Below, piece after piece: positions 1 to 53,092 of a stretch of 53,092 nucleotides of DNA. This stretch comes from Chloroflexota bacterium (GTDB taxonomy: Bacteria > Chloroflexota > Anaerolineae > Caldilineales > Caldilineaceae). The notes under the pieces are model-generated. The model made no database searches and was not told where the DNA came from. It was given only the letters and a program-made list of their open reading frames with translations. Both the position numbers and the translations under genes were made by a program. Location: contig JAPLGZ010000243.1 of assembly GCA_026389895.1 (NCBI GenBank), forward strand, positions 1 to 53,092, in the 5' to 3' direction. Each line of letters opens with the position of its first letter. The stretch's first letter is position 1.

Positions 1-1160
1 GTGGGCATCACGTGACTGGGGCCAGCCACATAATCGCCCAATACTTCAAAACTGCGTTCACCCAGGAAGACCCCACCGGCATTTTGCACCGCGCCCAAAT
101 GTTGCCACGGGTCTTGGACCAGCAGACAGAGATGCTCGGGGGCATAGGCGTTGCACAAGGCCAGCGATTGCGCCAGATTCTCGGTCACCACGATGCCACT
201 GCCGCGGCTTAGCGAGCCGGCAATCACCTCGGAACGGCCCAATTCTTCCAATTGGGACATCACGGCGGCCTGCACTTTTTCGGCCATGCTACGGCTGTGG
301 GTCAAGAGAATGGCGCTTGCTAATACGTCATGCTCCGCCTGCGCCAGCAGATCCGCGGCGGCAAATTGGGGATCAGCGCTGTCGTCGGCGATCACGACGG
401 TTTCGGTGGGGCCAGGTAGCCCATCAATGCCCACAATGCCGAAGACTTGACGTTTGGCCAGTGTCGTAAAAAGACTGCCAGGGCCACAAATTTTGTCCAC
501 GGCTTTAACACTTTCGGTGCCAAAAGCCAGCGCACCCACCGCCTGGGCGCCACCGGCGACATAGACCACATGCACGCCGGCAATGTCGGCGGCGACGAGA
601 ATGGCTGGATTGGGCAGCCCAGTGGCCCGTTGTGGCGGCGTAATAATGGCCACGTGCGGCACCCCCGCCACACGGGCCGGAATTGCCGTCATCAGGCAAG
701 AACTGGGCAGCGGTGCACTGCCACCGGGAATATAAATGCCAATGCGCTGGATCGGGCGCACAAGCTGCCCCAGCGTCCCTTCCGCGTCGTTGTGGATCCA
801 ACTCAACGCCGGTTGGCGGCGGTGGAAACTTTCGATGCGCTGGGCGGCCAGTTTTAAAGCGGCTACCGTGGCGGCATCAACCTGTTGATAAGCCGCTTCA
901 ATCTGATCCGGCGTGATCACAAGCGTAACTGGATTCACGCGGTCGAGTCGCTGTGTCCATTCGATCAAGGCGGCGTCACCGCGCTGGCGTACATCGGCCA
1001 GGATGCGGCGCACCACTTCATCGGGTGTCAGGCGTTCGCCAAAGATGGCGGCAATGCCATCCGCTAGTAGATCGGGCACGGCAATTTCGTCCCAGGCCGG
1101 TCGGCGCAGAATGGTGTTTTGGGCTGTTTGTACATCGAAAATCCGCATGAGCTCGGTCAT
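1..1160 (-). CDS. hisD: Histidinol dehydrogenase, 3' end outside window
   Basis: Catalyses the last two steps of histidine synthesis: NAD-dependent oxidation of L-histidinol through the aldehyde to histidine, in the cytoplasm with zinc. Reading the minus strand from 1160 gives [15 protein letters not shown] and then family landmarks: [48 protein letters not shown] and, near the edge, [10 protein letters not shown]. About 386 residues are inside the window; the usual length is near 430, so the C-terminal 40-50 residues are missing. A second in-frame ATG at 1148 (MRIFDV) is possible. It starts 14 bases after the Nudix gene and probably shares its transcript. No other his gene is visible. Family assignment is firm. 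Confidence 0.95.
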
Positions 1161-1174
1161 AGAATCCTTTATAT

Positions 1175-1840
1175 TTAGGGGTCGCCACAATCGCGCGTGA
1201 ACCCGCAAACTTGACAGATAATTTTACAGTGACGCTTGACGACCGGACCATTACACATCCAACAATAGGTGTCATCCACCGGTTGATAAACCGGCTGAAA
1301 GGCTGGTTTCGATGGACTGCTGGACGCTTGCGCGATCTGTTTGGCCTGGGTTTGAGTGGCGTCGCTGACAGTGCCTTCCGCTGTGTAAAAGACGACACTG
1401 TGTTCTTGCAACGCGCCATCTTTATAAATAAACTGGCCGGAAAAAAAGCGTTCTTGATCGAGCCATTGCAGAAAAATTTTGTCGCCTGCCCACAAATTCA
1501 GATCGAGCAATTTGTCGTCATCGATCCACCGTAAGACACCCTCTTCCGAGTCGATCAAGTTGCCGGTAAATTCCTGGGCGACAAAGAGAAAGACATACCA
1601 GTCTTCTTCCGCGCTAAAGGCAGGAAAGGTTAATATGCCTCGCCAGCGCGGTTTGGTCAGTTTGAGACCACTTTCCTCTTCGATCTCGCGGATGACACAC
1701 TGTTCTGGGGTTTCACCAGGCAACAGCTTGCCACCCAGGCCATTCCATTTGCCCGCGTGCATATCTGCTGGTTTTTTGATGCGGTGCAGCATCAGGGTGC
1801 GGCCATTGGCTTTGACATAGCAGAGGGTGGCGAGTTTCAT
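1175..1840 (-). CDS. Nudix hydrolase with C-terminal zinc ribbon
   Basis: A 221-residue protein. Residues 37-59 form a complete Nudix box (G37, E43, R51-E52, E55-E56, G58-L59), so it should hydrolyse a nucleoside-diphosphate derivative; the MutT/8-oxo-dGTP class is the nearest by feel ([11 protein letters not shown]). After about residue 135 the family normally ends. Here a variable linker is followed by a zinc ribbon at 193-218 with C193-x2-C196, C209-x2-C212 and extra H204, C205 and C218 ([18 protein letters not shown]). This tail resembles small stand-alone zinc-ribbon proteins. It lies between the E1 beta gene (30-base gap) and hisD (14-base gap). The substrate is unknown. Confidence 0.88.
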
Positions 1841-1870
1841 GATGGGATGGCGGCTTGCTGGGTTGGTGCT

Positions 1871-2905
1871 TTAAAAAGCGGCGAGTTCTTTCGCCATCTG
1901 CACAATCTTCGCCGCATTCGGCCGGTAGGCATCCTCTAGCGGTGGACTGAAAGGGATTGGGGTGTCCAGCCCGCCCAGGCGTCGGATTGGTGCATCGAGC
2001 CATTCAAACGCTTGATCAGAGATGATCGCCGCAACCTCCGCGCCCACCCCCACCAGGCGATTGGCGGAATGAACGATCAGCACCTTGCCGGTCTTGCGCG
2101 CCGTGGTCAAAATGGCCTCGGTGTCTAAGGGCTTGAGGGTGCGCAGATCGAGCACTTCAACGTCGATATCTTCCACCGCCAATTGTTCGGCCGCGGTCAA
2201 TGCTTCACGCACTTGGGCGCCATAGGTGATGATCGAAAGATCGTTGCCTGTGCGCGCCAGGTTGGCCTGGCCAATCGGCACCACATAATCACCGGGCGGC
2301 ACATACCCTTTTTCTGAGCGATAGAGCGGCTTGCTTTCAAAATAGATGACGGGATTGTCGTCGCGAATCGCGGCCAGGAGCAGCCCTTTGGCATCGGCTG
2401 GTGTCGCCGGCGCCACAACTTTTAGCCCTGGTGTGTGGACAAACCAAGCCTCTGGGTTCTGGCTATGAAAGGGGCCAGAGCGCAGCCCGCCGTCGCTTGG
2501 CGCGCGAATCACCCACGGCACGGCCGCGCCCCAACGATAATGATTGGTTGCCGCAAATTGGACAATACTATCAAAGGCGGTCGAGATAAAATCGGCAAAT
2601 TGCATCTCGATCACAGGGCGCAATCCCATCAGCGCCATGCCGGTGGCCGCGCCCACAAAGCCCAATTCGGCCATTGGCATGTTGAGCACCCGTTTTTCGC
2701 CAAACTCGTCCGTAAAACCTTTGGTGACTTTAAACGCACCCCCAAACGTGCCGCCGATGTCTTCGCCCATGACAAAGACATTTGGATCACGCCGCATTTC
2801 TTCACGGAGTGCTTCGCTGATCGCGGCAATGTAGGTCAGTTCGCGCGTTGTATCAGCAATCTGTTCTGGGTCGGCAAATCCAAAATTATTGGGTAATTGA
2901 CTCAT
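1871..2905 (-). CDS. 2-oxoacid dehydrogenase E1 component, beta subunit
   Basis: The beta subunit of a thiamine-diphosphate E1 (pyruvate, acetoin or branched-chain 2-oxoacid type), which with the alpha subunit decarboxylates the 2-oxoacid and passes the acyl group to lipoyl-E2. Landmarks are EALREEMRRDPNVFVMGED, FVGAATGMALMGLRPV, the region around HSQNPEAWFVHTPGLKVV and the C-terminal VEVLDLRTLKPLD. The start is taken at ATG 2905 (MSQLPNNF, 344 residues); an upstream TTG at 2941 would only add 12 unlike-family residues. It follows E1 alpha by 114 bases. No E2 or E3 gene is nearby, so the specificity cannot be read from context. Confidence 0.93.
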   Translation of the reverse strand: MSQLPNNFGFADPEQIADTTRELTYIAAISEALREEMRRDPNVFVMGEDIGGTFGGAFKVTKGFTDEFGEKRVLNMPMAELGFVGAATGMALMGLRPVIEMQFADFISTAFDSIVQFAATNHYRWGAAVPWVIRAPSDGGLRSGPFHSQNPEAWFVHTPGLKVVAPATPADAKGLLLAAIRDDNPVIYFESKPLYRSEKGYVPPGDYVVPIGQANLARTGNDLSIITYGAQVREALTAAEQLAVEDIDVEVLDLRTLKPLDTEAILTTARKTGKVLIVHSANRLVGVGAEVAAIISDQAFEWLDAPIRRLGGLDTPIPFSPPLEDAYRPNAAKIVQMAKELAAF

Positions 2906-3019
2906 AATCGTTTCTATGGCTAGTTTGTGTTCGTAGCGCAATTTTTAAGATATTTTACTATAGAAATTCATTGGTGGTAACGCAACCCTGCCCTAACCAA
3001 GAGCGGGCGAGGGGAGGGG

Positions 3020-3994
3020 CTACTCCGCATATACACCCTGTTCAACGGTCGCGGGATCCGGCAAGGGTGCTTTCTCTGCATACTCAATGGCATCGGTAAC
3101 TTCGATTTCACAACGGTGCTTGATTTCGTCAAGCTCTTCTTGATCAGTCAAGCCCTGCGCCAGCAATTGTTGCTCAAATAAGATGACCGGATTCTTCCGT
3201 TCCCACTCGGCCAACAATTCGCGCGGCACATATTCCGCACCATCGTGAATGGCGTGGCCCATCATGCGCATGGTCTTGGCCTCAATCAAGGTCGGACCGC
3301 CACCGGCGCGGGCTCGTTCCACCGCCTCCTTGGTGACGGCATAGACCGCCTCAACATCGTTGCCTTCGACGATGTTGCCAGGAATCCCGTAACCAGCGGC
3401 ACGCGTGGCAATATCCGGGATCTTCATCTGTTGGACTAACGGGGTTGAGTAGGCATATTGGTTGTTTTCAACAATTAACACAAGCGGGGCATTAAAGACG
3501 GCGGCCATGTTTAATGTTTCATGAAAAAGCCCGGCACTGGTTGAGCCATCGCCAATGTAAGTCATGGCGACGCGTGGTTCATTGCGATAGACAAAACTCA
3601 TCGCCACACCCAGCGCCACAGGCACGGTTTGCGGCAGGTGGCTGATAAATCCCACCAAGTTTAAACTCATATCGCCAGAACCATGCATATTGGCATCGCG
3701 CCCCGCATTGGTGCCGGTGGCTCGGCCTAGCAAATTCGAAAAGACGCGCCGCAGGGTCAATCCCCGCAATAAATAGCAACCCAGATCGCGATGCAGGGGA
3801 GCAACCACATCTTCCGGCGCCAAGGCATAGCCGGTGCCAACGCTGATTGCTTCGTGGCCACGCTCGCTGAACATACCCCCAACGCCCCGGCCTTGCTTCC
3901 AATAGGCCACGGCAATATCGTCGAACGTGCGCGTCAACCGCATCCAATAATAAATTTCCAGTTTTTGGTCTCTGGTTAATGAATAGTTTGACAT
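3020..3994 (-). CDS. 2-oxoacid dehydrogenase E1 component, alpha subunit
   Basis: A 324-residue alpha subunit of the heterotetrameric E1. The ThDP-binding motif is GDG at 148-150 and ends in ENN at 176-178. MFSERGHEAISVG near residue 45 and HRDLGCYLLRG near 70 are typical of the PdhA/AcoA/BkdA group. Phosphorylation-loop-like residues (AIHDGAEYVP, near 255) are present as in bacterial homologues. Directly upstream of its beta subunit in one operon. It could be pyruvate dehydrogenase or branched-chain 2-oxoacid dehydrogenase; sequence alone does not decide. Confidence 0.93.
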   Translation of the reverse strand: MSNYSLTRDQKLEIYYWMRLTRTFDDIAVAYWKQGRGVGGMFSERGHEAISVGTGYALAPEDVVAPLHRDLGCYLLRGLTLRRVFSNLLGRATGTNAGRDANMHGSGDMSLNLVGFISHLPQTVPVALGVAMSFVYRNEPRVAMTYIGDGSTSAGLFHETLNMAAVFNAPLVLIVENNQYAYSTPLVQQMKIPDIATRAAGYGIPGNIVEGNDVEAVYAVTKEAVERARAGGGPTLIEAKTMRMMGHAIHDGAEYVPRELLAEWERKNPVILFEQQLLAQGLTDQEELDEIKHRCEIEVTDAIEYAEKAPLPDPATVEQGVYAE

Positions 3995-4061
3995 GGTCCG
4001 CTGGATATAATTTGTTTGATTTTAGCTGGATGAAAGTAAATAGTGAACAGTTAAAAGAACT

Positions 4062-4859
4062 TCATTTCTTTTGGCTGATAACTTGGTAAGCCAGACTTAA
4101 AATCTGTCTGACCACTGCCTCGGGCGAGAGACTAGAGGTATCAATCACAATGGCATCGTCTGCGGGATGCAACGGTGAAACCTCACGATGGCTGTCCAGA
4201 TCATCGCGCTGTAGAATTGCCTTTAGAACCGTATTGAGCTCAGCGTTTTTGCCCTGCTCGCGCATCTCTTCATAACGTCGCCTGGCTCGTTCATTGCTGG
4301 TGGCATCCAGATAAATTTTCCAAGGTGCTTCAGGTACAACAACGGTGCCAATGTCACGCCCAGCCATAACAATGCCATCTTTTTCGGCCTGGCCGCTCCC
4401 GTAATATTGACTCAGATGGCGCTGCTTGCCACTCAACGTTTGTCGCACAACGCCATAAGCTGAGACAATCGAGACATTTTGATCGACCTCGAGGGTGCGC
4501 AGTTGTGTGGTAATATCAATCCCATCCACAATCACTGTACACTGGCGACCATCGGTCTCTTGCACGGCCGCGGGCATGACATCAATAGGCAAATGGGCTG
4601 CCAATTCACTAATGCGAACCTGATCTTGGGTCGCTATCCCACGCTGTAAAGCCGCCCAGGTCACCGCGCGATACATGACGCCTGTGTCAAAGAATAAGAA
4701 ATTAACCAAGTCGGCCAACTGATGACCCACTGTGCTTTTGCCTGATCCGGCCGGCCCATCTAGCGTGACAATCGCGGGGCGCAGACTGCGGAACGCTGTA
4801 ATCAAGGTTGAAAGCTCCTCTGGTTGGCTTGTCGCGGAAATCGGCTTGCCATCAATCAT
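4062..4859 (-). CDS. cmk: Cytidylate kinase
   Basis: Phosphorylates CMP/dCMP with ATP, in pyrimidine nucleotide supply. The P-loop GPAGSGKST, the FFDTGVMYRAVT strand-helix, the GRDIGTVV motif and the lid region DATSNERARRRYEEM are all present. The start is taken at ATG 4859 (MIDGKPIS, 265 residues): it overlaps the last 8 bases of the preceding pseudouridine synthase gene, a usual sign of translational coupling; reading further upstream adds residues inside the neighbour. About 25 residues precede the normal Cmk N-terminus. The cmk-pseudouridine synthase pairing is common in bacteria. Confidence 0.94.
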   Translation of the reverse strand: MIDGKPISATSQPEELSTLITAFRSLRPAIVTLDGPAGSGKSTVGHQLADLVNFLFFDTGVMYRAVTWAALQRGIATQDQVRISELAAHLPIDVMPAAVQETDGRQCTVIVDGIDITTQLRTLEVDQNVSIVSAYGVVRQTLSGKQRHLSQYYGSGQAEKDGIVMAGRDIGTVVVPEAPWKIYLDATSNERARRRYEEMREQGKNAELNTVLKAILQRDDLDSHREVSPLHPADDAIVIDTSSLSPEAVVRQILSLAYQVISQKK

Positions 4860-5751
4860 GCCGTACTCTTTGCTTTCTTTGAGGGCGACCGGCACTTTTG
4901 GGCTCGGTCGCATTTTTACCGGTGGTTAGCCGACGTTGCGGCGATGGCATGCGCCGTTTGTCAATTGTCTCGCTGGGGGCAGGTCGGTTGCTTGGTGTGG
5001 CCACCATCTCGCGCAAGGCAGAGACCTCGCTGCGTGTTAGATGCTCATTTTGGCCTAGTTTCAGCCGACTCAGCGTGAGTGGGCCGATCGACCAGCGCAC
5101 GAGGCGAAGGGCTGGATAGCCAATCGCGGCGGTCATGTGGCGGATCTGGCGTTTCTTGCCCTCGCGCAGCACCACTTCAAGCCAGATACCTTCGTTTGGT
5201 CCTTTGCTTAGAAATAGATCGGGCGGCAAGTGTTCAACCACATGAATTTGGGCCGGCGCGGTGCGACCTTCTGGCAGATCGATGCCTGTCCGAAATTGGG
5301 CAAGTGCTTCTTGGGTAGGGCGTTGTGCGACTAAGACATAATATGTTTTCGGATGTTGGAAACGCGGGTGGGTGAGTTTGTGGGCCAACTCCCCATCATC
5401 GGTCAATAAGACGAGACCCTCGCTGTGCAGGTCAAGCCGGCCCACGGGAAACACTCGTCGTAAATCGGGTGGTAATAGATCGGCCACCGTTTGGCGTTCA
5501 CCCTGTTCTCCGCCAATGTCACTGATGACGCCGCGTGGTTTGTGAAGCTTCAGGTAAAGATGGCGCTTCGGCATGATCACGGGCTTGCCATCTACCGAAA
5601 TCTGCACGACATCTGGGTCCACTTTTGTGCCCAATTCTGTGACGGTGTGCCCATTTACCTGCACGCGGCCATCGACAATCAGTTGTTCACACGCGCGCCG
5701 GCTTGCTACCCCCGCCGCGGCGATGATCTTTTGTAAACGTTCTTCGCTCAT
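4852..5751 (-). CDS. rRNA pseudouridine synthase, RluB/RsuA family
   Basis: Isomerises a uridine in ribosomal RNA (RluB acts on 23S, RsuA on 16S). An N-terminal S4 RNA-binding domain (LQKIIAAAGVASRRACEQL to about residue 60) is followed by the catalytic domain with VFPVGRLDLHSEGL, whose aspartate is the nucleophile, and EGKKRQIRHMTAAIG. The basic C-terminal tail of about 55 residues (rich in R, K, P, S) is longer than the core family and looks disordered. Start at ATG 5751 (MSEERLQ) behind a weak AGGAAA; 299 residues. Its stop overlaps cmk. Confidence 0.92.
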   Translation of the reverse strand: MSEERLQKIIAAAGVASRRACEQLIVDGRVQVNGHTVTELGTKVDPDVVQISVDGKPVIMPKRHLYLKLHKPRGVISDIGGEQGERQTVADLLPPDLRRVFPVGRLDLHSEGLVLLTDDGELAHKLTHPRFQHPKTYYVLVAQRPTQEALAQFRTGIDLPEGRTAPAQIHVVEHLPPDLFLSKGPNEGIWLEVVLREGKKRQIRHMTAAIGYPALRLVRWSIGPLTLSRLKLGQNEHLTRSEVSALREMVATPSNRPAPSETIDKRRMPSPQRRLTTGKNATEPKSAGRPQRKQRVRHD

Positions 5752-5769
5752 AGATTTCCTAATCGACAA

Positions 5770-5966
5770 CTGTCAAAGGACAGTAATAAAGTGGCCACGG
5801 CAAATGGTTGCTTGCCAGCACAGATAGGCATAAAACTAGATTGGATCGGGAAGAAGCTCCTAGCTAGGTGACGCCTGCTTGTTTCCTCGTCTACCTAATT
5901 TCTCTAAGCCCGCTCATCTCGACGAATGATTGACAATTGACAAACTCACCCTTGCCAATCGTTTGA
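5770..5966. other. Intergenic stretch between carboxypeptidase and pseudouridine synthase genes
   Basis: About 200 bases without a credible reading frame. It should hold the promoter or read-through region for the rluB-cmk-E1 series. I see no convincing -35/-10 pair or intrinsic terminator. Confidence 0.3.
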
Positions 5967-7145
5967 TCACCAAAGTAATAACGGCTGGGTGGTGATCAAC
6001 TGATCGCCTAGCCGCCATTCGATCACACCGACGGTCATGCCAGATTGCCAAGGCTGACTGGCGGGTGGCAATTGGAGCAGACGGTAGGTTTGTAACGTCG
6101 CGGCATCGCCGCGTCGCACCAACAACGTGGGTGGTATACCGGTTGCACGCAAATGCCATAATGAACCATCTGGCGCATAAACACGATTCAAGACAGAAAC
6201 TTCATTCAGGTTGCCATCGATCCAGCGATAGTTTGCTTGATAAGCGGCATCGAGCGCCATCGTATCACTATACCTATCAGTGCTACCCAGCACAATGCTC
6301 AAAACCTGATGCCTATTGTGCATGATACTGGCGACCAAACACTCGCCCGCATTGTCGGTTGTTCCCGTCTTAATGCCATTCGCACCCGGAAATTTTCCGA
6401 GCAATTCGTTGGTGTTATGCAGATCATGGCCTGCAACCGTAATATCGGTGGTGCCAACAATTTTTTGAAAGAGCGGGAATGCCCAATCTTTACGGGCCAG
6501 CACAAGCAGATCATTGGCGCTTGTGACATGCTGCGCAACATCGTTACCTTCTGGGTTGACGAAATGGGTCTGCTTGAGGCCCAACGCCATCGCCCGCTGG
6601 TTCATCTGCTCGACAAAGGCCTTAACACTGCCGGCTGTATGGCGGGCCAAGGCTGTGGCTGCGTCATTACCGCTAACCGTTAATAAACCCCATAAGAGCT
6701 GCTCCACCGTCAGGGTCTCACCGACCTGCAAATTCATACTAGAGCCACCGATCAGATCCGCGCCTTGGATGGTGACGGTGGCCGTCAGATCATTTGTTTC
6801 GAGCACGAGTAATGCCGTCATTAACTTGGTCAAGCTAGCGGGCGGCAACGCTTGATCGGCATTGCGGGCATAGAGCGTTTTATCTGCATCTACGTCATAA
6901 AGCAACCATGCCTTGGCCGTTAAGGTCGGCAACTGTTGCTGCTGGCTTAACTGGGCTATCTCGCTGGCGGTCAAGCGCTGGGTCGGCAGAATTGTGCGAT
7001 CCACCAAACGGGGTGGCCCAAAACCACAAAGAAAAATCCCACCCAAAATTGACAAGACAAATAGTAAAAAATGTGGCTTATACAAAGTGCCCGCCTTAGG
7101 CCTGGTCACCGGACACGCGCTTGGTAGAAACGAATTCGGATACAT
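5967..7145 (-). CDS. D-alanyl-D-alanine carboxypeptidase, peptidase S11
   Basis: A penicillin-binding-protein-5/DacF-like enzyme that trims the terminal D-Ala of peptidoglycan stem peptides outside the membrane. The active-site motifs are in order: SLTKLMTAL (Ser-x-x-Lys), SGNDAAT (Ser-x-Asn) and GIKTGTTDNAGECL (Lys-Thr-Gly). A hydrophobic segment near residues 26-44 would serve as signal anchor. The C-terminal 90 residues resemble the short beta domain of DacF proteins, with no clear amphipathic membrane helix. 392 residues, ATG start behind AAAGG. It lies alone between secF and the rluB-cmk pair. Confidence 0.92.
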   Translation of the reverse strand: MYPNSFLPSACPVTRPKAGTLYKPHFLLFVLSILGGIFLCGFGPPRLVDRTILPTQRLTASEIAQLSQQQQLPTLTAKAWLLYDVDADKTLYARNADQALPPASLTKLMTALLVLETNDLTATVTIQGADLIGGSSMNLQVGETLTVEQLLWGLLTVSGNDAATALARHTAGSVKAFVEQMNQRAMALGLKQTHFVNPEGNDVAQHVTSANDLLVLARKDWAFPLFQKIVGTTDITVAGHDLHNTNELLGKFPGANGIKTGTTDNAGECLVASIMHNRHQVLSIVLGSTDRYSDTMALDAAYQANYRWIDGNLNEVSVLNRVYAPDGSLWHLRATGIPPTLLVRRGDAATLQTYRLLQLPPASQPWQSGMTVGVIEWRLGDQLITTQPLLLW

Positions 7146-7291
7146 AGAATGGCGACCTTTCTTAGACGCATTCTACCGGTATTCGTTAACAGCGTCAAGC
7201 CAATCTCCTAACCAGGCAAGCTTGGCTTGCTGCTGTCGACGCAATAGTTTATTTGTACAGACACATCGATCTGATTTTAGGATTATACGCG

Positions 7292-7346
7292 CTTGCAAGC
7301 CCATCGCAGCGAAGCGATGAGCGCTCCGCTGCGATGGGCTTGCAAG
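7292..7346. repeat. 20-bp perfect inverted repeat
   Basis: The arms 7292-7311 (CTTGCAAGCCCATCGCAGCG) and 7327-7346 are perfectly complementary around a 15-base loop that contains a further GCGCT-type echo. It sits in the 278-base gap after secF and before the carboxypeptidase gene. There is no run of T on either side, so a normal intrinsic terminator is not supported; it could be a U-less terminator, an mRNA-stabilising hairpin or a small mobile palindrome. Confidence 0.7.
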
Positions 7347-7423
7347 TAGGTTGCCCGCTTCATTGCCAAGCAGTGTGTTATAGTGTGCGCAACGAGTCAA
7401 TTGACGACGTTGCATCAGTGACC

Positions 7424-8374
7424 TTAGGCCAGTGCCGTTTGTCCGTTGGCCGGCGGGGTAGAAGTGTCCTCGCGATGCAGCCAAGAACCCTCGTCCCAGG
7501 CGACCAGTAAGGCCGAGGCATTGAAGATCGAGCTATAGGTGCCAGAAGAAATCCCAACCAACAATGTTGCTGTAAACTGGCGCAAAGTAGGTCCACCTAG
7601 CACTAAGATGGCCGTCAAGGTTAACAATGTGGTGACATGGGTGGCCAATGAACGGTGGGCAGTTTCGATAATGCTCCGGTTGGCAATCATGCTCAAAGTT
7701 TCACCGCGATGGCGACGGACGTTTTCCCGCACGCGATCAAAGACGACGATTGTATCGCTGACGCTATACCCAATCACTGTCATGGTTGCCGTGAGGAAGA
7801 GCGCATCGATTTCCCAGCCTGCAATCAAATGCATGATACAGATAAAAGAGATAACCACCAGAATATCGTGGATCAAAGCGATTACTGCCGATGCCCCGAA
7901 CCGGAAAGGATGCGCTACATGGCGGAAGGCTAATGCAATGTAGCCTAGGATCAAGATCGAGGCTACCGCAAGGGCTAGAAGGGCAGACTTGCTGATCTCG
8001 CTACCAATCGAAGGGCCAATGCTCCGGTAGGATTGTTCTTCCACTACCCCAAATTTGTCCTTCAATTTTTGCTGAAGCGTTGCTTTTTCGTCCGCCCCAA
8101 TATTTTTGAACTTGACTTCCACGGTCCGGTCATTTTCCACGGTAAAAGCCGAGGTGTCTGGGAAGCCATTGTCAACAAAGATTTGGCGTACATCCGCTGG
8201 GTCGACTGCCTTGTCGAAGCGCAACTCCCACAACGTGCCGCCGGTGTAGTCGATGCTCAAAGGTAGTAGGACCCCGCGCGTCGACAACGACCAGATCATA
8301 TAAATAACGGCCGGCAACGTGAGCACCAGCGAAATCGCAAAGTAAAAACCGCGTCGTTCCATAATTCTATACAT
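7424..8374 (-). CDS. secF: Protein translocase subunit SecF
   Basis: Membrane part of the SecDF complex, which uses the proton gradient to help pull secreted proteins across. 316 residues. The first transmembrane helix ([19 protein letters not shown]) is followed by a periplasmic P4-type domain ([13 protein letters not shown] onward) and five more helices with [20 protein letters not shown], the family hallmark containing the conserved Asp/Arg. It ends in a short polar tail. Directly downstream of secD, 147 bases away. Confidence 0.95.
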
Positions 8375-8459
8375 AAATTTCGCGTCCTCAATCTTGTGTA
8401 AAAACGCCGGTTGCGGCGACTCTATGAATAATTAAGTGAAAGCTTTTCGCTATGCTTGC

Positions 8460-8512
8460 CCGTAAGCCGACGCCATGTAAAAGGCTAACAGAATTGTTGG
8501 CGGCTTACTCGT
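8460..8512. repeat. Imperfect hairpin between secD and secF
   Basis: GTAAGCCG followed by a CGCCA segment pairs, with a one-base bulge, to TGGCG and CGGCTTAC about 30 bases away. It sits between the secD stop and the secF start and might tune secF expression. It is a modest structure and could be chance. Confidence 0.35.
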
Positions 8513-8521
8513 GATAATCCA

Positions 8522-9925
8522 CTAGTGGCCAATCATGCTGCGCGACTCTAACAATGTCCGCGCATTGCTGGATAGGAAGGCGCGCATGAATGCCCGCGTG
8601 ATCACGACCGCCGAGAACATGGAGAGCATAACACCAATCGCCAGTGTAATCGCAAAGCCCTTAACAATGCTGGCGCCAAAGGTGCTACCAAACCAGAAGA
8701 GTACGATACAGGTGATAATGGTGGAGACATTGCTGTCAAAAATGGCTGGCCACGCTCGAGTAAAGCCCGCCTCAATCGCTGAGTGTAGCGGCCGACCGGC
8801 GCGCAATTCTTCTTTCATCCGTTCAAAGATCAGAATATTCGCATCGACGGCAATCCCGATCGATAGAATAAAACCGGCCAAACCAGGCAACGATAAGGTC
8901 ACCGGAATCAACTTGAAAATTGTCAAGTTGAAGAGGATGTAAATCAAGAGCGCAACACAAGCCAACACACCAGGCAGACGGTATAACACCAACATAAAGA
9001 TAATAACCGCCACCAGCCCGATAATGCCAGCACGGAAGCTGCGATCTAACGAATCCTGACCGAGGCTGGCGCCAATCGTCCGTTTGTCGATAACTTCCAG
9101 GGGCACTGGCAATGAACCGTAGCGCATTTGCACCGCTAACGACTCTGCCTCATCACGGGTGAAGCTGCCAGAAATTTGCCCTCGATCGGTAATCACGGCA
9201 TTAATCGAAGGCGCTGAGAGGACGCGTCCGTCAAGCACAATCACCAACTGTTTGCCGATGTGCTCTTTTGTATAGGTGCCAAATTTTGTGCTGCCATCAC
9301 CGGTCAATTCAAAATTGATCTGCCATTGATTGTATTGATCTTGGGTGGCAATCGCCGAGCGTAGAATGTCACCTGTCATGACGGTTTTGAACACTTTGTC
9401 AGGATAGGGATTGCTAAGGGATGGCGTTGTATTACTAATGGCGGCACTCTTCTGCAAATCTTTGGCGGCGGTTGGGCGATTGGTGGTGTTGAGGATCATA
9501 TCTTTCACCATTTGCATGCCTTCCGGGTCAATGAATTCAAGCTGTCCTGTGGAGCGTAAGGTTTCAACGGCTTGATCCGGATTATTGACACCGGGCAGTT
9601 CGACGATCAAGCGATTTGTGCCTTGAACTTGCACGACTGCTTCAGAAACGCCTAGCCCGTTCACGCGGCTCTCAACAATTGCCTTGGCGGCATTGATCGC
9701 CCCGTCGGGGATTGCCTGACCTTCTGGTAATTTGGTCTGGAGCAACACCTGGGTGCCGCCGCGCAAGTCTAGCCCTAATTTTAGATCGAGCGGTTCGCGC
9801 TGCGCGTTCGGATCGGTGGACCGCGAGCGTTCTAGCCAACTTGGATGGTCAACTGGCAGCACGATATAGACGGCTGCTAGCACGAGCAAAAGAATAATAA
9901 CCAATGTAACGGTGTTATTTCGCAT
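8522..9925 (-). CDS. secD: Protein translocase subunit SecD
   Basis: Partner of SecF. 467 residues with six transmembrane helices: the first at residues 7-26, the periplasmic domain starting at [14 protein letters not shown], the P1-base region [19 protein letters not shown], and the C-terminal block with the signature [19 protein letters not shown] followed by [16 protein letters not shown] start at 9925 in MRNNTVTLV. secD and secF are separate here, not fused. Confidence 0.95.
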
Positions 9926-10377
9926 AGTTCGCCTGTATTCTAGCTATTCGTTAGGTTGCGGACAGAGCACATATAAGCGCGATGAGAAGCGCTTATGGTC
10001 ATTCTATTATACATACGATGGCAACAATGTTATAACCTTGCCTGTTCGTAGTCGCGGGGATGCCGCTGCCTGGCACATTTTATCTACTCTTACGAAGAAT
10101 GGACTCTTACGAAAAATGGACAATGCCAAACTCTGTCATTATAGAACTTACGGTAGCCCGTGTCAAACTTTCGCTTAAGGCGATAGCAGGGCGCTATGCG
10201 CGAGAGCTGATTGGCGGGCTATGAAATATCACGGCCAAGGCCGTCGCTAATGCTTCTGGTCTATCTCCTCATGGTAAAATCTCATAATTGATTTTTAGAT
10301 TGAATCTTAGAGTAGGCGACCCCTTTGATATATAATAGTTAGCCTATCCCTGTACCCATTATTTTTGAAGGCAAATT
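9926..10377. other. Intergenic region between divergent secD and histidine kinase genes
   Basis: 452 bases with no supported gene. It must contain both promoters. Visible: an 8-bp inverted repeat ATAAGCGC/GCGCTTAT at 9973-9996 just upstream of secD, a near-perfect 17-base direct repeat (ACTCTTACGAAGAATGG) near 10087-10121, and TATAAT at 10331-10336 in front of the kinase gene without a good -35. An 88-codon frame at 9912-10178 has no ribosome site and no family look. Confidence 0.5.
10331..10336 (+). promoter_or_regulatory. Possible -10 box for the histidine kinase gene
   Basis: A consensus TATAAT 41 bases ahead of the ATG at 10378. The -35 region (TTAGAG at 10307, 18 bases before) matches poorly, so the call rests on the -10 alone. 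Confidence 0.3.
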
Positions 10378-11709
10378 ATGAACCAAGAGCTACTGGAACA
10401 TATTCTTGAGGTTAGTCGCCAACTGGCCGAAACCCGTACATTAATTCCATTGTTAGAGCGCATTATGGTTGAAGCACTTCATCTTGTAGGCGCAGAACGT
10501 GGCTATATTGTCTTGATGCAAATCGATGGGACACTGGATTTCCGGGTGGCGCGTCACTACAATGGCACGCCGGTGCTTGATGCCGACGATCAGGTCAGTC
10601 GCTCTGTCTTGATTCAGACAATCGAAAAACGTCAGCCCTTGCTTTTACGAGATGCAATGAATGAAGCTTACTTTAACCAGCAGAACAGCGTAACCTTCCT
10701 TAAACTTCGCTCGGTAATGTGTGTGCCTTTAATCACACGTGGTAAAGCTATCGGCGCGATTTATGTAGAAAATCGCGCGGTGCGAGGTCGCTTCCGTGAG
10801 GAAGACTTGCCGCCGCTGGTAATTTTTTCGAATCAAGCGGCCGTCACCATTGAAAATGTCACCCTCAACGAAGATCTGGAGGCGCGCATTGCCGAGCGGA
10901 CGCGCGAATTAGAAGACGAACGAGCCTTACTAACCCAGCGCGTGGCCGAACGCACCCTGGCCCTAAGCGCTGCCAACGCTGAATTAGTCCATGCGGCGCA
11001 TTTGAAGGATGAGTTTCTGGCTACGGTCAGCCACGAATTGCGCACACCATTGACGGCGATTCTCAATCTGACAGAAGCGCTCCAATTAAAAATTTACGGT
11101 GAATTGAGCCCCAAACAAGAGAAGGCTCTGCAAAGTATTCACAAGAGTGGTTATCATCTACTCGCGTTAATCAATGATGTGCTTGATCTGGCGAAAATTG
11201 AAGCCGGGGCATTGGAATTAGCGATCAATCTGGTTTTTGTAAAGACGACTTGTCAAGCCAGCCTTGAATTGGTGCAAGAACATGCCACGAAAAAGCGGAT
11301 TCAGCTGCTCTTCGAATACGATGACACCGTCACGACGATGATGACCGATGAACGGCGGTTGAAGCAAATTTTGGTGAATTTATTAGACAACGCCATTAAA
11401 TTTACCCCAGAAGATGGGCAAGTAGGGCTGAAAATTGTCGGCGAGGCGGCGGCGGATCGTGTCTGTTTTATTGTGTGGGATAATGGTATTGGCATTTCAC
11501 CCGAAGAACAGCGCTTGATCTTCCAACCATTTGTTCAGCTAGATTCCAGTCTTACGCGGAAAAACAGTGGGACAGGGCTTGGTTTGGCCATTATTAAACG
11601 TATTGTTGATACCCAGGGTGGGGAGATCTCGCTCGAGAGCAAACTTGATCAAGGTAGCCGTTTTATGGTTGGTTTACCTTGGCATAAAACACTTTCTCTT
11701 CCGCTTTAA
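10378..11709 (+). CDS. GAF-domain sensor histidine kinase
   Basis: A 443-residue cytoplasmic kinase with no membrane segment. Residues about 15-160 form a GAF sensor domain (LVGAERGYIVLMQIDG, MCVPLITRGKAIGAIYVEN). Residues 165-205 form a coiled linker in which the AERT motif occurs twice (RIAERTRELEDE and RVAERTLALSAAN). The HisKA domain follows with phospho-acceptor H219 in TVSHELRTPL, then HATPase_c with N box DNAIKFTPEDG, G1 box DNGIGI and G2 box GTGLGLAI. Start ATG behind GAAGG. It stands alone; no response regulator is adjacent, so signal and partner are unknown. Confidence 0.93.
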   Translation: MNQELLEHILEVSRQLAETRTLIPLLERIMVEALHLVGAERGYIVLMQIDGTLDFRVARHYNGTPVLDADDQVSRSVLIQTIEKRQPLLLRDAMNEAYFNQQNSVTFLKLRSVMCVPLITRGKAIGAIYVENRAVRGRFREEDLPPLVIFSNQAAVTIENVTLNEDLEARIAERTRELEDERALLTQRVAERTLALSAANAELVHAAHLKDEFLATVSHELRTPLTAILNLTEALQLKIYGELSPKQEKALQSIHKSGYHLLALINDVLDLAKIEAGALELAINLVFVKTTCQASLELVQEHATKKRIQLLFEYDDTVTTMMTDERRLKQILVNLLDNAIKFTPEDGQVGLKIVGEAAADRVCFIVWDNGIGISPEEQRLIFQPFVQLDSSLTRKNSGTGLGLAIIKRIVDTQGGEISLESKLDQGSRFMVGLPWHKTLSLPL

Positions 11710-11737
11710 GTTTTGGTGAAAACGGAACAACCATACG

Positions 11738-11791
11738 CTCGCCATGAAAAGTCGGGGTCAGCCATGCCTGACCCCGACTTTTCATGGCGAG
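11738..11791. terminator. Long perfect hairpin between convergent genes
   Basis: The arms 11738-11761 and 11768-11791 are perfectly complementary over 24 bp around the 6-base loop CCATGC. Each arm carries CATGAAAAGTCGGGGTCAG or its complement. It lies exactly between the ends of the kinase gene (+) and the SdrD-repeat gene (-), so a bidirectional terminator is the likely role, although the flanks have only scattered T. Confidence 0.65.
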
Positions 11792-11826
11792 TGCGAAATT
11801 TTCGTTTCTCTATCGTTTCATCCGCT

Positions 11827-14800
11827 TTATCTGGTCACCAGCGGCAAGAAGAGGTGCTGACGAGCGGAGGGCTCCTGGCCATTTTCGATATCGGTCGGCT
11901 GGCTGACAAAGCCAGCATCCCATGTAAGGTCGCGCTGACCAGGGTTGAGTGTGATCAAGACTGTCTGCCCAGTAATCGGATTGGCATCACTGTTATGCTC
12001 GCCGGCATGGTTGATGGTGAAACCAGCATAACCTGGTGCTAACACGAATGTGACCTGATAATGGCCGGGTGCTAAGTTCTCAAAGAGATAAGAGCCGTCA
12101 GCCGCGGTGAGCGTGTGCGAAATTTCTTGGCCACTCGCATCGAGCAGCACCGCCATTACCCCATTAAGCAAATTTTCATTCGTCGCCCACTCCCCATCTG
12201 CGTGGTCAACCAAACCATCATCCCAAACATGACCGCCCAGCGCCGCGGTCAGTGCCGGGGTGAGCCCTGCATCCCAAGTGAGATCATCCTCACCGCTGCT
12301 CAATGTTGTCACAACCGTGCGCCCGGTGAGCTGATTCGCATCCGAATCTTTGGCGAGGTTGCCCCCTTGGTTGGCTCTTGTAAACGTATAGCCGGCAGGT
12401 TGCGTAAAGACGACATAATAGTCGCCTGGCCGTAAGTTGGAAAAGTGGTAAAACCCGGTAGCATCCGTTACTGTGGTCGCTACCTGATTGGCTTGCCCAT
12501 CAAACAGGGTCACTAGTACATTGGCTACTGGTATTTCACCGTTATCCTGCACGCCATCGCTATTCTGGTCGATCCAGACATAGTCACCCAGGCTGGCGGG
12601 CTTAAAGAGCCCTAGATCAAGGGTCAGATCTTGGCTGCCAGCGGTCAGAGGACCAGTGGGCGCCGTTTGGCCGGTCTGCTGATCGGCGTCCGAATCCAGG
12701 GTTCGATCCCCACCCGCATTTTTCGTCGTGACGCCATAACCAGCCGGTGCGGTTGTTAGATCAAAGACGACATAGTAGTTGCCTGGTGGCAAATTGTCAA
12801 AGAGATAAAAGCCATTCGGTGCGGTCGTTGTCACCAGATTCATGGCGGCGCCGGTGCTCTGGAAAAGGGTGGCTTTCACGCCACCAATCCCTGGTTCACC
12901 CGCATCTTGGAGGCCGTTGGCGTTTAGATCCTCCCAGACAAAGTCGCCGACGCGTACAATATCACTGACTGGGTTTTGAGGTGTATAGATGCCCATGTCT
13001 AAGGTCAAATTGCTACCATTTTGCAGCAAGCCGGTGGCCGTACTTTTGCCCGTAATCGGATCGGCATCGGAATTGCTGTCCGCAGGCACGCCGTTCGCCT
13101 GTTGTCGTGTGACCCCATAGCCAGTTGGCAATGTTTTCAGATCAAAGACCACATAATAATCACCTGCCGGTAAATTGCTAAAGAGGTATTTACCACCGCT
13201 ATCCGTAATTTGTGGCGTGATAGGCTGATTGCTGGCGTCAAGCGTAACGGGTAGGTCTGTGGCCGTGTTGAAGAGCGTTACCTTGATGCCTGGCACACCG
13301 GGTTCATTACCGGCGGAGCCAGCATCTTGTTGCCCGTCATGATTCGCATCGATCCAGACATAATCACCAACCTGCACCGTTCCATAGAAGCCAAAATCAA
13401 CCGTCAGATCCCCGTTGCGATCATTCCCGTCGATGGCAATATCAGGCTCAGCATCTACCGCCAGATTGATCACTGGGCTGGTGACTGGGTTGCCAGAACC
13501 GGTCTGAACGCCATTGTCGTCATTATCCGTGCCGTCGTCATTTCCATCAGTCACGGCGCTGCTCTGTGGATAGAGCGTTGGCGGTGTAGGAATGTAGACA
13601 AAATAATTGCCGGGCGTCAAGTTGATAAAATTGTACAAGCCACCATTACTTGTGGTTGTGGTGCGCAGTGGTGGGCTGGTCAGCGGATTAGCGCCTGCAT
13701 TGAATAGCTGCAATTCGATGCCATCAATGCCATTCTCGTTGGCATCTTTATGCCCATCATGATTGGCGTCATGCCAGACAAGGTTGCCCAAGTTCACCAA
13801 AGGCAACGTAATAAAGCCAAAATCATAGGTGTGATTATTGTAACCTGCACCGCTTAAGTCAGTATAAGGCACGGTGTAAACCACATCAACACCATTCACA
13901 ACCCCGTCTGAATCGTTGAGATCGGAACCACTGGGCGAAGGCGTCGCGTCATTGGCTTCGGTCAATTGCAACCCCGCTAATGGGAGCTGTTGACCAATGC
14001 CCGTCGCGTTGGGGATGCGGATCGTATATTCAGAACTGCCATTTGGAACCCCTGTGCCATAAACGATCCCTTTGGCATTATTCAGATTGACGTTGCTATT
14101 GTTGAAGTAATATTGACCATCTTGGCTGGTGATCGTCGTGCCTACTTTGACGTTATTCCGATATAGATCAACCGTAACGCCGCCCAGACCGGCTTCACCA
14201 GGATCCTGAAGGCCATTGCTATTGCCATCTTGCCAAACTCGGTTGCCAATTTCAATTGGGGCGGCGTCGCATAGCAATTCTATATCGCCCATACCCATCG
14301 CCTTGACATGCGTCTCGGCGCTATGATAGACCGTATAGCCCCGATTGCGGGCGCCACTATTATTATTGTGCCAGATCACGCCAGCATCATCATTGTTTTG
14401 AAATGGTTCAATCGCTGTTGTTGCCACTTCCCCGCTGCCAGGTAAGAAGGCTAGACCACCTTGGCTGTTTTCGCCGGTCTGGGTATAGCCAGTTGGGGCG
14501 TCATCTTCAAAATAGAACTCGCCATTGCCTGGTCCTTGATGATTGTTACTTTTGTTGGCGCACCCTGCTGCGCCAGGCTGCACAAAGGCGCCGTTCACAT
14601 TACAAACACGTAGGATGTCGCCGGCATTGAGCACATGTACGACATGCGAAACCGGGTCACTGGCATTCGCTGGCGGTTGTGGTTCACCACCCTGTAAAAA
14701 CCAACGGTCGCCAAACCCGAGAATCAACGATCCGTCCACGTCGAACTCGATATCAGAGAGGATTGGCTGTGGCCAGGCCAAGTTGTCACCACCTTGACCG

Positions 14801-16176
14801 GGAAATACGGTGGGCCAGGCAGAGAGCCAGGGATTCCACTGGCAACCATAGGCACCTGGCTGCCCCTGTTGCCATGCACAACCCTTGGCATAATCGAGGT
14901 CAAGCTTCGTGACGGTCGAGAAACCTGCGGCTGGCTGATTAGGATCAAAGGAGAGCACATAGGCATCCAGGTCGGCAGCGGTGCCATTGTGTTCTGCCGA
15001 GCAGACACCGCCTACATAAACAAGCCCATTGTGCACTTTGAGACCCCAAGGGCGAAACTCACCGTTGGTGCAGTTCGGCGCGCCATGATTGATCAGTGGG
15101 TAGGCCGTAACATCACTCGTAGTCGGTGTATGCAGTGGCGCGCCAACCTGAATGGCAAGCAAGGTGCGCTGATTCAGGTTCACCGCCCATAGGGTTTGCT
15201 CGTCTTCCGATAGCTCAATATCACCAAAGGCAACTTTGCCCACCGCATCAAACGACGCCGGGTCAATGCTTTTGCATTCATTGCCTTCTTGTTGGCAACC
15301 GGGCAAACCACTGTGCGGATCGCTGCCAGTATTGATGCCCGCTACTGTATTTAGATTCGCAAAATTGGTGACAGCTGGGGTGACGCCAGCCATATCGACG
15401 GCATAAATGCCACCACTGCCCAGTGGACCGTAGCCGCTGTGCCGGCGTTGCACCGCCGCGACAAACAACGTTTTGGAGGTGCGTTGATAGGCCAGCCCCC
15501 AAGTCGCGGCCCCGATCGTTGCGGCATCGGCCAACGCTGTGCTTTGGTTGGTTTCGCCGCTGGCATGATAAGGAAAGTAGGAGAGGGCCTCGGCCGGACC
15601 CGTCGCAATGAATCCCGGCGGTGGCGCCTTTAACGGATCGCCGGCGATAAAACAGTTGGCCGCTATGTTCGGGTTGTTCTGGCAATATTCGGCTGGATTG
15701 TTGATGCCCAGATTTATATTATTGGCGCTGTTGCCGGCTACAAATTGTACGGTTGTGCCCGATTGCGATCCGGCTGGCCCTGGTTTGAGATTGGCTGGTA
15801 GATTCGTAAATTCAATGCGATAGGGGCCTATACCCGTTGCGCTCAGGGTGTAGATTCCATTCGCGGCGCTGCTTGTGCTGCCCTGCTTGACGCCTGTTGC
15901 ATCGTAGGCGGTAATAATCACACCACCAACGCCTGGCTCCGTAGCGTTATCGAAGTTGCCATTGGCATTCAGGTCGCGAAAGACCGTTCCTGTGATCACA
16001 CCTGCGGCAAAAATGTTTTGCGCAGGCATGATGATACCAGTGGCCAGGCTGAGCAAGAGGAGGACGCGTAGCCCAATCTTACCCGCCTGCCAATACCTTG
16101 ATCCTATAGAAATTTTTAATGGCCTTACGGCCGCTATTCTTACTTGTATGCTTTTGTCGCGCTTGAATAATCCCAT
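11827..16176 (-). CDS. Secreted SdrD B-like repeat protein with propeller-like region
   Basis: A 1449-residue exported protein. Residues 34-58 form a signal segment ending in AAG after ALAT-type hydrophobic residues. An SdrD/Cna-B-like domain begins near 59 (GTVFRDLNANGNFDN). Residues about 165-630 look like a beta-propeller (repeated blocks such as WGLAYQRTSKTLFVAAVQ and LWAVNLNQRTLLAIQ). Six more SdrD B-like domains follow at about 642, 795, 934, 1075, 1197 and 1312, each opening like VGDYVWIDANHDGQQD with calcium-type Asp/Asn loops and a Y/F-LF-NL-PG-YYVVF core. The chain ends HLFLPLVTR with no membrane helix or LPxTG. Known relatives are surface proteins; the binding partner is unknown. 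Confidence 0.88.
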   Translation of the reverse strand: MGLFKRDKSIQVRIAAVRPLKISIGSRYWQAGKIGLRVLLLLSLATGIIMPAQNIFAAGVITGTVFRDLNANGNFDNATEPGVGGVIITAYDATGVKQGSTSSAANGIYTLSATGIGPYRIEFTNLPANLKPGPAGSQSGTTVQFVAGNSANNINLGINNPAEYCQNNPNIAANCFIAGDPLKAPPPGFIATGPAEALSYFPYHASGETNQSTALADAATIGAATWGLAYQRTSKTLFVAAVQRRHSGYGPLGSGGIYAVDMAGVTPAVTNFANLNTVAGINTGSDPHSGLPGCQQEGNECKSIDPASFDAVGKVAFGDIELSEDEQTLWAVNLNQRTLLAIQVGAPLHTPTTSDVTAYPLINHGAPNCTNGEFRPWGLKVHNGLVYVGGVCSAEHNGTAADLDAYVLSFDPNQPAAGFSTVTKLDLDYAKGCAWQQGQPGAYGCQWNPWLSAWPTVFPGQGGDNLAWPQPILSDIEFDVDGSLILGFGDRWFLQGGEPQPPANASDPVSHVVHVLNAGDILRVCNVNGAFVQPGAAGCANKSNNHQGPGNGEFYFEDDAPTGYTQTGENSQGGLAFLPGSGEVATTAIEPFQNNDDAGVIWHNNNSGARNRGYTVYHSAETHVKAMGMGDIELLCDAAPIEIGNRVWQDGNSNGLQDPGEAGLGGVTVDLYRNNVKVGTTITSQDGQYYFNNSNVNLNNAKGIVYGTGVPNGSSEYTIRIPNATGIGQQLPLAGLQLTEANDATPSPSGSDLNDSDGVVNGVDVVYTVPYTDLSGAGYNNHTYDFGFITLPLVNLGNLVWHDANHDGHKDANENGIDGIELQLFNAGANPLTSPPLRTTTTSNGGLYNFINLTPGNYFVYIPTPPTLYPQSSAVTDGNDDGTDNDDNGVQTGSGNPVTSPVINLAVDAEPDIAIDGNDRNGDLTVDFGFYGTVQVGDYVWIDANHDGQQDAGSAGNEPGVPGIKVTLFNTATDLPVTLDASNQPITPQITDSGGKYLFSNLPAGDYYVVFDLKTLPTGYGVTRQQANGVPADSNSDADPITGKSTATGLLQNGSNLTLDMGIYTPQNPVSDIVRVGDFVWEDLNANGLQDAGEPGIGGVKATLFQSTGAAMNLVTTTAPNGFYLFDNLPPGNYYVVFDLTTAPAGYGVTTKNAGGDRTLDSDADQQTGQTAPTGPLTAGSQDLTLDLGLFKPASLGDYVWIDQNSDGVQDNGEIPVANVLVTLFDGQANQVATTVTDATGFYHFSNLRPGDYYVVFTQPAGYTFTRANQGGNLAKDSDANQLTGRTVVTTLSSGEDDLTWDAGLTPALTAALGGHVWDDGLVDHADGEWATNENLLNGVMAVLLDASGQEISHTLTAADGSYLFENLAPGHYQVTFVLAPGYAGFTINHAGEHNSDANPITGQTVLITLNPGQRDLTWDAGFVSQPTDIENGQEPSARQHLFLPLVTR

Positions 16177-16245
16177 AAAACGGTTCCCTTATCTTAGTAA
16201 TAGTAGTAAGTAGTAAATAAACGGATTAGATAGCTGGGTAAAGAG

Positions 16246-16269
16246 CTTATACTTGACATTCAGTATAAG
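16246..16269. promoter_or_regulatory. Palindrome upstream of the SdrD-repeat gene
   Basis: The 8-bp perfect arms CTTATACT and AGTATAAG with an 8-base spacer lie 70 bases upstream of the minus-strand start at 16176. Size and place fit a dimeric repressor operator, but no regulator is known and chance cannot be excluded. Confidence 0.3.
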
Positions 16270-16470
16270 ATGGATATCAAATAGAAGGCGTTACAAATCG
16301 CTGACCCTTTTTTTATGAATGCAATGGCCCTCAGGAAAAAGCTGAATTAATTTAATACCAGGTGTCAGTTATCTCTCTGCGCACTCTGTGTAACGCCTGT
16401 CTTGCGTAACATGCCTGACCAAGTAATTATCCGTAACTCAGTGTGTGATGAAATTGGCCAAATGAAACAG

Positions 16471-16499
16471 TTGACAAGGCTCCCTACCTTCGTTATACT
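16471..16499 (+). promoter_or_regulatory. Sigma70-type promoter of the ilvB leader
   Basis: TTGACA (perfect -35) at 16471-16476, a 17-base spacer and TATACT (-10, 5 of 6) at 16494-16499. The predicted transcript start near 16506 gives 70 bases before the leader-peptide ATG and about 245 bases to the attenuator terminator. It is the strongest promoter in the window by consensus match. Confidence 0.8.
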
Positions 16500-16575
16500 A
16501 TTCAAAGTGATAGTTTGAACATCAAAATCCTGCGACGAACGCTGATATTTGAAAGCTAGGGCATACCTAACCTTT

Positions 16576-16686
16576 ATGAAACCTTGGGCTTTGCTTTCTG
16601 ACGTGCTTGTAGTAGTCCGCATCCTTCGCCAGCTTCTGGTCGTAATTCTTATTGACCGGAAGCCGTTAGTGGTTGGAGAAGCGTAG
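16576..16686 (+). CDS. ilv leader peptide, 36 codons
   Basis: ATG to TAG, 36 residues, of which 19 are Leu, Val or Ile. The densest runs are residues 10-17 (VLVVVRIL) and 20-26 (LLVVILI), and a third cluster LVV at 31-33 lies just before the stop. This is the design of the enterobacterial ilv leader peptides, in which ribosome stalling at branched-chain codons reads charged tRNA levels. It ends 38 bases before an intrinsic terminator and overlaps an alternative pairing segment. A ribosome site is weak (AGGG about 16 bases upstream). No similarity search was possible; the call rests on composition, place and the downstream RNA structure. Confidence 0.78.
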   Translation: MKPWALLSDVLVVVRILRQLLVVILIDRKPLVVGEA

Positions 16687-16735
16687 CCCGTAGGTTGTAT
16701 TCACTACGCTAGGTCACTGTAGACTCTTCCCAACC
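16671..16735 (+). promoter_or_regulatory. Candidate antiterminator pairing of the ilv attenuator
   Basis: GGTTGGAGAAG at 16671-16681 (leader codons 32-36) can pair with CTTCCCAACC at 16726-16735 in ten base pairs with one bulged A. This pairing uses the 5' arm and loop of the terminator and so excludes it. A competing hairpin AGCGTAG (16680-16686) with CTACGCT (16704-16710) is also possible, perhaps as a pause site. A ribosome stalled in codons 10-26 leaves the segment free; a ribosome at the stop codon covers it. This mechanism is inferred. Confidence 0.65.
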
Positions 16736-16750
16736 GGGAAGAGTTTTTTT
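16724..16750 (+). terminator. Intrinsic terminator of the ilv attenuator
   Basis: CTCTTCCC (16724-16731), the tetraloop AACC and GGGAAGAG (16736-16743) form a perfect 8-bp stem followed by seven T. It lies between the promoter and ilvB with no full-length gene ahead of it, which is what makes it an attenuator and not an ordinary gene-end terminator. Confidence 0.85.
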
Positions 16751-16968
16751 GTTTTTGGCTATTTTTGATGGAGATTAAACCTCATTTATTGATTGAAAAA
16801 TAAAGTACGAAGTGACAAATCGGGTAGCCGTGTTTGACAGGAAGCCGTGTTTGATAGGCAGTCGTCTTTACCAAAGGATAGACATCGTAGGCAATGAACC
16901 ACGTAACTGATAAAAACATGTAAGCGATGAACACGTAAGTAGGGAATGAAAATACTAAGGAGAAACTT

Positions 16969-18777
<1,809 letters not shown>

Positions 18778-18795
18778 AATTCATTGACGATTTTT

Positions 18796-18900
18796 GATTT
18801 ACGATTTACGAAGGAGTGGTGAGCGGAGCCTGTGATTTCTTCGCCCCTCTTGGAGAGCAGAATGATGATGTCCGGCCCTTCACTTCGTAAATCGTAAATC
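18796..18900. repeat. Palindromic word repeat between ilvB and ilvN
   Basis: GATTTACGATTTACGAAG (18796-18813) and its exact complement (18883-18900) flank a 69-base middle. Both flanks continue with the same words (GACGATTTTTGATT on the left, CGTCAATCGTCAATC on the right). The ilvN ribosome site GGAGG follows at once. Built from 7-base units differing by single bases, it looks like a dispersed intergenic repeat. Confidence 0.7.
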
Positions 18901-18934
18901 GTCAATCGTCAATCAAAAATGGAGGAATAGAACC

Positions 18935-19507
18935 ATGAAACATACACTCGTCGCGTGGATGCGCGACAAACCCGGTGTGCTGAACCGGGTGTCTGGTTTG
19001 CTGCGCAGGCGTAACTTTAATATTGACAGCTTACAGGTGGGGCACAGTGAGCAGTTGGGCATCAGCCGCATGACTTTTGTGGTTGATGGCGATGAACACA
19101 TGGTCGATCAGGTGATTAAGCAAATGCGCAAAGTGATTGACGTGACGCGCATTGATAATATCAGCGATCGACTAAGTGTTGTGCGCGAATTGGCGTTGGT
19201 GCGGGTGCGCACCACCCCCGAGACGCGCTCCGAGATCATCCAGATCGTCGAAATTTACCGCGGTGAAGTGGTTGACGTGGCGCTCGATTCGATGGTGGTG
19301 CAGATTATCGGTTCGGAAGATCGTGTGGATTCGCTCATTAGCTTGATGGAGAACTTTGGTGTGCTGGAAATGGTGCGCACCGGCCGCGTGGCCATGTTGC
19401 GCGGCAGTTCCGAAAGGCGTAAACGCGGGAGCTCGGTCTGGAGTGCGCGTTCCAACGGCATCGAAGCGGCCACCGCGACCGATCTGTTTTCAAGAAGTGG
19501 TGTGTAA
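18935..19507 (+). CDS. ilvN: Acetolactate synthase, small regulatory subunit
   Basis: Regulatory subunit that activates IlvB and confers feedback inhibition by valine. 190 residues. An N-terminal ACT domain ([32 protein letters not shown]) is followed by the ALS small-subunit C-terminal domain ([19 protein letters not shown]). The last 25 residues (after [10 protein letters not shown]) are longer than usual and basic. Start at ATG behind GGAGG. Often named ilvH or ilvN; the choice of symbol is conventional. Confidence 0.95.
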
Positions 19508-19517
19508 GTGGCCCAAA

Positions 19518-19574
19518 GCATGAGGTAAAAAACAGGGCATGTGTACGCAACATGCCCTGTTTTTTACCTCATGC
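19518..19574 (+). terminator. 25-bp hairpin after ilvN
   Basis: The arms 19518-19542 and 19550-19574 are perfectly complementary over 25 bp around the loop GTACGCA. The descending arm contains six T (CCTGTTTTTTACC). It lies 11 bases after the ilvN stop and is likely a terminator or strong RNA boundary, which would mean ilvC has its own promoter in the following 200 bases. Confidence 0.7.
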
Positions 19575-19719
19575 GATTATGTGAAGTAAAATTCGTAACA
19601 ACTCAGGCGTAGCCACGAATGACACAAATTAGGCCAAAAACGACGTAAGAAATTTAGCTTAACTCGTATCATATGTTGCTAAAGGTTTTTCTGAAGCCAG
19701 CGTAATCATTGAAATTTAA

Positions 19720-21252
<1,533 letters not shown>

Positions 21253-21327
21253 TTGATGGAATTAGCCTGCTCTTGATCAAGCATAAACCCGCGTGACGCA
21301 GGTAGGTTGAAAAGCCAGTGACCGGGC

Positions 21328-21388
21328 GTGCACCCAGAAGATATAACTCAGCGTAAAGAGCATAGCTGTTTGGTCTTTCTGGGTGCAC
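21328..21388 (+). terminator. Inverted repeat between ilvC and leuA
   Basis: GTGCACCCAGAA (21328-21339) and TTCTGGGTGCAC (21377-21388) form a 12-bp stem over a 37-base loop, with CTCGCTTTTC behind. It could terminate ilvC transcripts or act in a leuA leader; no leucine-rich leader frame was found. Confidence 0.45.
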
Positions 21389-21451
21389 ACTCGCTTTTCT
21401 CTATCTGCTCCGTGACACAAATTTTGCTACGTAATTGGAAGGAGCTTGATA

Positions 21452-23215
21452 ATGGAACCTACGAATGGTGTGTCGCACGCCACAGAAGCTGTAGCCGGTG
21501 AAACACCCGCCATTGATATAACCCAATTTGCGATTGCCGATATGCGGGCCTATGCGCGTGAAATTGCACACGGCAATACTGTCCTTATCTTTGACACTAC
21601 GCTGCGCGACGGCGAACAGAGCCCCGGCGCCACGCTCAATACCCAAGAAAAATTGGATATTGCGCAACAATTGGCCCGTTTAGGTGTAGATATCATGGAA
21701 GCCGGTTTCCCGGCGGCTAGCCCTGGCGACTTAGACGCCGTCAAGCAGGTGGCCGAAACCGTGGGCCGTGCGCCGCGGCTAGATAAAAATGGGCAGTGGA
21801 GTGCGCCGCCCGTGATTGCGGGCTTAGCGCGTGCCAACAAAAACGATATCGATAAAGCTTGGGAAGCCGTCCAAGGCGCTGTACGTCCCCGTATCCACAC
21901 CTTCTTGGCCACCAGCGATATTCACATGCAGTATAAATTGCGCATGAGCCGCGACGATGTGTTAGAGACGGTTGGCGATATGGTGCAATATGCGGTCAGC
22001 CTTTGCCCGAATGTCGAGTTCAGCCCTGAAGATGCCGGACGCAGTGATCCCGAATTTTTGGTCAAGGTATTGGAAGTGGCCATTCAAGCAGGGGCGACAA
22101 CCTTAAATATCCCAGATACCGTTGGTTATATCACACCCGAAGAATATGGTCATTTGATCAAGCACCTGCGCGAGAATGTGCCGGGTGGGCGCGACGTCGT
22201 CTTTAGCTTGCATTGTCACAATGATTTGGGGATGGCGACAGCCAATACGTTGGCCGGTGTCCAAGCAGGTGCGCGCCAGATGGAAGTGACCATCAACGGG
22301 ATCGGTGAACGCGCTGGCAATACGAGCTTGGAAGAGACGGTGATGGCGCTGCACACGCGCAAGCCGGTCTTTTGGATCGAGACCAATATTGTCACGACAG
22401 AAATTCATCGGGCCAGCGACATGGTCAGCCGTTATACGGGCATGGTCATTCAGCCCAATAAAGCGATTGTGGGCGCCAATGCTTTTGCGCATGAGGCTGG
22501 CATTCACCAAGATGGAATGTTGAAGAATAAGCGCACCTATGAGATCATGGATGCGGCGACGATTGGCTTGAATCAGAGCCGGCTGGTTTTGGGCAAGCAC
22601 AGTGGTCGCAATGCCTTGAAGACCAAGCTCGATGAGATGGGTTATCACCTGGGTAAAGAGGAACTGGGCGAGGTCTTTAAGCGTTTTAAGGATGTTGCCG
22701 ACAAGAAAAAGACCGTTACCGACGCCGATTTAGAAGCCTTGGTCGGTGATGAAATTTATCAACCAGTCGAAGCTTGGGAATTGTTACATCTGCAAGTACA
22801 ATGTGGCAACAAACTCATTCCAACCGCGGTGGTTACCCTACGGAATAACCAAACTGGCAGCGAAATTACAGAATCCAGCATTGGCACCGGCCCTGTAGAT
22901 GCCCTCTATAAGGCGATCGACAAAATTATCCACGTGGAAAATAACCTGGTCGAATTTTTAGTGCAGGCGATCACCGAAGGCATTGACGCCAATGGCGATG
23001 TGACGGTGCGGATTGAAGTGCCCCAAAGCCGGGGTTATAGTAAGACGGCGCAAGGTCGTGATCGGCGTCGCCTTTTTAGTGGCCGCGGTGTGGATACAGA
23101 TATTGTCTTCGCCAGCGCCAAAGCTTACATGCAGGCCATCAATAAATTGTTGAGCGCCATGGACGCCGAAAGCTCGGCCGTGAACATGGCGGCCGATGCC
23201 CCCTTGCCCGTTTGA
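21452..23215 (+). CDS. leuA: 2-isopropylmalate synthase
   Basis: Condenses acetyl-CoA with 2-oxoisovalerate, the first committed step to leucine. 587 residues from ATG 21452, chosen because AAGGAG lies 7 bases upstream (a TTG at 21446 would be too close). Landmarks are [21 protein letters not shown]-type metal site [48 protein letters not shown], and a C-terminal LeuA dimer/allosteric domain (from about 400) ending [17 protein letters not shown]. The insertion around residue 115 (a short charged loop before [13 protein letters not shown]) is like the cyanobacterial/plant form. Confidence 0.96.
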
Positions 23216-23267
23216 GCATAGTTCGCTTATTATTTTCGGTGGATTCTATTTTTGGTGGATTTCTAAC

Positions 23268-25139
23268 GTGATAAAATCCTATCGCCAACGATCATTCGTG
23301 CTCCTGCTGCTGTTGCTCCTCGGCCTCAGCTCGAACGCAGCTGTTGTCTACGCCAGCCCATCTTTGCAAGGCGCTCAGGATCAAACCTTGCAGCAGTGTG
23401 ACGTGGTCTCTGAAGATGCATTGCAAGATGAGCTAAACCGCGTCACGCAGCAGGTCTTTGCCCAGATGCTGGCGACAGTTGACATCAATGCGATTGTCGC
23501 GGCCAAGTGGAACGAATTAGGGGTGGACACGGTTATCGACACCGAGATTGATCGGGCTGTTGAACATGTCAAAGGTGAAAAGGATCTTTTAAGTAAATTT
23601 TTGTCAAGCTGGTCGGCGGATAAAGCGCAAGAATTGACGCGCGAGGTCGCCAGCGAGGCTTTTCAATCGGAAGCCTTTCGCAGCAAAATTGATGCGCTTT
23701 CCGTGGCCGTAGCCGATGATTTGTCCGGGAAAATTGCCAGCATGTCGGCGGAATCCGTTTCGGCGGCTTTCTTCTGTTTGCAAACCTTTATCAAAGGCAA
23801 CTATGCCAACGTCTTGGTCAGTGCTTTTGAGGAAGAAGTTCAAGGGGCTACGGCTAAAGCACAATTTGCCGCGGCGGATGGCAATGATACCAATATCTTA
23901 ACGATTATCGGCCAACATAAGGCCGCCTTAGGCGGCCTTGGTGTGATCGTCGCCGCCCAAGTCACCCGGCGTGTGTTGGTGGATATTGGCGAAACGATTG
24001 CTGAACGCGTGGCCGGCCAGATTGTCACCCGTGTGCTCGGGCGCATTGGTTCCGAGGTGATTCCCATTGTGGGCTGGCTGGTCGGCGCGGGTTTGATCGC
24101 CTATGATATCTACAATAGCATGGATGGCGCGCTGCCACAGATTCGCGACTCACTAAAATCAACCGAGGTTAAAGCGGGCATCCGGGATGAAATTGTGGCT
24201 TCGGTCAAGCCTGAGTTAGAGCGTCAACTGCCACAAATTGCACGCAACATTGCCAATGAGCTTTTTAGTGAGTGGCGCAATGTAAAAAAGAATATTCGCC
24301 AAGTGCTAGATCTGGCGACCGTCAACCCGGCGTTCAAAGCCATTTTGGACCGCATGGATAACCAGGCTGATCTGGCAAAATTGGTCAATGTGGTTGGCGT
24401 GGTGCTGACTGCTTCGGGGCAAGCAGGGCTGGACAAAGCGATCACGGATGGTTCACTCGAACAATTGTTGGCGCAACCAGAGAGCGCGTATAAAATTGTG
24501 GAAGCGACTAAGTCTATCCAAAGCGCGTTAGATTGGTCGGCCCAAGCGGGCGGTTCGCTTGACAAGGTAGTGGCGTTTGAAGTTTATAACCATAAAGCCC
24601 CGACCGATTTGAGCAAACCTGTTTTGCAACAATTATTGGCGCTTGATAATCAGCCGACCATTGCCAAGCTTGCTTTGTTAACGCCGCCTGTGATCGAGAC
24701 CCTGCTCACCATTTCTGCCAGCAATTTGAATACGATGGTGAATCGGTTATCCCCAGAGGATCTCCAGACGGTCGCCGCCATTTTGCCTTCGCTGAACGCA
24801 CAACAGAAAAATCAATTTGTGGCGCGCGTGATGAGTGATCCGGCGATTGTTGCTCATTTGAGCAGCCCAACGGCTCAAAAACAACTAGCCGCTAGCCCCG
24901 ACATGGATGCTTCGCTGGGCTTTCTGGCGACCCCGAAAGATATCGGTTCGATTGTGGCTGATGTGACCAATGTATTTTCGGGTGGCGTCGCCTGGCAGCT
25001 TTTTGCCTATAAGTATGGCACCGGCCAGACAACATTTATCGGTATTGCCTTGCTGTTGATTGCCCTTGTGGTGCTCCGTCTGCTCTTTGCACTACTCGCT
25101 TGGTTTGTCAGCCCACTTACAAATTTACGCAAGAGGTAA
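23268..25139 (+). CDS. Membrane-anchored exported protein, paralog A (unknown function)
   Basis: No family recognised. 623 residues from GTG 23268, which follows GGTGG; a longer frame starting at 23196 would overlap leuA. Layout: a signal-like helix (FVLLLLLLLGLSSNAAVVYA), a largely helical external part, and a C-terminal membrane helix (FIGIALLLIALVVLRLLFALL) with the basic end NLRKR. A glycine-rich hydrophobic centre runs from GGLGVIVAAQVTRRVLVDIG to IPIVGWLVGAGLIAYDIY. Two cysteines (QQCDVV and FFCLQT, about 150 residues apart) match those of paralog B downstream, so a disulfide is likely. Helical repeats fill the second half. It is separated from B only by a YbjQ gene and starts 52 bases after leuA. 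Confidence 0.8.
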   Translation: MIKSYRQRSFVLLLLLLLGLSSNAAVVYASPSLQGAQDQTLQQCDVVSEDALQDELNRVTQQVFAQMLATVDINAIVAAKWNELGVDTVIDTEIDRAVEHVKGEKDLLSKFLSSWSADKAQELTREVASEAFQSEAFRSKIDALSVAVADDLSGKIASMSAESVSAAFFCLQTFIKGNYANVLVSAFEEEVQGATAKAQFAAADGNDTNILTIIGQHKAALGGLGVIVAAQVTRRVLVDIGETIAERVAGQIVTRVLGRIGSEVIPIVGWLVGAGLIAYDIYNSMDGALPQIRDSLKSTEVKAGIRDEIVASVKPELERQLPQIARNIANELFSEWRNVKKNIRQVLDLATVNPAFKAILDRMDNQADLAKLVNVVGVVLTASGQAGLDKAITDGSLEQLLAQPESAYKIVEATKSIQSALDWSAQAGGSLDKVVAFEVYNHKAPTDLSKPVLQQLLALDNQPTIAKLALLTPPVIETLLTISASNLNTMVNRLSPEDLQTVAAILPSLNAQQKNQFVARVMSDPAIVAHLSSPTAQKQLAASPDMDASLGFLATPKDIGSIVADVTNVFSGGVAWQLFAYKYGTGQTTFIGIALLLIALVVLRLLFALLAWFVSPLTNLRKR

Positions 25140-25145
25140 TCTATC

Positions 25146-25466
25146 GTGCTTATTAGCCTGGACCAAATGCCATCTCAAAACCCGCCGCGCGATGTTGAAA
25201 TTGGCGAAATGTTGACCGTTGTCGTAGTGGCAGCTGCCAACGTGATCAAAGATATTCGTGAGAATATTCGCAATTTGGTTGGCGGCCGCATGACCCACTA
25301 CGAGAAAATGATCGAAGATGCGGTCAACCAAGCCTTGAGCGACTTGGATGAGAAAGCCAAGGCCCGCGGCTACGATGGCGTGATCGGCGTCAAGATCACC
25401 AATCCGACAGTCGTCGAAGGCGCTATTGAAGTAATCGTCTATGGGAATGGATTTAAATACCGTTAA
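25146..25466 (+). CDS. YbjQ/UPF0145-family protein
   Basis: A 106-residue soluble protein of the YbjQ family (often called heavy-metal-binding domain), which forms pentamers in known structures but has no agreed function. Seen: [19 protein letters not shown], the helix [21 protein letters not shown], and the strand pair [22 protein letters not shown]. The N-terminal strand that usually carries the GxxVG motif is shortened or diverged ([14 protein letters not shown]). GTG start behind AAGAGG, 6 bases after paralog A, so probably co-translated with it. Confidence 0.85.
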
Positions 25467-25539
25467 TTTGCGCTGTCCCTGCTGATCACACCAAATCCAC
25501 GGCGCGTTTATCCTAGCTCACTCTGCATTGCTTTAGAAA

Positions 25540-27402
25540 TTGTTCAGACGCGGCTGCGTCAGGTTGCAAAATACACTATTGAAGTACTTACTTTTTAAAC
25601 TTACCAGTTTACTTGTTATACTCTCGCTCTGTTTGTCGGCACTGCCTGTCTATGCCCAACCATTGCAGCAAGATAATCCCGCTAGCGATTATACCTATGG
25701 GGATTGCAGCAAGCTTAACCAAGAAGCCCTGCGTACGGAAATTGAAAAAATTGCGCATCAGGTGTTGACAGATGAAAGTAATGGGCTAGACATTGACACT
25801 GTTGTGGCGCGCCATTGGGCCAGCTTGAATGTCGATGCGACGATCAATGGGGAAGTTGAGCGCGCTGTCAATCAGTTGAGTAATGATGAGGGCTATTTCA
25901 GCCGCTTATGGTCGGGCTGGTCCGCCGAGAAGGCCGAGGAGTTTGCCACCAAAATCGCCAATGACGCGTTTACCTCCCCGACCTTCAAAAATAAGATCAC
26001 AGAGCTGTCAAATGCGATAGCCTTAGAGATATCCAACGACATCGAAGCGAATTTTGCGCGAGCAGCCTCGGCGGCCTTTTTGTGTATGAAGGCCTATGTG
26101 GGCGAACGTTATTCGGCAACGCTCTTTTCGGCTTTTGAAGATAAGGTAAGCGTCGAAATTAAAGGTGTCAACGTTGCCGACGCCAATCCCGTAAAGGTTA
26201 ACCCTACCGATGTGCATGGCAAAGCATTAGGTGGCTTAGGGTTGATTATTGTCACCGAGATTTCGCGGCGGATTGCCCAGAAGCTGGCGGAGAAGATTGC
26301 ACAGCGGATTGCAGGTGGCATTGTCGAACGTATTTTGGGCGAAGCTGGCGCGTCTTTGATTCCAATCGCGGGCTGGATTGTGGGCCTTGGGCTGATCGCC
26401 TGGGATTTGTGGCAAGGGGGCAAGGGCGCGCTGCCTCAAATTCAGGAGGCCTTGGAAGGTGAAGAAGTGAAAGCCAAAATCCGGAACGAGATCACCGCTT
26501 CGGTAAAAGATGGTTTGCCGCAAGAAGTGTCGATTGTCTCGCTCGAGATCGCTGTTGACATTATGGATGATTGGAATAATTTTTGCACGGTTAATCAATA
26601 TGTCTGTATGGTGGCCGGGGAAAATTCTACCTTTAAACAGATTTTGGACAGTACACCCCTCGATCATATCAGCGCTTTATCCACCCTGGTCAACACCTTT
26701 ATTGAAATCGCTGGCCGCAGCACCCTCGATAGCGCAATCCAGAACGGTCAGTTTGAGCAATTGCTGGCTTTGCCGGCCCCGGCGTTGGATATTTTGCACA
26801 CCACAAAATCGGTTGAAACAACGTTGCTCTGGGCCAAGCTAGCGGACGATAAACTGGATCGGCTGGTTAAATATGGTGTCTACCTGCGCAAAACTCCCGC
26901 CGACTTTGATCAAAAGTTGTTGCTAGCAGTGTTAAACCTAGATGACAATGGCGCCATTCAAAAATTGTTAGAGTTGGATCATGACCAACTGGCTGCTATC
27001 GTTGACTTTGCCGGCGATCAATTGGCGCCGATTACGCTGCAAACTTCGACTGCCGACATCAAACAACTGGCCACCTATCTGGTGCAGCAGCCAGCTAGTC
27101 AGCGACCGACTGCTCAAGCGGCGACTGCTCTGGCAAATGGCACGTTGACCGTGCAGAAATTGATCCAGCCTGCGGTGGAAGCTGCCGCCGCTCCAACGCC
27201 TACCGCGCCGCCAAAGTTAGAATCTGTGGGTGCCTACCCTAAAATTTATGCATTTCTCCAGCCTTTGGTTGGCAATAGTGTCATTGTCGCGGCGTTCGCG
27301 TTGGTATTGCTCATCTTGATCGCCGCAACTGTGGGCTTTCTCTTTAGGCGTCGCAAGGCTCGTCACGTCGATGCCATGGACCACTATACACTCCGCCGCT
27401 AA
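25540..27402 (+). CDS. Membrane-anchored exported protein, paralog B (unknown function)
   Basis: Homologous to paralog A over its length. 620 residues if started at TTG 25540; TTG at 25564 or 25579 is equally possible because no ATG or clear ribosome site is present. It has a signal helix (LLVILSLCLSALPVYA), the same two cysteines (YGDCSK and FLCMKA), the same glycine-rich core (GGLGLIIVTEISRR to IPIAGWIVGLGLIAWDLW), a P/T linker (APTPTAPPK) and a C-terminal helix (VIVAAFALVLLILIAATVGF) with FRRRKAR tail. It differs from A by an inserted cysteine pair (NNFCTVNQYVCMVAG). Function not known. Confidence 0.8.
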   Translation: MFRRGCVRLQNTLLKYLLFKLTSLLVILSLCLSALPVYAQPLQQDNPASDYTYGDCSKLNQEALRTEIEKIAHQVLTDESNGLDIDTVVARHWASLNVDATINGEVERAVNQLSNDEGYFSRLWSGWSAEKAEEFATKIANDAFTSPTFKNKITELSNAIALEISNDIEANFARAASAAFLCMKAYVGERYSATLFSAFEDKVSVEIKGVNVADANPVKVNPTDVHGKALGGLGLIIVTEISRRIAQKLAEKIAQRIAGGIVERILGEAGASLIPIAGWIVGLGLIAWDLWQGGKGALPQIQEALEGEEVKAKIRNEITASVKDGLPQEVSIVSLEIAVDIMDDWNNFCTVNQYVCMVAGENSTFKQILDSTPLDHISALSTLVNTFIEIAGRSTLDSAIQNGQFEQLLALPAPALDILHTTKSVETTLLWAKLADDKLDRLVKYGVYLRKTPADFDQKLLLAVLNLDDNGAIQKLLELDHDQLAAIVDFAGDQLAPITLQTSTADIKQLATYLVQQPASQRPTAQAATALANGTLTVQKLIQPAVEAAAAPTPTAPPKLESVGAYPKIYAFLQPLVGNSVIVAAFALVLLILIAATVGFLFRRRKARHVDAMDHYTLRR

Positions 27403-27430
27403 TGTTTGCACGAACGCTTATCAAGCGATG

Positions 27431-27470
27431 AACCCCTCGGCGCGATTGGTCGAGGGGTTTTTATTTTAAA
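27431..27470 (+). terminator. Intrinsic terminator after paralog B
   Basis: AACCCCTCG and CGAGGGGTT form a 9-bp stem with an 11-base loop, followed by TTTTATTTT. It closes the transcript of the paralog module. Confidence 0.85.
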
Positions 27471-27524
27471 TAGGCCCGATGGGATGAGGGACAGGGCTCA
27501 AATTACAGCCATAGGAAGTGTGCA

Positions 27525-28658
27525 ATGAAAAGTGAGCTAGACGAGCAAAAATATGCGCCTAGCAGGAAGGGCTGGCTGAATACAATCCGCCACGATTGGC
27601 TCGTTTTACTGCTGTTTGTCGTTGGTCTGGTATCAAGCTTGGTGTACTTACCGGCGCATGGCGCAGAGATCCATGCCGGCACCATCCCCATGACACCGAA
27701 TGTCTATTTGCCGCTGATAAGCCGTGCGCCGACGCCGACGCCAGGCTTATCAAATTGGCAACAGCTTGGCGGTGCTGACTTAAGGCTCTCTAGCTTGGCC
27801 TTTGACCTGTCGATAACGGACAATCCGCGTCTATACGGTGGCGATCTGCGCGAGGCAAACGAAGGTGGCGGCCTTTATCGGGCCAACGTTGCGTCCACCT
27901 GTCTCTATGGCCAGATCTTGGCGCGCGTCAATAACGATGTACGCGTGCTGGATTTAACCTTTAACGATGATCAAGGCTTGATCGGCACTTTCGGCGATAA
28001 AGTGCTCTATTACGAACGCCGCACGGACAGCTGGCAATTTACGCCAAGCGCCATGAATGCCAACGTCTATGCCGTTACCTTTGCTGGGTTGGCTGCTTAT
28101 GCCGGGACTGACAATGGTGTCTTTACGAGCACGGATAACGGTATTACCTGGCAAGCTGTCGGTGGGCCCCAGAACATCAATACAATCCAAGCGCATGACG
28201 ACAGTTTGTGGATTGGGGCAGATGCGACGGGCGTCTATCAGATGCTGCTGGCCGATCATCAATTGTTGCCCCAAACTATCGATGGCTTGACCGGCAAAGC
28301 GCTTGAAGTGTGGAGCTTTGTGTTTAACGGTGACACAGTCTTCGTCGCGACATCAGATGGCGTTTATCAAGGGACAACGGCCAAAACTGGCAATGTTTGG
28401 CGATCCTTCGGTCGCCAAGGCGCACTCGTCAAAACCCTGGCTTTGGTCGATGATGTTCTCTATGCGGGTGAAACAACCAATGGCGTTTGGCAGAAGCCAC
28501 TGGCAACCGGCGCTGACTGGACGCCGCTAACAGTTGGTGTCGGTTGGCAACCAAATTTTACGGTGCTGGATCTGGTCTATCAATCTACTTTATGTGGCGG
28601 TGGTCTCTTTGCCGCCACCAGTGATGGCATCTGGGTTTATGGAACGCATGGGCAGTGA
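27525..28658 (+). CDS. Membrane-anchored surface propeller protein with YLPLISR motif
   Basis: 377 residues, ATG behind AGGAAG. A membrane helix (residues about 26-46, LVLLLFVVGLVSSLVYLPA) is followed by VYLPLISR at 64-71 and a short Pro/Thr linker (APTPTPG). The rest is repeats of about 45 residues with the BNR-like signature VFTSTDNGITWQAVGG and similar turns (VYQGTTAKTGNVWRSFGRQG), so a beta-propeller on the outer face is expected. No catalytic motif is visible. It may be a cell-surface sensor or glycan binder, but this is only inferred. It lies between two metabolic blocks behind its own terminator-bounded unit. Confidence 0.8.
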   Translation: MKSELDEQKYAPSRKGWLNTIRHDWLVLLLFVVGLVSSLVYLPAHGAEIHAGTIPMTPNVYLPLISRAPTPTPGLSNWQQLGGADLRLSSLAFDLSITDNPRLYGGDLREANEGGGLYRANVASTCLYGQILARVNNDVRVLDLTFNDDQGLIGTFGDKVLYYERRTDSWQFTPSAMNANVYAVTFAGLAAYAGTDNGVFTSTDNGITWQAVGGPQNINTIQAHDDSLWIGADATGVYQMLLADHQLLPQTIDGLTGKALEVWSFVFNGDTVFVATSDGVYQGTTAKTGNVWRSFGRQGALVKTLALVDDVLYAGETTNGVWQKPLATGADWTPLTVGVGWQPNFTVLDLVYQSTLCGGGLFAATSDGIWVYGTHGQ

Positions 28659-29075
28659 GGAATGCCGGTTATGTGCGGGAGATCATGAGGCAAGAAGAGA
28701 ATAAAATTTTTGTTACCCGTCATTTTGGTGCGGACCATTCAAATGGTCGTCGGTGCAGGGTTTTAACCTGGTTGCTGGAAAAGCGTAGGATAGTTAGTAA
28801 CTCTTTTATCTTGGCTTTCTCGCTTCCTCTGTGTCAGTAACCGGTAGAATTCTTGGCATTTTCGCCAAAGCTGACGATAATTATAGGTCTATTCATAAAA
28901 GCAGTTGTATCCAAACCGCAACTCGCCGCGAGTATTCTGATAGCGCCGAAAGTAGGATACATCTAAATAACAGGATGCTGTAAGCATTCGCTCTTCAACG
29001 TAGAAGAAAATAGGCACGGCTGCCGATTTTGTAAAGACACCTGCTAGCAGATTCAGTTCATTCAGATGAGTCGTT
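28659..29075. other. 417-base region upstream of gltB
   Basis: Holds the likely gltB promoter (separate entry) and a small palindrome GACCATT/AATGGTC at 28733-28748. A 61-codon frame at 28655-28840 overlaps the previous stop and has no family look. No riboswitch was recognised. Confidence 0.4.
28853..28881 (+). promoter_or_regulatory. Candidate sigma70 promoter of gltB
   Basis: TTGGCA at 28853-28858 and GATAAT at 28876-28881 with a 17-base spacer; each box matches 5 of 6. It would give a 5' leader of about 190 bases ahead of gltB. Confidence 0.45.
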
Positions 29076-32000
29076 ATGTTGAAGAGCGATTATTCGCCAG
29101 ATTTTACCCATAATACGTTTGATTTACCACCCAAGCAGGGCCTCTATGACCCGCGTTTTGAACACGATGCCTGTGGCATTGGTTTTGTTGCCCATATCGA
29201 AGGCCGGCGCAGCCATCGGGTCGTCGAAATGGCGCTGGAAGCATTGCGCAACCACGCCCACCGTGGCGCGGTCGCGGATGATCGCAAAACCGGTGATGGC
29301 GCAGGCATTTTGACGCAACTGCCCTACGAGTTTATTAGCCGTGAACTGCGTCGCCTTGGTATTGAGCCACCGGCGCCTGGCGATTTGGCCGTTGGCCAAC
29401 TGTTCCTCTTTCGCCAGGATGAAGCCGATCGCGCCCGTGCTCGCCAGATTATCATCGACGTGTTGACCGAATTAAAGCTGGAAGTATTGACTTTCCGTTC
29501 GGTGCCTGTCGTTGATAGTGCATTAGGGCGGCGCGCCGAAGCCAGCCGGCCCTGGATGGAGCAAGTGATTGTCCGGCGCACGCCGGAAGCTTGTGCGGCG
29601 GGGGACGATTTCGAGCGCCTTCTCTATCTGGCGCGCAAATCAATTACAAATCGCGCCCAGAAGTCTTCTGGCGCCACTCGTGTCCAGCGGCTTTACATTG
29701 CCAGCTTTAGCAGCCGCACGATTGTCTATAAGGGCCTGGTGTTGGCGCAGGAACTCACCCATTTTTATCCAGATCTCAGTGACACTGATTTTCAGTCGGC
29801 GATTGCGGTTTTTCATCAGCGGTATAGCACCAATACTTTTCCCACTTGGGAACGTGCCCAACCTTTTCGTTTGATCTGCCATAACGGTGAATTTAACACG
29901 CTGCAGGGTAATGAAAATTGGATGCGCGCCCGCGAAAACGATCTAGCCCATCCAGTCTGGGGCGCCAAAACCGATCTGCTCAAACCCGTGATCTGGCAAC
30001 AGACGAGTGATAGCGGTAAGTTTGACAACCAGCTAGAACTATTAGTGCGCAGCGGTCGCGACATTCGACATGGCTTGTTGATGATGATGCCAGAAGCCTG
30101 GGAACGGATGCCGCTGGGCGAAATCAGCCCAGAGCGCCGGGCTTTTTATCAGTATCACAGCGCGCTGATGGAGCCTTGGGATGGACCTGCCGCGGTTACC
30201 TATACCGACGGGCGGATTGTTGGCACCATTTTAGACCGCAATGGCTTGCGCCCAGCGCGGTATGTCATTTTGGACAGTGGCTTTGTCATTAGCTCCAGCG
30301 AAGTGGGGGCCGTGGCATATGATGAAGGCCGCGTCGTCCAAAAAGGCCGTCTGGGGCCTGGGCAGATTTTCTGCGTCGACACAACTCGTGGCGTCGTGAT
30401 GACCGATAACGAAATTACGCATCACTTCGCCACTCGTAAGCCTTATGATCGCTGGATCAAAGAAAATTTGGTGGTGCTCGCCGATCAAGTGACAAAAGAG
30501 CATGGGCAAAAGGTCGAGCCGTCGCTGCCAGCCGCCCTTCGCCTTCCGCCTGCCCCCATTGTCACACGTCAAGCTGCCTTTGGGTATACCAGCGAAGAGC
30601 TGGTTGTCGTGTTGCGGCCGATGGTGACTGAAGCTAAAGAGCCGATTGGATCGATGGGTGATGATGCACCGCCAGCTGTGCTCAGCCAGTTGCCCCGTTC
30701 GCTCTTTCATTATTTCAAGCAACGGTTTGCCGAAGTGACCAACCCACCCATTGATCCGTTGCGCGAAGAGATGGTGATGAGTTTGCGGGTGTTGCTGGGC
30801 CAGCGCGCAAATTTGTTGTCGGAACTGCCCGAGGCTACACGCCTGATCGAGCTGAATTCTCCACTCTTGCAGCCCGAAGAGCTGGCGGTGTTGGTTCGCA
30901 TGGACGAACCAGAATTTCGCGCTGTTACAGTTGATGCCGTCTGGCAACCACACCCCAACCATGCGGCGCTAGGCAACGAGGTGGGTGAAGCCCTGCGCTT
31001 TGCCCTGGAAAACCTCTGCCAGGCGGCGGAAACCGCCGTGCGTGAAGGCGCCCATCTCTTATTGATCAGTGATGGCAAAGCCGATGAACACAACTTGCCG
31101 ATTCCGTCGTTGTTGGCCATCGGTGCAGTCCATCACCATCTGATTCAGCAGGGGCTGCGCATGAACACCAGCCTGATCTGCGTGAGTGGCGAACCGCGCG
31201 ATGTGCACCAATTTGCGGCGTTGATCGGCTTTGGCGCCAATGCTGTTTATCCCTATCTCGTCTATGCGGCCATTGAAGAGATGGTGGTGGAAGGACGTCA
31301 CACCGCCGGCATGACCGTTGTGCAGGCGAACCACAATTATGCCAAAGCCGTGGATAAGGGCTTGCTCAAAATTATGAGCAAAATGGGCATTAGCACGCTT
31401 GATAGCTACTGTGGCGCCCAGATTTTTGAAGCCATTGGGATCGGCCAAGCGTTGCTGGATGTGGCCTTTGCCGACACGCCCAGCATTTTGGGCGGTGTTG
31501 GTTTTGCTACACTGGCTGAAGATGTGTTGGCCTGGCACGCGAGCGCCTATCCAGCCGGGGGCAAGCCTGGCAAGTTGGACACCTGGGGTCTGTTCAAATC
31601 GCGCCGTGGTGGCGAATTTCATATGTGGAGCCCGCAAGTCGTCCACGCGTTACATGCGGCTGTGCGCAGCGCTTCGCATAGCGATGGAGCTATTAAGTAT
31701 CGGGAATATGCCGATCTGGTCAATAGCATGAAAATCGCGCCGCGCCATTTGTTGGATTTTCAACAATTATGGCCGCCTGTACCGCTAGAGCAGGTGGAGC
31801 CGGTGGAGAAGATTTTGCGGCGCTTTAGCACGGCCGCGATGAGCCATGGCGCGTTGAGCGCCGAAGCGCACGAAACCTTAGCGATTGCCATGAATCGGTT
31901 GGGGGGCATGAGCAACTGCGGTGAGGGTGGTGAGGCCCGGGATCGTTACTTCACCGAGCGGGCGAGCAACATCAAGCAGGTATCGTCTGGCCGCTTTGGC

Positions 32001-33707
32001 GTGACACCCGCTTATTTGATGAGCGCCGATGAATTGCAGATTAAGATGGCCCAAGGGTCAAAGCCGGGGGAGGGTGGTCAACTGCCCGGTCACAAAGTCA
32101 CGGCCGAGATTGCCGTCCTACGCCATAGCACGCCCAATGTCGCCTTGATCAGCCCACCACCACATCATGATATCTACAGCATCGAAGATTTGGCGCAGTT
32201 GATCTATGATCTGAAGACCATCAACCCGTCAGCCAAAATTAGTGTCAAGTTGGTGGCTGAAACGGGCGTGGGCACGATTGCGGCTGGCGTTGCCAAAGGC
32301 TTTGCCGATGTGATTCATGTGAGTGGCCACAGTGGCGGCACTGGCGCTAGCCCGCTCAGCAGCATTAAGCATGTCGGCTTGCATTGGGAAATGGGCGTGG
32401 CTGAGACGCATCAAGTCTTGCTGGCCAATAATTTGCGCCGGCGTGTGACCATTCGCACCGATGGTGGCCTGGCAACCGGCCGTGACGTAATCATCGCCGC
32501 GATGTTGGGCGCTGACGAATATAGCTTTGGCAGCAGCGCCGTGATCGCCGAGGGGTGCATTATGGCACGCGTCTGTCATAAAAATACTTGTCCCGTTGGC
32601 GTTGCGACGCAAGACCCTGAACTGCGCAAAAAATTTGATGGCACGCCCGAAATGGTCATGAACTTTATGACGTTTGTGGCCGAAGATGTACGGCAAACAT
32701 TGGCTGCATTGGGGTTTCGCAGCTTGGATGAGGTGATTGGTCATCCGGAATTATTACAGCAAGTGATCTTTGGGCGCGAGGCTGGCTTTATGGATTTGGC
32801 CCCCCTACTCTATGTGCCCGACACCGGCAGCGCACGGCGCAATGTGTTGCCCAAGAATGAATTACCCGAAGAGGAGACCGTCGGCAATCGAATTGTCGAG
32901 CAGGCATTGGCCTATTTACGCACCAACCCGCATTCGCCAGTGCGGCTGGCGCACAAGATCACCAATTCACAGCGGTCGGTTGGGGCAAAACTGGTGGGCC
33001 AATTAGCCTTGCGCTACGGTGACGAAGGCTTACCGGACGGCCAAATTCAGATTGCGTTTACTGGTTCAGCCGGCCAGAGCTTTGGGGCTTTTGGTCTCAA
33101 TGGCATGAATCTAACCTTAATCGGCGAGGCGCAAGATTATGTGGGTAAAGGCTTGAGCGGTGGTGAAATTGTGATCCGCCCGCACGAAGATGCGCGCTTT
33201 GTGCCCCACCAAAATGTGATCATGGGCAATACCGTGCTCTATGGCGCGACCGGTGGCCGGCTTTTTGCCGCGGGGTTGGCGGGTGAGCGTTTTGCGGTGC
33301 GCAACAGTGGCGCAACGGCTGTCGTAGAAGGTGCTGGCGATCATGCTTGTGAGTATATGACGGGCGGCCTGGTGGTGGTGCTCGGCGAAACTGGCCGCAA
33401 TTTTGGGGCTGGGATGACGGGTGGTCAAGCGTACATCTACGATGTTGGTGATAATTTTGAACGGCGGTATAATCAGGAGTTAATTGCCATTCGCCGTTTG
33501 CGCGGTGACGGTGATGACACTGAACTAAAACACCTGATCCGTGAGCATTATGAAAAGACCAATTCACAACGGGCCAAAACCCTCTTAGCCGACTGGGAAA
33601 CGCAGCGCCAACTCTTCTGGTACGTGGCGCCGCGCGAGAATATGTTGCAGATCGAGGCCGCCAATGAAGGGACTGGCAAAGTAGAAAGCGAAGCCGAGAA
33701 GGTATAG
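29076..33707 (+). CDS. gltB: Glutamate synthase, large (GltB-type) subunit
   Basis: Makes two glutamates from glutamine and 2-oxoglutarate. 1543 residues. The amidotransferase nucleophile is Cys33 (HDACGIGFVAHIEG), exposed after removal of a 32-residue propeptide. The central domain follows, then the FMN domain with SNCGEGGEARDRYFTERAS and SGHSGGTGASPLSSIKHVG, the [3Fe-4S] cysteines C1161, C1167 and C1172 (CIMARVCHKNTCPVGVATQ), and the C-terminal beta-helix domain (QSFGAFGLNGMNLTLIGEA). No gltD is beside it, so it may use ferredoxin or a distant GltD. It would feed the missing branched-chain aminotransferase step. Confidence 0.96.
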   Translation: MLKSDYSPDFTHNTFDLPPKQGLYDPRFEHDACGIGFVAHIEGRRSHRVVEMALEALRNHAHRGAVADDRKTGDGAGILTQLPYEFISRELRRLGIEPPAPGDLAVGQLFLFRQDEADRARARQIIIDVLTELKLEVLTFRSVPVVDSALGRRAEASRPWMEQVIVRRTPEACAAGDDFERLLYLARKSITNRAQKSSGATRVQRLYIASFSSRTIVYKGLVLAQELTHFYPDLSDTDFQSAIAVFHQRYSTNTFPTWERAQPFRLICHNGEFNTLQGNENWMRARENDLAHPVWGAKTDLLKPVIWQQTSDSGKFDNQLELLVRSGRDIRHGLLMMMPEAWERMPLGEISPERRAFYQYHSALMEPWDGPAAVTYTDGRIVGTILDRNGLRPARYVILDSGFVISSSEVGAVAYDEGRVVQKGRLGPGQIFCVDTTRGVVMTDNEITHHFATRKPYDRWIKENLVVLADQVTKEHGQKVEPSLPAALRLPPAPIVTRQAAFGYTSEELVVVLRPMVTEAKEPIGSMGDDAPPAVLSQLPRSLFHYFKQRFAEVTNPPIDPLREEMVMSLRVLLGQRANLLSELPEATRLIELNSPLLQPEELAVLVRMDEPEFRAVTVDAVWQPHPNHAALGNEVGEALRFALENLCQAAETAVREGAHLLLISDGKADEHNLPIPSLLAIGAVHHHLIQQGLRMNTSLICVSGEPRDVHQFAALIGFGANAVYPYLVYAAIEEMVVEGRHTAGMTVVQANHNYAKAVDKGLLKIMSKMGISTLDSYCGAQIFEAIGIGQALLDVAFADTPSILGGVGFATLAEDVLAWHASAYPAGGKPGKLDTWGLFKSRRGGEFHMWSPQVVHALHAAVRSASHSDGAIKYREYADLVNSMKIAPRHLLDFQQLWPPVPLEQVEPVEKILRRFSTAAMSHGALSAEAHETLAIAMNRLGGMSNCGEGGEARDRYFTERASNIKQVSSGRFGVTPAYLMSADELQIKMAQGSKPGEGGQLPGHKVTAEIAVLRHSTPNVALISPPPHHDIYSIEDLAQLIYDLKTINPSAKISVKLVAETGVGTIAAGVAKGFADVIHVSGHSGGTGASPLSSIKHVGLHWEMGVAETHQVLLANNLRRRVTIRTDGGLATGRDVIIAAMLGADEYSFGSSAVIAEGCIMARVCHKNTCPVGVATQDPELRKKFDGTPEMVMNFMTFVAEDVRQTLAALGFRSLDEVIGHPELLQQVIFGREAGFMDLAPLLYVPDTGSARRNVLPKNELPEEETVGNRIVEQALAYLRTNPHSPVRLAHKITNSQRSVGAKLVGQLALRYGDEGLPDGQIQIAFTGSAGQSFGAFGLNGMNLTLIGEAQDYVGKGLSGGEIVIRPHEDARFVPHQNVIMGNTVLYGATGGRLFAAGLAGERFAVRNSGATAVVEGAGDHACEYMTGGLVVVLGETGRNFGAGMTGGQAYIYDVGDNFERRYNQELIAIRRLRGDGDDTELKHLIREHYEKTNSQRAKTLLADWETQRQLFWYVAPRENMLQIEAANEGTGKVESEAEKV

Positions 33708-33734
33708 CGTTGAGGTCGAAGAAGGGAGGTCAAC

Positions 33735-34037
33735 ATGAATGTGATTCATACGATTGATCTGATTGCTACAAACCCACAGATCCGTGACGGGCGACCTTTT
33801 ATTGTGGGAACGACAGTCACCGTCGCGGATGTGGCCGTAGCCAAAATTTATCAAATGTTAGATGCTGACGGCATTGCGGATTGGTTTAATTTATCTCTGT
33901 CGCAGGTTTATTCAGCACTGGCTTATTATTACGAACATAAGCCAGAAATTGACCAGAGTATCGAGGCTAGACGCAAGCTTGCTCAGGAAATGAAGGAGAA
34001 GCGCGTTGGCAGTCGTCATCAGTCTCTATTTGGATGA
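33735..34037 (+). CDS. DUF433 antitoxin-like protein
   Basis: 100 residues. The DUF433 core is visible: NPQIRDGRPFIVGTTVTVAD, then the helix-turn segment WFNLSLSQVYSALAYYYEH. Such proteins are usually the first gene (antitoxin) of a two-gene toxin-antitoxin pair. ATG follows AGGGAGG, a strong ribosome site. The 3' end overlaps the next gene by 32 bases. Confidence 0.85.
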   Translation: MNVIHTIDLIATNPQIRDGRPFIVGTTVTVADVAVAKIYQMLDADGIADWFNLSLSQVYSALAYYYEHKPEIDQSIEARRKLAQEMKEKRVGSRHQSLFG

Positions 34038-34287
34038 AAACTTATCGCCAAAGATTGCTTACCAGCTAAGACGGCGAGGGATTGACGCCGTCACAGTGCG
34101 TGATCTTGGTTTGTTAGGTGATACGGATGAAAATCATCTCGAGCGTGCAACGGCGATGAATTATGTGTTAGTGACAGGCGATACCGACTATTTGATCATG
34201 GCTGCGGCCGGTGCCAAACATGCCGGAATTGTCTTTGGCATGCAAGAGAATCATGGCATCGGTGATTGGGTCAGAGCGTTGGAATGA
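34006..34287 (+). CDS. DUF5615 PIN-like toxin
   Basis: 93 residues. The PIN-fold pattern of the DUF5615/Mut7-C-like group is clear: LYLDENLSPKIAYQLRRRG with the acidic pair D-E-N, AVTVRDLGLLGDTDENHL and VLVTGDTDYLIMAA. These acidic positions fit a metal-dependent RNase. TTG start, 8 bases behind a perfect AAGGAG inside the DUF433 gene, so the two are translated together. The target RNA is unknown. Confidence 0.85.
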   Translation: MAVVISLYLDENLSPKIAYQLRRRGIDAVTVRDLGLLGDTDENHLERATAMNYVLVTGDTDYLIMAAAGAKHAGIVFGMQENHGIGDWVRALE

Positions 34288-34356
34288 ATCTGCTCGGTCT
34301 ATACCGTCGATGACATGAAAAATCATGTAGAATATTTATAACGAAGGATAAGGAAA

Positions 34357-35760
34357 ATGGGAAAGACGTTGTTTGAAAAAGTTTGGGAGCCCCATGTGGT
34401 CGCCCAAGATCCAGGCGCGCCGGCAATTTTGTATGTCGATGCCCACCTGATCCATGAAGTGACCTCGCCGCAGGCCTTTTCGATGTTGCGCGAGCGCGGT
34501 TTACCGGTGCGCCGGCCGGATAAAACCTTTGCTACGATGGATCATGCGATCCCCACTCGCATTGGCGTCGATATCTCGTTGTGGCCTGCTGATGCAGCCA
34601 CGCAAGTACGCACGCTGCGCGAGAATTGCCATGATTTTGGCATCACCTTGTGGGATATTGAAGGCGATGTACAAGGCATCGTCCACATTGTCGGGCCAGA
34701 AATGGGCGTAACCCAGCCGGGCATGACGATTGTCTGCGGTGACAGCCACACGAGTACGCACGGTGCATTTGGTGCGTTGGCTTTTGGGATTGGCACCAGC
34801 GAAGTGGGCCATGTATTGGCGTCGCAGTGTCTGTTGCAGAAAAAGCCCAAGACCTTCGCGATCAATGTTGAGGGTGAGTTGGGGCTGGGCATCACTGCCA
34901 AAGATATTATTCTGGCGATCATTGCCAAGAATGGCGCAGGCGGCGGCGCTGGTTATGTCTTTGAATATCGTGGCAGCGCGATTCGCAAGCTGGACATGGC
35001 CAGCCGCATGACCATCTGCAATATGAGCATCGAAGGCGGCGCGCGCGCGGGCATGATTGCGCCGGATGAGACGACTTTTGAATATATGAAGGGGCGCCCG
35101 TTTGCCCCCAAGGGCGAACAGTGGGATAAAGCGGTGGCTTACTGGAAAACGCTTGTTACCGACGACGATGCCGCATTTGATCGCACCTTGACGCTGGACG
35201 CCAGCCAACTCGCGCCGATGGTCACGTATGGCACGAACCCTGGTCAAGGCCTATATGTCACCAGCAATATTCCGTTGGCAGAAGAGATCGAAGATCCGTC
35301 TGAGCGTCGCAGCCTATTGAGCGCCATGGAGTATATGGGCTTAAAGCCGGGCCAGCCAATCGAAGGTCAACAAGTCGATATCGTCTTCATTGGCTCGTGT
35401 ACCAATGGTCGTATTGAAGATCTGCGCGAAGCCGCTAAAATTGCCAAAGGCAAAAAGGTCGCTGATAACGTGCAGGCACTGGTTGTGCCCGGCTCTAAGG
35501 CGATCAAAGCGCAGGCCGAAGCGGAAGGATTGGACGTGATCTTCACTGAAGCCGGCTTTGAATGGCGCGGCGCCGGTTGCAGCATGTGTCTGGCGATGAA
35601 CGATGACAAGGCCGGCGCGGGCAAATATGTCGCCAGCACCAGCAATCGCAACTTTCAGGGTCGCCAGGGTCCCGGTTCGCGCAGCTTGCTGATGAGCCCC
35701 ATCATGGCGGCGGCCGCGGCGCTGAATGGCAAAGTGGTCGATGTGAGAGAACTGCTGTAA
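34357..35760 (+). CDS. leuC: 3-isopropylmalate dehydratase, large subunit
   Basis: With LeuD isomerises 2- to 3-isopropylmalate through a [4Fe-4S] cluster. 467 residues. Cluster cysteines are in [31 protein letters not shown] and the C-terminal [17 protein letters not shown] and [13 protein letters not shown] are typical of the aconitase-like large subunit. Start ATG behind AAGG. Confidence 0.96.
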
Positions 35761-35778
35761 AAAACTGTGATGACACCT

Positions 35779-35842
35779 GTAAGGAGTCATTGGCTACAGG
35801 CTATTAAACCGAGCGGTTGATAACTTTCTAATGACTCCTTAC
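35779..35842. repeat. Inverted word repeat between leuC and leuD
   Basis: GTAAGGAGTCATT (35779-35791) and AATGACTCCTTAC (35830-35842) are exact complements. The same family of short palindromic gap repeats occurs elsewhere in the cluster with other words. It may fold in the mRNA; there is no T run. Confidence 0.65.
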
Positions 35843-35862
35843 TAATTACGAAGAGAAAAATC

Positions 35863-36453
35863 ATGGAACCAATTAAAACTTTAACCGCAAGCGCTGTGCC
35901 GCTGCGTGCGGAAAATGTGGACACAGACCAAATCATCCCGGCGCGCTTTTTGACGGCTGTCACCAAAGCGGGCATGGGCGATGGGCTTTTTTCTAGTTGG
36001 CGTTACAATCCCGATGGTAGCCCGAAGCCTGACTTCCCCCTGAATAAACCCGAATATAAGGACGGCAAAATTTTAATTGCCGGGCGCAACTTTGGCAGCG
36101 GCTCCAGCCGTGAACATGCGGTGTGGGCGCTGACGGAATATGGCTTTCGCGCCGTGATCACGTCCGGTTTTGCCGATATTTTCTACAACAACAGCCTCAA
36201 GAATGGTCTGCTGCTGGTGGCATTGCCCGAAGAGACCGTGAACATGCTGCTTGATCTGGTGGAAGAAGATCCCGAGACGCAGATCACGGTCGACCTAGCC
36301 AGCCAGACGGTGACTTTGCCCGACGGCCAGCAACTTGGCTTTCCTATCGATCCGTTCCGCAAGATTTGCCTGCTAGAAGGCGTGGATGACCTAGGCTATA
36401 TTATGAAACAAGCCGATGCCATTGCGACCTATGAGGCTGTCCCAGCGTATTGA
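35863..36453 (+). CDS. leuD: 3-isopropylmalate dehydratase, small subunit
   Basis: 196 residues; the swivel subunit that completes the active site with LeuC. Landmarks are NVDTDQIIPARFLTAV, ILIAGRNFGSGSSREHAVW and FADIFYNNSLKNGLL. ATG behind AAGAG. It lies 102 bases after leuC and before leuB. Confidence 0.96.
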   Translation: MEPIKTLTASAVPLRAENVDTDQIIPARFLTAVTKAGMGDGLFSSWRYNPDGSPKPDFPLNKPEYKDGKILIAGRNFGSGSSREHAVWALTEYGFRAVITSGFADIFYNNSLKNGLLLVALPEETVNMLLDLVEEDPETQITVDLASQTVTLPDGQQLGFPIDPFRKICLLEGVDDLGYIMKQADAIATYEAVPAY

Positions 36454-36480
36454 TGCCTTGATAAATTGCCAAGGATTGAT

Positions 36481-36512
36481 ACAGACGGGCGCAGTATGCT
36501 GCGCCCGTCTGT
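36481..36512 (+). terminator. Hairpin after leuD
   Basis: ACAGACGGGCGCAG and CTGCGCCCGTCTGT make a perfect 14-bp GC-rich stem with a TATG loop, 28 bases after the leuD stop. The following bases (GTTATAATGG) have few T, so it may also serve mRNA stability. Confidence 0.65.
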
Positions 36513-36675
36513 GTTATAATGGTACGCTAATGGCTGGATAAATTCAACGATTTGAACAGCGGCTAACTCATACCTGGGGCACCAACTTTGTTGAAATAGA
36601 TTGTGAAGATTTTTGGCAAAATATTCGACATGATCAGGTTATTCATTCATAACCGCCAAAAAAGAAAGAAGATGT

Positions 36676-37764
36676 ATGAACGCAAAAATTGTCGTATTGG
36701 CCGGTGATGGGATCGGCCCGGAAGTGACCGACGAAGCCCGCAAAATTTTGAATGTAGTGGCGCAGAAGTTTGGCCACACCTTTACCTTTGACGACCAATT
36801 GATGGGCGGGCGCGCGATTGATGAACGTGGCACCAGCTTGCCCGACGAAACAGTGGCGGCCTGCAAAAGCGCGGATGCTGTCCTGCTCGGCGCGGTTGGT
36901 GGACCCAAATGGGACAAACCCGACGCTGAAGACCGGCCGGAGCGTGGCTTGCTTGGCATTCGCAAAGCACTTAACCTGTTTGCCAATTTACGTCCGGTCA
37001 AATTGAACCAACATTTGATCAGTGCTAGCACGATTAAGGAAGAAGTGTTGGCTGGCGTCGACATGTTGGTGATCCGTGAACTGACGGGGGGCGCTTATTT
37101 TGGCCCGCGCAAGGAAGCTGGCGCGGACGGTGATGAAGCGTTTGACACCATGCTTTACACGACACCGGAAATCGAGCGTGTGGTGCGCTTAGCGGCAGAC
37201 GCTGCCATGGGGCGCAAGAAAAAGCTGACCAGTGTCGACAAGGCCAATGTCTTGGCCTCCAGTCGCTTATGGCGCCGGGTGACGGTTAAGGTGCTGGCCG
37301 ATTACCCCGAATTAGAAGTCGAACATGTGTTAGTCGATGCAATGGCGATGCATCTGATTCGACGTCCAGCGGCTTATGATGTCATTGTGGCGGAAAACCT
37401 CTTTGGTGATATTCTCACCGATGAGGCTTCGATGCTGGCCGGTTCGATGGGGATGTTGCCTTCGGCTAGTTTGGGCGATGTGATGAATCAGCACAATTTG
37501 CCGCTGGGGCTCTACGAACCGATCCACGGCAGCGCGCCCGACATTGCCGGCCAAGGGATCGCCAATCCACTGGCCACCATTCTCAGCGTTGCGTTGTTAT
37601 TGCGCCATAGCTTGGGGCTGGAAAAAGAAGCCGCGGCCATCGAAGCGGCGGTGGATAGTGTGCTCAATGAAGGTGTGCGCACGCGCGATATTGCCAGCAC
37701 AGGCGTTGAAGTTGTCGGAACTCAGATCATGGGCGATCTGGTGGCGGAGAAATTACTCAATTGA
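36676..37764 (+). CDS. leuB: 3-isopropylmalate dehydrogenase
   Basis: NAD-dependent oxidative decarboxylation giving 4-methyl-2-oxopentanoate. 362 residues. [19 protein letters not shown] opens the chain; the Arg-rich loop [18 protein letters not shown], the [13 protein letters not shown] region, the metal aspartates in [19 protein letters not shown] and [17 protein letters not shown] follow. ATG behind AAGAAG. Confidence 0.96.
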
Positions 37765-37774
37765 ATATAACTCT

Positions 37775-37865
37775 ATAAGCCAGTAGACAGCAGAACAGGA
37801 AAGCAGGTAGCGATGGCGCTCCCCAATTTTCCTACCTACCTGTTTACCTATTCCCACTCTATCTA
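37775..37865. repeat. Word repeat in the leuB-ppc gap
   Basis: Repeats of CAGTAGACAG/CAGGAAAGCAGGTAG on one side and CTACCTACCTGTTTACC on the other make an imperfect palindrome. A similar repeat (AACAGGTAGACAGG ... CCTGTTTCCCC) fills 40665-40740 after ppc. Confidence 0.5.
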
Positions 37866-37870
37866 TACTC

Positions 37871-40645
37871 ATGACCACAGAACCCCAAGACCGTCTGCGT
37901 TCTACCATTCGCCTGTTGGGCGATTTGTTGGGCCAGACCATCATCGAACAAGAAGGCCAGGAAATTTTTGACCTGGAAGAGGAAATTCGTTCGCTTTCCA
38001 AGACCTGGCGATCCGGTGATCGCTCGGTCTTGAGTAAGATCGATGAATTGCTGCCAGCGCTCATGGCGGATTTACCACGGGCCCTGGCGGTGTTAAAGGC
38101 CTTTACCGCGTATTTTCAATTAGTCAATTTGGCCGAAGAACAACAGCGCGCTCACATTTTGCGTGAACGTATGCGCGCCGCCTATGCACGCAACGAACCA
38201 ATGGCCGAGACCATTGCCCACGCGATCCAACAACTGCACGCGCAAGGTCAGACGGCCGACCAAATGCGCCGGTTACTGGCCGATCTGTTTATTGAACCAG
38301 TTTTTACGGCCCACCCCACCGAATCCAGACGCATCACGATTCTGGCGCGCTTGCGCGCCATGGCCAGCGCCTTGAATGAATTGGACCGGCGTGATCTGCT
38401 GCCCCCCGAAGCCGAAGCCCTAGAGCAACAACTACGTGAAAATATTGTCTTGCTCTGGCAAAGTGACGAAACGCGCGATCGCCGTCCTACGGTCATGGAT
38501 GAAGTGCGGCATGGCATGTATTATTTTGCCGATCCCGTTTTTTACCTTGTACCCCAGATCTACACAGAATTAGAGCGCGCCCTGGCCGAATATTATCCCG
38601 ACGAATCATTCACCCTGCCGACGTTTTTGCGCTATGGCTCCTGGGTTGGGGGCGACCGCGACGGCAACCCGTTTGTGACGCCGGAGATCACAGAAGAGGC
38701 TTTGCGCGAGCAAAAAGAGACAATTCTGCGGCTTTACAACATTGAAGTTGATAAACTTTATAACCAATTAACCTCGACGGCTACACGGGTGCATATTAGC
38801 CAAGCATTGCGCGATAGCATCGAGCAAGATCTGACCCTGGTGCCGGCCAGCGAATTAGAAGTGTTAGACCGTTTTCGTTGGGAACCTTATCGCCATAAAT
38901 TGATTATGATGTTCCGGCGTTTGCGGGCGACGCGCGCCGAAAATGAACAACCCTGGCGCACGCGCACGATCAACCCGCGCGCCTATCGCAATGCAGACGA
39001 ATTTCGGCAAGATTTGTACTTGATCCGTGACAGCCTGCGCGCCAATAAAGGCGAACGGCTTATCCAAGACGGTCTGGCCAATCTAATTCGTTGTGCGGAA
39101 GTCTTTGGCTTTCATCTGGCCACACTTGACATCCGTCAGCACGCTGATCGCCATCGGAGTGCGATGGCAGAAGTGCTGACCCGTTATAACATGACCAGCG
39201 ATTATATGGAGCTGTCTGATGCTCAGCGGGTGCCGGTATTGAATCGCGAGATTACCAATTTGCGCCCGCTGACCGCTAAGTTAGATTTCAGCGAAGCGAC
39301 CAATCAAACGGTTGAACTGTTTCGCCTGATCAAGCAAGCGCGCGAGGAGATGGGGGACGACGTCATTCAAAGTTATATTATCAGCATGACCACCCATGCC
39401 AGCAATGTGTTAGAAGTGTTGCTCTTTGCGCGCGATGCTGGATTGTTTGGGCAGATTGATGTCGTGCCACTCTTTGAAACGATTGGTGACTTGGTCGCGG
39501 CGCCCGAAATTATGACGCAGCTCTACACCAACGAGGTTTATCGCCAGCATTTGGCGCAACGCGGCAACCAACAGCAGATCATGATCGGCTATAGCGACTC
39601 GAATAAAGATGGCGGCTATCTGCGCGCCACCTGGATGCTTTTTAAGGCGCAACGTGGCCTGGCGCAGATCTGCGACGAACATGGCATCAAACTTACCCTG
39701 TTTCATGGCCGCGGTGGTTCATTGGGGCGCGGCGGCGGTCCAGCCAATCGCGCCATTCTGGCCCAACCATTGGAATCGGTGCGCGGGCGGATCAAAATTA
39801 CCGAGCAAGGCGAAGTGGTGAGCAGCCGCTATGACAACCCAGCGCTGGCTCATCGTCACTTGGAACAACTAGTCAATGCGGTGTTGTTGTCAAGCGGCAA
39901 ACACCCCAACTATGCGCAAGAAGCGACCTGGGTCAGTTTGGTGGAAGAGCTAAGCCAGCGAGCCTTTGCCAAATATCGTTCCTTAATTGAGAAACCGGCC
40001 TTCTTTACCTATTTCCACGAAGCAACACCCATTGATCAAGTCGATCGGCTCAATTTGGGGTCACGTCCGGCGCGGCGCAAGAAAACAAGCGCGGTCACTG
40101 ATCTGCGCGCAATTCCCTGGGTTTTTGCCTGGACACAATCGCGCGTCAACTTGACCAGTTGGTATGGGGTGGGGGCGGCATTGGAAACCTGGATCGAGGA
40201 CGCTGGCCCAGATGCCACAGCGAAAAAAGCGGAGCGGCTGGCGAGCTTGCGCGAAATGTACCGCGAATGGCCCTTCTTTCGCACCGTGCTAGACAATGTG
40301 CAAGTCGGGCTGTGCATTGGTGATATGGCGATTGCGGCGCTTTATGCCAGCTTGACCACCGCTAAGACACGCACGGAAATTTTTGACGATCTGCTAGAGG
40401 AGTACGAACGCACAAAGCGCCTGGTCTTGCAGATCACCGGTTATCAAGAGTTGCTTGAGAATGAAAGTTGGTTACAGCGCAGTATCAAACTCCGCAACCC
40501 GTACGTAGATCCGCTGAATTATATTCAAGTGGCGTTGTTAGAGCGTTTGCGCACCCAACCATCAACGGTGGATGAGGAAAGTTTGCAAGCGGCCATTTTG
40601 GTCTCAGTCAACGGTATCGCAGCCGGATTGCAAAATACGGGCTGA
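37871..40645 (+). CDS. ppc: Phosphoenolpyruvate carboxylase
   Basis: Adds bicarbonate to PEP to form oxaloacetate, replenishing the citric acid cycle. 924 residues, the normal length. Catalytic His is in [43 protein letters not shown] and [16 protein letters not shown] line the active site; the chain ends in the conserved QNTG. There is no clear ribosome site before ATG 37871. In this cluster it could supply carbon to 2-oxoglutarate/glutamate. Confidence 0.97.
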
Positions 40646-40664
40646 ACACTTATTCGCGCTCTGT

Positions 40665-40740
40665 TGGAAACAGGTAGACAGGGAAAACAAGTCTACAAGG
40701 AAAGAGACTTCTCTGCCTGTTTCCCCTCGGCCTGCTTATT
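40665..40740. repeat. Imperfect palindrome after ppc
   Basis: AACAGGTAGACAGGG on the left and CCTGTTTCCCCTCGGCCTG on the right make a broad imperfect hairpin, related in wording to the leuB-ppc gap. Confidence 0.45.
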
Positions 40741-40776
40741 CTGCCTAACGCCTATTGGGATGAAGGATTGTTTTCT

Positions 40777-41553
40777 GTGCCAGATTACCTGTCGTCAATT
40801 GACGGTTTACTTATCGATATTGAAGGTGTATTGCTGCATGGCAGCGCGGTGATTCCGGGTGCGCTAGAGACGTTACACGTCCTACGCACCCGGGGTATTC
40901 CCCATCGCTTCATTACGAATACCACCATCTATTGTCGGCCTACATTGTTGGAACGGCTGCAAGCGCTCGGTTTTAAGATGGAAATGAACGAGCTGTTTAC
41001 CGCCACCTATGCCGCCGCTCAATATTTGCGTGATCAAAATGCGCGTAGTTACTATCCATTGCTTTTGCCGGATGCGCAACTAGAATTTGCCGGGATCGAG
41101 ATTGATGAAGAAAACCCCGAGTTCGTCGTGGTAGGCGACATGGGGGCGGGCTTCACTTTCCCGCGCCTAAACAAGGCTTTGCGCGCATTGCTGAGCGGCG
41201 CTAAATTGGTGGCGCTGCACAAAAAACGGCTGTGGCGTACCGAAGAAGGGCTCTTTCTGGATGCTGGTCCTTTTGTGGTGGCGTTGGAGTATGCTGCGGG
41301 AAGCAATGCTGAAGTGATTGGCATGCCAAGCCGGGCCTACTTTAGCCAGGTGTTAGAGAATCTAAATCTACCCGCCAATCGCGTGGCCATGATCGGTGAC
41401 GACATTGAAACTGCGGTGCGGGGCGCCCAAATGATTGGGATGCAAGGCTGGCTGGTAAAAACCGGCCGCTTTCGCAAAGAGGATCTGGGGCGTGGCATCT
41501 GGCCAGACAAAATGCTGGATAGTATCGGGGATATTGTTAAAAGTGAATCGTGA
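40777..41553 (+). CDS. HAD-IIA family phosphatase
   Basis: 258 residues, taken from GTG 40777 with AAGG 10 bases upstream; a TTG at 40768 sits on the same ribosome site and is less likely. Motif I is [10 protein letters not shown]: nucleophile D14 is kept but the usual second Asp is Glu16. Motif II is TNTT, and motif IV ([18 protein letters not shown]) is normal. Between them is the C2-type cap. Substrates of this group include sugar- and nucleotide-monophosphates; no specific role can be read. It lies 131 bases after ppc. Confidence 0.88.
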
Positions 41554-41615
41554 ACCGTGAAGCGTGAAGGTTGACCCAGGACCTTCTCGCAACTCACTCA
41601 TCACGCTTCATCCAT
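41548..41615. repeat. Inverted word repeat between HAD gene and cimA
   Basis: GTGAATCGTGAACCGTGAAGCGTGAAGG is a run of near-identical 8-base words; TGAAGCGTGA (41558-41567) has its complement TCACGCTTCA at 41601-41610. Confidence 0.6.
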
Positions 41616-41639
41616 CACCGATCCATGTGAGGTTTCCGA

Positions 41640-43274
41640 ATGATGAAAATCGAACTCTATGATACAACTCTACGCGACGGCACCCAAGGTGAGGGTATGT
41701 CGCTTAGTTGTGATGATAAATTACGCATCGCCCGCCGCCTGGACGAATTTGGCATGCGCTACATTGAAGGCGGCTGGCCTGGCTCCAACCCTAAAGATAT
41801 GGAATTCTTCGAGCGCGCCCAGACCGAGCTAACGCTAAAACAGGCCAAAATTGCCGCCTTTGGTTCGACCTGTCGCGCTGATATTGACCCCGCCGACGAT
41901 CCCCAAATTCGGCTATTGATCGAAGCCAATACACCCGTGGTGACGATTTTTGGCAAAAGTTGGGATCTGCATGTAACCGAGGTCTTGCGTACAAACCTGG
42001 AAGAAAATCTGCGCATGATTCGTGATTCGGTGCGCTATCTACACAGCCAGGATCGCGAAGTGATCTATGACGCTGAGCACTTTTTTGACGGTTACCGCGC
42101 CAACCCCGAATATGCGCTTTCTACGCTCAAGTCTGCCATCATCGGCGGCGCGACCAGCATTGTGTTGTGCGACACGAACGGCGGTAGCCTGCCCTGGCAG
42201 ATTGGTGAAGCTGTGGATGTTGTGCGCCGCGAGGTGTTAGGGCTTGATGAGCAAAACGACCAACGACCACCTGCGGCCAACATCACCTTGGGCATTCATG
42301 CCCACAACGACAGCGAAACCGGTGTCGCCAATACGTTAGCAGCGGTGCGGCATGGCTGCAATCATGTTCAGGGCACGATCAACGGCTATGGCGAACGTTG
42401 TGGCAACGCCAATTTGATCAGTGTCATTCCCGATTTGCAACTTAAGATGGGCCATGATCTGGTGCCCACGGAGAAACTGGCTTACCTAGCCGAAATTAGC
42501 CGCTATGTCAGCGAACTGGCCAACCTTAACCCCGATTCGCATCAACCATTCGTAGGGGCCAGCGCCTTTGCCCACAAGGGTGGCACCCATGTCAACGCCG
42601 TAGTCAAGCACACGATGAGCTATCAACACATCGATCCTGCGTTGGTCGGAAACGAGACTCGTGTGCTGATCAGTGAATTAAGTGGCAAGGACAACATCGC
42701 CGTTAAGCGCAAGGAGTTTGGGCTCAGTGGGCTCAGCCGCGATGAAGAGCGGACCGTGCTCCAACAGATCAAAGATTTGGAAAATGCTGGCTTTGCCTTT
42801 GAAAGCGCCGAAGCCAGCGTGGAATTGATGTTGCGCCGAGTAAAACAGGGCTATGTCGCGCCATTTGAATTGATCGACTATACCGCTATCGTGGAGCATC
42901 GCGCATTGCGCGGCCTATTTTCTGAGGCAACGGTTAAAGTTAAGGTGGGTGACCGCGTTTTTCACGAAGTGGCCGAAGGGAATGGGCCGGTCAATGCCAT
43001 GGACTTGGCGTTGCGCAAGGCGATCCAGCAGTTCTATCCCCGGCTGCAAACTGTCAACCTGATCGATTACAAGGTGCGCATTTTGGACAGCCACAGCGCG
43101 ACCGGCGCGGTGGTGCGGGTTTTGATCGATAGCACCGATGGTGAACGAAGCTGGAGCACGGTGGGCGCCAATACAAACATCATCGAGGCCAGTTGGATTG
43201 CGCTGGCCGACGCCGTGGAGTATTTTATCCTGACGGACGCCGAAAAACAGCAAACGAACGGCAAAGTCAAGTAA
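41640..43274 (+). CDS. cimA: (R)-citramalate synthase
   Basis: Condenses pyruvate and acetyl-CoA to citramalate, the entry to isoleucine that bypasses threonine deaminase. 544 residues from ATG 41640 (41643 is a second ATG). YDTTLRDGTQGEGMSLS, IEGGWPGSNPKDMEFF, the metal His pair in LGIHAHNDSETGVANTLAA, TINGYGERCGNANL, ASAFAHKGGTHVNAV, and the C-terminal LeuA-type allosteric domain are present. The pattern is that of the CimA type (LeuA-like, about 530 residues), not of LeuA or homocitrate synthase. Its presence beside ilvD and leuBCD, which act in the later steps, supports the call. Confidence 0.92.
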   Translation: MMKIELYDTTLRDGTQGEGMSLSCDDKLRIARRLDEFGMRYIEGGWPGSNPKDMEFFERAQTELTLKQAKIAAFGSTCRADIDPADDPQIRLLIEANTPVVTIFGKSWDLHVTEVLRTNLEENLRMIRDSVRYLHSQDREVIYDAEHFFDGYRANPEYALSTLKSAIIGGATSIVLCDTNGGSLPWQIGEAVDVVRREVLGLDEQNDQRPPAANITLGIHAHNDSETGVANTLAAVRHGCNHVQGTINGYGERCGNANLISVIPDLQLKMGHDLVPTEKLAYLAEISRYVSELANLNPDSHQPFVGASAFAHKGGTHVNAVVKHTMSYQHIDPALVGNETRVLISELSGKDNIAVKRKEFGLSGLSRDEERTVLQQIKDLENAGFAFESAEASVELMLRRVKQGYVAPFELIDYTAIVEHRALRGLFSEATVKVKVGDRVFHEVAEGNGPVNAMDLALRKAIQQFYPRLQTVNLIDYKVRILDSHSATGAVVRVLIDSTDGERSWSTVGANTNIIEASWIALADAVEYFILTDAEKQQTNGKVK

Positions 43275-43305
43275 TTGGAAAACAGGGCTCCCCGGCCTTA
43301 CATTC

Positions 43306-43432
43306 AATCGTTACACAGAGATCACGGAGGAGGCACAGAGAAACACAGAGAAAGACCAACTTTTGTATGGCTATTTCTCTGTGTCCCCTTGTAAGCGTTT
43401 TTCTGTGCTTTCTGTGTAACCGTTTTCATAGT
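43306..43432. repeat. CACAGAG-type palindromic repeat between cimA and ilvD
   Basis: Four copies of CACAGAG-like words on the left (GTTACACAGAGATCACGGAG, CACAGAGAAACACAGAGAAAG) face their complements on the right (TTTCTCTGTGTCCCC, TTTTCTGTGCTTTCTGTGTAACC). Similar CACAGAG elements are known as dispersed repeats in other bacterial genomes. Confidence 0.7.
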
Positions 43433-43465
43433 AGCATCACAAAATAACAGATAGGAGAAATTTCG

Positions 43466-45160
43466 ATGGCAGTGCAAACATTGAACGGTCAACTGAACAA
43501 GTATAGCAGTCAGTTGACCCAAAAACGCTCCCAAGTCGGCTCGCAAGCCATGCTCTACGGCGTGGGCTTGACCGACGAAGATATGCAAAAGCCGCTCGTT
43601 GGGATTGCCAGCATGGGGTGGGAAGGCAATACCTGTAACATGCATTTGAACGATTTGGCCAAAGAAGTGAAAAAGGGCATGTTGGATGCTGGTTTGGTTG
43701 GTCTAATTTTCCACACCATTGGCGTCAGTGATGGCATCTCGATGGGCTCATCGGGTATGAAATATTCGCTGCAATCGCGCGATCTGATCGCCGATTCGAT
43801 TGAAACCGTGGTCGGCGCCCACTTCTACGATGCCTGTGTGCCGATCCCAGGCTGCGACAAAAATATGCCCGGCACGTTGATGGCGGCGGCTCGTCTGAAT
43901 CGGCCTACAATCATCGTCTATGGAGGCACGATTCGCCCCGGTCATCTGGGCGATCAGAAGCTTGATATCGTGTCAGCTTTCGAAGCCTATGGCAAATGGT
44001 TGTCCAAAGAGATCGATGAAGACCAGTTACGCGCTGTGTTGAAGAATGCCTGCCCTGGGGCCGGTGCTTGCGGTGGCATGTATACCGCCAATACGATGTC
44101 GTCTGTGATCGAATCGTTGGGCATGAGCCTGCCCTACAGCTCTTCGATCCCCGCCACCAGCCCCGACAAAACCACAGAATGTCATCAAGTGGGCAAAGCG
44201 ATGCTCAATATCTTGCAAAAAGATATCAAGCCGCTGGATGTGATGACGCTCAAGGCGTTTGAGAATGCGATTACCGTGGCCGTTGCGCTGGGTGGCTCGA
44301 CCAACGTCGTGTTGCATCTGCTCGCGGTCGCTCACGCCGCGGATATCCCACTGACGATTGACGATTTTCAAGCGATTTCTAATCGGACGCCCTTGCTGGC
44401 CGATCTGAAGCCCAGTGGCAAATATGTGATGGAAGAACTCTATGACGTGGGCGGCGTGCCAGCCGTGCAGAAGCTATTGCTGCGCGAGGGTCTGTTGCAC
44501 GGCGACTGCTTGACTGTCACCGGTAAAACCCTGGCGGAAAATATCGCAGAGTTGCCGGATTTAAAGGAGGGACAGAAGATTATCTCGCCACTTTCCAACC
44601 CATTGAAGAAGACCGGCCACTTGCAAATCCTCTACGGCAACTTGGCTTCGTCGGGTTCGGTGGCCAAGATCACCGGCAAAGAAGGCGTCCGTTTCTCTGG
44701 TCCAGCCAAAGTCTTTGATTCCGAGGAATTGACGTTGGAAGCGATCCAAACCGGCAAAGTGACGCACGGCGACGTGGTTGTCATCCGCTATGAAGGACCC
44801 AAAGGTGGCCCGGGTATGCGCGAAATGTTGCTGATCACTGGCGCGCTGATGGGGGCTGGTCTGGGCAAGAGTGTGGCGCTGATCACCGATGGTCGCTTCT
44901 CTGGCGGCACTCATGGCTTTGTCGTTGGCCACATCACACCCGAAGCGCAAACGGGCGGTGGCATTGCGTTGGTGCAAGATGGTGACACGATCACAATTGA
45001 CGTTGAGCACAACACGATCAATATGGAAATTCCGGACGAAGAACTAGCCAGCCGCAAGGCTCGTTGGACCGCGCCCCCCTATAAGGTGAGCAAGGGAACA
45101 TTGTATAAATACATCAAGACCGTTTCATCGGCTTCTGAAGGCTGTGTGACAGACGCCTAA
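43466..45160 (+). CDS. ilvD: Dihydroxy-acid dehydratase
   Basis: Fe-S dehydratase shared by valine, leucine and isoleucine synthesis. 564 residues. Cluster cysteines in [26 protein letters not shown] and [18 protein letters not shown]; substrate loops [16 protein letters not shown] and [19 protein letters not shown] follow. ATG behind GGAGA. Last gene of the supercluster. Confidence 0.97.
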
Positions 45161-45188
45161 TCATCGTCTAAGAATACGATCGAGAAGA

Positions 45189-45226
45189 TTGGAGATTAGA
45201 GATTGAGGAGAATCTCTAATCTCCAA
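45189..45226. repeat. 16-bp palindrome after ilvD
   Basis: TTGGAGATTAGAGATT and AATCTCTAATCTCCAA are exact complements around GAGGAG. The arms are themselves built of GAGATTA words, as in the other gap repeats. Confidence 0.7.
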
Positions 45227-45266
45227 GTTGTTTCTAGACAATGCCTTCGGCTAAGTCGACATTAGA

Positions 45267-45310
45267 AAATCGCCAGGCAACAGTTTGTGTTTATCGTTGC
45301 CTGGCGATTT
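45267..45310. terminator. Bidirectional terminator between ilvD and the tautomerase gene
   Basis: AAATCGCCAGGCAAC (45267-45281) and GTTGCCTGGCGATTT (45296-45310) make a 15-bp stem with A/T runs at both bases, so T follows on either strand. The right arm touches the minus-strand stop codon at 45311. Confidence 0.8.
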
Positions 45311-45712
45311 TTATCTGCCTGCCAACCTTTCGGTCAGAGGCACGCCACCCACACTCCAGTCGGTGGCGGGAATGTCGAAGATGATGACGCGTATATCGCC
45401 GAGTGGTTCTTCCAGATGACGATGCGCTGCTTCGGTCAATTGCTGCATCAACTTTGTCTTTTGCTCCACCGTACGCCCAACTAACATGGTGATCTTCAGA
45501 AAGATCATTCCCCGATCCCCGCTGACGTAGGACGTAGGCACCAACCCCGGCAGGCAGGCATCCCATTGCAACTGATAGAAAAATAAGCGGAGACGACCGT
45601 CGGGTGTGTTTAATACATGGCTGAAGATATCAATCGCTTCCAGCGCAAAGGCCCGTTTTTGGCTTAGCGTCAGCGGCATTGGCGAGGCTTGCGTTACTTC
45701 TAACATTGGCAT
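45311..45712 (-). CDS. Tautomerase-superfamily protein
   Basis: 133 residues. MPMLEV places the N-terminal Pro that acts as base once Met is removed; the segment ending DWSVGGVPL fits the 4-oxalocrotonate tautomerase fold. It is about twice a 4-OT unit (62-70 residues), as in cis-CaaD or malonate semialdehyde decarboxylase, so both halves of the double fold lie in one chain. Substrate unknown. Confidence 0.8.
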   Translation of the reverse strand: MPMLEVTQASPMPLTLSQKRAFALEAIDIFSHVLNTPDGRLRLFFYQLQWDACLPGLVPTSYVSGDRGMIFLKITMLVGRTVEQKTKLMQQLTEAAHRHLEEPLGDIRVIIFDIPATDWSVGGVPLTERLAGR

Positions 45713-45832
45713 AGTGGCTTCTCCCCATCTTGATGGACTGCATCGTTAACCACGAACAGAAATGAGTGAGCAAAGTTGCTCGTTCTTGTGATTGTCTTTT
45801 GCCCCGATATAGCAGGCCACGATCCATAAAAT

Positions 45833-46474
45833 TCACGTTCGAGTGATGGGATCTCTCTTCTGATGAAGAATGCTCGCATAGATTGCTGCCGCTTGGTTGC
45901 TAGGGTTTGTGGTTGCCTGTGCGGCAGCATCCGCTGTGATTGCGTAGATCTTTTGTGGCGAATTGATGATTTTATTGCGCATCCATTCTTGTGCAAGCGC
46001 AGGGTTGCTAAATAAAAAGCCATCCACGACTTGCAGCCCCCAGCGTTGGATTGGGCGATACGGCGCTGACCAAGGTCGTTCTCCTTGATGTTGGACAATC
46101 AAGGGGCAAACCGGTGGTAGGAGCGAGCGCAAGTAGCGAATTTGCAGCGGGAAGCGCAGACCATTCACCTGGACAAGGATTGCATGTTCTACCTGAACAT
46201 GGGCCGCACAGAGGACACGGGCACTCCAGTGAATCTGGCGGGGAATCTGCCAGGCCAGTAACTTGTCTGCGAACGTGTCGCGCACCAGATGATAGGTAAC
46301 CTGGTTGCGTTTTATGACAGCATCCTGCAAAAACCGTTGAAATACCGTGACTTCAACATCTGCCTTCTGCAAATCCTCGCCCCAGCGTGTCAAGTCATCA
46401 GCCTGATCGAGCCAATCGTTGGCAATGGCAGAAGCGGCATTATAATCATAGTTGATGATGAGCAGATGAAGCAT
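45833..46474 (-). CDS. Truncated glycosyltransferase-like protein (N-terminal half)
   Basis: 213 residues from ATG 46474 (MLHLLIINYDYN); an open frame extends further upstream to 46618 without family look. VNGLRFPLQIRYLRSLLP, LIVQHQGERPW and VVDGFLFSNPALAQEW are typical of the N-terminal domain of a GT4-type glycosyltransferase. The C-terminal domain with the nucleotide-sugar site is absent: after KIYAIT the sequence becomes low-complexity and stops. It is probably a decayed or shortened gene. Confidence 0.6.
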   Translation of the reverse strand: MLHLLIINYDYNAASAIANDWLDQADDLTRWGEDLQKADVEVTVFQRFLQDAVIKRNQVTYHLVRDTFADKLLAWQIPRQIHWSARVLCAAHVQVEHAILVQVNGLRFPLQIRYLRSLLPPVCPLIVQHQGERPWSAPYRPIQRWGLQVVDGFLFSNPALAQEWMRNKIINSPQKIYAITADAAAQATTNPSNQAAAIYASILHQKRDPITRT

Positions 46475-46647
46475 GTAATCCACGCAGCTTTGATGCTGGA
46501 CAACTTTGTATTTTGGCCAGGGGCCGGATGCTAGCTTTCCAACGCCGATGCGTCTGATCGCGAAAATAGTGGTGGGCTGGTGGGGCGGCGCAGATTGTGA
46601 CATCAGCAGGCGCCACAATCTGCGCCACTATGTCCTGTGTGCTCCTA

Positions 46648-47085
46648 TTATTTTCGTTCGACATATTCCTTAAAGGCGCGCAAATTTTGTTCCAGACGTC
46701 TTTGAATGCTGCCTTGGGCTAGATAATTTGTAAAAACGGCCAGCCCATGCCCTGTATAGCGCAACTGCATCGTACAACCACCTAGCGTATCTGTAAAATG
46801 CGCACTCTGAACCATCGGCAAACTGCTCTCACTCTCCCAGACCGTTGTGTCACTAGGAACAACCATGCGAATAATCGCCGCGGTTGAGGTTGTGCCGAAG
46901 CGATTTTGTTGACGCCATTGAAAACGCGCCCCCTCTTGCCATGAATTGCCCGTGAGCCAATCGGCTGTTAGGATCGCTGCGTTCCAACGTGGCCAATCGC
47001 TGATCTGAATAAACTTTTGCCAAGCCGTGCCACGCGCTACATGGATGTAGATGTCTGCTGAGCTGGTATGAGTAGGCGTAATCAT
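46648..47085 (-). CDS. SRPBCC-family protein
   Basis: 145 residues. The START/Bet-v1-like fold is visible in IYIHVARGTAWQKFIQISDWPRWNAAI, in the middle strands and in the long C-terminal helix (SIQRRLEQNLRAFKEYVERK; quoted in part). This group binds hydrophobic ligands; its ligand is unknown. ATG overlaps the stop of the hexosaminidase gene in an ATGA, so the two are coupled. Confidence 0.82.
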   Translation of the reverse strand: MITPTHTSSADIYIHVARGTAWQKFIQISDWPRWNAAILTADWLTGNSWQEGARFQWRQQNRFGTTSTAAIIRMVVPSDTTVWESESSLPMVQSAHFTDTLGGCTMQLRYTGHGLAVFTNYLAQGSIQRRLEQNLRAFKEYVERK

Positions 47086-48299
47086 GCATCCTTGGCTGTT
47101 TCTGGCAATCGTCCTTTCAAACGCATAATGCGCTGGTACGATTGGTTGATTCTTTCCTCGCTGATCGCACCCTTATCCACCAATTCACGAATGATCTTTG
47201 TGGCGCGCGTCGCGGCTGTCTCCTGATAATTGATCGTATTGGCGATCGAAATCATGTCGATGCCGGCGGTGATGGCCAATTGAATGGCCGTGGCAAAGTC
47301 ATAATATTTGGAGATCGCCCGCATTTGAATATCGTCAGAAATGATCACACCGCCATACCCCAATCGTTCGCGTAGAATGCCGGTGACAATCGCCGATGAT
47401 AAGGTGGCCGGCAACTTATCATCTAGCTTGCCGTTGAAGATATGGGCGGTCATGATCACGTCACTCTCGCCGGCTTTGATCAGGTCGATGTAGGGCTGTA
47501 GCTCACTATCTTGCCAGGTGTCTGTGACATCGACAAAGCCCAGATGCGTATCATTGCGACTGCTGCCATGCCCAGGAAAATGTTTGAGTGTACAGAAGGC
47601 GTTGTATTTATGGTGGGCCTGAATAAATGTGCTGGCTTGGCTTGTCACAATCGCTGGATCGGCCGAGAAGCTACGCCCAAGCGCCCCAATCACTGGATTG
47701 CGCGGGTTGATATTCAGATCAACCACTGGGGCTAAGTTCAAGTTGATGCCAGCCTTTGTCAGCGCTTGCGCAAAAAGTTCGGCCTCGGCGGTCGTGGTGG
47801 CCAGATCATTCTGTTCCCCTAGCGCTTGGGCCGAATAATTGGTCGTAATCCCAAAGCGCTGCCCCAAACGGATCACCTGTCCGCCTTCTTGATCCACAGC
47901 CACCAATAGTGGAATCGAGGATGCCTTTTGCAAAGTGCTCGTCATGGCTAACACTTGGGCTGGCGATTGAACATTCTCGCCAAAGAGCACGATGCCGCCA
48001 ACGTGATGATCTTTAATTTCACTCATGATGCGGCTATTGTCGTTGATCACCTGGCCGCGAAAGCCGATCAATAACATCTGCCCAATCTTGACCTCAAGCG
48101 GTGGCTCTGGGATTGGTAGGCTAGAATGTAATAGGTGCAAGGGTGGCTTGCTGTAGGCTGGTAGAAATTCTCCCGAAAAGACTAATTTGGACGAGAGGCC
48201 CAAAGACGTGCTGGCGGGCGCGCAGGCGGTGAGCGATGATAGAATACCAAGTTGACTGGCGCGAAGCAAGAATTTTCTGCGTGACAATCGTGCATACAC
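47082..48299 (-). CDS. Beta-N-acetylhexosaminidase-like GH3 lipoprotein with Tat signal
   Basis: 405 residues from GTG 48299 (TTG at 48317 is the alternative; neither has a perfect ribosome site). The N-terminus has the twin-arginine motif SRRKFL followed by a lipobox ending SSLTAC, so it is probably exported folded and lipid-anchored. The GH3 catalytic domain follows: VAVDQEGGQVIRLGQRFG, the NagZ motif LKHFPGHGSSRNDTHLGF and MTAHIF, with the nucleophile in IISDDIQMRAI. It would trim N-acetylglucosamine from cell-wall fragments or other glycans outside the cell. Cytoplasmic NagZ lacks such a signal. Confidence 0.88.
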   Translation of the reverse strand: MYARLSRRKFLLRASQLGILSSLTACAPASTSLGLSSKLVFSGEFLPAYSKPPLHLLHSSLPIPEPPLEVKIGQMLLIGFRGQVINDNSRIMSEIKDHHVGGIVLFGENVQSPAQVLAMTSTLQKASSIPLLVAVDQEGGQVIRLGQRFGITTNYSAQALGEQNDLATTTAEAELFAQALTKAGINLNLAPVVDLNINPRNPVIGALGRSFSADPAIVTSQASTFIQAHHKYNAFCTLKHFPGHGSSRNDTHLGFVDVTDTWQDSELQPYIDLIKAGESDVIMTAHIFNGKLDDKLPATLSSAIVTGILRERLGYGGVIISDDIQMRAISKYYDFATAIQLAITAGIDMISIANTINYQETAATRATKIIRELVDKGAISEERINQSYQRIMRLKGRLPETAKDA

Positions 48300-48541
48300 A
48301 GTTCGGATAATCTCCAAAATAAGGTAGTGGATAAAAACGGCATTGGCACAAAATGACGAATAAGTAAGGTTGACCCAATGCTGATGACGCGCAGCATCGC
48401 ATAAAGCAAACTGAGCAGAATCCTATCAGTAGGTTTGGACAGCATAGAAGTAAATTTAAACATGTTAGGAAACTTTTAACGCTGAAAAAGTATTAAGCCA
48501 AGTATACATCGAATTAAGCAAAATTGAAATAGACTAATGAG

Positions 48542-48570
48542 TTGCAAAATACAAAGATTGATGGTATAAT
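48542..48570 (+). promoter_or_regulatory. Promoter of the SRAP gene
   Basis: TTGCAA (48542-48547), 17-base spacer, TATAAT (48565-48570). The transcript start is expected about 6-7 bases after the -10, that is at the ATG (48577). There is no ribosome site, so a leaderless mRNA is likely. Confidence 0.7.
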
Positions 48571-48576
48571 TAGCTT

Positions 48577-49278
48577 ATGTGCGGACGATTCACCTTAACC
48601 GCGTCGGCCCCTGAACTGGCGCAACAATTTGATTTACCAGCAGAACCCCTGGTGGTTCCTCGCTATAATATTGCTCCGACCCAGCCGGTTGGCATTGTTC
48701 GTGCGCAAACAACACGAACGTCATCGCCAACTATTAGTCGAGAATGGGCTTTGACCTTATGGGGCCTAATTCCGTCCTGGGCAAAAGACCCTGGGATCGC
48801 CAATAGTTTGATCAATGCTCGTTCTGAAACCGTTACTGAGAAGCCAGCTTTTCGCGCCGCCTTTAAACGTCGTCGTTGTCTGGTGCCGGCCACGGGTTTC
48901 TATGAATGGCAACGCCAAGAAAAGCGTAAGCAACCCTATTACATTACAGTCGGCGAAGGCGGCATTTTTGCCATTGCTGGTCTGTGGGAAACCTGGCATG
49001 GCCCCGATGGTTCTGAAATAGAGACCTGCACTCTCCTGACCACCGAGGCCAACGCGTTGATGGAGCCACTGCATACGCGGATGCCAGTGATTATTGCACC
49101 GGAAGATTATGCGGAATGGCTGGGGAATGGTGCAGATGCTACGCCGCAAGCGCTTGATCAGTTACGCCATCTTCTGCGTCCCTATTCTGCCAAAGAAATG
49201 GCCGCCATGCCAGTTAACAGCTATGTGAGCAATGCTCGCAATGAAGGCGCTCAATGTATTGAGCCGCTGATCAGCTAA
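48577..49278 (+). CDS. SOS response-associated peptidase family protein (YedK/HMCES)
   Basis: 233 residues. Cys2 (MCGRFTLTA) forms a DNA-protein crosslink with abasic sites in single-stranded DNA in studied relatives. Also seen are RYNIAPTQ, LINARSETV, RRRCLVPATGFYEWQR with the conserved Glu, and LHTRMPVII with the His. Function is lesion protection, inferred from the family. Isolated between a minus-strand hexosaminidase gene and a small minus-strand gene. Confidence 0.93.
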   Translation: MCGRFTLTASAPELAQQFDLPAEPLVVPRYNIAPTQPVGIVRAQTTRTSSPTISREWALTLWGLIPSWAKDPGIANSLINARSETVTEKPAFRAAFKRRRCLVPATGFYEWQRQEKRKQPYYITVGEGGIFAIAGLWETWHGPDGSEIETCTLLTTEANALMEPLHTRMPVIIAPEDYAEWLGNGADATPQALDQLRHLLRPYSAKEMAAMPVNSYVSNARNEGAQCIEPLIS

Positions 49279-49364
49279 CAACGCGTATTGCTCGTTGATT
49301 TGTCTTTTGGCGTCGGCTTGATCATCTCCTTATAATTACCAAATTGATTTCATTGCCAAATTGA

Positions 49365-49655
49365 TTAATTGTCAAGCAACGCCTGGGCGATCTCTGCCCA
49401 CTCTTTTTCTAATGGCTGCTGCGAAACTTGTTGATTGGCACGCCGATACCAGTAGGCGGCATTGGCTTCATCTCCTTCTTCCCGATGTAAATAGGCATGC
49501 ACCCACGATCCTACGGCATCTTCCTGGGCCTGGGCGAGTACATGGGCCGCTTTCCAATCACCTTTGCCCATTTGCCATAATGCTTGCAACGCATTGCTGA
49601 GCCCCGCCGGTGGTGTCGCCTGGGCTAGCGACGCTTTAAATTGTTCAAAGTTCAT
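49365..49655 (-). CDS. Small conserved hypothetical protein
   Basis: 96 residues, all-helical in look, with the pattern LQALWQMGKGDWKAAHVLAQ and WVHAYLHREEGDEANAAYWY. Short proteins of this pattern occur in other phyla without assigned function. Start ATG behind a GGAG-type site (AAGAGGAG). Confidence 0.75.
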   Translation of the reverse strand: MNFEQFKASLAQATPPAGLSNALQALWQMGKGDWKAAHVLAQAQEDAVGSWVHAYLHREEGDEANAAYWYRRANQQVSQQPLEKEWAEIAQALLDN

Positions 49656-49778
49656 GTTGACTCCTCTTTTGTCTGGTACACTTAATCAGTTTACGAAGTG
49701 CCAAAGTCTAACTAAAGGGATTAGGATCTCTGCAATTTTAGGATAAGCTGACGTTTTCTGAAAACAATCTCAGCAAAA

Positions 49779-49985
49779 TTATGGCGTAGGCGTAGTCTTT
49801 GCCGGAATAGTCGGGGTACTCATCATCGCTGTCAGCGTCATCTGGATATTGGCCGTCTCTCGGACCGTGGCTTTATCAACCGTCATGACGAAGCGCAGCG
49901 ATAGCAATAGGAAGCCGAGTAATAAAAGGGCGAATAGCGCAACACGCCAGTCGCGTTTTGGTGCGGGTTGTTGAGGTTGCAACAT
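49779..49985 (-). CDS. Small single-pass membrane protein
   Basis: 68 residues with one hydrophobic segment (VALFALLLLGFLLLSLRFVM) after a Pro/Gln-rich start, then an outer tail rich in Thr and Pro (MSTPTIPAKTTPTP). A strong AAGGAG lies 7 bases before the ATG. Function unknown. Confidence 0.72.
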   Translation of the reverse strand: MLQPQQPAPKRDWRVALFALLLLGFLLLSLRFVMTVDKATVRETANIQMTLTAMMSTPTIPAKTTPTP

Positions 49986-50182
49986 GCCTTACTCCTTGCT
50001 CGCGAGCGCATAACGGGGGTAACGTTCATCGCTAACATTGTACTTTAATCATTTCGCATTGCCCAAAAAAGCGTAGAGCGACACTTTCATTTTATTTCGC
50101 CATCCGGTTCCTTATTGACCCAGTACGTCCGCCATCATATGATGCCTGTGGTGGTTATCACTTATACGGAGATCAATCCATT

Positions 50183-50425
50183 ATGTTCAAACGAGAATTA
50201 CCTGTCGAAAATAAATTACCATCGTCTTCGATTGCAAGATCAGTCACTTTTAGGACGATTAACTACGATGATGTCCAAGGCGCTTATGTCTGGGCCGAGA
50301 ATCGTGCGGGCGTGTGGGAACCGATTGCCAAAGCCACCATGCCATTTGTTGTCGGCGCTGCCATGGAAATTCGTGATGCGGTATTATATCTGAGTGGCGA
50401 AAAAGTTGAATGGGATCCTAACTGA
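50183..50425 (+). CDS. Small hypothetical protein
   Basis: 80 residues, start at ATG with GGAG 10 bases upstream. The chain looks like a small beta-rich domain (VTFRTINYDDVQGAYVW). No family recognised. An overlapping 92-codon frame from 50115 looks unlike protein and is left out. Confidence 0.55.
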   Translation: MFKRELPVENKLPSSSIARSVTFRTINYDDVQGAYVWAENRAGVWEPIAKATMPFVVGAAMEIRDAVLYLSGEKVEWDPN

Positions 50426-50619
50426 TCTAAACTTGGACAGTATTTGGGGGACAGAAACTTATATGAAGCGTTAATACGCCAACATACGCACCTGCTACTG
50501 TCGGAGAGAATGGCTATACCCGGAGTGACGGCAAGGCAAAAAGTGTTTAGCGGTGATTACACACAACAAACCTTCAACTCAGCCTGAGGATAGAATTCTC
50601 AAGGAATGATCTCCTTTAC

Positions 50620-50664
50620 GATAGCATGAGACCACCCGCAAACTGCGGGTGGTCTCATGCTATC
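50620..50664. terminator. 21-bp perfect hairpin between convergent genes
   Basis: GATAGCATGAGACCACCCGCA (50620-50640) and its complement (50644-50664) are joined by AAC. It lies between the small plus-strand gene and the minus-strand arylsulfotransferase-like gene. No T run follows, as with other long hairpins here. Confidence 0.6.
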
Positions 50665-50695
50665 GATTGCCATGATTGACCGAGCTTGTAGTCGG

Positions 50696-52783
50696 CTATC
50701 TATGAATCAGTGGCAAAAAGATAAACGCATTATCGATTGCATCTACTTCCGGTGGCTGATCCCCGATCGGTGGCGTCAGTGTTTCCACGGGGGTCAGTGT
50801 TTCCATGGGGGTCAGTGTTTCCATCGGCGTCGGTGTTGCGGTTGGCGTTTCCGTTGATATAGGCGTGCTGGTCGGCGTTACAGTAGGTTGACAGGCTGGC
50901 GAATCGATAAAAACTGTGTTTGAGTAGCGTGTGTCATGGCCTTGTTTGTCAATCGGCATGACGCGAAAGTAGCAGAATTTGTCGATCGTCGTATCGAGGA
51001 TGGTCTGGGTCTCAAACCCCGTTTTGAAGGTCGTATCGATCAAGGTCGCTGGTTCGGCAGTCGTGCCGCCATAGACCCGATAGCCAAGAAGTTCTGTGGC
51101 GCCGTTCCAACTGTAATAGAGGGTGGGTGTTGTATCTGTAATGGCAACGAGTGTCGGCTCTGTGGTTGGATAGCCTTGCCAGTTAAACCGGAAGGCGCGA
51201 TAGTTGATATTCGGGGATGATAAAGCAAGCTCAAAGCGCTTCGTTCCATCTAGACCAAACTCTGTAATTGCTGGCAGGCTTGACAAGCCCCACCCAACCA
51301 AAACATTATTGTTCGACAACTTCTGATTGCTCCCCATCGCTAGACCAGAGGTATCTGGGGTGTTGCGATATTCATGCACCAACGTGGCGATCTTCTTCTT
51401 TTCATCCAATCGATATTCTACAGCCCGTGAATAGCTGGGGGTGGCCAAATTACCATTGTCATAGAGTGTTATATTGCCATTTGGTAAGCGGCGGATGTCA
51501 TGTTGATGAGAAAAAGGACGATTATCACCCACAAAGGTAAATTGATTGTGTTTGCCACCTAAACGCCAGACAATGGCGCCGGTCTGACGATTGATCTTCG
51601 TAATCTCATTCAGGTGACGGCTAGAAAGCAAGAGATTTCCGTCTGTATCAAGCTCAATGGCGTTGCCATGTACGTAGTCAACCGGTTCGGTTTGCAAGTA
51701 AATATCCGTGGTATCCGTAATTTGAAAATGATCCCAACTGCGCCATTCAAAGACTACGTTTTTGGTGGCGTCTAGTTCTTGAACGATCAAACCCATGACG
51801 TTCGCTGTCATGCGACCATTTGGAACCACTCCATCGGTATTGCTGATCACTTGGGTATCGTAACTCATTAAGAGTGCATGACCGTTGGCCAAAATTTGTA
51901 AGTCATGATTATCTGTAGAGTAGCCGTGCCCGGCTTGGAACGTGTCCACCTCTGTATAAGTGTTATCCAATGCATGAAATACACCCGTTCCCTTATCCCA
52001 ATAAGTAAGCAAACCGTTGGATTGGCGTTTAAAGTCATCTGCCCAAACACAGGGAGGCAACGCCCGATAGAAGGCTGGTTCGCCCGCATTATCCAGCATG
52101 AGCAAATAGGCTCCGTGAGAGCAAAATGTAGATTGGAAATTGCTCAGAAAAAGATAACCGTTGTCAACCCCATTGGCTGGTGTCGTAACCGTGATCTGCG
52201 GGAAATCCGTTGGCAATGTATGGTAAGTTTTAGTAGAAACTACCGCCGCTTTCACATCTGTCAAAGTATCTGCGGGCGCAGACAAAAATCTAGAAGGCTG
52301 CGTTTGTCTTTCATTACCTAGGGAAACCGCAAGATTACTTGCTTTGAAGATGGCCGGATCCGCAAGCGCAGTTGTAAAGCGAAACGCTACATCACCCGCG
52401 GCGTCCCTGCCCCAATTGACGCTAACGTTGACACTCTCATGCAATGCGAATGGCTGATCTGGGATAAAGATGATCGTTTGTTGATCATCGGCCAGCACGA
52501 TATGGCCAGCGTGCTGGCCTGATTGCGCACCAGAGACGGTAAAATGCGCACTAGCCTGAATGCTGTCGTCGAGCTTGACTCCATAACGGATGGCAATGGT
52601 CGTCTGTGGCGAGACAAATTGCGCATCTGGCTGAGGTTGAAGATAGATCGGCGCCGTGGGCAATTCACTCATTGCGAAAACCGTTGGCCTATTGCTATGC
52701 TCGGCATGAATAGGTAGCACATAGAGCAAGATGGGCACTAAAAGAGCCGACGTTAACGTAAGCCACAGGGTTCGTCGTAGCAT
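50696..52783 (-). CDS. Secreted arylsulfotransferase-like protein with FLPLIHR tail
   Basis: 695 residues from ATG 52783, which follows GGAGG by 7 bases (a GTG at 52933 would add 50 unlikely residues). Signal segment LTLTSALLVPILLYVLPIHA is followed by an Ig-like domain (about residues 40-150) and then an ASST-type propeller with NHDLQILANGHALLMSYDT, DYVHGNAIELDTDGNLLLSS, INRQTGAIVWRLGGKHNQF and FSHQHDIRRLPNGNITLYDN. A fibronectin-like segment and a Pro/Thr linker follow, then FIFLPLIHR at the C-terminus. Function as sulfotransferase is inferred from the family; the active-site His pair seems present but was not checked. Confidence 0.85.
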   Translation of the reverse strand: MLRRTLWLTLTSALLVPILLYVLPIHAEHSNRPTVFAMSELPTAPIYLQPQPDAQFVSPQTTIAIRYGVKLDDSIQASAHFTVSGAQSGQHAGHIVLADDQQTIIFIPDQPFALHESVNVSVNWGRDAAGDVAFRFTTALADPAIFKASNLAVSLGNERQTQPSRFLSAPADTLTDVKAAVVSTKTYHTLPTDFPQITVTTPANGVDNGYLFLSNFQSTFCSHGAYLLMLDNAGEPAFYRALPPCVWADDFKRQSNGLLTYWDKGTGVFHALDNTYTEVDTFQAGHGYSTDNHDLQILANGHALLMSYDTQVISNTDGVVPNGRMTANVMGLIVQELDATKNVVFEWRSWDHFQITDTTDIYLQTEPVDYVHGNAIELDTDGNLLLSSRHLNEITKINRQTGAIVWRLGGKHNQFTFVGDNRPFSHQHDIRRLPNGNITLYDNGNLATPSYSRAVEYRLDEKKKIATLVHEYRNTPDTSGLAMGSNQKLSNNNVLVGWGLSSLPAITEFGLDGTKRFELALSSPNINYRAFRFNWQGYPTTEPTLVAITDTTPTLYYSWNGATELLGYRVYGGTTAEPATLIDTTFKTGFETQTILDTTIDKFCYFRVMPIDKQGHDTRYSNTVFIDSPACQPTVTPTSTPISTETPTATPTPMETLTPMETLTPVETLTPPIGDQPPEVDAIDNAFIFLPLIHR
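50771..50824 (-). repeat. Three 18-bp tandem repeats in the arylsulfotransferase-like gene
   Basis: Units GGGGGTCAGTGTTTCCAT and near-copies begin at 50771, 50789 and 50807. On the minus strand they encode METLTP, METLTP and VETLTP in the Pro/Thr linker. The number of units could vary between strains without shifting the frame. Confidence 0.85.
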
Positions 52784-53092
52784 GAATGCCTCCAGACAGT
52801 GATCGAAGTTTAATTGAAATTGATGAATGTAAATCAAAATACCGGTAACACTAATTTTCCTACGTGACCTGAAGTTTGTGTTATAGGGGAGGGTAAAACG
52901 TGAATAAACTGTTCTGCTTTCCAGATTCAACACATTGATAAGCTTGATTGAATTAAAGTAAGTAGATACACGTACTTAGATCTTAAGGGATACGCAGGCA
53001 ACATTAATAAGGTTACGACGATTATGCCTCGGCTTTACCAATCGACGTATAGATCTTTGGCACATCACCCTTGATAGAAAATTAAAAATGGA
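52784..53092. other. Window end upstream of the arylsulfotransferase-like gene
   Basis: 309 bases without a supported gene. It should contain the promoter of the minus-strand gene. No confident boxes or structure were found. Confidence 0.3.

Follow-up and report, generated by a model that had tools for sequence, protein, structure and literature searches.

In the ilvBN, ilvGMEDA and leu attenuators of enterobacteria, a leader reading frame rich in branched-chain codons, a competing antiterminator and an intrinsic terminator stand before the ilv genes. Enterobacterial attenuator operons are listed in PMC1183508, and a theory ties the sensitivity of an attenuator to the use of control codons seldom found in bulk mRNA and to the selective charging of isoacceptors (PMC1183508). 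In Corynebacterium the terminator, antiterminator and anti-antiterminator hairpins of the ilvBNC attenuator (ilvB-II motif) have been tested by mutation (PMC10272879, PMC11857589), and CUU and GUA have been named as the control codons of Corynebacterium glutamicum ilvBNC (PMC11857589). The ilvB-OMG motif (41 sequences from various phyla) and the Leptospira ilvB motif (7 sequences of Leptospira) were reinterpreted as attenuators with upstream open reading frames rich in isoleucine, leucine and valine (I/L/V) codons (PMC10272879). Leader-peptide attenuation of ilvB has thus been established or proposed for Proteobacteria and Actinobacteria and, by motif reinterpretation, for Leptospira and others (PMC1183508, PMC1262725, PMC10272879, PMC11857589). 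Mutants of the Streptomyces ilvB leader gave no support for codon-dependent attenuation, as cited in PMC1262725, so that a similar-looking leader need not act in this way.

The element described here lies ahead of ilvB in a genome of the Caldilineaceae (Chloroflexota). The kind of system is known; new are the lineage, the near-absence of Shine-Dalgarno sequences, the position of the antiterminator strand inside the reading frame, and the sharply localised codon choice. Common to it and the enterobacterial ilvBN, ilvGMEDA and leu attenuators are the branched-chain-rich leader, the competition of an antiterminator with an intrinsic terminator, and the ilv genes downstream. In contrast to these, the Chloroflexota leaders almost never have a Shine-Dalgarno sequence and show no detectable Rfam similarity, and their antiterminator strand usually lies in the last codons and pairs with the loop and the 5' arm of the terminator. 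The Corynebacterium ilvBNC leader, compared by description, likewise puts I/L/V codons before ilvB, and its CUU and GUA are the codons enriched in Chloroflexota, but its frame has 15-17 codons instead of mostly 21-46, and its antiterminator is formed between a portion of the P1 loop and the shoulder of the lower terminator stem, whereas the Chloroflexota strand takes the 5' arm and loop; the two belong to different phyla. The ilvB-OMG and Leptospira motifs, likened by description only, have in common the I/L/V-rich frame before ilvB. The Mycobacterium and Streptomyces ilvB leaders share I/L/V runs and terminators before the gene, with the frame overlapping the terminator there, unlike in Chloroflexota (PMC1262725). 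A literature search for such attenuators, leader peptides or RNA motifs in Chloroflexota found no description; its coverage was incomplete, and an earlier prediction is possible.

Elements of the leader region

The window, that is the whole stretch of 53,092 nucleotides which was analysed, is part of an 8.77-Mb draft genome, and the features named below lie on its plus strand unless stated otherwise. A sigma-70-type promoter (16471-16499) consists of TTGACA at 16471-16476, a 17-base spacer and TATACT at 16494-16499, agrees with the consensus in 11 of 12 positions, and is the sole promoter-like site within 16180-17000 when both strands are scanned; the interval from the terminator to ilvB, scanned for a second such site, contained none. 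The transcript is predicted to start near 16506. Promoter-like sites scoring 9-11 of 12 are also found upstream of most leaders of the relatives. A TTGTGCA motif, possibly a regulator site, recurs near the promoter in L011, L012, L015-L017, L022, L023, L025, L027-L029, L032 and L033, and was not found in the window by the same scan.

The leader reading frame (16576-16686) runs from the ATG at 16576 to the TAG at 16684-16686 and encodes the 36-residue peptide MKPWALLSDVLVVVRILRQLLVVILIDRKPLVVGEA with 19 leucine, valine or isoleucine residues; it has no Shine-Dalgarno sequence. Its control codons, VLVVVRILRQLLVVIL(I), form a putative ribosome stall zone at 16606-16653. Hairpin A lies inside the frame (16632-16663) and pairs GCTTCTGGTC at 16632-16641 with GACCGGAAGC at 16654-16663; it is probably a pause hairpin or the upper part of a protector. 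The antiterminator strand, here called B, is GGTTGGAGAAG at 16671-16681 and, in this genome, encodes the terminal VVGEA of the leader. It pairs over 10 bp, as GGTTGG-(A)-GAAG with one A bulged, with CTTCCCAACC at 16726-16735, the 5' arm and loop of an intrinsic terminator (16721-16753) which has an 11-bp stem at 16721-16746, an AACC loop and seven T. A small GGTC/GACY hairpin (16712-16725) adjoins the terminator arm and may occupy the base of the terminator stem, thereby extending the antiterminator.

Most of these parts had been proposed in an initial annotation of the region. The promoter TTGACA-17-TATACT, the 36-codon frame with 19 Leu/Val/Ile and the 10-bp pairing of 16671-16681 with 16726-16735 were all located as it had described them, and the gene starting at 16969, which it had called ilvB, is an acetolactate synthase by Pfam. 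The terminator, which it had placed 38 bases past the stop codon, has the stem and the seven T; the distance is 34 bases, a different base having been taken as the opener of the stem.

The single sequence by itself is moderate evidence. In I/L/V content the leader ranks second among the 584 small frames of the window, and the energy of the pairing between B and the terminator is equalled by 7% of shuffles, which is not significant, so that the decision rests on the relatives. The small frame richest in I/L/V, at 50805-50891, is a low-complexity repeat of alternating Gly, Val and Ser (MGVSVSIGVGVAVGVSVDIG...) and no leader.

Conservation, covariation and distribution

Sixty related genomes were queried with the ilvB protein, and the DNA ahead of the gene was read in the orientation of ilvB. 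This yielded 43 genomes with an I/L/V-rich leader ahead of ilvB. A small Leu/Val/Ile-rich frame is present in every genome of the same family with a readable ilvB upstream region, and eight other families of the class have it as well; the frames typically end in ...VGE or similar about 90-310 nt before ilvB, with the weakest case in genus g16. Relatives which keep ilvB and have lost the frame and the stem would have spoken against the initial annotation. The opposite was found, since the readable genomes of the family and many other families keep the frame, the terminator and the competing strand. A strand near the stop codon which is complementary to the 5' arm and loop of the terminator occurs throughout the 43-genome set, and the terminator with its T-rich tail in nearly all genomes; in G023 the terminator, AGACCCTTCCCC..GGGGTGGGGTCT-T7, was misplaced by the automatic terminator scan and is plain on reading the sequence.

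Covariation was counted on an alignment (A1) of 34 leaders and compared with 500 shuffles. The antiterminator has 95.9% of cells paired and three pairs changed on both sides, a number reached by 4 of the 500 shuffles, and the terminator has 94.1% of cells paired and four pairs with two-sided changes, reached by none. For hairpin A, 49 cells changed on both sides, again with 0/500 shuffles. The 4-bp GGTC/GACC hairpin is paired in 95.6% of cells yet almost invariant, leaving covariation nothing to test. For the antiterminator, the terminator and hairpin A, sliding the partner strand by 1-3 columns lowers the percentage of paired cells in every case. In distant families strand B and its partner are swapped together as a whole, to CCGTTTGGAAGG/CCTTCCAAACGG, CCTGGTTTGGGAGG/CCTCCTGAACCAGG, CCCGTTTAGGATGGC/GCCCTCCTAAACGGG and GGGACGGC/GCCGTCCC.

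Strand B lies mostly within the frame and starts 10-34 nt before the stop codon. The exception is genus g9, where the stop codon comes earlier and B, still kept, begins 5 nt after it. B is therefore conserved as RNA and not as peptide, and the VGE residues elsewhere are a by-product of the conserved strand. Its position mainly inside the frame also means that B would be masked while the ribosome reads through it, not only when the ribosome stands at the stop codon.

The exact motif GGTTGGNGAAG..GGTC..GACYCTTCC was found in 31 stretches among 84,980 genomes, 30 of them in records titled Caldilineaceae (or Litorilinea), Anaerolineae or Chloroflexota/Chloroflexi, which bears out the initial annotation in calling the genome Chloroflexota-like. 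The remaining match, in an actinomycetote (L151), has no terminator or leader in the surrounding bases and was judged to be due to chance. Among 298 genomes of the class, a covariance model (R1) built from the 34 leaders matches 143, which represent at least 38 families; some genuine leaders (G046, G051) escape it. Nearly all of 40 matches examined are I/L/V-rich leaders located before ilvB or before a gene of 550-590 residues which is followed by ilvB; Pfam confirmed that one of the genes of this size is ilvD. The element thus precedes ilvB or ilvD-ilvB and goes with the first gene of the operon. One match, L108, is no leader. Single leaders stand before an aconitase-family gene which reads like leuC and before a LeuA-like gene (L103, L106).

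When 400 genomes of the phylum were scanned, 48 had a match at E <= 0.01. The checked matches outside the class include leaders before ilvB or ilvD-like genes, three of them on large chromosomes of 5,258,541, 5,801,598 and 6,346,587 bases. Weak matches with E of 1e-3 to 1e-2 in G571, G395 and G354:C64 are no leaders, and matches weaker than 1e-3 include false ones. Textbook branched-chain attenuation would in this way extend to Chloroflexota as a conserved element of at least 38 families of one class and of other classes. Whether all these leaders form one ancient ilv attenuator family across Chloroflexota, with frames lacking Shine-Dalgarno sequences and with control codons which are mainly CUU/CUC, GUA/GUC and AUU/AUC, CUU and GUA being those of Corynebacterium, is a question on which we consider the arguments evenly balanced. 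If it is true, the family would be a natural test case for the theory that attenuators choose codons read by starvation-sensitive tRNA isoacceptors.

Some genomes carry two copies of the leader. In G191 there are two paralogues of ilvB, and each is preceded by a related leader of its own (L101, L102). In L092 (G042:C88, 270-440) a second copy of leader and terminator stands before a rubrerythrin-family gene which begins with residues similar to those at the start of ilvD; it seems that an attenuator was duplicated here and taken over by another gene. Second I/L/V-rich leaders occur also in two genomes of one genus, L094 (G083) and L096 (G048); the protein downstream of L096 has no Pfam match.

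Codon choice, ribosome position and start of the leader

The frame containing the leader (frame 0) is open in all 43 genomes, and the other two frames in 6 and 8. In 30 leaders which were compared, I/L/V make up 48% of the frame as opposed to 25% in ilvB, and in the 43 genomes they account for 74% of codons -20 to -8 before the antiterminator strand. The zone homologous to 16606-16653 is I/L/V-rich, and a bias towards CUU and GUA is confined to it. Leucine codons in this control stretch are CUU in 58%, CUC in 26% and CUG in 9%, and valine codons are GUA in 60% and GUG in 1%, whereas ilvB of the same genomes has CUG in 52%, CUU in 6%, GUG in 55% and GUA in 5%. Past the control stretch CUU drops to 20% and GUA to 6%, and CUG returns to 31% and GUG to 16%; GTT is high there because strand B itself spells GTT. 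Leucine favours U at the third position and valine favours A, so that the bias cannot be put down to base composition alone; hairpin A accounts for at most a part of it. Being about ten-fold over ilvB, the CUU/GUA bias makes a long-standing prediction on control codons testable by comparative genomics. A run of six histidine codons, the sign of a his leader, was not found in the genome.

The local codon bias implies codon-specific reading. This bears on the alternative which survives best, namely that the leader controls translation or Rho-dependent termination, or that it works without codon-specific stalling as has been described for Streptomyces ilvB. The look-alike Streptomyces leader was unresponsive to codon changes, as cited in PMC1262725, and the Chloroflexota leader is without a Shine-Dalgarno sequence. 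Against this stand, besides the codon bias, an intrinsic terminator with a T run which is conserved and covarying, and a strand B whose partner in the window is the terminator and not the ribosome site of ilvB, which lies over 200 nt further downstream. We consider this alternative unlikely.

The codons also speak to a less probable reading, in which the frame encodes a translated hydrophobic mini-protein and the terminator is a constitutive partial terminator with no ribosome sensing. The encoded peptides are indeed short and strongly hydrophobic, but a test of substitutions by codon position, made to detect purifying selection on the peptide, showed no synonymous excess, and in close genomes of one genus the codon changes are mostly nonsynonymous while the I/L/V content is retained. 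As far as these comparisons reach, the composition of the peptide is conserved and its sequence as such is not. The choice among synonymous codons is extreme and local, and the stop codon can shift upstream of B with B not being lost. The mini-protein is thus a very improbable explanation.

For attenuation, a stalled ribosome has to leave B free, and this was modelled in the 43 genomes by folding in two ways: in model 1 the RNA behind the ribosome may pair, and in model 2 only the RNA downstream folds. In model 2 the mean pairing probability of B with the terminator arm is 0.87-0.99 as long as the A site is placed 20 to 3 codons ahead of B, 0.21 at codon -1, and about 0 from B onward, and the I/L/V codons fall within the stretch where the stalled ribosome leaves B free. 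In model 1, B can re-pair after passage of the ribosome in a few genomes whose B is distant from the stop codon (G004, G039, G040, G047, G052), and in the present genome (G000) late stalls in the control zone leave B occupied by the 5' part of the frame. In these models the position of the ribosome decides which structure forms, less clearly so if RNA behind the ribosome may pair. With the ribosome absent, B is hidden in 28 of the 43 genomes, among them the present one, and wholly or partly free in the other 15, so that an untranslated leader is likely to terminate in many, not all, genomes. A protector (1:2) pairing is seen in many genomes and is weak, with a mean z of -1.0.

A Shine-Dalgarno-like 4-mer is absent at the chosen start in 40 of the 43 leader frames. 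A lenient test allowing any in-frame start, and hence taking in upstream starts such as the in-frame ATG further up in genus g9, was positive in 6/43 leaders as compared with 49/50 ilvB genes. This rarity makes translation of the leader less certain than in enterobacteria, whereas the conservation of the open frame in all 43 genomes argues for it. It raises the question how translation of the leader begins. Selection may have acted against a purine-rich ribosome site resembling GGAGG, since such a site would imitate B by pairing with the CCUUCCC terminator arm.

Proposed mechanism and extent of control

Taken together, the unit is in all likelihood a ribosome-mediated transcription attenuator controlling ilvB and at least ilvN, and Chloroflexota very probably sense amino acid shortage by the progress of the ribosome through such leaders. 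From the parts, conservation, compensatory pairing, codon bias and switch thermodynamics, which were computed, we infer transcription, leader translation, stalling and a role of hairpin A as follows. RNA polymerase would start near 16506 and transcribe the leader frame with a ribosome following. When charged tRNA for Leu, Val or Ile runs low, the ribosome would stall on the control codons at about 16606-16653, upstream of B; B (16671-16681) could then pair with the emerging 5' arm and loop of the terminator (16726-16735), no terminator would form and ilvB would be transcribed. With good supply the ribosome would read through B to the stop codon and mask it, the terminator would form and transcription would end near 16753. 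Hairpin A is likely to make the polymerase pause and, together with the 5' part of the frame, probably helps to sequester B when the ribosome is absent. The initial annotation had assumed the same logic, with stalling freeing and reading through covering the antiterminator; conservation and the folding model support it, with the refinement that B lies mostly inside the frame.

A riboswitch binding a metabolite or ppGpp could also operate the terminator, with the frame being incidental. Since ppGpp riboswitches govern ilvB in some bacteria (PMC10272879), and hairpin A and the GGTC element are conserved, this has to be considered, but hairpin A lies within the reading frame, and the open frame and the codon bias are found throughout. 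At gathering thresholds the Rfam scan gave 0 matches anywhere in the window, and a permissive scan gave matches at chance level, the best being Phe_leader with 19.6 bits where the gathering threshold is 55. We rate the riboswitch slightly lower still than the mini-protein. That the terminator merely ends a gene located 400 nt upstream and that the frame is due to chance has a negligible probability and is already refuted by conservation, as the gene at 11827-16176 points the other way, so that 16721-16753 is not its terminator, and the unit as a whole accompanies ilvB/ilvD throughout the phylum.

The controlled gene ilvB (16969-18777; large subunit of acetolactate synthase, Pfam TPP_enzyme N/M/C) is followed by ilvN (18935-19507; small subunit), ilvC (19780-21252; ketol-acid reductoisomerase, which may be a separate transcript) and a leuA-like gene (21446-23215; 2-isopropylmalate synthase), all assigned by Pfam. 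A perfect 24-bp inverted repeat, GCATGAGGTAAAAAACAGGGCATG / CATGCCCTGTTTTTTACCTCATGC, with a six-T stretch in its 3' arm, occupies 19518-19574 in the gap between ilvN and ilvC. It looks like a two-way terminator which may split ilvBN from ilvC-leuA; as it may end the ilvBN transcript, ilvC and leuA may fall outside the control by the attenuator.

The gap between ilvB and ilvN (18778-18934) consists mostly of an inverted repeat built on the heptamer ATTTACG / CGTAAAT, which recalls dispersed heptamer repeats. On the other side of the leader, the gene at 11827-16176 on the minus strand encodes a protein of 1449 residues with repeated Gly/Asn/Asp-rich domains, which, as judged by eye, may be secreted and belong to the SdrD B-like surface proteins.

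Follow-up and report, generated by a model that had tools for sequence, protein, structure and literature searches.

Analysis of the window, which is the whole 53,092-nucleotide stretch of DNA considered here, reveals an undescribed, conserved gene pair, carried by Caldilineaceae (Chloroflexota) and by a small number of distantly related bacteria, in which the gene of a predicted exported helical protein, A, lies next to that of a divergent member of the YbjQ family. Our main reading, to which we give a probability of roughly 0.4, is that A and its paralog B would form, outside the cytoplasm, a stalk-like membrane scaffold or tether that lacks a GTPase and is organised by YbjQ pentamers from within the cell.

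Conservation of the A-YbjQ pair

The three genes, all of which are real, lie downstream of leuA (2-isopropylmalate synthase), as follows.

23268..25139, forward strand: gene A, encoding a 623-aa predicted exported helical protein with a C-terminal membrane anchor; GTG start and TAA stop, from the open reading frame and its translation
25146..25466, forward strand: module YbjQ (UPF0145/PF01906), 106 aa, GTG start, a divergent subfamily
25564..27402, forward strand: gene B, a 612-aa paralog of A; TTG start at about 25564, with 25540 as the alternative
27430..27470, forward strand: intrinsic-terminator-like stem-loop at the module end, 12-pair stem with T-rich tail

The initial annotation had placed this module between leuA and an intrinsic terminator and the GTG start of YbjQ 6 bases after A, and both statements hold, the open reading frames giving a stop at 25139 and a GTG at 25146. 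It had also proposed a paralog-YbjQ-paralog triplet. The neighbourhood survey does find a conserved module in other genomes, however its core is A and YbjQ, and B is one among several later duplications: in the tree the B clade (support 100/100) is confined to a portion of the family, independent duplicates having arisen in other lineages.

Across 46 Caldilineales genomes, A homologs were detected in 36; A-family and YbjQ genes occur together in 34 and are jointly missing from 9, leaving 3 exceptions, two of which are contig ends (Fisher p 5e-7, a value that ignores the relatedness of the genomes). One metagenome-assembled genome, G426, has YbjQ with no A detected. YbjQ directly adjoins an A or B gene in 33 of the 35 genomes that encode it, often with junctions of -4, -1 or +6 bp. 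The module sits mostly at one locus in Caldilineales, and the ilv-leu-gltB order is kept across Caldilineaceae. The two genes are also adjacent, amid unrelated flanks, in Deinococcota (G750 and G941), Truepera radiovictrix included, and in one further phylum (G751). In G905 an A-family gene and a module-type YbjQ are both present, unlinked. These observations establish a conserved pairing of A with YbjQ and a strong linkage between their genes. In the neighbourhoods surveyed, no effector gene, such as one for a kinase or an anti-sigma factor, accompanied the pair. A 748-aa open frame in G443 that suggested an A-YbjQ fusion was rejected, A and YbjQ being in different frames.

A specialised YbjQ subfamily

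YbjQ proteins are widespread in bacteria and archaea and several structures have been solved, yet we know of no function for them, and none emerged from the titles and consulted passages of the 17 papers, among 5.39 million open ones, that mention YbjQ. Module YbjQ is a true family member by sequence. It scores 67.8 bits against PF01906 (cut-off 23), a cut-off exceeded by all 35 Caldilineales matches, shares the GG and YE signature with the general family (E. coli YbjQ; 1vr4, 2gtc, 1y2i), and its profile matches by sequence the pentameric UPF0145 chains 2gtc (E 8e-14), 1vr4 and 1y2i. In the passages of one published report that concern the family, YbjQ structures are described as pentamers, with a fold common to DUF1471 and to RcsF, an envelope protein of suspected regulatory role (PMC4092069).

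Module YbjQ forms a specialised subfamily, set apart by a score gap (172 versus 57 bits) across the 400 genomes compared within the phylum. It differs from the general family in a lower score against the general model, in its linkage to A, in a different N-terminus and in the succession AAN-x(3)-D-x-[RK]EN ... HYE ... GY.G ... YGNG. The match begins at position 19 of the PF01906 profile, of which positions 1-18 are the N-terminal strand, and the length of the N-terminus varies within the subfamily. The clearest subfamily-specific invariant residue of ligand type is a histidine, H51. In the source genome module YbjQ is the sole YbjQ encoded; G750, G751 and G941 encode an ordinary second YbjQ away from the module, which argues that module YbjQ is a specialised paralog.

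Sequence features and predicted fold of A and B

A and B are paralogs by sequence, with 36% identity across 505 residues (E 2e-99, well past chance). The features on which the following account draws are listed below.

23268..23354, forward strand: putative signal peptide of A, residues 1-29 (ending in VYA and followed by SP), inferred from hydropathy and the AxA-type end
23367..24302, forward strand: N-terminal long-helix bundle of A, residues 34-345; dynamin-stalk-like in the AF2 model, in the top VIA-align rows and in weak LeoBC/LeoB matches of relatives
23397..23399, forward strand: Cys44 of A, partner of Cys170
23775..23777, forward strand: Cys170 of A, from the cysteine-pair survey and the family alignment
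23919..24155, forward strand: conserved Gly-rich amphipathic/hydrophobic core of A, residues 218-296, the predicted bundle tip; from the alignment, hydropathy peaks and a low-confidence model tip
24060..24107, forward strand: core motif of A, IPIVGWLVGAGLIAYD, read from the sequence
24294..25016, forward strand: C-terminal helical-repeat (alpha-solenoid) region of A, residues 343-583, from the predicted model and repeat matches
25020..25118, forward strand: predicted C-terminal transmembrane helix of A, then a short basic tail (hydropathy 3.01; model helix H585-622)
26359..26406, forward strand: core motif of B, IPIAGWIVGLGLIAWD, read from the sequence
26584..26607, forward strand: B-specific CX6C pair, Cys341/Cys348

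The sequence features of export and anchoring are widespread in the family, an N-terminal hydrophobic segment being present in 50 of 50 members and a strong hydrophobic C-terminal helix in 47; B likewise has both. The cysteine pair is found in 49 of the 50 at a nearly constant spacing (123-130 residues, mostly 126), and its equivalents in B are C48 and C174. A and B have in common the core consensus IPI[VA]GW[LI]VG[AL]GLIA[YW]D, in which P266, G269, W270, G273 and D280 of A are invariant in the family alignment. The initial annotation is thus borne out in describing two homologous exported paralogs with a signal helix, matching cysteines, a shared core and a C-terminal helix; it had missed the CX6C pair, which occurs in 10 of 10 B proteins and is absent from the aligned position of A. 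Its suggestion of a hydrophobic and possibly membrane-active core is likewise supported. Elsewhere the proteins vary: a stretch of about 198 aa matching the alpha-solenoid region is duplicated in long paralogs (G420, G404, G419 and others). Many A proteins carry a VNVTVN(I/V)P tail motif, however it was dropped as a general YbjQ docking site, as the window's A and B and the Deinococcota proteins do not have it.

As had been anticipated, the paralogs fall outside known families, with no family for A or B in Pfam, NCBIfam or PHROGs. Of four proteins scanned, the window's A alone hit phrog_7182 (tail transglycosylase; 1.7e-4), which we attribute to noise from helical composition, and PDB sequence matches to protein A/affibody cover residues 505-534 only and vanish in a profile search. 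Foldseek against viral models and a search of the A protein against plasmids gave no match. The core alone resembles EcsC (PF12787), DUF4112 (PF13430) and PADLOC PDC-S29/S30, in which a hydrophobic IPxxG helix likewise comes after a basic amphipathic one, but the resemblance is weak and limited to about 60 residues. EcsC has no Pfam match in A, B or relatives, and remote proteins (L215/L216) match it weakly, under the cut-off. Three class-level profile matches among 396 genomes (G731, G649, G644; E ~0.005) are at chance level; on inspection two are EcsC/DUF4112-like, with the IPxxG core alone in common, and one is low complexity.

Two AF2 models of A built from different alignments (pLDDT 85.5 and 79.5) both rank dynamin-superfamily stalks first in structure comparison. 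For the N-domain, these stalks fill 18 of the 19 top VIA-align rows, led by SynDLP (Z 10.8; 233 aa, 6.8 Å), MxB (Z 10.6; 200 aa, 5.2 Å) and the MxA stalk 3ljb_B (Z 10.2; 191/211 aa, 4.8 Å), although Z 10-11 can be reached by unrelated long-helix models and is below the tool's trusted level for helical bundles (a designed bundle, 4uos, scores 8.9). Other dynamin-family proteins in these rows are dynamin, Drp1, OPA1, BDLP, Mgm1 and the C. jejuni DLP. Foldseek of the models found no significant match (best E 0.19-0.37). The LeoBC (dynamin-like) profile gives weak matches, to 10 of the 42 N-domains (2.9e-4 at best) and to 6 of the 23 full-length members (4.2e-5 at best), and LeoB matches one member at 7.5e-4, whereas most members have no match. 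The sequences with LeoBC matches are related to one another, and an Ala/Gly-rich composition could have inflated these scores. Where positions are visible, the LeoBC alignments run through the C-terminal half of the profile, which we take to be the post-GTPase region. Prediction thus lends moderate support to a stalk-like fold of the N-domain.

Dynamins bear a membrane-binding insert, the paddle or its equivalent, at the stalk tip. Prediction supports a corresponding position for the Gly-rich tip of A, since residues 253-299 (hydropathy up to 2.1) follow the third long helix and precede the fourth, the tip being the lowest-confidence part of both models. The long helical bundle, and a putative Gly-rich hydrophobic membrane-active element ahead of the last long helix, would be common to A and the superfamily (MxA/MxB, SynDLP, BDLP, C. 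jejuni DLP1/2, LeoABC). Paralog gene pairs, as in A and B, are frequent there too, most bacterial DLP genes forming operon pairs (PMC6104087), and LeoA is periplasmic with a glycine-rich paddle (PMC4159319). Unlike dynamins, A has a Sec-type signal peptide, a C-terminal transmembrane anchor, an extra alpha-solenoid, a disulfide-type cysteine pair and a YbjQ partner, and lacks the GTPase: Pfam scans of A, B and 40 members of the family gave no match to it, and the models are all-helical and strand-free. We regard the resemblance as a likeness, homology being no more than putative.

Possible roles of the pair

In the mechanism that we favour, a Sec-type signal would export A and B and the C-terminal helix would hold them in the membrane, while the Gly-rich tip of the stalk-like bundle (IPxxGW...G...D) would insert into or grip membrane like the dynamin-family paddle or its equivalent. 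As A has no GTPase domain and nucleotides would be absent outside the cell, it would act as a passive oligomerising scaffold or tether with no motor; liposome tethering by the C. jejuni DLP pair needs no nucleotide (PMC6104087). Joining the stalk to the anchor, the alpha-solenoid would be a spacer whose length is free to vary in evolution. Cytosolic YbjQ, from a pentamer-forming family, would be the dedicated partner of A; since A is predicted outside the cytoplasm and YbjQ inside, any contact would be via the membrane helix or short tail of A, and YbjQ may bind these short cytosolic tails or the inner face and thereby cluster or regulate A, or A and B, in the membrane. Membrane insertion, self-assembly, direct A-YbjQ contact and the tethering function are what we infer here. 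In a fuller version, the cytosolic pentamer would arrange the exported, GTPase-free, dynamin-stalk-like A proteins as a lattice that covers the outer side of the cell membrane and bridges or shapes membranes. A scaffold of this kind would descend from a dynamin, having shed the motor and relocated outside the cell, and would give the YbjQ family its first function, but we hold this version to be doubtful.

The same topology, with one membrane helix between A outside and YbjQ inside, would suit an envelope sensor or signal hub, in which A is a surface stalk sensing the state of wall, membrane or neighbouring cells and the YbjQ pentamer reads where its tails lie or how they cluster, with no membrane remodelling. 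The fold shared with RcsF and the freely varying repeat number, as in surface spacers, are consistent with such a role; however, it leaves the high conservation of the hydrophobic tip unexplained and no effector gene accompanies the pair, and we consider it unlikely. A ClyA/Hbl-like alpha-helical pore former, in which a secreted bundle sends a hydrophobic hairpin into a target membrane while YbjQ assists or protects in the cytosol, would account for the signal peptide, long-helix bundle and hairpin. ClyA-family structures are indeed recovered at Z 5-6.4, but with 10-12 Å rmsd and clearly below the dynamin stalks (Z 8-10.8), and the membrane anchor of A, its single conserved chromosomal locus and its absence from plasmids ill suit a toxin, which makes this quite improbable. 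We give equally little credence to a metal-related envelope function, with YbjQ binding metal and A as envelope partner: it is suggested by the PF01906 title 'putative heavy-metal-binding', whereas an alignment of 16 module YbjQ sequences has no conserved cysteine and neither A nor its neighbours resemble metal transport. That the two are mere neighbours, adjacent only through the leuA-gltB order conserved in Caldilineaceae, is hardly credible and is rejected on the pairs outside that family, which occur in two other phyla (three genomes), and also in view of their joint absence, of the same YbjQ subfamily in G905 even when unlinked, and of G426 as the only case of module-type YbjQ without A.

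A scaffold or tether of the kind favoured here would, if the stalk reading is true, be a dynamin-like membrane device that works outside the cytoplasm and is nucleotide-free, and would bear both on what dynamin stalks do independently of the GTPase and on the periplasmic location of some bacterial DLPs. Because YbjQ has a dedicated and conserved partner in at least three phyla, one case being the cultured Truepera radiovictrix, whose genome is complete, its function becomes amenable to experiment.

A conserved pairing of A with YbjQ

The module lies in the branched-chain cluster and comprises the genes for two probably exported paralogs, A and B, with a YbjQ gene between them.

23268-25139, + strand: A, 623 residues
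between A and B, + strand: YbjQ, 106 residues
about 25564-27402, + strand: B, 612 residues
from 27430: terminator-like stem that closes the module

A and B align at an E-value of 2e-99 with 36 % identity over 505 residues, which bears out the homology proposed in the initial annotation, and searches with both in Pfam and NCBIfam returned no family match, in agreement with its remark that no known family came to mind; sequence comparison with solved structures gave no convincing match. The YbjQ protein genuinely belongs to PF01906, and the genome encodes no other YbjQ. Neighbouring genes encode both acetolactate synthase subunits (large and small), a ketol-acid reductoisomerase relative, LeuA, glutamate synthase, LeuC and LeuD.

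The window comes from a genome of the order Caldilineales. A-family genes occur in 36 of the 46 Caldilineales genomes and YbjQ, always in single copy, in 35; both are present in 34 and neither in nine (Fisher p 5e-7, relatedness not being corrected for). The compared genomes are for the most part MAGs. Two of them (G412 and G427) carry A, situated at a contig end, without YbjQ, and in one (G426) YbjQ is present with A undetected; this is the single case of a module-subfamily YbjQ in a genome with A undetected, and its gene (L099, 5579-5899, +) overlaps a ferredoxin-reductase/PyrK-like gene at the latter's end. Across the roughly 36 genomes mapped, the order ilvB-ilvN-ilvC-leuA-A-YbjQ-(B)-gltB is conserved. 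An A or B gene immediately adjoins YbjQ in 33 of the 35 YbjQ-bearing genomes. A lies several genes away from YbjQ-B in G432, and in G431 A and YbjQ are two genes apart. Many junctions measure -4, -1 or +6 bp, as would suit translational coupling.

The ilvC position (19780-21252, +) holds a 490-residue ketol-acid reductoisomerase relative slightly below the TIGR00465 cut-off, and in many relatives the same place is occupied by a 333-residue type about 33 % identical to it; possibly the enzyme type was replaced in situ. Directly downstream of the terminator, 27525-28658 (+) encodes an exported protein with BNR/Asp-box-type repeats that matches the NCBIfam F510_1955 glycosylhydrolase weakly (3e-9, under cut-off) and has no homolog at the corresponding place in the relatives' gene maps. 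Between gltB and leuC (33735-34287, +), a DUF433 gene is overlapped by a DUF5615/PIN-like gene, resembling a toxin-antitoxin pair; both also lie at the corresponding site in G431 (L078).

The module outside Caldilineales

Scanning 84,980 species genomes with one peptide motif pattern, which more distant relatives may escape, placed the A family in Caldilineaceae-type MAGs and two others only, AVDCRST_MAG86 (labelled Truepera) and the unclassified USDV_metabat.161. In both, a module-subfamily YbjQ comes directly after A, and the flanks differ considerably. Searches of the phyla of these two genomes added two more, both from that of AVDCRST_MAG86: G941, with A and YbjQ adjacent, and G905, with the two on separate contigs. 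The pairing of A with YbjQ is shown within and beyond the order. After the pair in G751, on the same strand, follows a TIR-domain protein (L200, 10143-11174, +; TIR_2 1e-19, ThsB_TIR also matched).

Two Deinococcota genomes (G750 and G941) and G751, from another phylum, possess a second YbjQ of the ordinary type at another site in the genome, with scores of 110-131 bits against 54-64 bits for the module copy. Run on 400 genomes from the phylum of the window, a profile of the module YbjQ reached 172 bits in the window genome and at most 57 elsewhere. These second copies and the gap in bit scores show that the module YbjQ forms a paralogous subfamily of its own, linked to A.

In the maximum-likelihood tree, B proteins form one clade (support 100/100), and there were at least two origins of long paralogs in which the C-terminal repeats are expanded. 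One of these, a 2,226-residue protein in which a unit of about 198 residues is repeated several times in tandem (G420; L082, 9115-15795, -), is an independent expansion. The core of the module is therefore A and YbjQ, to which additional putative stalk proteins were added repeatedly. The conserved unit is not the paralog-YbjQ-paralog triplet first described but A with YbjQ, found together in 34 of 46 genomes; B is one of several duplications.

Predicted architecture and possible function

A hydrophobic N-terminal segment is common to all 50 family members examined; a strong C-terminal hydrophobic helix was seen in 47 of them and a cysteine pair of nearly constant spacing in 49. A further CX6C pair occurs in 10 of 10 B proteins. 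Judged from these sequence features, the family is probably exported into an oxidising environment and anchored in the membrane at its C-terminus. The putative cytosolic tail of A ends, in one large clade (L073, L077, L079, L089 and others), in a conserved, strand-like motif V[NH]VTVN[IV]P[ED]xR, which is absent from the window's A and B and from the Deinococcota proteins.

The glycine-rich core is one of the best-conserved parts, P266, G269, W270, G273 and D280 being invariant in 40 sequences. AF2 modelled A as entirely helical (40 homologs, pLDDT 85.5), and its N-domain, a helical bundle of residues 34-345, was also modelled alone (42 homologs, pLDDT 79.5, pTM 0.76); the core sits between the third and fourth long helices, the site of the membrane insert in dynamins. 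Foldseek gave no significant match with either model. When a structural aligner was run on the candidates supplied by Foldseek, dynamin-family stalks ranked first for both, making up 18 of the top 19 rows for the N-domain (Mx, dynamin, Drp1, OPA1, Mgm1, SynDLP, BDLP and the C. jejuni dynamin-like protein), followed by ClyA-type proteins and F-BAR domains at Z 5-6.5. Since unrelated helical models can reach such Z, as the aligner warns and as a designed bundle at Z 8.9 illustrates, the stalk fold is a prediction of moderate confidence. Independently of the models, some members give weak matches to the dynamin-like profiles LeoBC and LeoB, which in places span the entire stalk region; taken by itself, the core is also similar to EcsC-like helices. 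As the A family lacks the GTPase that dynamins possess, we do not assign it to the dynamin superfamily.

Published parallels include dynamin-like proteins encoded in gene pairs and tethering without nucleotide (PMC6104087), a periplasmic dynamin-like protein with a glycine-rich paddle (PMC4159319), and the pentamers of YbjQ, whose fold is common to RcsF (PMC4092069). As our preferred reading, we infer that A would be an extracytoplasmic, GTPase-free stalk whose tip would grip the membrane and which could self-assemble, with YbjQ contacting A directly and clustering it from the cytosolic side.
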